Part shown: positions 1 to 64,000 of the stretch, in pieces
Numbering within the stretch: the first letter of the stretch is position 1
How the letters are laid out: the number at the start of each line of letters is the position of its first letter
NCBI GenBank assembly: GCA_037576195.1
Contig: CM075102.1
Location: forward strand, 33,042,745-33,106,744
Direction: 5' to 3'
From: Phytoseiulus persimilis
Lineage: Eukaryota; Arthropoda; Arachnida; Mesostigmata; Phytoseiidae
Length of the DNA stretch: 64,000 nt
Notes under the pieces: generated by a model
Databases searched by the model: none
What the model was told of the DNA's origin: nothing
The model's input: the letters and a program-made list of their open reading frames with translations, nothing else
Translations under genes and position numbers: made by a program

Positions 1-3000
1 GGACGGCCGACTGCTTGCACGTTCGAGCACGCACGAACTTCGAGCTGGCGGACGAGAAATAATGTGAATGTCGAGCATGGAAATCAGTTGAAAAGTCCGC
101 GGCACGAAGGATACATCGAGGTCAAAAGCACGACTCCGCTGGTGAGTAGGCATACGCAGAATTCCTGTGGACATTTATCAGACTGAATGTCGCTCGTTCA
201 TTAGGCAAATAATTAAGCAGAACACGAGACAAACGCTGCAGTGGCGTCGCCTTCACTTGGAGTACTCTGCGCCGCACGGCCGCATTTCCCCCACGCGCCG
301 CCGCCGCCTCGTCGTTTCCATCTCTAGAGGCTCTGCGTCCAGGAGAGGCACTGGTCGCGATTTCCATTCTCGTTCTCGGCGCGCGAGCTGCGTACTCGGC
401 GAAAACTCGGTTCATCTACCCTTTCTCGGTGTTGAGGCGGCGGTTTTTACCGGAGAAGTTACGGGCGATAGCTTCGTTCGGTGGGAGGGGAACAAACAAG
501 CACGACGCCCTGGCTTCGAAGTCCCCGAACAACAGCTCAAAACGTTTCCAGACTCGAACCCCGACTCCTCTCAAAACTGTTATTGCTGAACAGCTCCCGC
601 GAAGTGAGCTCGCCCCGCTCGATGATTCACTGGAGCCGGCTCCCCGTCGGCCTTTGATTCAATCCATTCACTGACCACTCTGCGGTCTCCATTTAATCTT
701 GCGGAGATTCCTTCAGTCTTCCATCCGGCTCGTTTGCCACTCGCGCGGGCGGGTGGGCAGGCGGCAGCCCATCGAATGAACTACACTGCTGGCGCACGAT
801 ACGCACTTAGAGCATGGGACGTGTGTGAAAACATCTGGCTGCTCGCTCTCGCCGCCATTCCTACTGCTGCCGTTCATCGCCGAGCTCCGTTCGATATGTC
901 GATGTTGTTGGTGTTGATGTTGCCAAAGGAAGCATCTGAAGAGAGTGGCAGGAACAACTTTTTGCCATTTCCCTCCTCGAAACCACTTCTTCCCAGTGAC
1001 TGCTCCCCGGCCCGCCGACGCCCGCTCGGGTTATTCCTTCCTCGCGAGCCTGTATACCACCGCCAGGATTTCCCGGCTGGCGACTGGTCGGACCACTTCA
1101 GTGTATCACTTATTGATTACACAGCAGTCGCGCACGCATATATCTACGCGAACGTATCCACGGATACTTACGGCCATACATTCACGCTCCTCTTCCCCCG
1201 CCAACACCTACTGCGGCCAACTCTGACCAGCTGAGGGGGCCTTGCCCTCACCTCGACATCCTTGCTGTCGGACAACTCTCACGTGTCATGAGCTCGTTAG
1301 GCGATGTGTTCGATTCCTTCGCGGGAACAACTCCAGGATACTCCCCGACGTACAAACAATCCGCGGATGTGATAATTCAATCGAAGCCCTCGTTGAAGGG
1401 TTCTGCCGTTCGCTCCCACAAAGATCTGGCTCACGGACCGGTTTGCAAACAGCACTCGAAGCTGCCGGGACGACGGCTCGGGGACAAGGACCAAAATTAG
1501 ATCGACAAAGCAAGAATACAGAGGCGGAGAGTCGTCCAGCGATCGTGGTATGCCGGAGTTTGGTGTGGTCGCTCTGAAGATTTATTGCTTCGTTTCGACA
1601 GTCTCCCAGAGTCCCTCCCGCACGCGAGGAACCGAATTACAGCCGCCCGGTGAGCCGCCAACTCGGGCCCTGGCTCGACTCCCGGCTCCGTCGGAAGGCA
1701 GCGGAGCAACGGAGTCATCGCCATATCGAACGACGATATCGGAATATGAGAGCGGGAGCGTTTCCTCAGGTCCGAAATCGGCCGCCGAACGAGCGCAACC
1801 GGGGCCGGAGATTAAATCTGTTACGGCTACGCCCGCTGGACCCGTCGAACCAAGAAAAAAAAAATCAACTGCGACCGCGGAGTTCCCTGAGTCGATGATC
1901 TGTGCGCTGCGTTGTCGCTTTGCTCGACGGAAGAATGGGCTCTCGACACGGTCGCTTCGCTCTCCTCCACTCGTCGCCTCGCCGCGGCGAGGCACCGCAG
2001 CCGCTCGCCAGCAGCCAACTCATTGTCGATCATTTACGCGGCCGACGACGAGCCGTGCTAATGACGGAGAGCGTTCGGAACAAAAGAACCCCGCTCAAGA
2101 GACAACGGAGGACGCTGTATGTGCGTGCAAGCTCGCGTGCGTTTGGCTCTGCGGAAATGATTGGGATCTTCATTAAACGTAGCAAGAACACCCGGAGCCG
2201 CAGCGCAGAAATGATGCCCCAAACAGCGTCCACTTCGATCGAATGCCGATGTTGCGCGATCTCCGAGAGATTCCCGGGAGCAGGAACTTGGCGACTCCGG
2301 GACCCGCTCGTTGATGGCTCGGGAACTGAGAAAGCGTCCAAAGTTTCGTTGAGCGCACGCGACATAGAAGGTCGAAGATCTGTCTGTCGCGCGCCCACGA
2401 CGACGAGGGCGTGTGCGCGCGGCCGAAGAGGGATGTGGACCAGAGTCTGGGAAAAACGGCTCTGTCCCGGAGAATTCTTACAGGGTAGCGGCGCTTCCTC
2501 AGCAACTGTGCGTCTCCCGATAGCCGCGTGGTAATCGGTGGATGCTCCGAGGGTGATAAAAAATTAGAGACAAACTAAGAGAGATGGACCGAATGCAATA
2601 ACGCCGAAGGGGTCGGCCTTGCTCGGTCCAAGGTTGGCGCAGTATCGTTTCTATCCGCCGCAGCAGCGACAAAATCCATTGCTTTCTTCTGCGTCCGCTG
2701 TTCCACGGCCCGCTCAGTGGACTAACCGAACGGGCCACTATGGCGGGCTGAGCCGAGACCGGGCCGCGACGTCTTCTGTGCCACCATTAGGGATAATCCT
2801 ATCATTACTTGAGCCGCGATAAAGAAGGAGAAGCTTATCTCGTGAGACGATCGCCTGCCATCGCCGTTTCTGGCGGTGTTCCTCTCGTTGCCTCGTCCCG
2901 AGGCTCGTTCGGCCTCTGACGAAGGAAGTAGACGCGGCGGGGGCTACCAGTGGAAGTAGTCCCCTCGCTCGTCTCGACCAGCCCCCGCGATCGGAGAGAT

Positions 3001-5014
3001 AAAAGCTTTATATCTTTCGGCAATACACGCACTTGCACATTCATACCTTGCCATTGATTCGTTCCGTCCGCCATCGCCTCGAGAAAGAAGCTCTTTCTAT
3101 ACGATGACGACGCCGGCGGCGGAGACTAGCCCACTGAACTTCTATAGCGGGCGCCCATTTTGTCAGATTGATGCAGTGCTTATTGCGAGCTATTCCCAGC
3201 CTCCTCGATATGAAGAGGGATTGCGGCCGAGGCGATTGCATCACAATCGGAATACAATATTTCAACACGACCGCCTCTTCCGCTCGATCGGCGCGGCTCC
3301 AATCCGTTCTCCATTCTTCTCCACTGAACGTGACAATTGATACAGACACCGAAATCCGGGGTCGTCCATCCGCTCGGCTCTGACCGCGAGCGATTCGCGC
3401 CGAATCAGGTAGTCGGTGGCTAGGTGGGTGGATAGGTGACCGGGAGTCCGTCCCTGAGGGAAATTCTCCTTGTTAAGAAGTCATACGAACTGTTTTCCGC
3501 AAAGGAGGTGGGTGATCAATGTAATTGCCCGCTCGCTGATGCCGTTCCCGCCGCCGCCCCGCCGAACGGCCTCGTCGACCGGGCCCGGCGGCAACGCTTA
3601 GTGCCTTGCCACCACAAAGTATCTCATTTCGTTCGCTTTGTTTGTACACGTATCGCTGGGCTGATTCCGCATCCGTGCAGCCACGAGCGGAGAGAGCTCA
3701 GCACGACAGCGAACATCGTCACGGGACTCGGCGCCCCATCAACGAGGAGTGCACCCTTTCATCGTCCAAGGCGGTTCTCCTTGACTCCGATCACGACGCG
3801 CGCAACGAGCAGACGACTCCAGACGGAGCTTCTGCGGTTGGCGGGCGGGAAGACGCTTCTGACGGAGCGTCTGCTAACATAGGTTCCCGCCGCGCCCTAT
3901 TGCCGCAATCGCTCCGCGTGACGGAACTCCTCTTCACGGCAGCGCACGTCTCGAGAGGAAGGGCCCACCCTGATGACAAATGGAGGCAGTGATTTCAAAA
4001 CGAACCGCATCACATGCACGCTCGGATGAATCAACATTTCAGCCTGCCACCCCTCGACTCACCCGTCGGTGCCACCGTCGCGCCGAGCGAGTACGTCACG
4101 CGGTACCTTCCTTCTCCAGACAAGTCAAAGCCACCGTGATGGAACCGACTCGCGATCGTTCCCAGGGCGCTGATAGCGGGACGTAGGCGGTTCGAGGCGG
4201 TGGGAATCTTCAGAGGCACTTTTGAAGAAGCGGCTCCATCCGGAAGATTCGAATTATGGAAGATTACGAATGGTGTTCGTTGTCGCGGTCCGGCATGGAT
4301 CGCCTCCGCCCTGTTGAGAGAGCGTGACCGAGCAATGGGCATAAGCTCGCAGCGATTCCTCGGCGGGGCAATCAGACGGGGCCCGCGTCCAGACCCGAAC
4401 CGGTCTCCCGGAACCGAGTTCGGCGCGAGAGCTTCCCAGTCGGCAGGGCTCGTTGCAGTGAACGAACGAGTGTGCCGGCCGAGCAACCGACTACGTGTTT
4501 GTCGGGCCCGCGTCTTCATCCGAACCGCTGAGTTATCATACTGAAAAAAGTTCTTTCACGAAAGTAGTAGTCCTTCATCAAGCTGACTGCTGCGGGAGCT
4601 TGCTGACTGGCCGGCCGGGGGTGGCCCGAGTCGTTGGCGGGATCTCTTTGAGCTGAGCCAGCGTTTAAGTTCCGTCGTCGTTGGCCTCGCGGACCCTGTT
4701 ATTAGGCAGCCGACCCTTCGAGCGAGCGAGCCAGCGACCAACCGACCGACCGGTCAGACAGCCAGTCAACGGAGACGATCATATTTGGGGAATAAGCATA
4801 TTAATTGTCGAACACCGCTTATTAAAGACAGCGAACCGCTTTGCCGCAGGTTTCCGTGATCTCCCAGTAGCACGCCAACGGCGAAATCTGTTCGTCTCCG
4901 CATTCGCGGGGAGAAGGAGTCTCCTTCCCGAGAAGTTTCGCCAGCATCAGAAACGGGATGGACCGACAGCGACGTCGACTTCAGCGGCGGCGGCTGGAGA
5001 CTTAAGAGTTCAAG
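1..5014. other. 5' flank and presumed 5' UTR of the zinc-finger gene; no recognisable gene
   Basis: This GC- and CpG-rich stretch is open in several frames on both strands, and none of the translations resembles a protein I know. It holds cryptic four-base repeats, for example a GAGC/GACC/ACCG island at about 4720-4770. It lies directly upstream of the likely first coding exon at 5015, so promoter and 5' UTR sequence is the simplest reading. I could not place a transcription start or a TATA box. Confidence 0.35.
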
Positions 5015-8000
5015 ATGAAAGCGGCTTTCGAGCTTGAGTTGGGAACCGGAGACAAAGGAACCGGCACGAGCACCCACGGCAAACTCCAGGAGCGCGAAGC
5101 AGCCGAGGAGAACATGGAAGGCCCGGCTCCCAACTGCGAACCGCTTGTGTCCAAAGAAGATCAATTGGACATCCTTCTTGAGGCGGACGGCGCACCCGCA
5201 AGTGAGCGACCTAGCACGCAGGGGCGGCCGAAAGTGGGCAAGATCAAAAAGATGTCGGCAAAAACTCACTCATGAGGAGGAGAATCGTTCGCAGACAGGG
5301 GAAAATCTCAAACGAACCGCTCTCCTAAACGGGTGGAACCCCCACCGTTGGGAGAATGCGCGCCTGCTTCCTCTCTCGTTCCGCTCGTTCTCAGCAGCTG
5401 ATCCCGAACCTTATCTCCGCGTCCGTGATCCTGATTTGCGGCATCCTTCTGGGCTCTTCCAGTGGGTCATTACCTCGTATCTCCGAGCCCGTTTCCTTCA
5501 TGCCATCTGCGATTCACCCACAAAACATCGCTCGCCATCACATTAGGTATAGACAGCTCGCCGGTCGTCAGACACAATCTCGTTCCGATGCATTGATCGC
5601 CACAGTGGAAGTTGTTTGTGGAAATACTTTACACGTCATCATTACGTGCGGTCTCCGGCCTGCGGGAACATAAGCAAGGGAAACATCGGCTAAAAAGTTT
5701 GGGTAATCGCCGTGTTGCTAAAAGGACCTCTAATTGCAGAGGCAGTAACCCGGGCGCCGACCGCCCCCCCCCCCCTGCGCGCTCGCTCACAATTAGGCCG
5801 CAATGAAATCCATGGATAAAAACTGCTACAAATATCCCGAAGGTGCGTCGTGCACGTTCTGCGTTAATCACGCCGATTATTACGCCGCGCGAGTGAGAGT
5901 TACACGCGTTCTGCGATTTATACAGTCTGCAAACAATCTCGTCAATCGCACCTCACGCCCGCTTGCACGCCCGCCCGCCCGCCACACTCAGCTTCTCCCG
6001 GAAGTAACAACAAACGTGTTGCGCGGACGGGCATTCAAACGCGCGTCGCACACACAAACTCTGGGAACGACTTGTGGAAGGCTCCCATTGTCGCTTCTCC
6101 CCGAATCGAATCGCTCGTTTCAGCCCCGGTCGGTTGTCGATTCCAAAGCCTACATGAAGAATCTCTCCTTCATTCGTTCCCCTGGCTCGTATGTTCGGGA
6201 GCCCCGCGGTCATCTGTTGGTCGGCTGGACGGTCGGGCCCGAGTAGAGGAACGACATTTTTCATCGACTTCAATGGGCTCTCAGACGGCCCATTGGACTC
6301 CAATAACACTCGCTCCACGCCTCTTCTCCCATTCAACCCCCTTCTGCTCCTAATTTGTTTCGTTGAAAAACGGCGTGCGCGACACAACGCTCGAGAGAGA
6401 TTCGAGGGAATTCCGTCGACTCCTTTCCGATATCGACGGAGGGTAGAACCGCGCTTCGAGGTCGGGACGTGAAGAGTCTCCAGCGTGCCCATCTGTTCGG
6501 AAGGAGCCATCGCCTAACGAACGGTCAGCGTCTTTTCTTGAGCGTGGTCGGAGGGAGATTCCCGACGAGCCCACTCACCGAAGTATTGAATGTCGGAGAC
6601 GCTTTGTAACGCCCGGGGTTCGGGCGAAGCCCGCTCATCCCTGAGATTGACTCGGTGGACCAACTTTCACTCGGTTGGATGCCAACAGTCTGCTGCCCGG
6701 TTGAAACCAAAAAGTGCTTGGGAGGAAAGCTGCTCCCACGAACCGTGAAGGGTATGTGGAGAGCAAGAGACTCTGGCCGAGACCGACGGCGAGACGATAT
6801 TGAAAAAGTTTGCCAGCCATCACACCACAGGCCGTGAAGGAGGCCGGCCTGGTAGCCGCCTCAGCGAGGAGGGGGCGGCAAAACGCACGTTTCCATATGG
6901 TTACAACCATATAGGGCCGGGCGTATATATATATATATACTCGTATACTTTCACCCTCTCCTTGCTTTCACCGTTCGCAGAAGAAACTGTTTCTGGTGAG
7001 CGCGGCCGACCAAATCCTGGCAAGGTACTTCGAGGTGTTGGCTGCGCGCGTTCGGGAACGCTCGAGGAGGAGTGCGAACCGCGCGTTGAGGTCTGAGCCC
7101 AGGGTCGGCTGTGCGAGAGACCGCTTCGCGACGGGTGCAGCCACTCCGCTTGCATCTGGCAAAGATGAACCTGTGAAAGGCAATCGGATAGAGTGCGATA
7201 GCACTCCCGCCGGCGATAACCATCTTCGACACCAAATCACATCTCGCAGACCACGACACCGCTCCCTGCGAAGCCGCCACCGCGGTCGCCTCCGCAGACA
7301 CCGGACGACAACTCTTGGATTTGAGCCAGGCGAACGGGCGAGCTGAGCATTGGCCCAAGGGACAATCAGCAACGTTTGATTTGATTCAATTCGATTCTCC
7401 TCGGCAGTCGGGAGGGGAGTCCGCCTCGTAGACACTCTCGCTGGTTGGGCGAACACCACCAGCGATGCGAGATGGAGTTTTCCGTCATCTCCTCCGATGC
7501 CATTGCTGTTGTCGCGGAGGACGTCGCCGATTTATGTCTCGACGACACCACGCCGACAACAGGACCTCGCTATGCTTCGGGAGAATAGCTTTCCGGGAGA
7601 GAAACGCTCATGTTTTTGCGATGTTTGACCTCATAGATCCAACGATCGATCACGGTCGCGGCGACCTTCGGCTCAGTGCCGAGAATCTCTCTCCGTCCGC
7701 CTCCTTCGTCGCCTCGCTCTTTCCCCGCGTCCCGACGTTTCCGGAGCGTTCCCCAGTCTCAGTAATTAACTCCGTTTTGAATCAGAACTACGATTCCGGA
7801 ACGTGCGCGTTGGTCGCAGTGAGATCATCGTGGCGCGATGCTTTTCTAGAGATACGCCCGAACTCCCTCGTGTTGGGGCCGCTTCGTTCGCGATCCGGCT
7901 TCGTCGTTGGGAGGAGGATGCCACCTTTGACCCGAAAAGTCTTTCCACATTCATTCTGGCCCCGGACCTCCTGACCCCTCGGGCTCAGAGCTGTCCTCGG

Positions 8001-11000
8001 CTCCCCTCCCCCCGATGCACCGTAGTCCCGCTCGCATCCTGGTGTCGATCCAAGATAAATCTCGTTCCTGTCTGTGGGCGATGTGCATCGTGGTGTCACT
8101 TCCTATGAATCCGATTCGGCCCGGTGTTGGACTCCCCGGAGTAACGTCCCCATTTCCTGTGAGCTCTGTCGTTGTGATTATCAATTAACACCAAATTATC
8201 CGCTGGGCCAACAGTCCTTGCCACATTCGCGCCGTCAGTCGGAGCAGCTACAAAGCATCAACGCTGCATCGAGGCTCCTCGCGCGACCGACCGGGTGGAT
8301 GGCGCGACGGTCAGGTTATTAACTGATATGGAGACGCGCATTTTTCCGTCATGATCATCGAGAACGGCCCGCGGCGACAATACAGACGGCTTTCAGAATC
8401 ACCTCAGGCCAAAAGAGTTGCCGCCGCGCAAACTGTGTCAATGCACGCTCTCTCGCTCGCTCACCTGGCTCGGACACCGCTTCCCTCCGAGCGGACATGA
8501 TCTCTGAAATTATTTCGTTTACGAGGAGACATTGAGAGCAAATAGAAATTATTTTACAACCCGACCCTGATGGTGCTCGTCGAGGCGCTCCGAGCCCCCT
8601 TTATGAGTTTTTTAGCGTTTGCCACCCAGCCTTTCAACGTCTTCGAATCCGCTCGTGAGTTCAGGACACCACTCGTTCGCCGTTACCCTTCGGTCTTGTA
8701 TGTACCCCTCGAACCGATTCTCCCGATGGAGCAAACTTTCGAATTCAGGTGAGATCCCAGGGAGGGCGGACGCTAATAGAACTCCTGGCGACGGCGATCT
8801 CCACTCAGTCGAGCTCCTCCTCATCCTTTCGTGAACCAAAATCGGATCCGCAGTTGACCGCGGATGCTGCACGGCCAGAACGACTCGGGATCTCGGACTG
8901 CGATCATACCCATCGCGAACAGGGACGATGTTTCTGAAAATCCCCCAAAACTCGAAGTCTGCCATTCTCCCTCCGGGAGGGTCGGTCTCCTCGTGGGCGT
9001 CGACTCCGCAACGACAGCAGTCTCAGATATTTTCTGCTTTACTCTGCTCCTGCTTTAGTCCTTGGCGGTGTTGTTGCAGCCAGAGCCGTCTTCTACAGGA
9101 GAAAGTGCCGCACAGGAAAGGAATGACGAGGATTCGTCTTCGTTCTCCTGTGCGGCTCCTCGTTTGGGGCAGGACGCAGCAGTGACGGTCGAAGAATATT
9201 TATGATCCAACTTCAGATGCAACAACGATGACTTCCCGAACGACGAGCCCTTCGTTTATTCTTCGTTTCTTCCGCTGCAAGCCACGACCACGGCCGCGGA
9301 CGTAAACAAGAACCTCTTGCGGAGGCCTTTGCGATTCCGTTCGTCGCTGGAGTGGTTGAGGGGCCGGAACCCAGCAAGACGGGACCTCATTCGAGGTCCT
9401 GAAAGGTGTATGGCCGTCATATTTGTCGCGCACTACTCAACCATCCGCTATTGGCCGCTTTCCTCCGTCCGGCCCGAGTCGAGACCCTGTTTCCTGAGCG
9501 AAGAATGCGGGACAGACCGAGCGACTCGGATTCGCGACACTACAAAAGCTCTGCGCGACGGGAAGAAGGAGAAGAACAAAGTAGCCCCTTTGACCGTGTT
9601 CTCTCAGGGTTAATTTCCGGAACGCAACTGGTCCCGGGCGAGTGACTAATTGCTGGCGGTTGGTCGGCTGGTCGGACGGGCGGGCGGGCAGGCAAACAGG
9701 CGCGTTCAAAACACGACATGAAAAATGGGGACATCCTCTTCAGCTAACCCGTTGCGACGTCGAAACGCCCGCAGAAACGAAGCCCAGAAGCCAACTCGGA
9801 GTTCCGTCACCAGACAGATTCCAAGCCTTCTGGGAAATGCGAAACCAGTAACTTCTTCCATCCCGCTCTAATTAGATTGCGATCCTCCGACTTGCCAGCA
9901 CGAAAAATCCTGGAGTAGATGTCCTGATGACGTCGATATCTTTACAGCTTTGCGTCCCGATTGTTTGTGTGTGTGTCACCGCCCTTACGCAGAGCCCACC
10001 ATCTCTCCTGAATGATTGTCGGCCAAAGGCACCGGCGTTAGTGGTGAGCCATGACGAACAGCGGAACCATTAGATGCAGGAGAGCACATAACCGAACAAG
10101 CTATCCAGAGATTTATGCTGTTATTTTGAAGCCCTCGATTTGTTTCCTCCCGAATCCCTATCCAGCCTGAACGAGGCATTGCCAACGTTTATTGTTATTG
10201 GACAGGACACGACCCATCCCCATGCCGTCCGATGACCAATGACTGAAGGCCCGACAACGGGGTAGGAAGAAGCCGCGAAGAAAAAACAGTGGCCGCGCAA
10301 ACGCCTTCCTCGACTGCGGATCGCACCAACGAACCAACGGACAAAGGAGTCACCCGCCGGGCAAGCTTCCACGGAAACCTAAAGTTTTGCGAGAGGCCAC
10401 GTCATTGATACCCGAGGTTCTTTACTCAGGTCCTGTTGTGTCTCTGGGACTGCTCCGGTGTTGCCGTTCCCGCCATCGCCAGACTCCGGTTTGAAATCGA
10501 AGTTTTGACTTTTTTATTTGCGGCGATTCCGAAACGATTTCTTCGGTTCACAATGTGCTCCTGGTATTGCGACTTCCAGTGCAGCGATGTGTTCGGAGGA
10601 GAGAGCAGGGAGGCAGCTGCGAAAAGTAGGACGAGGGAATGACAAAAGTGCCGGCAATGGAGGGAGCTTGCGGATCTAAAGGCTTGTAAATTGTTGGTTT
10701 TCAGGACAAACAAATAAACATACGGCGCAAAGGAAGCAAAGAGTAGGCTATCGGAAGATACGAGAGAGCCCTGCGAGCAAGAGAGGAGTTTCGAAGGGAG
10801 AATGGGAAAAACCTGCGGGAGCAGTAACTGACACAGCAAAGGGATTCTGGGACCGATGGGAGAAAAAGAGAAGAGACGAAGAATCCTCAACGGTCACAAA
10901 TTTACCGCAAATCGCAGTAGATGTCACGGCGCGCTCGCAAAACCGAAGCTGTAAAAGCTTCCAAGGTTTTGTTTCTCCCCGCGTTCCTGTTGGTGCGTGT

Positions 11001-14000
11001 TCCCAGAGATTTCACTAAACTCACTCGAAAACATCTATAAGATGGGAATTCCGGAGCTGTGGGATGATTGCCTCCCCCCGTCCTCTGGTCTAGTCATGAC
11101 GGTCCGTTGTGACCCAGAATGTCACCTCTGTCATCAGTCCGAAGAGCATGGGAACCCTGGAGTCATGGCTTCGGACAACGGCAATGTTTCTTCTTTTTTT
11201 TCGGAGTGGCGCGTTTCGCGCTGACCGCGCAATGATCTCGTCCATCCAATCGGTCATCCCATGAAGTCTCGATCATTCTTTTCCCCTGAAAGACATCGCA
11301 TGGCTCCTTTCGCTTTCCCGGCGAATCCGTCTCCCGGTTTCCTCTCTCCCATTTTTCGCCGTCTCTCTCCTGGTGCCGTTCGGTGGCCCTTGACTTGTTC
11401 AAGAGTTCGGCTCCTTATGGATTTAATGACGCGAAAGAACAAACCGACGGCTGAGCGAGCGGACAAACGTTGCTTGCTTGGTTGGTGGTTAGTTGCCCTT
11501 GGTCGCCCGCTCGGTCTCTCGGCCGGCCGGTCGTTCGGTCGGTCGGCTGCTTGTTCGATTGAAATACAACTTTTCGAGGTTGCTGGAGTCGAATGGTTTC
11601 GAGCGAATCTACTGGCTGGCGGATCTTTGTCCGTCCCCGTGATCGCTTGGATCCTCCTCCCAGTTGGTTCCTCGTTACTTTCCTTTCTCGTTTTTGTCTT
11701 CCGTCTGATCTCAAGCGCAAGAGTAGATGTCCCGATTCCAGAGTCCCACGTTTGCCCACCTCTCCCTCGACAATGTGAACAACTTGTTTATAAAATTGAC
11801 CAAGCACCGAATCGGGTCCCTCGTTCCTCAGCCGCTTCGGCGAGTATCTCATGGCCCGGACTGAATGAACATTTGCCGGCAGCGAGCTCCGGGTCCCGAC
11901 AGAACCTTTCGAAGACAACTTCGGACTCGTCAACGGCCTCATCAGCCCTCTTCGGCTTATCTGAGGCTTCCACTCGGGGCGCGTGCAAAAACCCGACGAC
12001 GAACAACTGCTCAAACAAGTTCAGCCAACGAGTGGCGGAGCAGCAACCGGACCGCCGAGCAACCAGTCAAACGACGACAAGAGCTTTTGCTTGAAACATA
12101 CTACGAGCGCGCAGTCGAACCTGTTTGCCAAACAAGCGACCGAGAGGAGAGGAACTGCGGGAGAACGGGAAGAAGCACACGCAGCCTCGAATCGAATCGA
12201 ACATCGATAACGCCTCCAAAAACGCACATCTCATGCTCTTTCTTTCCGTGGAAAAAAACAACGGGAAACATCGGAGGAGAACTCGTTCCACAAACGAACA
12301 GCCAAACGTAGAAACGGGCAGATTTTGGTGCCAGTGGCTGTTAAGCACGTTTTTCGCTTGTTGCCAAACAACCAACAAGCGCGAGGTTCGCGACCGGGCA
12401 ACCAACGAAGATGCCAACGATAAGAACTCTTGAGGACGAGTCTTTCAGAAGCTTGTGCATTCGCAACGTCTGCCATTTCAACGGGGCGTTTCCAGCACAC
12501 TGATCCAGCAACGGTCTCTCGAGTCTCTCCCTCCGGATAATCAGGAGGAGTGCCGCGAACGACACCGAGGAACAGAATGGTCACATCGGAGGTGCGAATC
12601 CGAAACTGCCGTGGAACTGGTCACCCGGATGCTCCGGCGATGACAAAGCAAGCTTCCCTCACAATGAGAGACGGCAGTCGTAGACATGAACGATTGTGGA
12701 AACATTGACAGTTCAGTAAATCCCTATCTCATGCACGACTTACTCTCTTCATGGATTTCGGCGAACCCGTGATTTCGAGCACAGACAGAAAATACTGAAT
12801 TGATCCCGCCATCTCGAATTGCAAGAAAATCGTGTGCCCATCGGCCCGTTTGCACCTGGGAAAATGTATCATGCTCGTTTCTACCTCAGAGTCAGACGTA
12901 CGCCCCTTCACGTAACGGCATCGGGTCAACAAGTTTTTGAATACAGGAATGCTGAATTCCCTCAGATTTTCTTTGAAGCTCGGATTGAGCTTTCGGATAG
13001 TTTCATATTGCTCTCCCGTAGAGCCGAGACCATGCACCCGCAGTTCAGGTGGATAGGATTGAGGTGAGGGCTCGGTCAGTAATCCCATGTAGCACCGCTC
13101 AAACCATCGTTCCATGGGGGTGGAGCCATGTATCGAGTCGTTTTCTTGCATGAATATAAAATCCGGACCATGGAACTGCGTCTGAAAATGGCAGTCGGAC
13201 ATTCTCTGAGGTGCGCTCATGGGCTTTAAAGGTCTTTCTCAAAGGTGTCAGAGATGCGACTTCAGGCTTGCTTTCGGCGGAAACCGCAGCCCAAACCATC
13301 TCCGGAGCTCGACCAGAGTTCCGACTTAAGATGTCGAGACACTTTTCCTCGCGAAAACCCGGCCCATAGTGGTGGAAACCGCAGGTCCATGGAGATTGAA
13401 ATATTCTCCAAGAATATGTACAACCGCTTGCCACCTTGAGTCCATTTCGAGGGAGCCCTCTGGGTGAATTATCCGATTTGTAATACGATGCTTTGGGAAA
13501 TAAGGCGTAGGCGCCATCTCAGATGTTGGGCAACGGCACACATTCTTCTTCTGCTTCGGCCGACAGTCACCGACAGATCGAGATCGGCTTTCATTCTGGA
13601 GGTATTCGACCCAGACTCCAAGAGGTCACGCCCAAGCTTCTCCCCATCGCGTTTAGCCACTCCAGGATTTCTGGAAACATCGTCGATGTATTCGCACGGG
13701 TCCTCCGATGAATTGCGCATCTCACATTTCGGACGACCTAGTTTGATCGCAATTTTGGTCATTCAGGGACCGCTGTCACGGTAGATAGGAATCGAAGCTT
13801 TTTTGGTATCATCGAATGTGCATTTACAGGCCATAATGTTGCCGAGCAGGAAAATCACTCGGCCGCTCGACCAACTCATCTACTCCCTGATGGTGTGTGC
13901 TGACTTCAGGAAGATTAGACTTCGAAAAAAAAAGAACCGGCTCCCAGAGTTCCTTCTGCTTCAAGGAGATGGTGCAGCTCTGGTCCCGAAACCATCCTCG

Positions 14001-15792
14001 GCAGACCGAAGAGCGAATGCAATTAACGGATGGAAGAGCACCCGAAAGCGTTGAATACGAAGGCTTCCCTGTGTTACCTCGGTTGTCCCCTCTCCGTTTT
14101 CCATGTTCCTTCCAGANAGCTCCCAACCGCTGTTCTAACTGACCCGGTGGCTTTGAGCAAATTTCTACCCGTGATCTCCGAGGAGTTCCACAAGTTAGAA
14201 ATTCCGGACTCTTGCCGAGTGGACACACCAGCGAGCTGACAGCCGCTGGGCAGGCACGAGCATGAAGACAACGTTTTTCCATCGCAGCGCCACGAGGAAC
14301 TGTGATATCGGATGTGAATTCATGCTGTTCGAAATGCAAGAGTTTCGTTTATGAATCAATACATAATATAAGATCGGGAATCTCGTCCGAATGTTCACTT
14401 CTGACATGAGTTTCGAGTTAGCTCGGTCTTCGACCACACAGTTCAGAGTGAATCAGACCGAGCGACAGGAGCGCTTGAGAACTAATCGCGAAACGTTCTA
14501 CTGGTACTAACCAAGATTTCTCTCTTATAGGCGTTAGCTGATCGCGACGTTAGGACATAGAGTGCTGTGTGTGCGTGTGTGTGGTTGCGTGCGTGTGTGC
14601 GTGTTTGTTCTTCCACTTTCCCTGTGGATATTATGAACGCATCCCGTCGAATCTAACAATAAAATACTTCTGTCGTCAATATCTTCTTCATTGAATCACG
14701 CTCGAGAAATTCCCGTCCCTGAACTGTTCTCTCATGAGCAGTTCAGTGATTGGGAACCGTCTTTCTTTCAGGGGAACGAGCAGAATGTACTCTTTCGATG
14801 TCGGCGCAAGTGTGATGCTTTCCGAGAACTGCATGGAATCTCATTGCTGAACTGGATTCGGAAACTGAATCGTAATCTCAATCTGTCTATTCCTTTCAGG
14901 TTCCAACGGAATGGTCAGTTCGGCATCCACAGTCGCTTGCTCTACCCCTTCACCTTCGCAGTCGTCGCTGGCGCTGTCGCTCGTGGTCACCCCTCCCCCG
15001 TCGAATATGGTGGGCACTCCCCAGGCGCTTGGAATCCCTGCGGGCAACAACGCCCTGCAGTTGCGTCCTTCAGAGGCGTGCATCCCTTGCGAGATTTGCG
15101 GCCGTAGGTTCCGGAGTGTTGCCGACGTCCGTTCTCACGTGGCCGCCATTCATCTCAAGAACTCTGAAGACCCCGAGCGGAGATTTCAATGCGAGTTCTG
15201 CCCGTTTCGCGCCTACACTAAAACGTCGATACGTCAGCACATGTTCCTGCACACTGGTGAAGTGCCCTACAAGTGCGATATGTGTAGCTACGGAGCGAGA
15301 CAGAAGTTCCATTTGGACAGGTCAGTGAATCCGATTCTCACGAGTATCCGCTTGATTCCTACCGGCTCTTGTTATTTGGGTTCCCATAACTGTCCGAGGA
15401 TCCTGATCTTGAAAAAAAGTTCTTGGCTTTAACGTTGGCTCATTTTCAGACATCGACAAAAGGCGCACGGCATGGTTCCCACGCCCAAACGAGGTCGCTT
15501 CCCCGGACGACCCTCGAGCGAATTGTCGATCCTACCCGTAGGACCTAGTGCATCTCCCCCTGACAACGGATCTGGCGGCCACAACGGACATTCGAGTGAT
15601 CCCGAAATGCCTGTGTTCCCACCAGTGTTTCCCTCGATGCTCGATCCAATTAGACTCGATCCGACGGCTCTGAACCTTGCATCCAACCTGTTCAAGTTGA
15701 TTTCCTCGAACGGAGGGAGCAGCAGTGCTGGTGGCAATGGGTCTTCGGCCTCGACAGGATCAGATCACAGTTCGCAAAACAACGACCTCTGA
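5015..15792 (+). CDS. Three-finger C2H2 zinc-finger protein, three coding exons, 316 residues
   Basis: Coding exons are 5015-5201, 14900-15320 and 15450-15792. The last two are firm: acceptor TCCTTTCAG, donor CAG|GTCAGT, acceptor TTTTCAG, and a split Arg codon that rebuilds the third finger. That finger reads C-x2-C-x12-H-x4-H across the junction. The fingers lie at about residues 126-147, 160-180 and 188-209, and the last two are joined by a TGEVPY linker. The first exon is inferred. It has an ATG, a G-rich-first-position acidic reading, a strong donor (A|GTGAGC) and a phase (1) matching the 14900 acceptor. More exons could lie in the 9.7-kb intron. The C-terminal tail of about 105 residues is rich in Pro, Ser and Gly. 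A nuclear DNA-binding regulator is likely from the fingers. I cannot assign an orthologue; a BTB-zinc-finger terminal exon is an alternative if exon 1 is wrong. Confidence 0.6.
12729..13835 (-). mobile_element. Decayed Tc1/mariner-type transposase, near full length
   Basis: Read on the minus strand in several frames, this 1.1-kb block follows a Tc1 transposase from end to end. An N-terminal helix-turn-helix region comes first (TKIAIKLGRPK, then YIDDVSRNPG). It is followed by blocks like the family's FHYYG...FREEK and MVWAAVSAESK, then FIFMQENDSIHGS in place of the canonical FQQDNAPxH segment, a PQSPDLNP-like block, and the C-terminal QYETIRKL region. The length suits a 340-residue enzyme. At least three frame changes and internal stops show it is dead. 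The second catalytic Asp lies where the relic reads QEND instead of QDNA. I could not find terminal inverted repeats. It sits antisense in the large intron of the zinc-finger gene. Confidence 0.75.
14117..14117. other. Ambiguous base (N)
   Basis: A single unresolved base is present. It lies in the intron, so no coding call depends on it. Confidence 0.99.
14564..14608 (+). repeat. TG/CG-rich microsatellite
   Basis: Alternating purine-pyrimidine run of GTGT, GTGC and GCGT units, 290 bases upstream of the finger exon. Such tracts can be length-polymorphic. Confidence 0.85.
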
Positions 15793-16989
15793 ACAACGAC
15801 AATAACAGAGGAGGGCAGCAAACGGAACCCATGTGAAGGATTAGGTAACTAGCAGCGGTAGTCGAGACTGTCGACATTGATGAGCTAGTGTCCCAATGAC
15901 CCCGAACCCTCGGTCCTACCGAGTCCTTCCGACGATGGGCGATCGAGGAAATTTTACATCAACAATGGTAGCGCGAGGAAACTCATGACGGAAGAAACAT
16001 AAGGTTGATGATGATGATTGACTGGAAGGTCGCCAGGCTTTCCGACTCTTCATAGTGTTGTGCGATAAGCGGCCACTACAGCTAGAGGAGGACTACAACA
16101 AACATTCCAAGAAAACATTCCAAACTGATAGTTCCAGACTCAGTTTACAGAGTCGAAACTATTGACTAGCAGTCTGACTGTGTGACTTTCAATGCTGCGT
16201 TTTGAGAGCTACGCAAGAGAACGAGTCAAAAACTCATACATTCCACAAACGAACATGCATGCATGCATACACAAAAAGATCTCGTACGGCTCTTCCACTG
16301 AGGACTCAAGCGAACCTTCCCTCGGCTTCGAGGTGACGACCGAAGTCGCTGTCAGAACCAAACTCGCCTACGACGATTGTGATCATGAATGGTGTTGATC
16401 TCTTCCATGCCAAATCTTCCGCAGTTATTTCTCTGCTGCAGATGGCCGCTATTTTTCTGCCTTATATTATCTACCGATGATAGATTTGGGACTCAGCTTG
16501 TGTGGTTGAGTGAAAGTGGTCTTTTTTGTACACAAAAACTGAACACGCTAACCGGATGGTGTGAAACGAACGTAAATTATCGCAAGGAAAAAGTCTTTCT
16601 GCATACGAATGTAGAGATCGACATGGCTATTAGTAAACGCCCTTCCCCCCTACCCATTGAACCGCCCGGCCACCCGCATACTGCCGGGCGAGTCCACTGT
16701 ACGCCACATTAGCCAACTAGAGCTTGAATATTGACTTATGTAAGGACGAACGAGCCAGTCAGAAATGTGAGCGACGGACAGACAAACAGACAAGGAAACA
16801 GACGAACATCCAGAATGTCGAACAGAGGGGAGACAGCCAGAATTTTAGATCAGCGACCAATGCAAAGTATCCTAATTTTGACGAAGACGTCTGAAGAAGA
16901 CCCCACGCCGCCACAGACACTTCAGTGCCTATACTTTTTTTGTGAAGACAATTTTGAAATCTACCACGAGTACTATTCAAACCATTTCG

Positions 16990-17125
16990 AAAAAAAAAAC
17001 AACGACAACAACAGCAAGAGCAACATCAACAACTAAACAACCACCGACAACAACTACAACAACAACAACAATTACCACTACTATTACTCCTACTACTGCA
17101 TCAACCGCAACTACTACAACTACTC
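16990..17125 (+). repeat. CAA/ACT trinucleotide repeat tract
   Basis: A run of A is followed by degenerate CAA, ACA and ACT units over about 130 bases. Read on the plus strand it gives poly-Thr/Asn, and on the minus strand poly-Val, which explains the shadow frames here. Confidence 0.85.
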
Positions 17126-18433
17126 TTAGAAGAAAGATGATGATAGACACTATGTCATACTTCAGCATCTAGGTACCTCTAATTACTATTCTTCGAATTA
17201 TGAGTCTTAAAACCGCCACACAAGCGCGATATACTGGTATTATTTTCCGACGTATGACTTCCGATAGCCGTACAGAAGTTCAAACAACTGCAAGATTTTG
17301 AGTATGTGCGCGCGCTCGCAAGTGTCACATTATTCATGTGAGCCTTACAACCAGGTGTTCCAACGGTACTTCACTCTCTTCTCCTGATATTCTTCACCGA
17401 AGCTGACTCGCTTCCCTATGTTCTGTTTTGATCTCTTGTGGCGATCGGTGAATTATGTCTGCGAGACATCGGACCTACCAATCAACGATGAAGCGAATTG
17501 TTTCACTAGCCATAGACGCGAATTAATTTTAAGCACTGTTGATCATGGCAGATCGTTGCTCCAGAAACCCAAGGTCGCACACATTTGACATAATAATGTT
17601 CTCCGGTTTCGCCAAACATTGATCTCAGTCGACAACGTGTCGTTTCTTCCATCTCTGCAGCAGCGGCTCGTGATGAACAGTGCTTCGCAGTTATTGAGTT
17701 GGGAGCTCGTTGTGCCTAGCTTTCGGAGTGGAGCTGGGCAGTTTCGCTGTTTTTTTTCCTCGACGCCAACCATTGAGGGCATTGTTCCACGGAGTCGTTA
17801 ACCACTACGGCGCGGTCTCAGAGGAGAACTACTACTTTACTTTAACTGAGTTCGTAGTTGTGCAGCTCTTGCGAGCGATTTGATACTTGGGACCGACACA
17901 TATATTGCAGTCGTTCGACCCTCTGTTCACGCCAGACGGCTCTGACCAATCACAGAACAGCTATTTTTTATCAGGATTATTTTCCTTATGACGACAAGTG
18001 GAAAATCTACATGAATGAGACCGTTTCTTGTACTACTGTGCCCCGAGTGAGACAATCAAACCGTGAGCACGGATCACAAGCTATGGAGGGTACCACTACG
18101 CTGCTTATTTCATGGAACCCTTCGATGGCAACGAAACATTCCTACTATTCGGTCAAATCTCAAAGTCAGTCGAATTAGATCTCAGAACAAGCTTGACAGC
18201 TGATCTCATTTGCTAGAGAAGAGGAGCGTTCGCAGTCTGTAGAGCGATCAGGACGAAGGGCATGTCGGACAGCTCCACGGATCGATCTAGCTCATTTGCA
18301 AACTATGGGATGAAAACAATCAAACCAGTTGATCAATCATAGAGCTTCGGAATCGTCGGTCGCTTGTCGGATCGCTGTGCATCCATGAGCTAAACCGACG
18401 GAATTGTTTCAGACTGCCCTTCGTCTGCCATTC

Positions 18434-18441
18434 TGTAAATA
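18434..18441 (+). promoter_or_regulatory. Pumilio response element in the 3' UTR
   Basis: TGTAAATA is an exact match to the UGUANAUA consensus bound by PUF-family RNA-binding proteins. It lies 2.6 kb beyond the stop and 0.7 kb before the poly(A) signal. A single eight-base match can occur by chance in 3.4 kb, so function is inferred. Confidence 0.4.
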
Positions 18442-19148
18442 GTTGTGTGACATATACCGATCGAATCGTATTTCATGGACGCTAAAACGTATTTTGCTAA
18501 TGATAAGGTCTCTCGTCCAGTATGATGGGAACCTAATTCGAAGAGAGCTGCGCCGAGTATATTTTGTGCACGCTTAGCCGCACTTTCGGAAGTACAGACA
18601 TCGATATGAAAATATTACAATGAGCAAAAAAGTCATTCCAAGTTTACAACGATTCCCAACAAATCCATTGACGACGACAACAACTACAAGTCATTACAGG
18701 TTGATTTGGGTCAGATATTTGTGGAAGGTGTGGAACGAACGATCTCTGCCCTATGTATTATGTACTATCGATATTGCCTTAAACTAGTTGAGCACGACTT
18801 GATTGGAATTCATCCAGTGCTAGTGACCTGCCTAAAATACTGGTAGGCGATATCTATGCCAAATCGATAACCACGACGACACAGTGGCCGGAAACCTTGT
18901 CGCATCACGGCATTCAATGTCCCGCGACAGTTTCTGCACGTTTCGACTTCTCACGAGAGAGAAGTACTAAACTACACCGCGTCGCCGAAAGGAAAATGTA
19001 ATGCGGACGGTGAAGAAAACTGAAATGAGTGTACGAATCGTGAGGACGTTTCCGTTCTGTCCAATGATGTAGTGAGTTTTGGACGAGAACGATTTTTCTG
19101 ACCCGAGTTCGATGCAGACTCCGTGATGACCTAATCAAGCAAGAACAG

Positions 19149-19154
19149 AATAAA
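19149..19154 (+). terminator. AATAAA poly(A) signal
   Basis: Canonical hexamer in AT-rich sequence. I found no other canonical AATAAA on this strand between the zinc-finger stop and here. Confidence 0.45.
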
Positions 19155-19175
19155 GATGCAAACTTGATTTGGACT

Positions 19176-19702
19176 GCTCATTTCATCTGAGCTCTTGAGC
19201 TCAGAGATTCCTGAAAAGCAGATGTGCTAAGGCGGTTTTTGCCAAGTGTTTCCTGTCTGCGAGGTCGAGCTAGGAAGGGGGACATCAGTTACGAAACGAA
19301 TTTCGGAAGAGAGACCCAACTGAAGAAGGCCCTCGTTCAGGAAGAGAGACTCCTAGCAGCCGACAACAAAGGGCGAAGGTCAGGCGAGTTCCTGACGGAA
19401 ATCATATCAGACACGACCGTCCTCAAACCGACCTGCAAGAGAGAGCCCCACAAAGTTTGGTTCGACAACGAATGCTGTGTTTTGTATCGATAGGATAACG
19501 GAAAGCCCCACAACAATACTAATCCACAATAAGAAAGGAACGCGTCGAGCATGGACTCAGCTCTCAAACGAGCCAGCCTTGGCAGGGAGAAACCAAGGGA
19601 AGTCCTGCCAATGGAACGGAGAACAGCCATCTCGCTGGTACCCATGGAGGGCGAAGAATTACACTCGGACTAGTCACCATGCGATACACGAATGGCTAAC
19701 TA
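19176..19702. other. Intergenic; possible LINE scrap on the plus strand
   Basis: A plus-strand reading around 19290-19490 ends with HKVWFDNEC, which recalls the (K/P)xWxNxEC segment between endonuclease and reverse transcriptase in non-LTR elements. The match is short and unsupported by any neighbouring domain. Nothing else is recognisable here. Confidence 0.2.
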
Positions 19703-20333
19703 TGTCTAGAGAACGATAGTGACTTGGAGGAACAACGGGGTCAGAGGTTGAGGAGTGGTTTATTCGAGTGGTTTCGCCTTATATAGCCCTCAGCGGAGGC
19801 TTTGTTAAAGTACGCTACGGAACACGACATTTTCCCTCCTACTCGGGTCGTCCAAACATTCGAGTTCCATAGCCGTCGACACGTTTCACCGCGCGCTTGG
19901 GCTGCACGCATCTGGCTGGCGTAGTCGCCCACTGCGTGCTTGAATACATTCTGGGCGACCAGCTCTGAAGCCGTCTGGGACGCTGAAGACACCTGGCTCG
20001 GTCTCGACTCCTATGAATCGAGTCCTCGAACGTCTCGGACACTGCAGGATCGGAGCCGGCTTCCTGAGAAGTCTCAAAAGCTCTCGGTGACGAATCATCG
20101 TATGCCCCACCTGTCGGAAGAGGCTCTTCCTTCTCGCGGTCTGGATCCGTGGCGTCGGCTGAGCATCGCACGGGCTTCTTCCACGCTTGATTGAGATGGC
20201 GAGTGACCAACCTGTATTCTGTTTCGAACCACGCCATAGCTTTCCCAAGTGGGCTGACTGACCTAGCCGATACTCGCTGCGTGCTGACGAGAGCAATTAT
20301 GACTTTTACCCCCCCGCGAACCAGCGAGTTCAA
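19703..20333 (-). mobile_element. 3' end of a Ty3/Gypsy-like LTR element (fossil)
   Basis: A short LTR of 127 bases (19703-19829) reads on the minus strand from TGTC to GACA. It has a TATA box (CTATATAAGG) and an AATAAA in the usual order, and is preceded by a purine tract (AGGAGGGAAAA). Upstream of it (higher coordinates) lies the tail of a Pol reading, with RHLNQ as in integrase C-termini and an Arg-rich end. Short LTRs of this kind suggest a Mag-like Gypsy lineage. No second LTR was found, so the piece is truncated. The coding part carries several breaks, which suggests an old insertion; age cannot be measured without the partner LTR. Confidence 0.6.
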
Positions 20334-21108
20334 GCATTGTGTCGCACAATGTCGACATGGGACTTCATAGATGTCCGCGACCGCGAACGGAGTGCGATCT
20401 CGGATGCAGAGTCTAGTGGGCGGGGATTCCCCGTATAATCATGTTTGTCTGCTGATGTAACCGAATCAGTGGCGTACACAGGAGGAAGGGGGGGGGGATC
20501 GAGCGAACACCCTTAAGATGAATTTCCCGGCAAGCAAACCAAGAAACGGTTACATTTTCGGCGAAAGCTCGGCACGAAGAGCCTGGTTCATGCCCGATTC
20601 GTGGACGTGATTCAGATATTTCACGCCTTTGCGGCGACTGAGCTCGTACAACATTCCTGTCGAAGCTCTATCGATTCACCTTACGAATATTACCTGAGTG
20701 GTTCCCCAGGGGTTCGAGTCCGTTTTTTTTTCGTACGGCGTGCGATCTCAGTTGATGCACGGCATTTCTATCCGAATCATATACCTTTTTTCCACCACGG
20801 GAAGCTGGACTAGCAGACTCATCGACTATTCGGGTTCACCTGAATCGTAAACAAACTAGCCGAAGTACATTATCCGATTAGAGCGCAGTTTTTCTCTCTC
20901 TTGGCTGTTGGTGATGGGTCCGACTGAGTTCCGAATTGGTAATCTACTTCCGCTCGTCTCACCCTCAATGTACACCTATCGAATCATCGGGAAGAATACC
21001 TGACCTGGTCCGACATGGCTCAGTTGAGATTGCGTCACCAATCCCCCATTCGCAATTCCTGGATGCGCCAATGAATTTAATATGAAACGTACCCCCCTCC
21101 ATGCGATC
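20334..21108. other. Intergenic, nothing recognisable
   Basis: Short frames only. A 10-G run lies near 20487. The rest of the LTR element may have been here, but I see no domain. Confidence 0.4.
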
Positions 21109-22364
21109 TCATTTGCTTCCTACCCTAGAGTCCCGAGTACAAGGAACGTTATACGCGGGACCTGAGGGCTGTGGCGTAACCAGGGTATCTGGTGCGCGGT
21201 GCGGCCATCGATAATGGAACCCCCTTCCACCCCGACCGGAATCAGCCATGATCACATGAATGATGATATCAAATGCACTGACTCGCTCCAGAAATTCATC
21301 ATCCAGACGGAATAAGGTCCAAAACTGAACCTCGCGGGCTGTCTTGGTCGCGGATTCATTGATCGCATCGCCAATATCGATGTGATTCGGGAAATCATGC
21401 TCGATCGACAGGACCGCCAGGTTCGAGATTCGAAATTGGCTCAAAGTTGAGCGAAGGTATGACTTGATCAATTTCAAAGCATCCCTCGAAGCTCGCCGAT
21501 CCTATAGTTTCGGTCAGAGATAGGCGGAGGGAAATGACGGTCTTCGGGACGCCGATGTCGAGATTATACTTATCGATGAACTTCAAACGCTCCAGCGGGA
21601 TTCGGAAAAACTCTGACGAACAACGCCCCCCTTCCCCTCCGCTCCACCAGCCCCTCGACGCAGAGGGACCGGTGAGCCTCGTTGAGAAAAATGACTTGGT
21701 TCTACGTTTCTGGAGGGGGGAGAAAATTGGAGTCTACAACAAGATGATACAAAGAACGACCGGCCTTCCAATCCAACGCATTGAAGGAGCCTGGAAAGCC
21801 GGGTACCGGTATGTGTGGAAAGCCACACATGCCGGTACCAGGGTTCCATAACAAAATCTGCAGCAAAACACAGTGCTTCCAACACGTGAAAGACTGCCGC
21901 TGCTCGCACCGCGGCAGAATAAAAATCACGCAAATGTCAAGTATTGAGCTGTCCATACTCCGACGATCTGAACGCATGTTGAACTGCCAGGAGATATTCG
22001 ATATAATTCCCAACATGCGGCGGACGTCGCGACCAAGAGAAATCATCCATTCGGATGAGCGACTGACGGATCCAGGAGCCGATCCTCTGTCTCTCCTGAG
22101 GCGGAAAGAAAGTACAGCATCGCGACTCACAACCTCAACTTCACCAGTCCGGATCTCGGACTTGAAGAAGTCCTTCTAGAGTTGCATTCGGGAGGAAAAC
22201 CCCAAGTCTTCGAAGCACGGCTCACAAAGTACACAATGAGCTAGGTGCACGTCTACCAATCCAGCTCTTCCAAACAAACAATACGTACACTCCACGGAGC
22301 CATAGGATAAGCCGAGCGCTTTTGTCACAACGAAAGTTCCCCATAATTCAGTTTTGTGCAACAA
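21109..22364 (-). mobile_element. Decayed hAT transposon (ZMYM1/TTF-type), mainly its C-terminal dimerisation domain
   Basis: The minus strand at about 21590-21300 reads the hAT C-terminal block: VPKTVISLRLSLTET, then a frame change near 21480, then MKLIKSYLRSTLSQ and LAVLSIEHDF. This matches the family pattern (LR..LT.PVS.AS.ERSFS, then LKLIK.YLRSTM.Q.RL..LALLSIE). A frame at 22176-22364 (LSYGSVECTYCLFG) recalls the TTF-type zinc finger near the N-terminus of such enzymes, but this part is weaker. The two parts are much closer together than in an intact 600-800 residue enzyme, so the middle is deleted or unreadable. The copy is dead. No terminal repeats were seen. A 57-base hairpin sits inside the span. 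Confidence 0.55.
21792..21848. repeat. Near-perfect inverted repeat (hairpin), arms of about 26 bases
   Basis: The core arms GGTACCGG-T-ATGTGTGG and CCACACAT-G-CCGGTACC pair over 17 positions, with one G-T wobble in RNA, around an AAAG loop. Outside this core the arms extend through imperfect pairing to TGGAA and TTCCA. It lies within the hAT remains and in no called exon. Confidence 0.85.
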
Positions 22365-22381
22365 AGTCGGATTCCTCGACG

Positions 22382-25300
22382 ATGCCGAAACGAAGTGTCA
22401 AACCCAAGAAGATGGAGCCCGTCGATATTGCAGATGGTAGGTCGTTAGCCTGACCAGGTCTAAAGAAATTCGAGTCCCGTCAGTTCTCATGTCTGCCAAT
22501 GGACCGGCTTAGAGAGTCAAATCTTCCGGAAGGACTAGAAAACCTGCTCATGTTCCAGGTACTGTCGAAAGAAGCTTGACGACGCCCATAGCCGAATTTC
22601 TGGTAAACCGCCAACTTAACCTTGTGAGGGTGGCAATTTTCCAACCACTTGACGAACATTCCTGCGACAATCTGGGGTTCTCTTCGCATGGAAACGTCTC
22701 AGCAAACCAAGTCGACTCGGCTAACAACAACCCTCACATAATAGAAGTGTCGGCGAGCAAGGAGAGCTCTGAGAGCCGCCAGACCGCCAGTTCTAGCGGC
22801 GTGAATTCTAATTCGCGGTTCATCGAAGATGGAAGCGTTCCGGGGTGTTCTGGCCTCCAAAGGGTCGCCGAGCCCAGCATGCCATCGGAAGATGAGGATG
22901 AGTCAGAAGAGATCGAGGTGAGGATTAATCCAGATGTCGGAGACGACGAACTCCAAGATGGCGACGACGAAGAAGCGAATGCGGAAGAATCAGACGACAG
23001 GAGCACAGGAGACGAAAATGTCGAACACGAGAGAATCCTTCCCACCGTAAGCCTGGAAAATCTAGATTCATTGCCCCAAGGCAACAACGATGGAGAATCT
23101 ACTGAAGAAGCGAGCACCGACTCGGAGGAAAAGAACGGTGAATCCAGTGGAAACTCTCATGTCAAGAGCGCGGTACTCGGAAACGGACACAACAGCACCA
23201 ACGGGGAGGGAAGTCAAAAGATTCACGAGGGAGCAGTCCGAAGCAGGAAACCTCCATCATGCAAGAAGAGAAGTGTTGAATCCGCGGTCGCGCACCTCCA
23301 CGGCGAAGAAATTTCGACCGAGGAATCCGAGCTCGAGAATCGTGATGAAGAAATGCACACTGGAGGAACTATCGGGGATGAAGTTCAGGTTGGGGAAGCA
23401 GCTACTGAGCCGAGGCCGAATGAGGAAGCCAACGCCGAACAGCTCCTGGAGCGAGTTGCTAACGAGAAGGAAATCCGGGCTGTAGATGTCTCTGTTGACG
23501 GAGCCCAGCCTGTGGCAGTCGTTGTTGAGCCGGAGCGGGCTGGGGAACCCGTCCGCGAAGGAGTTCAGGCTGGAGAGTTCCACGGCAGCGACGGCAAAGA
23601 GGAAGAGCAAATCGAACAAGTCCGCGATGAAGGGTTTCATAACCGGGGATCCGGCCGCCGAAAGAACAATGGCGGAGGATTTGCGGCTGAAGAGGCTCTT
23701 GAAGGCGCAAATCAGAAGACGCGGAACCGCAACAGAGCTGAGGCAGAAAAACTCGGAAACGCATCCGAAGCTCGTGCAGGTCAAATCATTCGAGGAGAAA
23801 CTCCGTGCAGGAACGATAGAAGTCTGGTCACCGGACAGAAGCAGAGCCGAGATGAGATTGCTGGCGGGGGAGGCTTTCGCAACGGGAAGCTCTGTCAGAC
23901 GCCACGCGACCCACAAAATCCCGTCGTAGAGGCTAAAAATGATGATGATTATGGTGATGATGCTGATTATGACGATGATGATGGCCCCGGATCCGATGGT
24001 TTCCACACGGAAGACGAAAGTCGCACGACGGACGGTTCCCAAACAGCAGACGATTACCTCACATGCGATGATACGGCTTCGGACACGGAATCTCTGGGCA
24101 CTTTGGGAGAAGCGTACTTCGAATGTGAGGACGGAGCACTAGTAAATGATGAGTCCGACGGCCGAACGGGTCGCGAGGACGCAGCGAAAAATGTCAATTT
24201 GAGAGAAATCGACGACAACTACGACGGCGACTCTTCAGAAGCTTGCATAGAGGACGATGTTTCGAGGAAGGTAGATATTTCAGAAGAAGAGGCCAGCAGC
24301 GACAACTCAGGTCTTCTAGACGAGACCGTTGTTGAAATAACTATTTTCGAAGCGTGCTCGAACGCAATGTCGGTCATCGATGCGGAGAAAATCCCTGTGA
24401 CAGCTTTCAATGAGACAGGATCCTCTGAAAGTGAAATGGACCTCGTCGAGGCTGACAACCGTATTGGCGGGCCTCCTTTATCTGCGAGCGCAGCGCCAAA
24501 AGCCCTTGGAAATGATAGAAATCACTCAAATAATCTTGAAAAGGAGGGGAGGCAACCGGACGTTCCCGAGTCTGCCCCAAACGGCATTGTGACAACCAAA
24601 GAAGTTCCTGAGAGTACTGCAACGTCGACGGGAACCATCAAATACAGTACCGGGACTCCACATGAAGCTGAAGATGTATCGCCCTCACGGGCCACGGCAG
24701 ATGGCGATGATTCGGGTTCACAGATGGTAGCGAACGGCAGCGAACTTCTCGACGGTGCTGCCGCTTCTGTGAAGCCCATGGAAAACGTTGCCATCACGTC
24801 AGATGAATCCGCGAAGTACCTTCCTTCAGCTGGCACGGCACAAGGTGGTCCAGCGGGGAACCCCGCCTTCCCGAATCGAGCCGCAGTCCCTGCAAACGGC
24901 GGAGGAATCCAGACGGGGGAAGCAGCCCTTGGCAACGCCCTTGTGGGAGGACAACCACATGGAGGTCGGACCTCCGGCACGAAGCCGAAAAATGTCAAAG
25001 AAGCTATCGCCGATGGCCTGCCAGCGAGCAAGCTCAGCGCTCGAGATCCCCCGGAACAAGACACGGATGACGAAACACTTTCTGATGTGGAGTTATTCGC
25101 GCGATTTCTGTGCAAAAGCCGTGACCCGTCTGTCAAGCATGTCATGGGGAGCCTAGCGGTCGAACGGAATCGAAATCAAGTTCTATTGGAGAAAAAGAGT
25201 CGTCTGATACGGGCGATTGGGAGCGGCTCATCGAGGGATGCCCGCCTGTTTCTAAATCTCCTCAAAGAACACTTCCTCCGCATCAAGTATGTCGTCAGCT

Positions 25301-25539
25301 CTGAGGGCGACTCCTCACTGCCGATAAGCGCGGAAGTGTGTCGTTTGCTTTGGGACATTCCTCTCTGTGAAATCGCAAAGCTGGTGCAGTTCGTCGATGC
25401 TGCGGCCGCTCATTTCGCGTCTCCGATCGCGAGGGTGAAGTCGGTCGCGGAGATCATCGAAAGGATCGAATTCGATGTTTCTTCGAGCTCCCTGCGAGCC
25501 ATGTTCCAAAACAACTTGAAAAAAGTGACCTCCGTCTAG
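22382..25539 (+). CDS. Large acidic, mostly disordered protein, two coding exons, 1011 residues
   Basis: Exon 1 (22382-22436) gives a basic start, MPKRSVKPKKMEP, ending in donor G|GTAGGT. Exon 2 (22559-25539) follows acceptor ATGTTCCAG in matching phase, and its 2.98-kb frame has no ATG near its beginning, which supports splicing. Residues from about 40 to 840 are dominated by Glu, Asp, Ser, Gly and Asn, with a near-pure Asp stretch at about residues 478-493, and look unfolded. The last 155 residues or so (from about 855) are mixed and hydrophobic enough to fold as helices, for instance RLFLNLLKEHFLRIKYVV and VCRLLWDIPLCEIAKLVQFV. I recognise no domain. Acidic nuclear chaperones and chromatin or nucleolar scaffolds share this composition, but that is only an analogy. 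An alternative acceptor at 22590-22591 keeps the frame and drops 11 residues. Confidence 0.8.
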
Positions 25540-26214
25540 GACCGAGTAGCGGAAGGATTGTGCGAGCGTTGTGTGAATCACAATCAGTGAATAATGTGAT
25601 GCTGTACCGACTGTAATTTCTGAATTTTTATGGTGGCACGGAAGATGTCCGCTAGTCTTCCGGTGTCGTCACGGAACGACGAGCCTGATCGAAATTGAGT
25701 TTTATTCACTGTCGACCGGGCGGGAAACATTCAGGTGATAAGCGAATTCGGGGTTGTGCGACTGAGTTTTACTACGAGGAGGACGCATGCTTGCTGGATT
25801 AATGAAAAATGACTTCTTTGTTCGAAAAGAAAGGGTAATCATCTTTTTCTCTGTTACTTATTGGTGGGGTTCTAGGACAGTTTGCCGCGAAGCCTTCTAC
25901 CTTGCTGTCTGATCTCTTCGAATCGTGCCGCAACGATCGTTTGCGCTTCATAAATTATTAGTCATCGTGATTTGGTGGCCGTGCTTCAAGGGAAACTTCT
26001 TTGAGGCCGCACATCCGCGATGCTAACAGTGCGAGGTGAGGGAGTTGGATCCGTACTTGCATGATGTTTGCGTTGCAGTCGCAATGAGCAGACGACTACA
26101 TTGATTAATAAGAACGTGGCTCTCGCGGCATTGTGTTCACAGTCTCGTCCCCTTTTCCATCTTGCTCTGTGTTTCCGAAAAAGCGATCTTTCTGAACATC
26201 AGGTGCTCACTGAA
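25540..26214 (+). other. Intergenic gap between two plus-strand genes
   Basis: AT-richer sequence that should hold the 3' UTR of the acidic-protein gene and the promoter or 5' UTR of the next gene. No AATAAA follows the upstream stop on the plus strand. An acceptor-like CATCAG just before the next ATG hints at a 5' UTR intron. Confidence 0.4.
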
Positions 26215-27601
26215 ATGGGGAAAGTTCAAAGAGGAAGGAAGAAAATCGTTGAGGGGGCGAAGAAAAAGCTAGTGAAGCCCAATCCACAACCCAATGAGAA
26301 CGGCGAGCAGAATCCTGAGACTGGTGTAGGCAGGGCCGCATGTGAAGGCCCATGTGAGCTGACTATCGTGAGGATCACGGGTGGGGGAAACGGTTCGGCC
26401 TTCGGGGTTCCAGGCGTGAGTTGTGTTTTCTTTTGTGAAATTTGCATGGGTCGCTGATCTGCTAGTTCCACACTCGGATTATCAAATTGCGCCGTAATAA
26501 TTTGAAATCAAGGTTGTTCCATCTTCTTTGTAGAAGGGGAGAGCTCCTCCTCGTTCTCCTGGCAAGGCGTTATTCCTCAGCGACGTCCCCGAGAGCTTAT
26601 TAGTGGAAAACTTACCGCTGTACAGCAGAAGAGAGATGCCGTTCATCCAATGCGACATATGTGGCGCTCATACGGTGAGAGCCAACGTCAGCGAATGTGG
26701 CCACAAGTTCTGCGACACTTGCGCTCTACCGCACGAGGTATTCCGAGGAATAGCCTGCCCCTTTTGCCTGAAACCGTTCATCCACAGCCGTCTCGCGCTT
26801 GGTGAGGAATTTTTGGTGGACTTGCCCGTTCAATGCAGATGCGGACTCCAAGGACTTCTTCCAAAGATCAAGGAACACGTGGCGCAAAAAGGGGGAAGAT
26901 GTCAAAATTCTAAAATGTCGCTCAGGGAGCTGCTGCAAGCCGGCATGAGTGCCATGAGAACTAGAAAGTGGGCTGATCGCTGCAGATATCTACGAAAGCC
27001 AAATTACCTCGGTCGCAAGGAGATCCAGCCCCCTGACGATTTCACTGCCTATTTCAACATAAGTCGGAGGAATGACGCGTTGCCTCATGTCTACCTCGAC
27101 ATGAAAGCCGACGAACTCTTCTTAGGTCGGCTTTATGTCGAACTTCACAAGAATGTGGTTCCGAAGACCGTCGCGAGGTTCATTGATCTGATAAAGGATC
27201 CGAGAGGTTACAAGGGAGCAGAAGTCGACTTTATAGTGACGGAGTTCCTCTTCCAAGTGCAGCATTTATCAGGCTACGGAAGTGCAGTCAAGATGCCCTT
27301 CCCGGACGAAAATTTTGAATTGAAACATGACAGGCCCGGAACTGTATCGATGGCCAATTTCGGTCCTGACACCAACCAGAGCGGATTCTGCGTCACCAAT
27401 AGGCCGATGCCCTGGCGTGATGGATGTAACGTTGTGATCGGCTACGTGATCTCTGGAATGCGAATCATCCAGAGAATCTGCGAGCTGGGACGTGAAGACG
27501 GGTCGCTCCTACGCCGAGTAAGAATAGCCGACTGCGGAATGATTGTGGAGTGGTTGCTCCCTGAAGTTTTCGATGGATATGATATCTTTGATTCATCTTG
27601 A
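26215..27601 (+). CDS. RING finger-cyclophilin fusion protein, 422 residues, likely inactive as an isomerase
   Basis: Exons 26215-26415 and 26534-27601 join in phase 0 across a 118-base intron (GGC|GTGAGT to TTTGTAG). The first 67 residues are basic. A C3HC4 RING follows with ligands C107, C110, C122, H124, C127, C130, C142 and C145. A second Cys-rich stretch (CRCG...C, about 167-189) resembles the zinc segments behind TRAF-type RINGs. Residues 250-412 are a cyclophilin fold: FLGRLYVELHKNVVPKTV, a PGTVSMAN block and a WRDG loop. RING domains recruit E2 enzymes for ubiquitin transfer, while cyclophilins bind proline peptides. The catalytic HRII motif of cyclophilin A reads DFIV here, so the essential Arg55 is lost, although the equivalents of Phe60, Gln63 and Trp121 remain. 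Binding without catalysis is inferred. PPIL2 pairs a U-box, not a RING, with a cyclophilin and is the nearest known layout. Confidence 0.9.
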
Positions 27602-27744
27602 GCCAGGCGAAAATGAGCGCAGGAGCTCTTGTCGGCATACTTGAGGAATTCTCTTTCTTTATATTCAGCGTTCTCGTCTGATGACATCGGCTTCCGGTGA
27701 GAGTCGCCGAAAGATGCAAGGTGTTTATATTCATTTGACTACGG

Positions 27745-27750
27745 AATAAA
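27745..27750 (+). terminator. AATAAA poly(A) signal of the RING-cyclophilin gene
   Basis: Canonical hexamer 144 bases beyond the stop codon, as expected for a compact 3' UTR. Confidence 0.75.
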
Positions 27751-27770
27751 CGGAACGATGTCCGAAAAAT

Positions 27771-28863
27771 ATTTGTAAACAATCGGTTTTTCTATCCGGC
27801 TTGCCTTTGTCGCCTCTAGTGGATATCATGAGTATATTCCTCAGAAACGGAGGGAAGTGAGATGAGACGTGATGATGAAGTTTCCAATTCCAGCTTGAAC
27901 AGCAGTAGTCGATAACTGCCGAGATCTTCCTAGATATCTGTCGACGGTAGCCTATCTAGCTGAGCGCGGGGGTGCAATACGCTCCGTTCGTCACTCCGAG
28001 GGGCGTCACTGGTCGAAGCCGGTTCTTTGGTTTCCTCTATGGCTCACAAAATATTGGAGGCAGCAACTCATTGAAGATCGGGGTCTCGCACCGAGAAACA
28101 CGCGGCCTCACTGTGCCACACGCTCGTGCACGTTCACTCGATGCAGTGTGTGAGTGATTCTCCTCAGCTTCCTCATAGCCAACCTCCGCGTATGATATTC
28201 GTGCAGTTGTCGTATGATCTCGAGAATTAATTGAAACTACTTTCCTGCCACGGGGAATGCTCCCAATGTGCCCTCACAGCTCCGAGTAGTGGAATTTTGC
28301 AAACGACTAGACCGCACTGCAGGAAGAGTTAGCGTCGTGGAGTCCAGAATTTCGATCCATGAGCAATAAAATCACGCTCCCTGCGTTGGCTGCGCCGTTG
28401 TCGCATTCATCAACTCCCAGCGATTGTGTTCGACCAGGCCATACTTCTACATGCAGTTTCAGCGGGGTGTCTCATATCGGCGATGAACTGTCCTGCATGA
28501 TTCTGTACCTTATCGACGTTACCGAGATGTCTTCATCGCAACGACAGAGTTCGCCTGCCTGAGTTCGGCCACGTGAGCAAGGCGAGGAGAAGTTTCGAAC
28601 TGGCCACCGCAGTATCGCGATACGATTCAGCAACGCTATGTCAGCGTTGAAACGTTAGCAGTGTCACTGGAGGCCGGTGTCTCCCCGCAGATTGGGGCAT
28701 GTGCGAGAAAGCTCCTGTGGGGCATAATGGAGAACTTACCGTCGATGGTCACAAGGATATACCAAGGGAAACCCGTGACTTCGACCACTACCATTGAAAG
28801 TTTCCTAATCGAAGAAAACGTCACATAACTCCATAACTTAAATGGGTTCGAATCGGGCCGCAT
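27771..28863. other. Intergenic between convergent genes; nothing recognised
   Basis: Lies between the end of the plus-strand RING-cyclophilin gene and the end of the minus-strand OST4 gene. Open frames are short and unlike any family I know. Confidence 0.4.
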
Positions 28864-28869
28864 TTTATT
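28864..28869 (-). terminator. AATAAA poly(A) signal of OST4
   Basis: On the minus strand the hexamer lies 113 bases beyond the OST4 stop, inside an AT-rich stretch. Confidence 0.7.
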
Positions 28870-28981
28870 GTTTTGATGGCAATGCCGGGGTTGAATGTAC
28901 ATAATAATAAACACGGTGTTTTCGGAGCTTCATCGTCGGGGGATGTCAGAGTTCGTGCCAGTAGTGGCCGCCGAATTTTGG

Positions 28982-29095
28982 TCAGTTGGCTTTTCGAGGG
29001 TTGTTTACTGTTACATAGTGGTAGATGACCACCAGCATGAACAACGAAATGCCCATCAAATTTGAGAAGATCGCTAGTTGGATGTCGGTGAGCAT
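28982..29095 (-). CDS. OST4: OST4, smallest subunit of the oligosaccharyltransferase complex (37 residues)
   Basis: A single-exon frame of 38 codons reads [19 protein letters not shown], then [18 protein letters not shown]. This matches animal OST4 almost position by position: an M-x-TD-x-QLAIF start, one membrane helix, and the conserved YHYVxVNNP end. Animal OST4 is about 37 residues, so the length is exact. The protein is a type III membrane peptide of the ER that holds the catalytic STT3 subunit together with other OST subunits during N-glycosylation. An in-frame stop lies upstream and a poly(A) signal downstream. The gene is too short for ordinary ORF cut-offs and is easily missed. It is intact, with no unusual substitution in the helix. 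Confidence 0.95.
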
Positions 29096-30021
29096 CCTGA
29101 CGGTGCTGAACGGCCGAGGTTCGAGGTTGCAGTTGTCTGAGATGCAGTGCTATGAGCCGAGTGTCGCCAACGAAAACACTGAACAGATCACGGTAGGAAA
29201 CTCAGCAGCGGTACGTGGCTTGACGGCTGGTCACAGCTGACAACACGGAGTTCCGTCGAATACTGTGTGAACAACTACCTCTTCCAACTAATAGTGGGGA
29301 GAGCGCGATCTTTCGAAGCATGGGGTCGACGAAATCTCTGGCTCGGGTGGGATCTCGCGGAATCGGTGGCTCATTTCGCTCATGTCAGCTCTTCCTCGAA
29401 CGTTTTCCCCTGGTCGTCAAGAAAATTCGAAATACACGCTGCCGGGACGCACAGTGAGGTTGTCTCCACTGTGGTAGGTCCTACCCTTCGTCATCCTCTC
29501 TCATCTTCACTGGTCGATTTTTCTTCCCTCTCCTAAAACTCTCTCTGATTCGGTTCGTCACGAAGCGCGATCCTCCGCGCCACCTGGCGGAGAAGTTCGG
29601 GCGAAGCGCGGCGTTTGAAAGCCCAGCAGCAGAATCGACTTTCGACGAAGTGCTAGTGGAGTGCTGATGTCTTCAACTGTGACTGCTCTGTTGTGACACG
29701 TGAGGAGTGTTCTGTATAGTATCTGTGCAGTTTATTTTCGTTACCAATTGGATACCGAGGAACATTCTTCAGCAGCACCAAGCAGGAGAGTCTGGAGACA
29801 GCCTCCTCGACAGCTTGTCACCAGAATACACGGGTGAGTGTATGACTAATAGTTGTATGGGGGTGGCAAGTTAGCAACCAAGGCAGCCCGGCTGACTGAC
29901 CCCGACTCTTCCGTACGAACCCCTGGCTCCGAGTCAGGCTGTCGCTGCAGAAGTCAACTGCGTTTGGAACCGTGAGTTTTGTGGAACGGTCAAGAACTCA
30001 GGCAAACACACCCTGTAGACA
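29096..30021. other. Likely shared promoter region between OST4 (minus) and a plus-strand transcript
   Basis: The two flanking genes point away from each other. A strong donor (CACGG|GTGAGT) near 29834, preceded by sequence with only short upstream frames, would suit a non-coding first exon of the plus-strand gene that starts at 30022. No TATA box or other core element stands out. Confidence 0.35.
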
Positions 30022-31174
30022 ATGAAGAGAGTGAGACTGCTCGAACAACCACAACCGATCAGGCTCGCAGCGGGGTTTTTCAGTAAGATACATCATCAGG
30101 CTCGATGGGTGCCGGACTCAAGCTTATCGTCCTTTCTCCTGATCACAGCTCACTCTAGGGTTGGTACTAGGGGTGCTGTGAGTTTTCGAAAACCAACATC
30201 GGAATCACTGCGTGCCGCAAGCGGTTAGAACGCGCGAAATCTGCGCGCGCCGAGCTTGTTGCCGAATCGTGAGGTAGCAGTCGGGGCAAGCAGAATGGAG
30301 GTTTTCCGCGACTCCGAAAGTGTGAAGATACCAGTTATCCTTCGCGCCGGCAGCATTTCAACGGCGTGGGTGCCCTTGCAGCCTGTTGCCCAAAGTTGTG
30401 ACTCGGGAGGTCTTCCCGGCTCGTGTTTCCGGCAATTGCTGGAAGGGAACGGGAACGGCGTCTGGTTCAAACGAGGTGGCCCGGGGGGGGGGGGGGGCGG
30501 CAATAATGACTCCCCAAGGTAGTCCACATGCCTTCACTCCATAAGCCGCTTTCGTTCCGGGATTCGCAGCTAGGCTGGGCCAACTTTGAACGGCGGTCCA
30601 ATTGAAGAAGACTCGTTGAAAAGTAGTGATCCTGCTATGGAGACTCCGCACGGCCCTGTCAACCTGTTCTCGGAAATTGTGCGAAAAATCTCGACAAAAT
30701 ATCGCCCTCTGAGTTTAGAGCTGTGTTTGCGGAATGGATCTGGATCGCTGCGTCGATGTCCTAGTATCTCGGAAGACTCCACACAAGGCCCAAACGGAAC
30801 TTTTGGATTGAGTCTCGGATTCCAAGCATGCGCATGTACGGCCGTATACGGTTGCCGGAAGTCAGTTTGGCTGCTCCGTTGGTGACTAACCAGCTCCCAA
30901 TCTCGAGCTCGAGTTCTGGAGGTGCTGATGGAAGTAGCACCAGTTGGAGAAGAGAATAAGCTCTGCTGGCAACGGCGGCTGCTACAACAGCACGATGCTG
31001 AGTTAGCTGGGGAGTTCGTGATGATTGCGACGACGGTGAGGCCTCTCTCACCTAGAACCCGCCACTGACTCGAGTTGAGTTCTTTTATAGTGGAGGCCTC
31101 CTCCACGAAAGCTCCTACGAAATCTGTCTGTTTGTCTGGTGCCTGGTTTCTCTGCTTGCCCGCTTATTTGTTAG
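30022..31174 (+). CDS. Tentative plus-strand multi-exon gene, product unrecognised
   Basis: An ATG after acceptor CCCTGTAG opens exon 30022-30082 (MKRVRLLEQPQP), which ends at CA|GTAAGA. A 66-base intron leads in phase to 30149-30177 (donor GCT|GTGAGT), and a 51-base intron to an exon from 30229. Further open blocks follow acceptors at 30573, 30893 and 31090. The block at 30894-31035 ends at ACG|GTGAGG and reads as a helical segment (RVLEVLMEVAPVGEENK). A 15-G run at 30483-30497 falls in or beside one exon, and the junctions after it could not all be set in phase, perhaps because the run length is uncertain. The opposite strand is also open for 178 codons over part of this span, which lowers confidence. 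No domain is recognised. Confidence 0.35.
30483..30497 (+). repeat. Homopolymer run of 15 G
   Basis: Direct observation. Its length is likely to vary between reads or individuals, and it sits in a tentative gene where one base more or less changes the reading frame. Confidence 0.95.
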
Positions 31175-33719
31175 GGCGGCGACCTGTGTTTGGTTTACAC
31201 TGTTCGCGGGCGATCATGTTTTTCGATGTTCAATCTTCCAGGTTTTCCTCCCCTTTCATAACAGAACACGCTCAGAGCTAACTCCCGGTCTCCGACCTTA
31301 CCAAGCTCGATGAAATCCCGAAAAAAAAAAGACTCACGATTCGAGGAAAGGGATCTTCCCATACGGAGCTCCTGACATGAATTCGGGTGTCTTTGGGATT
31401 CCCTGTCCCGGAAGTTTCGAGCCCGTACAAATCCAAGGTTCAAGCGGGCTTCAGCGCGGTGTTGAACCTCGGGATCATTGATGGTTCACGGCATTGAGGG
31501 CTCGATTGCGCACACAGTCACGAAATCAGTCTTGAAGGTTTGTTTGTTTGTTTTACATTCGATCCATGATTGCCGAAGGCGGTGTACCGTAGTTCTAATC
31601 AATTTCTGAGAAAGATCGAACCATGGAAAATGCCTATTCCGTTTCGAGCAGTCGATATGCTCAGCCTCATCGCGTGCTGAATTATTCCTCGCCCCGTTCG
31701 GGTCTAGCATCGTTGGAAGCTTCTGCGACTCCAGGCATCTTCGTTGCTGCCGTCATCTTGCGTCTCATAGTCCTCCTCCTGCACCCCTCTGCCCTGACGG
31801 CTGGAATGAGTCATCGTGGGTCCTGTCACTCAGGAAGCCTCGAGACACTCTCACCCGTCCCTGCTAATGGATCGTTGGCTGACGAACGAAAGGATTATAC
31901 AATGAGTTGGTTGACAGCCTGCCTTGAGAATTATTCGCGTCACCGGGATGAAAAAAAAAACACTGACTTGCCTGCAGTCGGAGGAAAACAATGATCGGGA
32001 AGAGAGAATTCGTATCCAACTTATAAACAAGATATTCCATCCTTTGAAATTTGACCTGCTGATCACTGTCGAACGAATACTGGACTCTCTGAGCATGAAA
32101 ACGGAGCAGCACTCATTCCAGCTAGAGTATTTCTCTCTGTTGGCTGCGTGCAGTCATCCTGATGGGTAGTCGTTTTGACCTTATCGAAGAGTGAGCTATT
32201 TGAGAAACGCTTCGTAATGCTTTAAGGCATCAGAGCCAACAGCCACCAACGAGTTGAGAATTTTTTGTCGACTCCCGCGGATTGGAGTTACTCGGAGATC
32301 CTCGGGATGATTTCTAATTTTCTATTCCATCTGTATCTACCGATCGCCTTGGATCGGTATTGAAAAAATGGACTCGAAACGAAAGAGGAAGACTGAGTAT
32401 AGGGAAGTAGGACGGGTATTCAGAGCCCGTGTGGTTGTTCTCATTCCTAGGATGAACACAAGGTTGATGAGCGTTGCGGAAACGTTTTTTTTTCTCAATC
32501 TTTCATGCTTTCGGGGCGAGACCCGAACTCGCAATCTGGATTTCAAGACCGAGGTCTCATAAGTTCCAAGCATCCGCCCGCATCCATTGAGTTAATTGAC
32601 GTCTTCTTGACTCGAGCCGGTTAGGTTATTCCTCGAATTCGCTCGACGTATTCACGGAAAAATCTAGCTCGTTCGACTCAACCCCCCACTTAACAGAGGC
32701 TCAGCAGCCTTCATTGCCTTCAGCAGCTTGGCGCTGATGATTTCAACTTTCGTCGCTCGAGAGGATTCTGACGTCGAGTTTGTCTGCCCAACGATAGTTT
32801 TCCATACTGTTCAGGGGATATCGGGAGGAGGGTCACTGTCACTACGGATAGGCCTCCTTCTCAGTCCGTAAAGGGAATCAACGCAAAAAAATCTCCCTCG
32901 AGGCGAATCATAAGTACACTGGCGACAGAAAGTTTCCATCGGTTCGCTGCCCGACTGGCGGAGGACTCCGACACAGGTCCTCTGGTCGGTTGGGAATTTA
33001 AGAATAATCACAACCTCGTTTGGTGGTCGCGACGAAGTTCACTGACGGAGACGCGCGATGAGTCCAGGTGGCAACAACGACTCGAATATGGAGTAGCAAT
33101 TCTGCTGATCAGGTGTTTCAGTGTTTCGTCATAGATGCTGTTGTTGGTCACTGTGGTGGTTATGCTCGATTGCACCCAGAACAGGTGACATGGAATCGTC
33201 ATGCGTACGCCACAAGACTGGAAGCTTGGTCGTCGACTGCAGCGAGGTACGCTCTTCAGACAGAAATATCAGAAAATGAGAAGCATTTCCCACGTTTGCA
33301 ATCGATCTCGTTGGGGCGACACTCGATCACACCACAAGCCGGGACGTGATGTCACATATGCATCATTTGGAATTTGTCAAGCGTTCCCATCAAAACGTGT
33401 CAATGACTGAGGTCGAGCGGTGTAGACATGACGGAGGCAATGATGAGTTCAGATGTTCGGGCTTTGAAAATTATTTGCTTGTTTTCATTCTATAACATTC
33501 GAGCTTCATACAATTATGTATAAATATATTTGGGGTCCACTAGCGTACATCGATGAGGAAAACGGGGTGACGATGTAGGCGGATTCTGCGGCTAGGACGG
33601 CGGGCTTCATCCTGGTCCCGATTGAATATATTTTCCAGGCACGTTTCACTGACGCGATTAGACGTCACTCTAGGATCATCACTCGATAGAACCTACTCCT
33701 TCTTGCGTTTCATCGGTGG
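31175..33719. other. Mostly unassigned; possible exon near 31975-32169 (+) and a tRNA-like relic
   Basis: After acceptor GCCTGCAG a plus-strand frame at 31975-32169 reads as a plausible helical peptide (KIFHPLKFDLLITVERIL) ending at a stop. The frame before it (from ATG 31623) could join only through a 10-A run that puts the two out of phase, so I leave it uncalled. The remainder, apart from the tRNA-like stretch, shows short frames and AT-rich sequence near 33500 that should hold the 3' UTR of the transporter gene. Confidence 0.3.
32485..32600 (-). repeat. Degenerate tRNA-like sequence with A-tail (possible tRNA-derived SINE)
   Basis: On the minus strand, a perfect five-pair T-arm (GCGAG-TTCGGGT-CTCGC, at 32516-32532) forms a good B box. 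Upstream, TTAACTCAATGGAT resembles an A box. An anticodon-arm-like CTTGAAATCC lies between them, followed at the 3' end by a run of nine A (32485-32493). The acceptor stem does not pair and the arms are imperfect, so this is not a working tRNA. A retroposed tRNA-derived element is the best reading. Confidence 0.35.
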
Positions 33720-34787
33720 TCATACGGGGTCTCCGAGAAGTTTCTCCTTGTCGCCTGTCCCCGTTTCTCTTTGCTTAGTATCTCTGATTTTATTCACGAC
33801 GGGGTTTTGGGAGTACAAATAGGTGGCGATCGATACAACGCTTATCGCCATGACGGTCGGCATATCGATTGGGATTGAAAAAATTAACCAACAAAGCACC
33901 GCAGTGAAGGAGAGGTCCAACGCTCCAGCGAACGTCTTAAGAATCGAGTTGAGATTCCGAAGGAACACCGACACGATAATCCCGCACAAAGCGCCATTCG
34001 CTATGATTAGCAATACAATAGTTTGTCCGTAGGTGTTTCGGAGAGCGTCGGCGCTCACCAATTCACCGGCTTGGCCGTTCCACGTGAGCACTACGAGGTT
34101 ACATATGATAGAGTCAAGGTACATGAATAAATTGTGGATCATGATGTGCAGGTCGGCCCCGGTGTCTTTCAGCAGGAACTCGTTGTAGACTCCTGCCAGA
34201 CAGGAGCACAGCATCTGGAACAGCAGGAACAGGATCTCGAAGGAGAACAGCGTTTCCAGAATCCCCACATCAGACGCACGAGTGGAAATGTCGGCCAGAC
34301 TAAATTGCTTGATGATACAGCCGAACGTCAGCAGACACAGAGAAAACCACTGCTGTCCCGAAAGACTTTTCTTGAACAGTAATTGGAACACTATGCCAGT
34401 TATGACCACACGGAACTGCATCAGCAAGTTATACGTCGTCGGGTCAAAGTGCTGTAAATTCCGGAAAGCCAGATTGTTGTAGAAGCAGTAGAGCAAAGCT
34501 GGCACGAAGTACAACAGCAGCACTTTGCGGTACTTTGAAACTTCACTGCGTAACGTATGGAAGTTATGGTCTTTCAAGTATAGCACGGATGACAGTATAA
34601 GCTTGAGGACCTCTGTCAACATGACAACACATGTAACATTGTAGGTGTATTTATGGTCAACTTGTGAAGCTTTGACAAGAATAGATTGGGCTATGAAGAA
34701 GACGATATAACCCACGAAGATTGCGGCCGAAAGCTTCGTCGGGAACAGGTCGCCGGAGAATTTGCCTCTCTGAATAGACGCTGTCAT
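33720..34787 (-). CDS. SLC35A-type nucleotide-sugar transporter, 355 residues, intronless
   Basis: One uninterrupted frame encodes about ten membrane helices, starting with FPTKLSAAIFVGYIVFFIAQ. Family hallmarks are present: an early LTEVLKLILS segment, LLMQFRVVITGIVFQLLFKK, the VYNEFLLK motif, and LNSILKTFAGALDLSFTAVL near the end. Transporters of this group sit in Golgi or ER membranes and exchange UDP- or CMP-sugars for the nucleoside monophosphate. The sequence looks closest to the SLC35A4/A5 and insect senju group, the last reported as a UDP-galactose transporter, but the substrate cannot be read from sequence. The length is normal and all helices look intact. Lack of introns contrasts with the neighbouring minus-strand genes that have many short introns. 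The start at 34787 precedes the first helix by a normal short cytosolic tail. Confidence 0.93.
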   Translation of the reverse strand: MTASIQRGKFSGDLFPTKLSAAIFVGYIVFFIAQSILVKASQVDHKYTYNVTCVVMLTEVLKLILSSVLYLKDHNFHTLRSEVSKYRKVLLLYFVPALLYCFYNNLAFRNLQHFDPTTYNLLMQFRVVITGIVFQLLFKKSLSGQQWFSLCLLTFGCIIKQFSLADISTRASDVGILETLFSFEILFLLFQMLCSCLAGVYNEFLLKDTGADLHIMIHNLFMYLDSIICNLVVLTWNGQAGELVSADALRNTYGQTIVLLIIANGALCGIIVSVFLRNLNSILKTFAGALDLSFTAVLCWLIFSIPIDMPTVMAISVVSIATYLYSQNPVVNKIRDTKQRETGTGDKEKLLGDPV

Positions 34788-35850
34788 ACTCGCTGTTTCT
34801 TGACGGCTCTTTGGTGACCAGTTGGCACGGGCCGTTCAACATGAAATGCGCTCACTGGAACACGCACACTCAGTGACAACTGTGCGCTGCATGGGGAGTC
34901 TAGTTAGAGCTCTTCGGAGAGGAGGAATTACGCCTGCTGCCGCTGTAGCTGTGGCAGAACATAGTTGTTGCTGAGGACAGAGGCTGAGAACATCGACGAT
35001 CTCGCTGCGATCCTAGAAGGGCTTCCGCCGCAACTGTAGCCACTCCAAGAGTGTACCGTGACGTGTGATCGAACGAAGAGTCCGGTCGAGCCTCTCGGAG
35101 CCGTTTTTCGCTAGGTCCACCTAGCTCGAGGCGCTGAGAACCTCCGTGATGAGACGGAGCATGAAGCACTGAGCTCATTCACCAAATTTTCACGCTGTTT
35201 CGGCTTCGCTAGCACATGAAGAAGAAGTGTTCGCAGTGCGTTTCCATGACAACCGTCAGATGCCCTCTCTCTTCTGAGCGAGAGTGATTTCAAACCATTG
35301 GCGGGTCACGGACGGAGACTCCGCCACCGTCGCTGCTGTCGTCATCGTGATCGACAACCGCCGCGCGGCATTCGCGGATGCGGTCTTTTTGGCGGAGCAG
35401 CAAAATGGTGATGTAGCAAGAATCTGCGGCAGCATGCATCACGGCATTGGGCTGTCCTTTCTATTCATGGTGGATTGCGTCACACCGTTTTTTCGTCGTT
35501 GACGACGGTCGGACCTTTGTTAACGATGTCCAGAAGTTTAAGAGCACTGGAGCATCCGGCCGCATCTCATTCCCTCAACATCGGCCCAGACGATAACTTG
35601 TCGCCATAATGCTGAACGGGATCGAATATCCACTGCTTTGTTAAAAAAGACTAACGGACGACCAGGCTGAATCTGTGCGCCTCCTTCAAAGCAAAGATAC
35701 TTCATAGTTCAAGAAGGAGCGTGTTTTTTTTCCTCATGGGAATGGAAACAAAAACACGTAGCACCTTGCCCCAATCAGAGTCATTGTAATAAGAAAAATC
35801 AAATGTCATTCATTCTGCCCCGGCGCCAGGCTTCCGAGGAGAGCACGCAG
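34788..35850. other. Promoter and 5' flank of the transporter gene; 3' flank of the next minus-strand gene
   Basis: GC-rich sequence with an open minus-strand block at 35256-35423 behind an acceptor-like GCCGCAG. I considered that block as a last exon of the gene to the right, but the nearer exon at 35851-35910 fits better. No other feature is recognisable. Confidence 0.4.
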
Positions 35851-37321
35851 TTAATAGGCATCTACTTGTTCTGTGATATTCTCCGTGCTAAACTCCCCAT
35901 CTGTGCTCTCCTACGTGAGCGATTTTTTCTCTCATTCGAGAACCGCGTTTTCCCCATGTTTGTCGAACAAACAACTCACGCCTGCGTATCCATGACTGAG
36001 CGTCGCCTTCGGGTAGTTATTGCTGCTGTCGCAGGGAGAAGTTGTTCGAAGACATACTGGTGGAGATTCATCATGATGCTCGATGCGGGTTGGCTCTATT
36101 GGCGACTCCGATCCCTGGCCTTCATCTGCAATGCACCAGAACCAGAACAAGCGCAGCCTGTTGCCCAGGCCCGATTCTCCTACATGCTCTCCTCACCTAC
36201 CTCCACATTTCAGACAGTGAGAATAACTTGGCCGTCTAGTAGTCGATGGAGATGAGGATTCGCCGAACTCCAGGGAGTCGGGGTCGAAACTCGCGCCGTA
36301 GAGTGTGCTTTCCCCGAGGGGCTTTTGATTTTCCTCCGACGAATAGCTCCGGGCGGTGAAGTATCTGAGAAATCAAAATTCTCGACCCTCATTGAGTTTG
36401 TTAATTGGTGGCCCGTCATCGGGAAGTTCCGTTAAAGTCGAGTAGGCAGCCGTCGTCGTAGCTATGCTCTTCGTCGTAGTGGTCTTCTCTTCTTCATCTG
36501 TCGTTAGAGAACCCACCCGTTGCAGATGCTTAGATAGGAATCTTTGATGGTCAAAGATGAGAAATTCTTCAATATGTTTCGCAAATTCACTAACAAGCTG
36601 TGGCAGGGGTGCGGCCGACTCAACTGCTGTTCCTTGGCAGGGCGGGCGGACCAACTGACTAGCTAGCAGACCAGTCGATCAACGTGGAGCGAGAGCGAGC
36701 CTCGATGAGAAATTTGAAAGCGACCGTGGTGGTCATCTCTCCAGAAGCACCGTCCAGACTGTACAAAATCGAAGAAGGTTTCGATGGAATGGAGCGAGCC
36801 CAACAAGCTTCTGGAACGACTATACTATTCCCCTGAATCTTCACACCGTTGAGGACGTTCTGAGGTCGAAATCTAGTGGTGTGCTTTCCTGAGCGCCAGA
36901 CGTCTCGGGAAATCATTCTGAAAAGACATCAGTAATCCCCCTCCCAGCAACGAATCGCCTTCGGAGCGAGAACGGGTTTCCGTGCTCCTTGGGAAGAATA
37001 TCCAACACTTACGAGCGAGGATTTGCGATTCGATGGTCGAGAGGAAACCCTCGCCGAAAAAAAAAATGAAACTGAATAGGCAGAAAAGCTATAGATGGAC
37101 ATGTCAAGAGCATCCGGTGATATCGGCATCCAGAGAAAATGATAGTGTCGTTCTTCGGGAGTAACATCAGAACCGATTAGCAATAATCATACGTTCCGGG
37201 TTTGCGAACCGCCATATTCTGCTCGTCGCTGGCCCGACACTCCTCATGGGGGGAACATTGATTTCTATGAAGCGTTTCCGTTTGCCCGGAATGGCTCGAC
37301 TCCCGTCATTCCAATCGGGAG
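35851..37321 (-). CDS. Unrecognised gene with seven chained coding exons, about 286 residues seen
   Basis: Minus-strand exons 37193-37321, 37014-37050, 36672-36917, 36517-36597, 36201-36364, 35980-36125 and 35851-35910 join through GT-AG introns of 142, 96, 74, 152, 75 and 69 bases, and every junction keeps the frame. Strong donors (C|GTAAGT, G|GTAGGT, C|GTGAGT) and pyrimidine-rich acceptors support the chain. The 37-base exon is the smallest. The protein begins (5' end uncertain; an in-frame ATG is at 37245-37247) with basic and aromatic residues, passes a region like NVLNGVKIQGNSIVVPEACW, and turns Ser-, Glu- and Pro-rich toward a short tail ending in QVDAY. A CLKC pair sits near the middle of the second half. 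I cannot name a domain. More exons may lie upstream. Confidence 0.6.
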
Positions 37322-38082
37322 CTCATACGGGGCGAACGACACTGAACGAAACCTAGCGTAGCAGGTGAGTCCAACCCCTGCTCACGGGGCTATCGGTACG
37401 AGTTTTCGGAGCGGGAATCAAAGGAATTTTCGCCGCGAGTGCTTACTGCTCTCTCTCAGATAGGAGAGAAACGAACGCTGCATACGAAGGACATCCTCTC
37501 GCTTGAGGAAAAGGCTCAGAGTCCCACTTGTGGATCCAGGAGAGGCTCGAGGGGAAATGTCACCGATAAGATCTCACATCATCGATTATCTTCGGTGATC
37601 ATGCAGTGTCTCATACAAATGAGACATAGATGAGCTTCTGGAATTGGATTCCGGATCCCGATATGTGAGAGACTTTGTGAGCGCACGGGGCGAAATTACT
37701 CGCATTCGCTGAAAGAAGACCATTACTCAAGGCACAGGAAAAGGCAGACGATCCTCGTTCAAGATCATCATTAGCGACGTTGTCTATTGATCGAGGCCTG
37801 CCCGCCTTTCCCCACACTCTGCCGAACTCATTCTACGCGTTTTCAACCGTGAAATGAATCGGTCGAATTTGATAGTCGGATACGGTGGCGGTGCACATCC
37901 TTCAGGTTGGATCCAAGGAGACGGCATTACCGGAGGAGCCAGTCAGCTACTCGTTGTATTCGGTCTTAGGAACGACTCTGTTTGTTCCATACACCTGCGG
38001 AGCGAATAACTTTCGGGAGCAGGGTATCAGAGGAACTCGCGTGATTGTTCCAAGGATTGCTCTCCTAACGACGACGACAGTC
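37322..38082. other. Gap between two minus-strand genes
   Basis: Should hold the 3' UTR of the gene ending at 38083 and the promoter or first exon of the gene to the left. A donor-like CCCC|GTGAGC lies near 37380, but the exon before it could not be joined in phase. No AATAAA was found on the minus strand here. Confidence 0.35.
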
Positions 38083-39413
38083 TTATAAAATGCGGCGGAG
38101 CTCTCGCTGCAATGCCTTGCTCGGAGAAAAACGTTTCCAGCGTTCCCAACTGTTCGATCGACCGGCTTGTAATCGAACGAATTCATCCAGCTCGTTTTTC
38201 TGCACCAGGAGAATGTCAGAACGACCAACCCAAGCGATTTAGGCACTGTTTACATACACAGATTTATTTATTCTGTCCATATTTGCGAAGGCACGAACAA
38301 CAGCAATCGTTGATGAGATCCGTTGCCAGACACCGCCTCGGGCATTCAGGTTGTCTGTGCAGTCCTTCCGCTAGCGAAGGAGATGCCCGAAGTCTCCGTA
38401 GATATCGTTGTCTCGAATTAATATCATACTCGACTCACAGTTTTGAAAAACCCGTATTTCCACAGTTATCGCTCGTCTCGTTGGTCATTGTATTTGATCT
38501 CATGCGGCTCACTACCTCACCGAGGAAGTTGAAATCCCGTCCAAAGCGTCACTTATCGTGAGAACCTCTTTTATCTCCGGGTTCAATGTCTGTGTCGATG
38601 GGGCGCAGGATGAAATTTCCAAAAAATCATTTGGCTGACTCTGCGCGAGTTCTCACCTCGTCTTCGGCGTGTTTTTGGGAGGTTCTCACTGGATACTCCG
38701 TCCCCTCCGTCTGTGGAGAGCCTCTCGTTTTCTCTCCTACACAGCTTCAGGGGTTCACCTCCTGAAGTCCTCCTCCAATTCCCCCGACGTGCCCTTTGAT
38801 ACCACGGTTGGTTCTGACAGTGCTCTGAGGTTCCGTTAGTGCCTCAGCTGTCGATATCACAGAGTTTGTGGAGCTTGCCGTTATTTCTATATGCTCAGTT
38901 GATCTCGCTGGACCCGTTGCGATGAAGTTTGCATATTAGCTCAGATCAGATCGTAGACAAGCATCATGAAGATTGTTTTCAAAAGTGTACTCGCCGCTAG
39001 AGATATTTGCCTTCTGAAGAATCTGCTCGTACCCTGCTTCCATTCGGTGGGTCGTTGTCTATCGATCGGTCGGTCAAGCGATTCGTTTGGAAACGCAGAG
39101 ACATCAGCGACGATCTATTGGAGTCACTGGGTGGTCCGGAGAAGAAAAGGCAAATGCTTAATTTTTTTTCTCTCTGAAAAAGAACACTTGGGCGTACAGG
39201 CGGCTCAACCGACAGATCAGGCGCGCGTCGCACGTTGAAAGCTTTTCGATCACGGAAAGATAATTTTTTGTACGCCACCGGCACTACCATTGATTTTCGA
39301 TTGTTGCTTGCTCCCTTGTCCCGATCCGCTCTTCTAGCATTCTGCGGCAAAGAGATCCCCTTCCTTTGGAGAACTGCCAGCAAGAGATTTATCTCCTGGA
39401 GCAGGGAGGCCAT
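38083..39413 (-). CDS. Unrecognised gene with seven coding exons and tiny introns, 281 residues
   Basis: Minus-strand exons are 39198-39413, 38991-39114, 38759-38907, 38657-38710, 38521-38589, 38254-38370 and 38083-38199. The introns of 83, 83, 48, 67, 150 and 54 bases are GT-AG, and all six junctions preserve the frame from an ATG (MASLLQEINLLLAVLQRKG) to a TAA. Four junctions are phase 0 in a row, and one splits a Thr codon. The N-terminus is amphipathic and then basic. The middle is Ser/Thr-rich (EITASSTNSVISTAE), and the end is basic and helical (NELDEFVRLQAGRSNSWERW). I recognise no domain or signal peptide. The first donor (CCT|GTACGC) is the weakest junction; without it, the frame runs on for 64 more codons. 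Chance agreement of this many junctions is unlikely. Confidence 0.6.
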
Positions 39414-42400
39414 GGAAACGGAGCCTACCGCAGGAAACCGACATCTATCGACGGTTCACATCGAGCTTAATTGGGTCGTCAACGGCGTCTCTCAGTGCTC
39501 GCGGAAGGAACTCATTGCCTCACAGCTAGCTGCCGGAACAACAGATTTTCAGCAACTACAACATTCACACGGTGGCGAGATCAACATCGTATACGGAGAT
39601 TCTCTCTGCTCCCAGGGTTGGTTCGATTGCGCATGGTGTCCCTTGGAGTCGGTCCTGGTTTTTAGTTCGCACACCACTTTCATAAATGATGCGGCACGAA
39701 GATTCTACGCTATCTGGTTTGAAATTTCGATCCACCTGGCTCCATCCATCGCTTTTCTATCTATCCATCAAGAGGCCATACTCGCGCCTGTTTTTTACTC
39801 GTACTACCAATAGAAGGGAGGAGAACGTTGACCGTTTCTTCACCCAGTTCCGGTTCTTGAAGATGGTTGTCCAGCTGAGAGTTTCGCCGTGTGCATTGGA
39901 GAGTTCTATGATCATTTGGGAAGCGTGTCAGGCAGCTGATGGAGAATCCTGAAAGTCGCCTGAGCGAGCGAACCGAAGGCGCAGGATACCTTCTTCGGAG
40001 ATTCTCGATCCGGAACTCCCGTTTTCAAAATTTATCGGAGGCTTCCCAAACGGACCGCCCACGAGGACCTGAGGCATGGGTACGGAGTGTTTCGGAGTTC
40101 CTAATGGAGGTTGACGTCCTCGACTGTAATAAGGAATGGCGGACATTCTCGTTACAACGAACGTAGCGAATTTCCCGATGTAACGAACAAGCTCTGCCTG
40201 TCCGTTGTGTCGAACCGCCGTGGGGCCAACGTCGAGAATTACCCGATGAAACTAAACTTCTTTACCACGAACGGATTCAGGGGATCCGGCGGGCCAGCCG
40301 TGACCGCATGATTGGTTCCCCTGGAACCGGAGTTAGGAACCGCTTTGATTCACCGGCAACTGTCTTCCTTCTTTTGTCCGAGCTAGTTCACGTTTGATTA
40401 AGTGGAAGCTCACGAGAGAGGTAAGCCCGACAGATAATAAAGGTAAACACATACCCGGGCCACAAAATGAAGGAAAATGGGGCTCGACAAAAACGAGCCG
40501 CGTAATCGATCTTGGCAAATTGCTCTTGACGCAAGCTTCGGAAGAAGTTTAAAGTTTGATGGTTAATTTCCGCCGCCAATGCTGCTCCTTTTTCTGCTAC
40601 CTCGTCCGCTCACATGCATCGTTTCCGCCGCTGTCATTGGCGCCGCCATCGTCGCCGTGCTCCTTCCAGCTGTTGAGAACGCAGTAATTGCCACGATTCT
40701 GATTTTTTCCTGCCGTCCCGAGCAGAAATCCACCGAGACATCCCATTCAAAGTTCTGGTCGAAAAGTATTCTTTCCCGATTCAAAGGCTCCTTTTGCGTC
40801 TTTGGATCGTCGGAGATCACCGTCGGCGATGACGGACATGTTGTCAAAAACATAAAAAGCTGCATATTGTTGCTCTGGCGCTTCGAAGTCGTTCCTCCGT
40901 TCTTTAGAACACTTTTGAAGGGGAAAAAAGCGAGAACCATTGATTCATACTTGGATTCTGCGCGCGGCGCGTGCTATCGATGGAATCGTCGCCGACCGCG
41001 GAGTCTTCTGTCGCTACCCGACTCAACGACACTAGGCATCCGCGAGTCGAAACACAGCCGCCAACTACAACCCGCTCTGCGAAAACTCGCATCTGGTTGG
41101 GCCCGAGGGGTTGGGAGGGGTTCAAGCCCAAGGTCCCCGAGCTCACCGGCTTCATTCTCTGATGGCGAGCGGAGCACCCCGTCCCGCGGCGCGCAATAAT
41201 AATCGGCTTTCATTTTTTGTCTGGTTCCCCGCGCGGTGTCTCTCAAAACACTCGTTTGGTTGACCTCTGTCGCAGACTCTCACTATCCGAGCTTTCTGAG
41301 CGCGACACTCGGTCGATTTCTGAAGTCCGGGGAAATTCTCCTTGGAGTCAGAGCTGGATCACCCTGAAGAGTCGCGAAGGTCTTTGCCCGAGCCAAGCAT
41401 GTTCGCGGAAGAATCCTGGAGTAACGAAGCGAGAAGGTTCTGGCTGCAAAGCTCCAGTCGGTCCGCAGTGCGGTTTCCATCGAGGTTCGCCTCCGATGGA
41501 TGAAGCCCCTCAGGTCGTGTGGCCGAACTTCGTGCGATATCATCAGCTATACCCTCATCGAAGCATCGATCTGGGGGCTACACGAGCGCCGTCGGGCTCA
41601 CTCACAGAGGCCTCCGTATCTTCCGCTGCGTGGCGATTACGGAAAATTACCCCTTTGTGGTACGATTAGTGAGCGAATTGCCAAGCTGAGCAAAATATTT
41701 ATTACCTACATAACTCTGAGCTCCGTGAACTGCACCGGCAACGTCGCCGGCGAGAACAGCGACGACCATTGTGATTCGTGCGACACAGCTCGAGTTCAGA
41801 CACCGACGGCTGCCCATATGGTGACTAGTGAGAAACACAATGATGTCTTTAATAGTACGAAGACTCCCTTCTATCTGCGAAAAAAACTTGACAATCGTTC
41901 GTTTAATAGCGATATCCATGATGTGACGGCTGTGTTCATGACTCTCATGAAGTCGACGACAAAACGTGAAGATAGAATATGGAGGATCGAGGGACGGAAC
42001 GGGAGAACGTTCAGATCCTTCTGGATTTCAGCTCGCCCTCGAATTATCACTCCGAATTCTGCTAACCCCGCCTTGATTGCGGCAAACTTGGTTTCGTACT
42101 CTTCGGATCTCTCCCCACCAGAAGCTGTGCTATTAGGTAAACGAGCTGTTATGCAGGGCGCGTCGGTGTTCGGCTGCCGCAAAATGTTTGCCTGACGCTT
42201 CTGAAGGGTTTCCGGCGGCGTGTCTTGGCCACGAATTTTTCTGGCGAATTACCACCGGACCCTGATGCTACCACCGACGCTGCCGCTATACCACCCTCAA
42301 GTTCACGCTTGGCGAGACACAAAGATCTTCGTCGAGAAGAACGCGCGAATTTTCCGTTCTAGCTGCCGTCTGCATGCCGAAACGCTGAAGCACTTCAGTT

Positions 42401-44537
42401 TGTCTTCTTCGTTCTCCACTGCTGCCGCCGCCACTACAACGTCGTCAGCCGCGACTATGAGGACTACTGCCGCCGCCGCCACAACAACAACGACGTCGAC
42501 GATGACGACGACGAGGTCCACTACTACGTCCACAGCAACAAAACGGCGCCTTCTCGCCCGAAAAATTTATTCTGGAGGCACGAAATCGCTGGGAAATCAT
42601 TTGAAATCTTTGAGCCTATCGCTTCCGTACAGGAATCGCGAATTCTGATCAGACCCCGAGTCTGCTCGGATCCTATCTCCAGTTGTCACGAGGAGTTCGA
42701 TATTCGATCCTCATTGCCTCAAGCGGCCGGTTCCGTCAACCTCTCACAGTTACTGAGTAAGATGTCGCGCCGAACATCTGGTCATCTTCGTTTCGGGCAG
42801 CTTTCCGGTGCTGTCGGCGATTCGGCTCGTTCGGCTGAGTTGATCACAGTGCACGTTGTCCGTCCATCGGAACAAGGACTCAACCTAACAGCGGGGCGTC
42901 CCGGACCAGATTGCAGAGTGCGATGACGCGGTATCGATGGCGCTTTCGATCCGAAATTAAGTTTTCTCGATTTTTGGATCGGCAGCGGCTCCGATCGGCT
43001 TGATGGACATGCGATCGAATCGGTGTAGTGCTGAACAGAGATGGACCATATTCTAATTAACGCCCGATTCGATTGATCGACTGACTGACTGACGGACAAC
43101 CGAAAGACGTCTGACCCTGGAACTTGGACTTGCGGAAAACTCCGCGGCCGCGTCCTGCTTTCCGGGTTCCGACCGATCGTCCCTCTCCCTCTTCTCGGTG
43201 TCCCATGGATCCCGACTCCAATCCCGACCGAAGCTCTGTCACGATCTGCCGCTCAAATGGCGACTGGGCTAATTCACGTTAAAGAAAAGCCAAACTTTGT
43301 ACGACTGATGTCGGCACCAGCGGCGGCAATGGCGATCGCTGGTGGTGAGCTTACCCCATGAAATGGCAGTCGTGACGGTACGGCTCCTCGGCCCAGCTCT
43401 GCAACTGACTGCGCAGCCACAACGCTGGCTCCGTCACGTGTGGTCTTTTTCTTCCCCATATCGCGGAATTGAGCGCGAGTGGACATTGGCGCGATATGAC
43501 CGCTACCGATACGAAACATTCGGGTTCGGGCCACACGAGCTGCGGATTCTTTCCCAATTAGGGTGCTTTGAGAAGCTTTTCGAGCCAAGATCTTCGTTGC
43601 CAGAGCAGCGAAATCCGTTGAAGAAACTTCTCTTCCGGGAAGTCCTCCCTCCCGATTCTTTTGCACGGATGACTTGAGAGCGGCGCTGGCGAGCCCGCGG
43701 TCGGAGGACATTCCGCAGAACTCGCGTGCTACTTCTGCTCGAACGGATCGAACGTGAAATGTTGCGGTCGACAGGGAGTGAGTGATCAGCTGTCAACTGA
43801 GCGCACTAATTGTGTCAAAACAACGGTCGCCCGTCGTAGGGCGCTCAGAATCGACCGAAACGCAAGCGAAATCGAACGTTTCATTCGCGGGCCCGCCGTG
43901 CATTGACGGACCGTCAATAATCGGTCGCAGAGCGTCTATCAACGCCGAGATCTCGGAGGCCTGTCTTTCGGGAGTTGGAAGCGTTGATTACTGAGGTTGT
44001 GCGTAATTGAAACGGTTTTTAACGACTTTCTTCTCGGTGGACACCTCCGTGACGCGGTCCATTGAGGTCGACGAGCCGATTGTTGAAATTGTCGCGCTGT
44101 CCGGCGAACGAAGTCGCAGAATGAGGGCGTCATTTGGATGTAGGCAAGAGTTTTTTGTTTTGCTTTCTGTAAGCGCACGGCATTGTCGAAGCTGGTTCCG
44201 TCGTGGCTAACGACCGCAGAGGATAATGAAAATGTCCCGATGCGTCTCATTGAGTCACTCGGCGCTGCCAGCGATTCTCTTCGAGGAGGTCCACGGAGCT
44301 TCTGTTCGGTGTCAACAATCCAAAGGCGCGAGCTGCAAAGAGAAAAACGGTCAGACGGGAGCTTGAGGAAGCTGCTCCCGTAAAAAATCAATGTTTTCGG
44401 ATTCCGTCGACAAAGCTTTCTGGTGAGATATGAGTTGGTGAGCGGTAGTTCGCTCGCTTGGCCGGTCACAGGTTTCTTCGGTCTGACATTCGGAATAGGG
44501 AGCAAAGGGAGATCGGTGCACTGAATTCTTCTGGAAT
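39414..44537. other. Unassigned 5.1 kb with two lone open frames
   Basis: Plus-strand frames of 206 codons (40579-41199, good start context CCGCCAATG, hydrophobic N-terminus) and 231 codons (41500-42195) stand out by length. Neither resembles a known family, and the other strand is also partly open. A CCG/ACN trinucleotide tract lies at 42415-42545 and a GACT run near 43075. One or two real exons may hide here, but I could not link any of them by splice sites. Confidence 0.3.
42415..42545 (+). repeat. Degenerate GCC/ACA/ACG trinucleotide tract
   Basis: Units of GCC, ACA, ACG and GAC over 130 bases give poly-Ala/Thr on one strand and poly-Val on the other, with no sign of selection for either. 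Confidence 0.8.
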
Positions 44538-45263
44538 TCATCTGTGCTGCGCGAAGTGGCCGAAGCCGAGACGCTCCAGAATAATCCGCGGCTGAGGAGA
44601 AACCAACCTGAAGAATGGAAACAATTGGCGTTGGGAGTTGCCCTTGTTTCTATATTTTTTTTTCTCTTTCGTGTCCTTTGGAAGAGACACTCCCATCAAG
44701 AAGCAGGAGGAGCCCGAAGGTGTTTCCTAATAAAAGCAATCACTGCCACAGAGGTCACCACCCCTCCCAGTGTTCGATGCGATAGGACGACGACGAGTGG
44801 CGCGAATTTTCCAAGGCAAATTAAAACCTCCTATCGCTCGATCATCGAACTCTCCCTCCCGAAGCACCCAGAGCCGCGTTCCGACGACTCGCCATGCGTG
44901 CGGCAGCAAAGGTTTTCGTGAGACGACCTCGTTCGGACCCTTTCACTCATGTGGGACCGGCACATGAGAGGACGGCTGCTCCGAGAAGAGAATTCCAGTT
45001 CTTCCATTTTCAAGGGAGCGAATCAGTATCTGATCGCGGGTGGCTCTTACAAGTCGGCCGGGGGTGTCCTGATCGATCATGCTCCATGCGATGTCACTGA
45101 ACTTTTCGTCGTGAGGCAAAGTCGAGTCGTCTTCGATTCCTCCCTCGTTCGTTGATTGCTCAACATCTGTGAGGCTCGCCGGGGTTGACGATGAATCGGC
45201 TAAGGAGGGCTGAGAGTCGTCTTCATCGGAGACATCCACTGAATCGCTGTCAGATGGAGGCAT
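44538..45263 (-). CDS. Tentative two-exon gene, acidic N-terminus, 133 residues
   Basis: An ATG in good context (ACAAATGCC) opens exon 45051-45263, which encodes a Ser/Asp-rich start (MPPSDSDSVDVSDEDDSQPS) and ends at CTT|GTAAGA in phase 0. The acceptor GCTTTTATTAG before 44726 continues in phase 0 to a stop at 44538, adding a basic tail with a KEKKKYRNKG stretch. A second acceptor (CATTCTTCAG, near 44613) is possible and would change the ending, so exon 1 is the safer part. No domain is recognised. Confidence 0.35.
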
Positions 45264-45790
45264 TTGTGTTCAAACAAGTCCAGCCGTCGGTCGGTTTGTT
45301 CGAATGACGGACAGATTGATTCTTTTTGAAGTCGCGTAGCTTACGTGAGTCAAGGCACAATGGAGCGTACGCACAGTATTGGTGGTGGACGACTTTGTGC
45401 CTGTTTGGTATTGACCGATTGAATGGCAGGCAAATGGGTGGGCAGTTGGGCAGATGGGCCCTTGGTTATTCATGAGTCGCAATCCGAGTCACCTGCGCAC
45501 ATCTCACCTCTCTGTCCTATCCAACCACACCTCTGGCATCTTCGAAGTCGCAAATCAGTGTCCTCTTACGTTTCAAGTTTGTGGTCATCACCGAGCATTC
45601 CACTCTGAGCCCGTTCGCTGAGCAGCGATCTTCACGTTGCGCCGACCTTTACGCATGGTCGAGACTCCACAGCTATAAATACGCAGAGATCTGGTCCTCG
45701 TTCCCAAATTCTGAAGCATCTCTCTTTTTTCCAGGTAAGAACCGATTCGGGCCCGCCGGGAGTTGTGACCGATAGAATGGTTTGGGCTCG
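45264..45790. other. Unassigned gap
   Basis: Lies upstream of the tentative minus-strand gene and may contain its promoter. Four-base cryptic repeats (GGCA/GGGT units) lie near 45420-45460. Nothing else is seen. Confidence 0.35.
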
Positions 45791-46693
45791 ATGCATCTCC
45801 TCGGAGTCGGGAACCCCCTACCAAAACAGAGGCTCAATCGCTTCTCGAACGGCGGTCGGAGGTCTATTCCCACCGGCTCCAACGATGACTTTACTGACCG
45901 ACGAAAAGGGAATCATATCTTGGTCACTTCAGGGTTTCATTCCTTCAGTTGTCATGACCCGACTACCCCAAGAACGCTCATTGTGAAGACTCGCGAGAAG
46001 TTTCCGATCTCGCCGCTGCGTGAACTAGTCTTCAACATCGCGAATCTTCGTCGATGTTTTTGTGTTCCGCAATTGAACGATTGCTCAGGTTTTCTCTTTG
46101 AGGTCTTTTTGGGAAGCGTTGGGTCGGTTCACGTCCCTAGATCTGACGACTTCGCTACAGGCGACTGGGCTGACTGTCGTCGTGCGTCATCAGGATGCGA
46201 TCAGTTGATTAGTTGCCGAATATTTAATGTGAATATAATGCTTCCTTTCCTTTTCGCTGTGGCGCCGTCATCAGCCTCCCTCGGCGCCTCACCGGCAACG
46301 GGAATCGACAAACAAGAGCCTACAGAGAGAAAATCTTTTCTTTGCCATGGGGATTATCGCGGAGGTATCGAGTCGATCACTGGCACAGCAATCAACCTCA
46401 AACGACACCAACATCTGAGGGAAAAAGAGAGCAAAACAATGAGGTGCAACAACAGAACAGACGAAGCCGAGTGCTCGCCCACAGCCGCTGAGGACGATTA
46501 TGTCGCTAAACGGCTGATAATTCCCCGCTCTATCCACTCGTTCGTTCCCTGCGTTTGCTTCCCGGGCAGCCCGAGCTGCGGAGAGCGGTACGGAGCGGCG
46601 TACAAATATTTTCTAATTGTTCGTCTGTCTGCTTTCGCGGCCGCCGGACGAGTTGCTTCCAAACAAAGCTGCAGTGGTTTGCTCCAGTGCTGA
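45791..46693 (+). CDS. Lone 300-codon open frame, product unrecognised
   Basis: From ATG 45791 the frame stays open for 300 codons. That is longer than expected by chance at about 50% GC, though not impossible in 64 kb. It is Cys-containing, with no clear membrane helix, signal peptide or domain. An acceptor-like TTTTTTCCAG lies 55 bases upstream. The opposite strand has only short frames over most of the span. It may be an exon of a larger gene, or a chance frame. Confidence 0.3.
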   Translation: MHLLGVGNPLPKQRLNRFSNGGRRSIPTGSNDDFTDRRKGNHILVTSGFHSFSCHDPTTPRTLIVKTREKFPISPLRELVFNIANLRRCFCVPQLNDCSGFLFEVFLGSVGSVHVPRSDDFATGDWADCRRASSGCDQLISCRIFNVNIMLPFLFAVAPSSASLGASPATGIDKQEPTERKSFLCHGDYRGGIESITGTAINLKRHQHLREKESKTMRCNNRTDEAECSPTAAEDDYVAKRLIIPRSIHSFVPCVCFPGSPSCGERYGAAYKYFLIVRLSAFAAAGRVASKQSCSGLLQC

Positions 46694-49600
46694 GCTGTCT
46701 TCACGGTGCTCTATTACCTCGACTTCGACTCTGTCTGACAGACGGCCGAGGGACCGCAACTGAAATCGAAGCTCTTTAGTCGATGATGACGAGCGGACGC
46801 TACGAACGACCCGTATCGCAGGTGGAAGAACATCGTAGAGGCCGGCCGAAGAACTTCCAGCAGGCAGTCCATTCAGCTTGCGGCGGCCCGTCCATCCATT
46901 GTCTTTTCCCTCTTCGCCCCCTCCCCCTCTTCTCGGATAACTGCTGACCACCGATACCTTGTCTTGTCGAGTCGTAGGCAAGCGAGCAACCCGAAGCCAG
47001 TCACTCCGTCCGCCAGTAAGCCGGTCCGACGGCCAGCAGGTCTGATAGATAGACAGACTCCACCCCCGCATTTGTTATTGATGGCTACGAATTACAATCC
47101 CGACAGGCGGCGGGACACCGGCAAACGGTACGAGACTCACACTCCTTCAAAACCTCCGTTGAAATTCCGCGTACACCAATGCTTCTCGGCGAAGACCAAG
47201 AGCTACAGCGGGAGTTGTACTCCGCTCGCCGCCGGGCGCAACTTTCTCAAAATAATCCGATGAAGCTATAATTAGCCGCCAGGGGGAATCGTTGAGACAG
47301 CGAATCCGTGAAAACGTCGAGGCTGGCTTCGTTCGCGAAGGAGGATTCCGCACAGAGCAAAGGCAAACGAAGCGCTCGTCCGCCGTTTTAGACCGGGCAT
47401 TCCTCCTTCAGGCTCCTGTACGGAGTCGGGTGTTTCGTTCGCGTGTTGAAAATATTGTCAGAACCTTTTTTGGAAACCCCAACTCACACAAAGTCGCTCA
47501 AGATGCACCATTTCGGGGTGGACTCCCCGCCGACCGTAGCGTTCGACGTTGTCATCGCGGAGCCGCCATGTCTTCATACAAATATTCTTCCCATCGCCAT
47601 GTTGGTCCGATGTTGGACCGACAAACTTCTGGCCAGCTTCTCTGTCATCTCTCTCAGAGGGAGCGTCCCACGAGCAGACGACGCTCTGTTGATGCTGCAA
47701 AGGGCTCTTGAGGGCTTTTCCCACGGCTCACGTTCCCGCTGTCGGACTGACTTCTAAATCTTGTAGCTTCGCCACGCCGATTGTCTGCGTTGTCAAATAT
47801 GTACTGAAATGCCTCGATCCGAAGCCGAATCGAGATCCCGTGATTCCACGAAGCCATACAAATCGCACCGGGGCTGAGCCGATTACTGACTGGGATATGC
47901 ACGCTGGACACGAGTCGCTGCTTCTCGTGTTCGGTCTCGAACGATCCGTTCTGCCCAGTCCTCAGTGTGAGCAGGCGAAATTTCACGCGTGTTGGCTGCA
48001 TTCGATTGCTTTCAATTATGGCTTCTCAGGCGGGAACGGGGCCAACTATGCTCAACGGCAAGCCTCTCGGCTGGGCAAACTCAATTTGAAGTGCAGGGGG
48101 ACCAGAAAGAAGCGAGGGATCCCATTTTCGCTCCGATACTCGAAAAATTGCTTTCGATTGGCCGTCTGCTCGCGGCGCGGATCGCTCCGAAGATAGTTGA
48201 GCAAACAAAGGTGAAGTTGAATTTCTCCGCTAGTTCTTTGTGCTCACCGAACCGGCGAGCGGGAGACCAGCCATTCACTAACGGAGCCTGCCACCGCGGC
48301 CGGGATTCGTGGGGAAGGTGAGAAGGCTTCGATTCACTTTCACAATGGGAGCATTTTCCGCTATCTTCATTCGGCGGATCTCCGCGACAGCTTCTTGAAG
48401 AGTCTGTACTGCGGATGGGTGGAGATCGTCTGCTCCGCTCCGTGACACCGCACGTCCACGCGCGCATCGACCGCGAGGCTGCTCCATGACGGGACCGCGG
48501 ACCGTGGGGTCGTCGATCACAGCTCATGATCAAGCCTTCGAAAGGCGGTTCATCAGATTCTTCTAAATTTCCGTTGTTGATGCCTTCCGATGATGTCCCC
48601 ATTCTTCATGTCCTCACCGACATCACTCTTCGACCGATGTCAGTGAAAATGTTCACGCCATCAACGACACGCAATCAGTGTCTCCGGCTGGCAGCGATAA
48701 AAATTCTCACTCTTGTAATCGAACCGTCTTTCTTTCTCTTCGGCATTTCATATTTCTCGAGAACCGGCGCCATTAGACAGATAATGGGACAGCGAGCAGG
48801 ATTACGTATCTGCTTCTAAGCGATGTTCGCCGATCCGATGTCTGGCGTGGCTCCGACTCTATCGGTGTCTGACGCTGCGGCGGACTGCCCGAGACCATTC
48901 CAGACAGCACTCGTGAAATCCAGCGAGAGCTCCCCGTCTGGAATGACCTCAGCCCGGGAAGGAGCTCTCCGGCGAGAGGAGGAGCTGTTGCGGCAGTCTG
49001 ACGAGCTTCTCTTATCGGCCGTCCGCGGAAAAGGAATCGTAGGAACAGCAAAGCGGAAAAATTACGTTTCCCGATCACGTATCAAGCGCGCGCGACAAAT
49101 TGATAGGACCTGCCGTTCCACTTGGATCTATCGAAGGAATACTGTGACCAGATTTCCCTCGTTCGGTGCGATCCTTCTCCATTAGAAGATTTACGGCTCT
49201 GCTATCGCTGACAATGTTGCTCTTGGCACCCCATAATGTCGCGGTGGTCGTTGACTTGTATCGGTCCGCTTTGTGGTTGTCTCGCCTCCTTCAGACTTGT
49301 CCACCGGGTCCAAGAGTTCCGATCTGATGCGCGGATGTCAATCAGTTTGTAGTCGTCGGCGCAACGAGAACCGATTCGCAACGAGATCGTTGGTCGACCG
49401 ACCACGGACCATGGAGCGAAGCGCAGACGCGAGAGAATGGAGGAGCTCTCTCGCAAGTCACGCAAGCTCCGCTCGACACGTGGGCTCCGTTTCTGGTGTT
49501 CGCTCATCGGGAAGTTCATCGTTTCATGAGCACTCCCCGATCCCGATTCGATTCTTTCCTGCGAGCGGCAGATCCCCGCATCCAAAACCATCATCTCCGC

Positions 49601-52309
49601 GCTCTGCATCCTGATGATGAGAAATCCGGGAATCCATCTCGGAACTGACAGAGTTCCATCCCTCCGGACGGATGGATCGCTTCCAATTCGGAAGGAGCCG
49701 AAGCAGTCCGGCGAAGAAATCGAACGTTCCTCCGGACTTGTGAGTCGAATCGAAACAGCGGAGCGATTTCACGAAAAGCCAAGCGACCGATAATAATCTG
49801 TGCAGTTTGAATACCAGTCCGATGTCCTCGCCGCGGTTGTGTTATCTCTGATCTTCGAGGCATGCCTCTCGCTGTTAAGCTACTAATCATGTCAAACAAG
49901 ACACGTTTGACGGCTTACCTCCCAGGCAGGGGTTCAGTAGCCAATCTTCTGTTGCAGAAGCAGCCACAGCTCCGATGCCCCACTGTGAGCGAGCGGCAAC
50001 GTCTCCCCGAGACTCCTCTCCACCGACAATTTACCGACATTCATTACGGTATTCACTACAGTTTTCTCCTTTTCGCGGAATTTCGATAGAATACCTGCTC
50101 TAATCGATTCCAGTGGACAGCGAGCGACGAAATAAATCAAGAGGAATACTGTTAGGCGAAACGTGTTCGCTACGACGGCGATTCCGGGAGAGGCGTCCGG
50201 TGTCCGATCGTCGTTGGTTTCGGGCCAGGAGTTTCGTCATTCGGACCTGCTTCCTCGCTTCCCTTCTCTGCCTTTTTCTGAGCACTCCGGCGAACGAGTC
50301 ATCGTCGTCGGCGGCGTTGTTTCTGCTGTGTAGGGGATCCGCTGGCGCATATCCGTCGAGGACTTCAGTAGGCGCCCCTGCCGCCCCTCAGTCTTCGGCA
50401 ACCACCTGCCTGAAAAGCGTTTTGGTGCCTTCGCACTGAAGATCGGCACGGCCAAAGCCTCGGCCGGCGGATACCCCGTCGAAGTCGAAAACACAGGATG
50501 AAGAGGGCTCCTTCTTGAGCCTGGGGTCCTGTCGTGAGCTGAGGTCGGGATCCGGGTTCACTCCAGGACGGTCGGTCTCGATTCCTTTGACTTTCGGGAC
50601 ATCGAAGCCGCCTCGAGAGCGGCAGTTGGGCATCTGCGCGGCAACTCGTCAGCCATGCTTCATTGCATGTCGCAACACATTCGATGCACAAATCGAAACG
50701 CACAAAACGCGTGCGCGACGACAGCGTCCCGAAAGCACGGCACGGCGTGCACATCTGGCTTCCGGTCTTGACGTTCAGAAGCCATCTGCCTAGCTGGTTG
50801 TCCGCCTGCCTTCTTGATGGCTAAGTAGTCTTCGTACGGCGAGTAGGTGAAGCTCAGCCACGCGACACGGCTGAGATTCGCTGGGCTGTTTGTGCGCCTG
50901 ATGCGTCCTTTGATCGTCGTAGAACCGCGTCGGAGCTCGGATAGTGTGGTCGCATGCGGAGGCGCAGAGCCCCGAGTTGCGGAGAACGAAGACAGTCCGC
51001 AGACAGTCGTATTGGTATTGTGTTGCCTGGTGCCCAGTTGTGCTCAACATAAAAAGTGGAAAAGTGAAAAACTTACCGCTCTCAAGGATTACCGGACCCG
51101 TTTTTCCCTCGTTCCCGATTGGTGGTTGGTCTTTCGGTTCGCTCCGTGCTCGGGATGACTATTGTGTGGTGCCGGGCTTCCGTGCCGACGTGTAAGCTGA
51201 CCAGACCCCTGCGAGATGTAAGTTCGTCCAGGCCTCGAGATCGTCTCGGGGAGCGGCAGGCGGTTCTCAAGAGCGGGAACCGCCGACGACGAGAGTCAAG
51301 TCCCACCGGCAGGTTGGGGGAGGTGTGAAGACCGATTCTGCGGTCTGATACGACGTACACATTGTGCGTACAATGTCCGTTCTGTTGGGCGGCTGCATCA
51401 TAAGACGTCATCAGCGATTCGCATCGGTCATCGGCATGGCCAGGGCAAGCAAAACGGTCATTCCAGATTTCTGTGAGGCGGTCTCTGAGTGCCTCCCACA
51501 ATGGCCGCGGCGTTACGGCGGCTGGATGTCGGTTGTCGTAATCTGGCGCGTTTCCTTCAACGGACGCACCGACGAGCCATGCGGAGTCGAGCAGTCCGTC
51601 GAGCGGCTCCGAGCGTCTTACTTACTCCCCCTTGTGCGCGCACAGCGTTCTCTTTCTCTCGTCTGTGAAGTCTTATGAACAACTCACGACCTGAAGCGAG
51701 CCCATTCTCCTCAGTTGCTTAGTCGATACTCGACCGTACCTCAGTGGCTGTCTTGGCGGAGGAGAGAGGATAAATAACAGATCTATTGCGCCTAATTCTC
51801 GGAATGGTTCTCAAAAACGCACAGCCGAATCACGGGATGCCCGCGACGGGCCGAACCGGGTGGAAACCCTGACTGGTTCTCTCCCGCCGGCTTTTGGGAG
51901 GAAACTCGGTGCAAGGAGCGCCGACGGAAACCGGCGCAGGCTCCGGCTCGTGTCAGAACAATATGGAACCGTAGCTCGGTGACTGTTCTGATGCTTGACC
52001 TGCCGCCGCCAACGACGACGACTGCCGACAGGACAGTTCGAAACTATTCCGCAGAATGCCTCATTATCCGAAGAAGCACAAGGCGACGACTCTGAAAAAG
52101 AACGAGAACAGCAGGAGGATGAAATAATGATGAAGAACCAGCGGAGAAGCGGACGAGACCCTTCTCCGATACTTGAACTCACCCGAACGGGCGCTCGAGG
52201 CAAGGCTGGACTGGAGCGATGCTAGTTCGAATCCGATGCTGATGTTTCGCTTGTTGTCATGGCGGACATCTCGCGCGTTCAGATAAACACGAACGGTAGG
52301 AAGGAACAT
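46694..52309. other. Unassigned 5.6 kb with several minus-strand exon candidates
   Basis: Minus-strand frames with plausible Ser/Arg-rich readings start at ATG 48602 (to about 48300), at 49609 behind acceptor TCTCATCATCAG, and at 50633. The last may join over a 64-base intron to a frame ending near 50237. Each has at most one or two supportive splice sites, and the other strand is often open too, so I do not call genes. No repeats of note. Confidence 0.25.
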
Positions 52310-53272
52310 TTAGGCCAAATGGAAGGAACCAGGAAGGAACGGAAACAAAAAAAAAAGCTCTTTGGCGTTGGTCAACACTTTAATGTCGACGACTCCATCC
52401 AAACGAGAACAATGAAAGCCTGTTGCTACTTTTGTCCGATGTCTCCATTCTTCGGGTTCCGGAGCTTGAGGGAACGACATTATCACCTCGAAACAGTTCT
52501 GGCACCGTGACTCCGGTCGAGGATGACAGCCGCACGGCGCCTGCACTCCTGAGTCACGCCACGCTGGTGAAGCAAGACTGGAATTCTGATTCGAGTGGAC
52601 CGAACTGATTTTGGAGATGTGCATTCTCTGTCGGGGGAGCAATAAATCGGACAAAAGACACTCAGACAAAATGGAATCCGAGCCTGCGAGCTCCTCGGCC
52701 GTCGTCCAAGCGAAGCTAGTGTCGGAGAGCGTGGGTGCTCCTGGTGAGCGACGGAGCGGCCGGACAGCGAAGTAGCGAGCGTTGTTTCCTATAAAATCAT
52801 CATCGTGAGCGCTCCGACAGGCGGATTCATTGGAACTTCGACAGGATCGGGAACTGGGGAGCTCCCCGAGATCGTCCGCTCCCCTCGACTCCGGAGATGT
52901 TCTCGTATCGTATTCGTACGGCAAACGTAAGCACGAGCTGAGATCGCCCAGCTCTTGCGGCCGCGGTATCAGAAGTACCAAATGCGGGAATTGATGATTG
53001 TTTCCAGGTCCCCACCCTGGACATGTTTGTTCTCCGGGCACAAACTGTCGGACCGATAGTAGTAGATTGAGAGATGGTAGGGACACAGTCACGCATGCTA
53101 ATATCATCCGATCGCCATCTAGGGTAACAGTGAATGCGGGCATCCTACGGCTCAGCGGGAGGGACATCATCGACGTGATATCAAAGCATGCGTTGTGTTT
53201 CCAGACGTTTTCCTCGTCGCCTGTCCATCTGCGGCTCTCCGGAAGTCTCGGTTCCCAGTTTGGATCGAGCAT
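52310..53272 (-). CDS. Lone 320-codon open frame, product unrecognised
   Basis: This is the second-longest uninterrupted frame in the second half of the window to lack any homologue I can name, and it has the greatest length there. It starts at an ATG (MLDPNWEPRLPESRRW), is rich in Ser, Arg, Leu and Pro, and carries a Cys cluster near residues 250-275 (CGCHPRPESRCQNC). The hydrophobic last 20 residues look unlike the rest, so the true gene may splice out before them; a donor-like CGAG|GTGATA lies just beyond the Cys cluster. Plus-strand frames across it are short. Its length argues for coding, but no splice or signal evidence supports it. Confidence 0.4.
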   Translation of the reverse strand: MLDPNWEPRLPESRRWTGDEENVWKHNACFDITSMMSLPLSRRMPAFTVTLDGDRMILACVTVSLPSLNLLLSVRQFVPGEQTCPGWGPGNNHQFPHLVLLIPRPQELGDLSSCLRLPYEYDTRTSPESRGADDLGELPSSRSCRSSNESACRSAHDDDFIGNNARYFAVRPLRRSPGAPTLSDTSFAWTTAEELAGSDSILSECLLSDLLLPRQRMHISKISSVHSNQNSSLASPAWRDSGVQAPCGCHPRPESRCQNCFEVIMSFPQAPEPEEWRHRTKVATGFHCSRLDGVVDIKVLTNAKELFFLFPFLPGSFHLA

Positions 53273-56200
53273 CTCTGCGATCGCAGAATGTCAAGTTCGT
53301 CCCTTCTGACGGGCTGCGGCAGAACGAATTAATTCTCAGCACTCGCAGGGGAACGTCCAGCGGTAGGCATTGACAGCCCGTCCCGTTTTGAGGCCTTCTT
53401 CGGTCCAGGCGACACTTCTGGCCAGTTGGTTGGATCCCCGCCGCTGGACGGCGTTCTTCCACCGAAAGAGCAAAGATTTTCGTCATTTCGGCAGAAGAAG
53501 AATTATCGAATTACAGAGCGAGTTCGGAACGCTCAAGATGGATTGGGTGAGGTGGTCGTAGTTTCGCAGAGGCCCTGAGACAAATGAAACGTTGATGCCC
53601 CTACGACGCAATCGGAGACGAGTCAATTCTCGTAATGACCAACCGAGCTCGAGAGGATTCGGATGGATGGATGGATGATTGATTCATTGATCAATTTATC
53701 ATGATTACATGGCAGCAAAGAGCTTCCAGCGTTCGTTACTATTATAATTGATGTCACAGACGAGTCAGGAGACGGAGTTATTTATCAGCGCGAAGAGAAG
53801 GATCCGCAAACGTCGGTTGAGTCACTGGTGTCCTTGTTGTTTATGGTAGCATACGAACGTCCGAGTAGTGCTGAAGGTTTCCACGTACATACGTGTGTCT
53901 GCAGCCCGCCGCTTGTTTTACGAACGGAAGAATTGTTCTCGGTGCGGACATCCAAGGCCTCTTGCTGTGCTCAAGCTGAGATCCCTTGATGGACAGCCCC
54001 TTTGAAATGCCGACCGCATCCGTGGAAGGATTTACTTAACATTCAGAAGCAGCGAGGTATGCGTTCGTACCGGCAACGGATGTCTGAACGTGCCCAAAAC
54101 AGTATTCCCGGACCCTTTCGCCACCGTCTGACGCGGCATTCGGGAATGGATTCACGATCTCCTGAATCCCATCGTTCTCGAACGAGTTCAGACATGTTTC
54201 CAGTCAGCCTCGGTTGCGCACGTCGAGCTATGGTATCTTTCTGAGTAACAGGGGACAGCAAGACGAGAAGGCTAGCGGAGAAATCTGTCCGGTGAGCTTT
54301 GTTGCTTAAGACTGACAGAACAGGTGGGTCGCTACGCGTCCACAAGTAGATCTCGTATTCTTTGCGTCTGTGTGGGATTTTTTCTAATTAACTTCTGTGT
54401 AGTCGTCGCACCAGCATTAATGTTATGCGCTGCCGAAGCGAGAAACCGAGGGATCAATGAATTTGCAACTCATTCTCCGACCGATACGCCATATACCGAG
54501 CGAAACACCAACGGGAGAACTCACAGATGAAGCAGCTGAAGGGAGACGCTGTTTACGCGAAACCGACTGAAAGCTGAAGATTAGCGTGTCCAGTTCCCTT
54601 TAATGCCATTATACCCGACGCAAGTAGCCGAACCGCTCTTCTGCCCAGCGGCGGCGTTGAGGCGTGGGCGCAGTAATAGATCCCCGAGTAGTTTTTGCCA
54701 AGAGCTAAGCGATCCTTGTTATTATCATTAGGGAAACAAATTTCCCTTCCCCTTCCCCCTGGATTCAAAGTTCTTTCTTGCTCCTCCCAAAACGCGCAGC
54801 ACCCCGAGGCGGTGACTTGGACCCCGGCGGGCACGGGAGAATCGCTGCAATACGCCGCGATCGATCGATGCGAAGATGCGAATTTCTTCTTCCCTCCCTA
54901 TACGATCCCCCTTTTCCGGGCTTGGGTCGTTTTCCCCGAACTCTCCGGCGACAGAGCTCCAAAACCCGTGAGGAATAATAACGAATAGCAATATTCACTC
55001 CGACGCACGGGGTGAGGAGTCTCCTCGCGAGGAGCTTGTTTCGTTGTTTTTTTGCGCCGGGCTGCTAGCGAAGGGATCGTCCCAAGCCGTGAAGCGCTCG
55101 GCCCAACGCTGCTGGGCCGTGGTCACCGGGTTCGACAGCAACGACCGCAGTATGAGCCGCAGCGGCTCCAACCGTGAATCGCGCCGCTGGCGGATACCCG
55201 GGGAAAAGATGGAACTGAAGAGCTTCTAGCGTGAAATGTCAAGTAACGTCCGCGTCTGCGTGTTCGTCAAAGCGTGGCGTTTTTTCTTTCCTCCTTCTGT
55301 AATGGGCAACATTTGCCTGTACTGGCAACCGAAGGCAAACATCTCGAAATGGCCGAGGCCACGTTAAAACTCGTCAAACATGATCGAGCTTCTACCCACG
55401 CCGACTTGAGGCGCGAACGCTGGGCGACACCTCGCTCCGTCGGATTCGTCCACCGCTGTAGTGACGATTGTTGATCGCCCGAGCCCATCGAGATCCCCAG
55501 CGATCGATGACAATCGATTCGTCGGGATCGAGTCTCGAAGACGAAAATCCAGTGCGGCAGCGGCGTGGGGAAATTCAGCGGTGGATCAAGCACATGTACA
55601 GCCTCCATGGTTGGGGCATCGTTGATGAAGACCGCGAAGACATTTTCGTCTCTCGACAACACGGGCTGACCGAAATCTCCGAATAACTAAGGCTAGGTAC
55701 CAGCCTGGTCAAAAGGCGTGAATATCGCGTGACGAAACCCACGCGCAGCAACAATTACTCGCCGGTGTTCATGGCAATAGTTCCCATCAGCTGGGGAGCA
55801 ATCTCTCCAAATAGACCATCAGGCTCGTGGACCCTGAACGGACGGGACGAACCAGATGTTCGCACCCCGTACGCAAGGCCAGTCGGCATCCGTGGTTTGT
55901 CTTAGCGGTTTACACACAATGGCCGTGGCGGGGACAGATTCCCGAGGAACGCGAGCTGCATTTCTCAATAAAACGACAATGCTCCAAATGCTCTTTGTTC
56001 GTTCGGTTGTCGGTGGTACCTCTTCGGTTGTGAGTTTCCCTGTCGCTGTACAACATCATTGTTCCTCTCGGGCCAGTGTTCCGTCCCAGTGCTCAGCCAC
56101 ACTGAAGAAGTGAACAAGTGTATTTCGCTTTTTCGAAACCTCATCTCGAATTCGGGTAACGGGCCTCGAGAACTTTCCGAGAATGTGACCAAGACATGGG

Positions 56201-59200
56201 ACGATCGGAAAAGTCAGCCGATCGATTCGAGTACTCCCCCCCCCCCCCCCCACGAGCTGATCGAGTCCTAATATTTCGTAATTGCCATCAGAAATGGGAA
56301 GCCCACATGGGCCGCTCCGCAAGGGTTGAAGCTTCCCCAACTAAAATTGAGCCGTTTCGTCCGCAGGTGAGTTTCCAGAATCCATTTTCGGGACATCGCA
56401 GACGGAAACGGCGACACGACATCATCGATACGCCTGCAACTTCTGATGTCTATTACCTCCTGACGTTGAATCGTGGTCTATGGTTATTCTGTTGTGACGA
56501 GAGAAAATGCCTTTCCGTGGATAGAGCTCGTCACTGACGGCAGACATCTTTTGTGAGTTCGTGTGTGGCCGGACGGCCATGCGGCTGGCCGATAGAGGCT
56601 GGCTGGCTGACTCCTCGCTAGCCTTCCTGCCATCTTGCCAATTTAAAGAAGCATTCCACCATTCTGCCATGAGGTTCACTCACTCGATAAGCGACCACGG
56701 GAACATCGGAAGACCTGACGAGCTCAAAGGCTGGCTATTATACGGTCTTTTCATGTTTTACGTCATTGGCTGCTTTGTTATAGCTCCTAATGTATCCGTC
56801 TGTCATGGCGTCGCTCGAAACCAGACGACGATTTTTTGCCTTTGAAAACAGGAGAGGAATCGCCTTCACGAGTTCGTGTCAGCGGGTTCTTTGCCCCACA
56901 GCTGTCGCTGGGGCTTTATCAGTCTGGCACCGAAACCTCGCTATCAGAACCAGCACCTCCGCCGAAGGTTCGAGAGACATGAAAGATGTTCGAAGCCTTA
57001 CTTCGGGAAGCTGACGAATCAAGCAGTTTTAATAGATTTACGTCTTTCAACCAACAACGGGAGGATGGATCAGCCCGCTGTTTGTGGACGTGGGTCATTT
57101 TTCCTCTGATAAGATCACTCGCTACATAAAAGCTTCGGCGTCCTCTCTATGGTATTTGGCGCGACCGGTGCGACGAGCCGGACAAATACATTTCGCGGAT
57201 CATACTTTGAGCCGAGTCGCCGCAGCTCGATGCCAGAACAGTTCTGCGGCGGGACGGCTCGGTTCTTCGCAAACTCGTCGTCGGTGAACTTGAGAGACTC
57301 GTGGAACCGTTTTTTGAGGTGCCCGCGAGGTTCGCGTGCTCTGGAAGATCCGCTGGACGATGTATTCGAGCTATCACGAACATTGCCGTACAAGCTCTCG
57401 AGGAGCTCCCCTCCATCGGATTCCGACGAAACTGTCCCTCTCTTTTTTCGGCCCGACACGTTATCAGCCGAACTCAGCGTCTTGTGTCTAATTAAGAGCG
57501 GGAATTCTCAGCCGCGGACGATGAAAACTATCGCCACCGCCGCCGAGAAATACCTCATTTGATAAAGCTGACATTATCATCCACGTGTCGGAGTCGACTC
57601 GGACTGCGGAATCTTCTTTCGCGCCTGTTCATCTGAATTCCTACGGCAGCGTCAGGAGAACCGACACAGCGGGTCTCTCGTGATGCAAAATCGGATCGTT
57701 TCGAAGATTCCGTTCAGAATAACGGCCTGAGGACGCGTTCATTCACAGATGGAACGGCTAAAAATGGGAAGACAGAGTTCACGTGCGATGTTATCCCTCT
57801 ACTCGCTCGATCCTTTTCTCTCGTGTTTCCAAGCGATCGTGCCGGGATTTTCGGGAGAATTTTCGGACGGTGTCGACACAGATCTCTTCCGCTCAGAAGT
57901 TCAGTATCTGAAAGTTGTTCGGTAAACGAACCGGCGAACACGCAACTTTCCGACCCTGAGATGATGTTTCTGAGGGAAGAGAGAATTTGGCCAAGATATC
58001 AATGACGACCGATCCACCGCGAAAGACTGGTTCGTGTTTATGGTCGTCATCGGTCGCCGTTTTCGACGCTCATACACCACGCGAGCTTTCCATTGGGCCA
58101 AATCGAAGAACATCGAATTCCGCCGATCAGCAACGGGGGAAACCGAAAGGAGGTGCATGCTCTGACTCTGGTCTTGATCCTCTTGGGTGCGATCACCGCA
58201 GCCGAGAGAGGATCGATTCCATCTGATTCCGGGAGTTTTCCACGATCACGGAACCTGTCGACGAGGCAACTGCTTTCCCCAGATCCATTCCTCAGAGGCA
58301 TATTTTGAGTTATCCAGCTCAAGCCTGGTGATAATGGATTGAAACGCCTGCCATAAGATTTTGGTTCCGATGATGATTGTTCAATGAGGTCATGTCGGCC
58401 GTTCCTCAATCAAGAAGGAGTCCATGCTGTTCGCGAGCTTGGCGGGTGGATATCGAAACGCTGTTCACCTCCCGTGCATTCGATCGCCTCCCGAGCTCTG
58501 AGCAGGGTCGATGAAAGAGCATGAGCTCTCGGATTGTTCTCTTCCGCTTAAGAAATCCTCGGAAAACTTGATCCCTCTCTCGTCGTACGCCTCAGGCAAC
58601 CGGCAGAACTCATCAGACCGACGTTAGGGATCCGACAGTTGCGTTCGACTCCGAGCCGTTTACTCCTAGTTCTTTGAATATCGCTGATATCTTCATTTCT
58701 TCAACTGAAAGCAACGGACTGGTACTATAATCGACTCTTGGTTCAAGTCTTCTCTCGTCACGGATTTCGTTTGTTTTGGCAGACAAACGGACGGAACTCG
58801 GTCTGAGGAAAGCTGCGTACCGACCAATACCGTTGGGTGGTCTTCCTAGAAACCAGGCTTGAGCGATTCTCGAGAACATCGCTAAGATGCCGGTGGCCGC
58901 CGGCCCCAAGCTGGTGAGCGGATTGGAATCAGATCACGAACGCCGAGTTTCCCTGTTCCCTCCAGAAGTGTGGCTGTGTACACACTCGCACGTCGCGGTC
59001 GGCATCGCGCCGGTACTAGCACTCCTAAGGGTGGATACACGGGCGCGCCGGGAGGGATTGACAGGAGAAACCGCGTCGAGAACGACAACTTCCAATTTGT
59101 GCGATGCCGCATGCGATTCCGCTTCGCGAATGAGATATCACGGGTCGTGATTCTTTCACCTGCGGTCGTGCCGTGTATTGTTCTGTCTCTGAAAGAATGC

Positions 59201-62200
59201 TCTCTGTATCGAGCCGACGATGGTCTACGCGACCGAGTAGTGGCTGACAAGCTTGCATAACAGAAATGCGCCACGGCTCCGCCGTGGCAGCGACCTCGAC
59301 GACATCCTCGCGGAGTTCCCCATCTTTTTCTTTTCACTCTGTCGAGTCCGTGGAAAGAGGGTCTCGATGGATTCCTCAGTTGTGGTCAGTTGGTAGGGTG
59401 AGTCTTCAATCCCACGGATACGGATAAGTCATCGTGGAGATCACGCCGGGTTAGGTAGATGTGGTTCATTCACAACGAAGCTCGCAGGTTGCCCGCTCAG
59501 CTGATTTTCTCTCATTTTTTCTTCCCCGAGACGATCGTTCTCCGGTGTGTAGTGTGGCGAAGTTCACACGCTGCTGCGGCCAGCTGTGGGACTGACGTGA
59601 ACCGTGGGAGCGTCAACTGCCGACGGGAAGACGCTTTCCGACGAATGTCGGAGCAGGAGACACACTGTTCTGCTCTTACGCAGCCGTCCGTCTGAGTAGT
59701 CACTGACTCGGTCGTCGCTTATCTGCAAATATCACGGAGAAGCACAACAATGCCCGCCTCTGAGTAGTTTGGTTAAGAAACTCCGAAATCATCAGAGCAA
59801 ACTGCTGTTGGTCCTCTCCCGCTCGTTCGAATATAGATTCGGTGAGCATTGGTACCCTTCCTGGGAAACAGTGATTCGGACGAACATAAAGGACATTCAC
59901 CAGAAGGCACATGCCGCAGCTGGCGGATGAATCCGACTAGCCTCGACCGTTATGATGGGAGGTTCGGCTTGCTCCGTGTTATCGAATCAACAGTGCTTAG
60001 GGATCCGATCAGGGAGAAAGCTGTTTCTCGAGAAGCATTCTGCGCTCTGTCCCCGTCTGGTGGAACAATTCGAAGTTTTCCTCAACTTCGAGAACTTTGT
60101 TTTTAAAACTTGATTAACTTGTAATGGAAGCCCAGTGGACCATGAGGGCCACATGGAACTTACTCACTTCTCGGAAGCGCACGGTTCCGTGAGCCATGGC
60201 TGTGGGTGCTCGTCGTCGTTGCTGGTCAAGAAAAAGAGAACGAATCCGCTATGGAACGTTTAGCATCGATTTCTCAGGGAGCGCTCTGAAAGAGTATTAT
60301 GGGAAGCAGTAGATTGTGCATAGGAATGGCTTTATAACCCCACTGTGCCTACTGAAGACGTTCGGTTGATCGTAATAGAAGTAGTTTCCATGGACTATTT
60401 CTTGCCGCTTTTACGAGCCCTGCTCCCGTTGAACTCCTTCCTCCATTCGATGGATTTTCTGGAACTCCCCGTCCGATACCCAGAGCCAAAGTGGACAATC
60501 ACGCAATTCGGGTCTCTATCAAGTTGACATGGGAACGTGTTCGTATTTATCTTCGTGTGTGTCGAGCGCGTTCCATTCTTTTCGGAAAAGCTTTGGTAAC
60601 AGCATCCATTAGAGGGTAAATAAAAGCGGAATGTCGGAAAAAAGAATGAAAGACGTTGTCCGCCGAACTTACCCGCCGACTGATTGTGTGTGGCAGGAAT
60701 CATGGCTGCTGTCATTTGATAAACGTTGGTGTGTAGTCTGTAGCGCTGCCGAATCGACATGGGTCATTATTGCCGCCACCGTCTTTAACGGATCAACAAC
60801 AACTTCGACGGAAAAAATCACTCCACCGATTCTAGTCCAGGGGTCAGAGAGATTCTTCTGCAAGAATAAGTCGGGCGAGCAGAAGAGACGTTCTGAATAC
60901 GGACGTTGCTCCTTCCTTAAGGGAACGGATGAGTGCTGTCTCTTTTTCGAGCCGTCGCTCAAAGATACTAATAGCGCGCTTGTGAGAACGGAAACGAAGA
61001 ATGCCGCGCGGTAATACGGCGACCGGTGGATGGAGGAAGGAGAACTTTTGAATATTCAGAATCACCCGAAAGCGGCTCAAAACAGCGAGAGATCGACGTA
61101 TTCGTTTTGGATAGGACCGAAGCACTGCGAAGAATCGTTTGAGTCGAGAGAGAGAGAGGTGGGGGGACTTGGGAGGAAAACAATGTTCAGATCGGAAGGA
61201 AAACGATTGACAGCCACGAAAATCACGGAGTTCGATGCTCCTCTGAAGCTTCTCTCGGCTACTGTGTGAACAACCCTTCCAACAAACACATTACAGATCC
61301 GCCAAGACGCGGCTGCAGAGTGACGTAAAGTCGACCGAAGAGCGAATCGGAAAGCTTTATTTCAACGAGACTTCTCTTCTTTTTAATTAATCTACACAGG
61401 AGGAGGGAAAGAAATCGGCAGTAAATTTATAGTGGTCATCTCATCGGACAGCAGACGACCCCGAGCTCCTTCGGTGCATTGGTTCGTCTGTCCTCTGCGG
61501 CTGCGCCGATCGCTGCGTTGCCGTTGTTCCTTTTTCGGTTCTTCTCTACGCGCTGCGTTCGTTGTCGGCCAGTAATCGCAGCGATGTCGCACGAAATCCT
61601 TCCATCGCGTGTGGTACTGTTCGTTTCACCCTTGGCTCGTCATTCTTCGGCGTCGGCGGCAACGGTGGTGGCGGCGCGGGCTCCCATTTCGGTGTTGCCG
61701 GGACCTTGTCCGAACTCTTCTATCCGCCGGCCTCGGTCGTTTCCCTCGAAGAAACTTCTTCGCAGTCTTTCGGACATCGTTGAAGACTGATAGCGTTCGA
61801 CTCGTCCCGGTGTTTCATGTTTCTTCGATTTGTTTCCATCATGATATCTATTCTGGGCGGTTTGCCTCGCCTGAACTCGAGACACCTTGCATTCATATCA
61901 ACGGTGCATGCTCGAAAGAATACTCACTCAGGAGTTAGGTCGTGTTCGCCGACCAAAGTTTCTGGAAAAGCGCAATCGAGAAATTGGTGATGGGCTGAGG
62001 ATCATGGCTGCACCCAACGGAGCGGTACTGACATCCCGTGACCCCTGGACAATGAGATGACTTGCACCTGATTCCCCCGCCGTTGAAAAGCGAGGTTCGA
62101 AGCCGAAAACACCGGGTATCAACACTGTGGGCCCAGACTCGCGTGCATGGCTAGAGTTCAACGCTCTATTTTGGCTTGTTCTTGAAGCTTGGACGGTGTG

Positions 62201-62767
62201 AAAATGGGAACAAGCACCCTGTCAACTCATCTGGGAGGGAAGTGATAAGTGATGCTGAACGACTCCACTCCGGAGTCGATATCGCCGCAAATGGATCGCT
62301 TGGATTAGTCCTGAAGCGACGTGCATGCGGTGACCCTGAGGTGTCCGGGGCGGACGATTCCATTCCGGCTTCCCGGCGACGGTAGGGCTCCACGAAGCCA
62401 GAGAAGCAACACCAATCGTAGACCTAGCTGTGTGGGCGGACGAATCACGTTCGTCTCCGCGAATTTTAATCAGCGGCGCTGTTTTGATAAATGTACCGTT
62501 GTTGCTGTTATTTTTTGTGATAGCCTTCTTGGAGAAGTTCACGTTCAATTAATCGTTACGCGACTCGGCGTGCGAACAAACAAAGCAGGAAATGAATGGA
62601 TGAATCGGCAGCAGCTCGGGCTCTCAGAGCTGAGTTCATGTCAGACCGCTCTGGCCTGCCATGAGCCTCGTTGAGGACAGAAGCAGAATCCAACTCAGCC
62701 CATGGTCAATCGAGGCGTTACGCAGCATCTCTCCTTCTGCCTCGATCAACTTCGCTTCGTCCCCGTT
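53273..62767. other. Unassigned 9.5 kb; probably intron or intergenic with scattered exon candidates
   Basis: Plausible minus-strand exon readings occur at about 57209-57480 (Ser- and Lys-rich, SESDGGELLESLYGNV) and about 58200-58412 (SSSEPKSYGRRFNPLSPG), and a plus-strand one at 55498-55686. None could be extended by two consistent junctions. A GGAT tetranucleotide run lies at about 53660-53690 and a 16-C run at 56236-56251. No known family is seen. Confidence 0.25.
56236..56251 (+). repeat. Homopolymer run of 16 C
   Basis: Direct observation, in otherwise unassigned sequence; the length is likely to be unstable or uncertain. Confidence 0.95.
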
Positions 62768-63700
62768 TCATGTACTCTGCGGGCTGCGAGTCCAATTCCG
62801 ATTCGTCTTCAGCCCGAACAGCTCAAGGGCCCCCATGAAGACTGCCAGAATCTGAGTGAGGTCGGCGCCGCCGTAATGAGTCCTCTATTCAAATGTGTTA
62901 ACACACCTCCGCACACAGCGATCGGCGCCTTGCCCGCTCGGTGTTTTCTCGTCGCTTCTCCCTTCCTCCGATTTTCGACGTGCCTTGAACGCTGAACGCG
63001 GGCAGCGGCGGCGCGACAAATACGACAGTATCGACGACGGCTGTGAGGCGAATCAGGGTCGACTACAGCCAGGTAGTCTGATAGCGTCGTTTGAAGGCTG
63101 TCTTCCAGGCTCTCATGTGAAATCGAGTTACCTTGTGAGCGTGTTGCGAACGTGTTGTGAGCGGCGGTACGGTTCTCGATCGGCCTGATGTCGAGCATCG
63201 ACCATCCCTCCCCCGAACAATTGTAGGAGTGGCTTTGACTTCTAATGACGACACATTTGGGAGTGTCGACATTGGTCGTTTGTCTGGCCCGCCAATCGTG
63301 CGATCGAAGCAGGCTGAGCGACACAGGTCGACAATATCGCTAATTTCTGCGAGCACACCACCGTCCGATTCCTCCGTGCGTGCTTCGTCCGAAGATAGGT
63401 TTGTCGAATTTGCGGTCCGCTCCGCACAATCATCACTGCTTGATGATCCACTCGCTGAAAGCAGAAAGATCCGGCGTCGATGGTGCGCATCGAGGTGCAC
63501 AGTTGGCAACGCGACTTTTGGTCGCATATTGCATTCCGTTGTTTTCTACTTCGCGGGCGCAACAACGATCGCCCGAAAGGCAGAAACTGAGCGCGTTCCG
63601 ACAGATGACTGCTGGATGCTTTCGAGACCGCGGTCCAGGGTGTTATCGCTCGCGGTTCTGGAAGTTGTCGATGTTTGCCCGCCCGAAGATGCCGATTCAT
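62768..63700 (-). CDS. Tentative four-exon gene, Ser-rich product of 237 residues
   Basis: Minus-strand exons 63550-63700, 63132-63454, 62907-63062 and 62768-62851 join by introns of 95, 69 and 55 bases. Donors are A|GTAGAA, AAG|GTAACT and GAG|GTGTGT; acceptors are TGCTTTCAG, GGCTGTAG and CACTCAG; all keep phase from ATG 63700 to a TGA. The protein has a basic start, a Ser/Asp/Glu-rich middle (SGSSSSDDCAERTANSTNL), an Arg-rich stretch (REKRRENTERARRR) and a short hydrophobic end. No domain is recognised. The plus strand is open for 211 codons across 63157-63792, which is a warning that this region looks coding in both directions. Confidence 0.4.
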
Positions 63701-64000
63701 TCGCTCGGCCGCGATCTACGCGGCTCGATCGGGAGCCCGGACATCTTGCCGTGGTCGTTTGTTCTCGCCGGTGTCGGTTCCGCAATCCCTGAAAAATTCC
63801 CAGCGGAGAGTCGAGGTTTCAGAACGTGGCCGCCGAACGGATCGCGGCGTTGCGCCGTCCTTGTTGAGATGATGGAGAACGTTTGCCATAACATGACTGA
63901 CGCGGGGTGATACAATCTGCTGGTGGCGGATTGCTCACCACACGTGGTGGGAGCTGCGGATTGGGGAGAAAAAATTGGAAACACGAACCGGCCGACACTC

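Follow-up and report, generated by a model that had tools for sequence, protein, structure and literature searches.

A predicted RING-cyclophilin fusion gene of Phytoseiulus persimilis with a TRAF-like front half and a degenerate CypA-type domain

Introduction

What kind of protein is made when a RING finger is followed, in the same reading frame, by a cyclophilin fold that has lost its catalytic arginine, and from which genes might the two halves have come? This question is raised by a locus of the mite Phytoseiulus persimilis in the window analyzed here, a stretch of 64,000 nucleotides (C2:33042745-33106744) from a genome surveyed over 181 Mb in 127 contigs. RING-cyclophilin fusions have arisen several times, and in mammals they are antiretroviral factors. 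Our main reading, to which we assign a probability of about 60%, is that the locus encodes a RING ligase with an enzymatically dead, CypA-derived capture module, an arrangement like that of TRIMCyp but built on a TRAF-like scaffold.

Gene Structure and Domain Organization

A protein of 422 residues is encoded on the + strand by two predicted exons at 26215-27601, joined in phase, with the following features:

26215..26415, + strand: predicted exon 1, 201 nt; opens with ATG, 67 codons for a basic/polar leader, joined in phase 0
26416..26533, + strand: predicted intron, 118 nt; GTGAGT donor, pyrimidine-rich TTTGTAG acceptor; splice from sequence only
26534..27601, + strand: exon 2, 355 codons and TGA (27599-27601); one unbroken frame carrying all domains
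26570..26620, + strand: stretch LFLSDVPESLLVENLPL, aligning with the 'MkxRGLPxEl' start of TRAF-like paralogues
26651..26767, + strand: C3HC4 RING; ligands C107, C110, C122, H124, C127, C130, C142, C145
26834..26902, + strand: second zinc motif, C-x-C-G...H...C; C168, C170, H182, C190
26903..27079, + strand: linker; low model confidence, longest helix at most 12 residues
27080..27547, + strand: CypA-type cyclophilin domain (about residues 250-405); intronless, active site degenerate
27230..27232, + strand: Phe codon corresponding to CypA Arg55, from alignment on CypA numbering
27745..27750, + strand: possible poly(A) signal AATAAA, a sequence motif

The ATG of exon 1, with a G at both -3 and +4, is in frame with exon 2. 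Furthermore, the LFLSDVPESLLVENLPL stretch lies upstream of position 26636, where exon 2 has its first in-frame ATG, and an aligned family-type start that precedes this ATG supports exon 1. By arithmetic that assumes equal base use, 355 codons in a row would be free of stops with a probability of about 4e-8. To train codon scores, eight further frames from this genome were used, five of them TRAF-like paralogues; the scores are read against a background of 500 windows (95% point 0.030, maximum 0.287). They are positive and the best of the six frames in exon 1 (0.139), the RING-zinc region (0.097), the linker (0.087) and the cyclophilin (0.122); across the first 34 codons of exon 2 the score is -0.052 and the frame is not the best of six. 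Two separate genes are disfavored, given that the frame of exon 2 runs uninterrupted across all domains. Thus, as a predicted gene model, the single 422-residue frame with a RING, a second zinc motif and a cyclophilin, proposed in an earlier, sequence-only reading of this DNA, is borne out, and we consider the fusion to be a single gene with putative splicing.

All eight zinc ligands of the C3HC4 RING are present, as that reading had claimed, and the two domains that it had singled out for a profile search both exceed their Pfam cut-offs, zf-C3HC4 barely (residues 107-145, E 2.4e-4, 21.4 bits vs a cut-off of 21) and Pro_isomerase clearly (254-402, E 7.3e-24, 85.2 bits, cut-off 21.7). Seven further Pfam RING models match the RING region, all under their cut-offs, and no B-box model is among the 10 Pfam families that match at E up to 1. 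The protein is a presumed RING-type E3 ligase. In a structure model, which had also been suggested beforehand, pLDDT falls under 50 in the linker (130-180 of the 355-residue part), and helices there do not exceed 12 residues.

Elsewhere in the window, the + strand also carries, 0.7 kb before the fusion gene, an open frame of 1008 residues (22513-25536), partly low-complexity and acidic, that matches no Pfam model at E up to 1. A nucleotide-sugar transporter is encoded at 33723-34835 (-; Pfam E 8.6e-37).

The TRAF-like Front Half

A search of the genome with the front half identified L033, L035 (CBL-like) and L038. A search with L038 in turn found L042-L046, the fusion gene, weakly (E 0.18), and L048, which was left out of the family (E 0.26, internal stop). 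The resulting set of six TRAF-like paralogues, L038 (which coincides with L041) and L042-L046, has the layout RING, CxCG-type zinc motif, coiled coil and MATH-like end, and its members share the 'MkxRGLPxEl'-like start, a divergent RING and the zinc motif C-x-C-G-x-x-G-x-L...H...C. The CxCG is exact in four of the six; L042 has Asn for Gly and L041 lacks the first Cys. The second Cys-rich stretch noted in the earlier reading thus has counterparts in this family. Neither the fusion protein nor the places of the paralogues match Pfam zf-TRAF, and no Pfam model reaches its cut-off on the RING/CxCG/MATH-like genes. The Pro between the last two RING cysteines (CPxC) is missing in all six paralogues. 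The TRAF-like genes of this family are single-frame (loci L147 at G000 C3:18470000-18479999, L149, L150 and L151), three of them within about 5 kb. The C3 cluster lies about 20 kb from a cyclophilin with adjoining TPR-like sequence, presumably PPID; we take this proximity as coincidence.

When the six paralogues and the fusion protein are aligned, 12 columns are invariant, and a profile of the six, with the fusion protein left out, aligns to it over 110 columns with P 2e-8; the corresponding comparison with a CBL fragment, itself inexact in its first letters, gave P 0.011 over 41 columns. In a control scoring, the fusion protein reached 36.8 bits vs 21.4 for the best of 637 other frames, with L033 at 18.1 and CBL at 8.6 bits. 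The 44 control loci comprised 41 of 45 RING places, trimmed at about 300 bases on either side, which may have removed a second motif from some of them, and three other loci. With the first 130 residues of the fusion protein included, the score is 40.0 bits; among 300 shuffles with C and H preserved, the highest score is 29.6. Since held-out paralogues score 60-93 bits vs 29-35 for the fusion protein, the latter is a distant member: judging from these alignments, its RING, CxCG motif and preceding stretch are distantly related to the TRAF-like family of this genome. PDB matches include TRAF6 across the RING plus zinc finger, although not as best hits. The C-terminal MATH/TRAF-C domain is absent from the fusion protein, with the cyclophilin in its place, and no MATH remnant above noise was found downstream of the stop up to 33000.

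No second full-length copy was found in the genome. The RING-zinc part yielded three weak RING matches elsewhere, all of them more than 10 kb away from any cyclophilin match, in genome searches that give lower bounds on the number of such fusions. The best RING match, on C82 (40% over 48 residues; L146 3743-4291, G000 C82), has no zinc motif or cyclophilin visible behind the RING and is perhaps a relic. The frame scoring second in the control, on C88, has 343 residues and lacks the family motif; we assume it to be PEX2-like. A scan of viral_contigs with the 355-residue part returned 6 pattern matches and no relative.

Origin of the Cyclophilin Domain

The search of the genome for cyclophilins gave 24 exon matches, grouped as 14 genes including the fusion gene. 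In a tree of 15 rows, several of them partial and with exons pieced from translated matches, the fusion cyclophilin falls among the CypA rows (82/63, not starred) on the longest branch of the 15 (2.68); in an earlier tree it lay in an unresolved fork. The data are compatible with a clade that it forms with the mite's own CypA alone (p 0.529), and the test does not reject a position for it in the other half of the tree (p 0.168). The identity to own CypA is 42% over 155 positions. We consider CypA the most likely source. The cyclophilin domain has no introns, own CypA seems to have two, and no direct repeats of 12 or more that could represent a target-site duplication were found. We tentatively infer that the domain was gained as a processed (intronless) copy. 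Two more cyclophilins of this genome, L015 and L010, are very divergent (branches 2.4 and 1.5), and L010 has Lys for Arg55.

The PPIL2-like gene, so named for its motifs, is a separate locus at C2:24.76 Mb, read in pieces, in which Pfam confirms the cyclophilin (E 5.9e-18) and finds in the front pieces zf-NOSIP and Rtf2 matches, all under cut-off. The U-box half of this gene has no significant match to the fusion protein (best E 8.7), and a tree that joins the two cyclophilins is rejected (p-AU 0.005). The tree of the cyclophilin part against PPIL2 and CypA thus speaks against the former, and the earlier distinction between a zinc RING and the U-box of PPIL2 stands.

The Degenerate Active Site

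At position 55, 12 of the 13 other cyclophilin rows of this genome have a residue (11 Arg, one Lys). The fusion protein has Phe there, where HRII has become DFIV, in accordance with the reported loss of Arg55. Among nine active-site residues on CypA numbering, as named in PMC2911226, four are unchanged (F60, Q63, A101, W121), one is conservatively replaced (M61L) and four are lost (R55F, F113C, L122R, H126N). The gatekeepers are also altered (A103F, Q111G; 72 and 73 fall in an alignment gap), and a segment of about five residues (69-73) is absent. The earlier statement that the hydrophobic pocket residues stay is not borne out, given F113C, L122R, H126N, A103F, Q111G and this gap, and A103F should crowd the S2 pocket. 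With R55 gone and much of the pocket along with it, we expect neither catalysis nor proline binding of the ordinary kind: the signature of an active PPIase is absent, loss of catalysis is well supported by the residues, and a role as a canonical proline-peptide reader, as had been proposed, is unlikely.

Proposed Function and Alternative Explanations

The cyclophilin would occupy the position that the coiled coil and MATH-like domain have in the paralogues and, as a plain protein-binding fold, would bring a target to the RING-bound E2. Its most likely role is substrate capture with no isomerase activity, through which ubiquitin transfer may be guided, and it probably does not bind cyclosporin.

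Several other explanations have to be considered. The strongest competitor, although in our view clearly the less probable one, is that the gene is the local ortholog of fly CG5071, i.e., an old arthropod TRIM-like RING-cyclophilin gene and not a separate fusion on a TRAF-like scaffold. One source counts CG5071, with its cyclophilin domain, among the TRIM genes (PMC2533329), another treats it as a RING protein of the fly that lacks a human ortholog (PMC3166285), and the long branch fits an old or fast gene; however, no B-box model matches the mite protein, whose second zinc motif can be aligned with TRAF-like genes of the same genome. It is doubtful that the cyclophilin still reads proline peptides, binding Xaa-Pro loops and directing ubiquitin to them: W121, F60, Q63 and A101 are kept, and some catalytically inactive human cyclophilin domains still bind peptide (PMC2911226), but the replacements R55F, F113C, L122R, H126N and A103F strike the pocket itself, and the segment at 69-73 is gone.

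Heavy active-site loss, the longest branch and the lack of a second full-length copy would also suit a decaying gene or an assembly chimera devoid of function. We regard this as improbable, given 355 stop-free codons despite such low identity to own CypA, the complete set of RING ligands, in-frame codon bias in four of the five parts and, with respect to a chimera, a junction within one exon on a 52 Mb contig. Derivation from PPIL2 shares the order of parts, an E3-type domain followed by a cyclophilin, and is nevertheless very nearly dismissed by the eight zinc ligands, the own PPIL2-like gene with its unmatched U-box half and the rejected joint clade. Beyond the capture-module reading, one could speculate, as a long shot, that a TRIMCyp-like event was repeated independently on the TRAF-like scaffold, with a CypA retrocopy that shifted rapidly from proline binding to a new, possibly parasite or viral, ubiquitination target.

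If the capture-module reading is true, the cyclophilin fold itself, without proline binding, can be the recognition arm of a ligase. In addition, a small group of related, divergent RING/CxCG/MATH-like genes has come to light.

Comparison with Known Systems

The earlier notion of a different layout holds with respect to PPIL2 but not in general, given that RING-cyclophilin fusions, namely vertebrate TRIMCyps and fly CG5071, are already published; what would be new is the combination of a TRAF-like front with a degenerate cyclophilin. Among the literature matches listed, no TRAF-like RING-cyclophilin is named in titles or abstract openings. With the TRAF family (TRAF5/TRAF6), the mite protein shares a RING followed by a zinc motif, and differs from it in the C-x-C spacing of the first pair, the cyclophilin end and the lack of a visible MATH domain or coiled coil.

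We take IPR003613 to be the U-box entry. PPIL2/Cyp-60/CYC4 likewise have an E3-type domain followed by a cyclophilin, the front of PPIL2 being labeled 'RING finger' in one source that nonetheless cites IPR003613 (PMC2713222), and the RING or U-box cyclophilins named in surveys of oomycetes, fungi and apicomplexans are U-box proteins of the PPIL2 type (PMC2713222 among the sources). The human PPIL2 cyclophilin is inactive, and the changes in human PPIL2 and PPIL4 affect other or single active-site positions (PMC2911226); PPIL2 has a U-box and Tyr at 121, whereas the fusion protein has a RING, keeps W121 and is encoded at a separate locus.

Drosophila CG5071 resembles the mite protein as an arthropod combination of RING and cyclophilin. 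Compared here by description only, it is said to have a tripartite motif and a cyclophilin, 'indicating evolutionary convergence' (PMC2533329).

TRIMCyps are analogous in layout. They arose repeatedly in primates, tree shrew and rodents by way of CypA retrocopies, the CypA part of the mammalian TRIM5-CypA fusions (owl monkey, macaques, Peromyscus) being an intronless retrocopy (PMC6677749). Zebrafish ftr52 carries RanBD and CypA (PMC3137616) and may be the pseudogenized fish fusion mentioned in PMC6677749. In TRIMCyp and ftr52, as in the mite protein, a RING E3 front is followed by a CypA-type domain that replaces the usual C-terminal recognition domain. In the mite protein, we found neither the B-box nor the coiled coil through which TRIM5 proteins gain avidity (PMC4936896), so that a TRIM5-like lattice is not expected. 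Unlike TRIMCyp, the mite protein combines a TRAF-like zinc motif with a modeled linker lacking a long helix, and its cyclophilin pocket is degenerate, whereas the activity of Peromyscus TRIMCyp is reversed by cyclosporine (PMC6677749).
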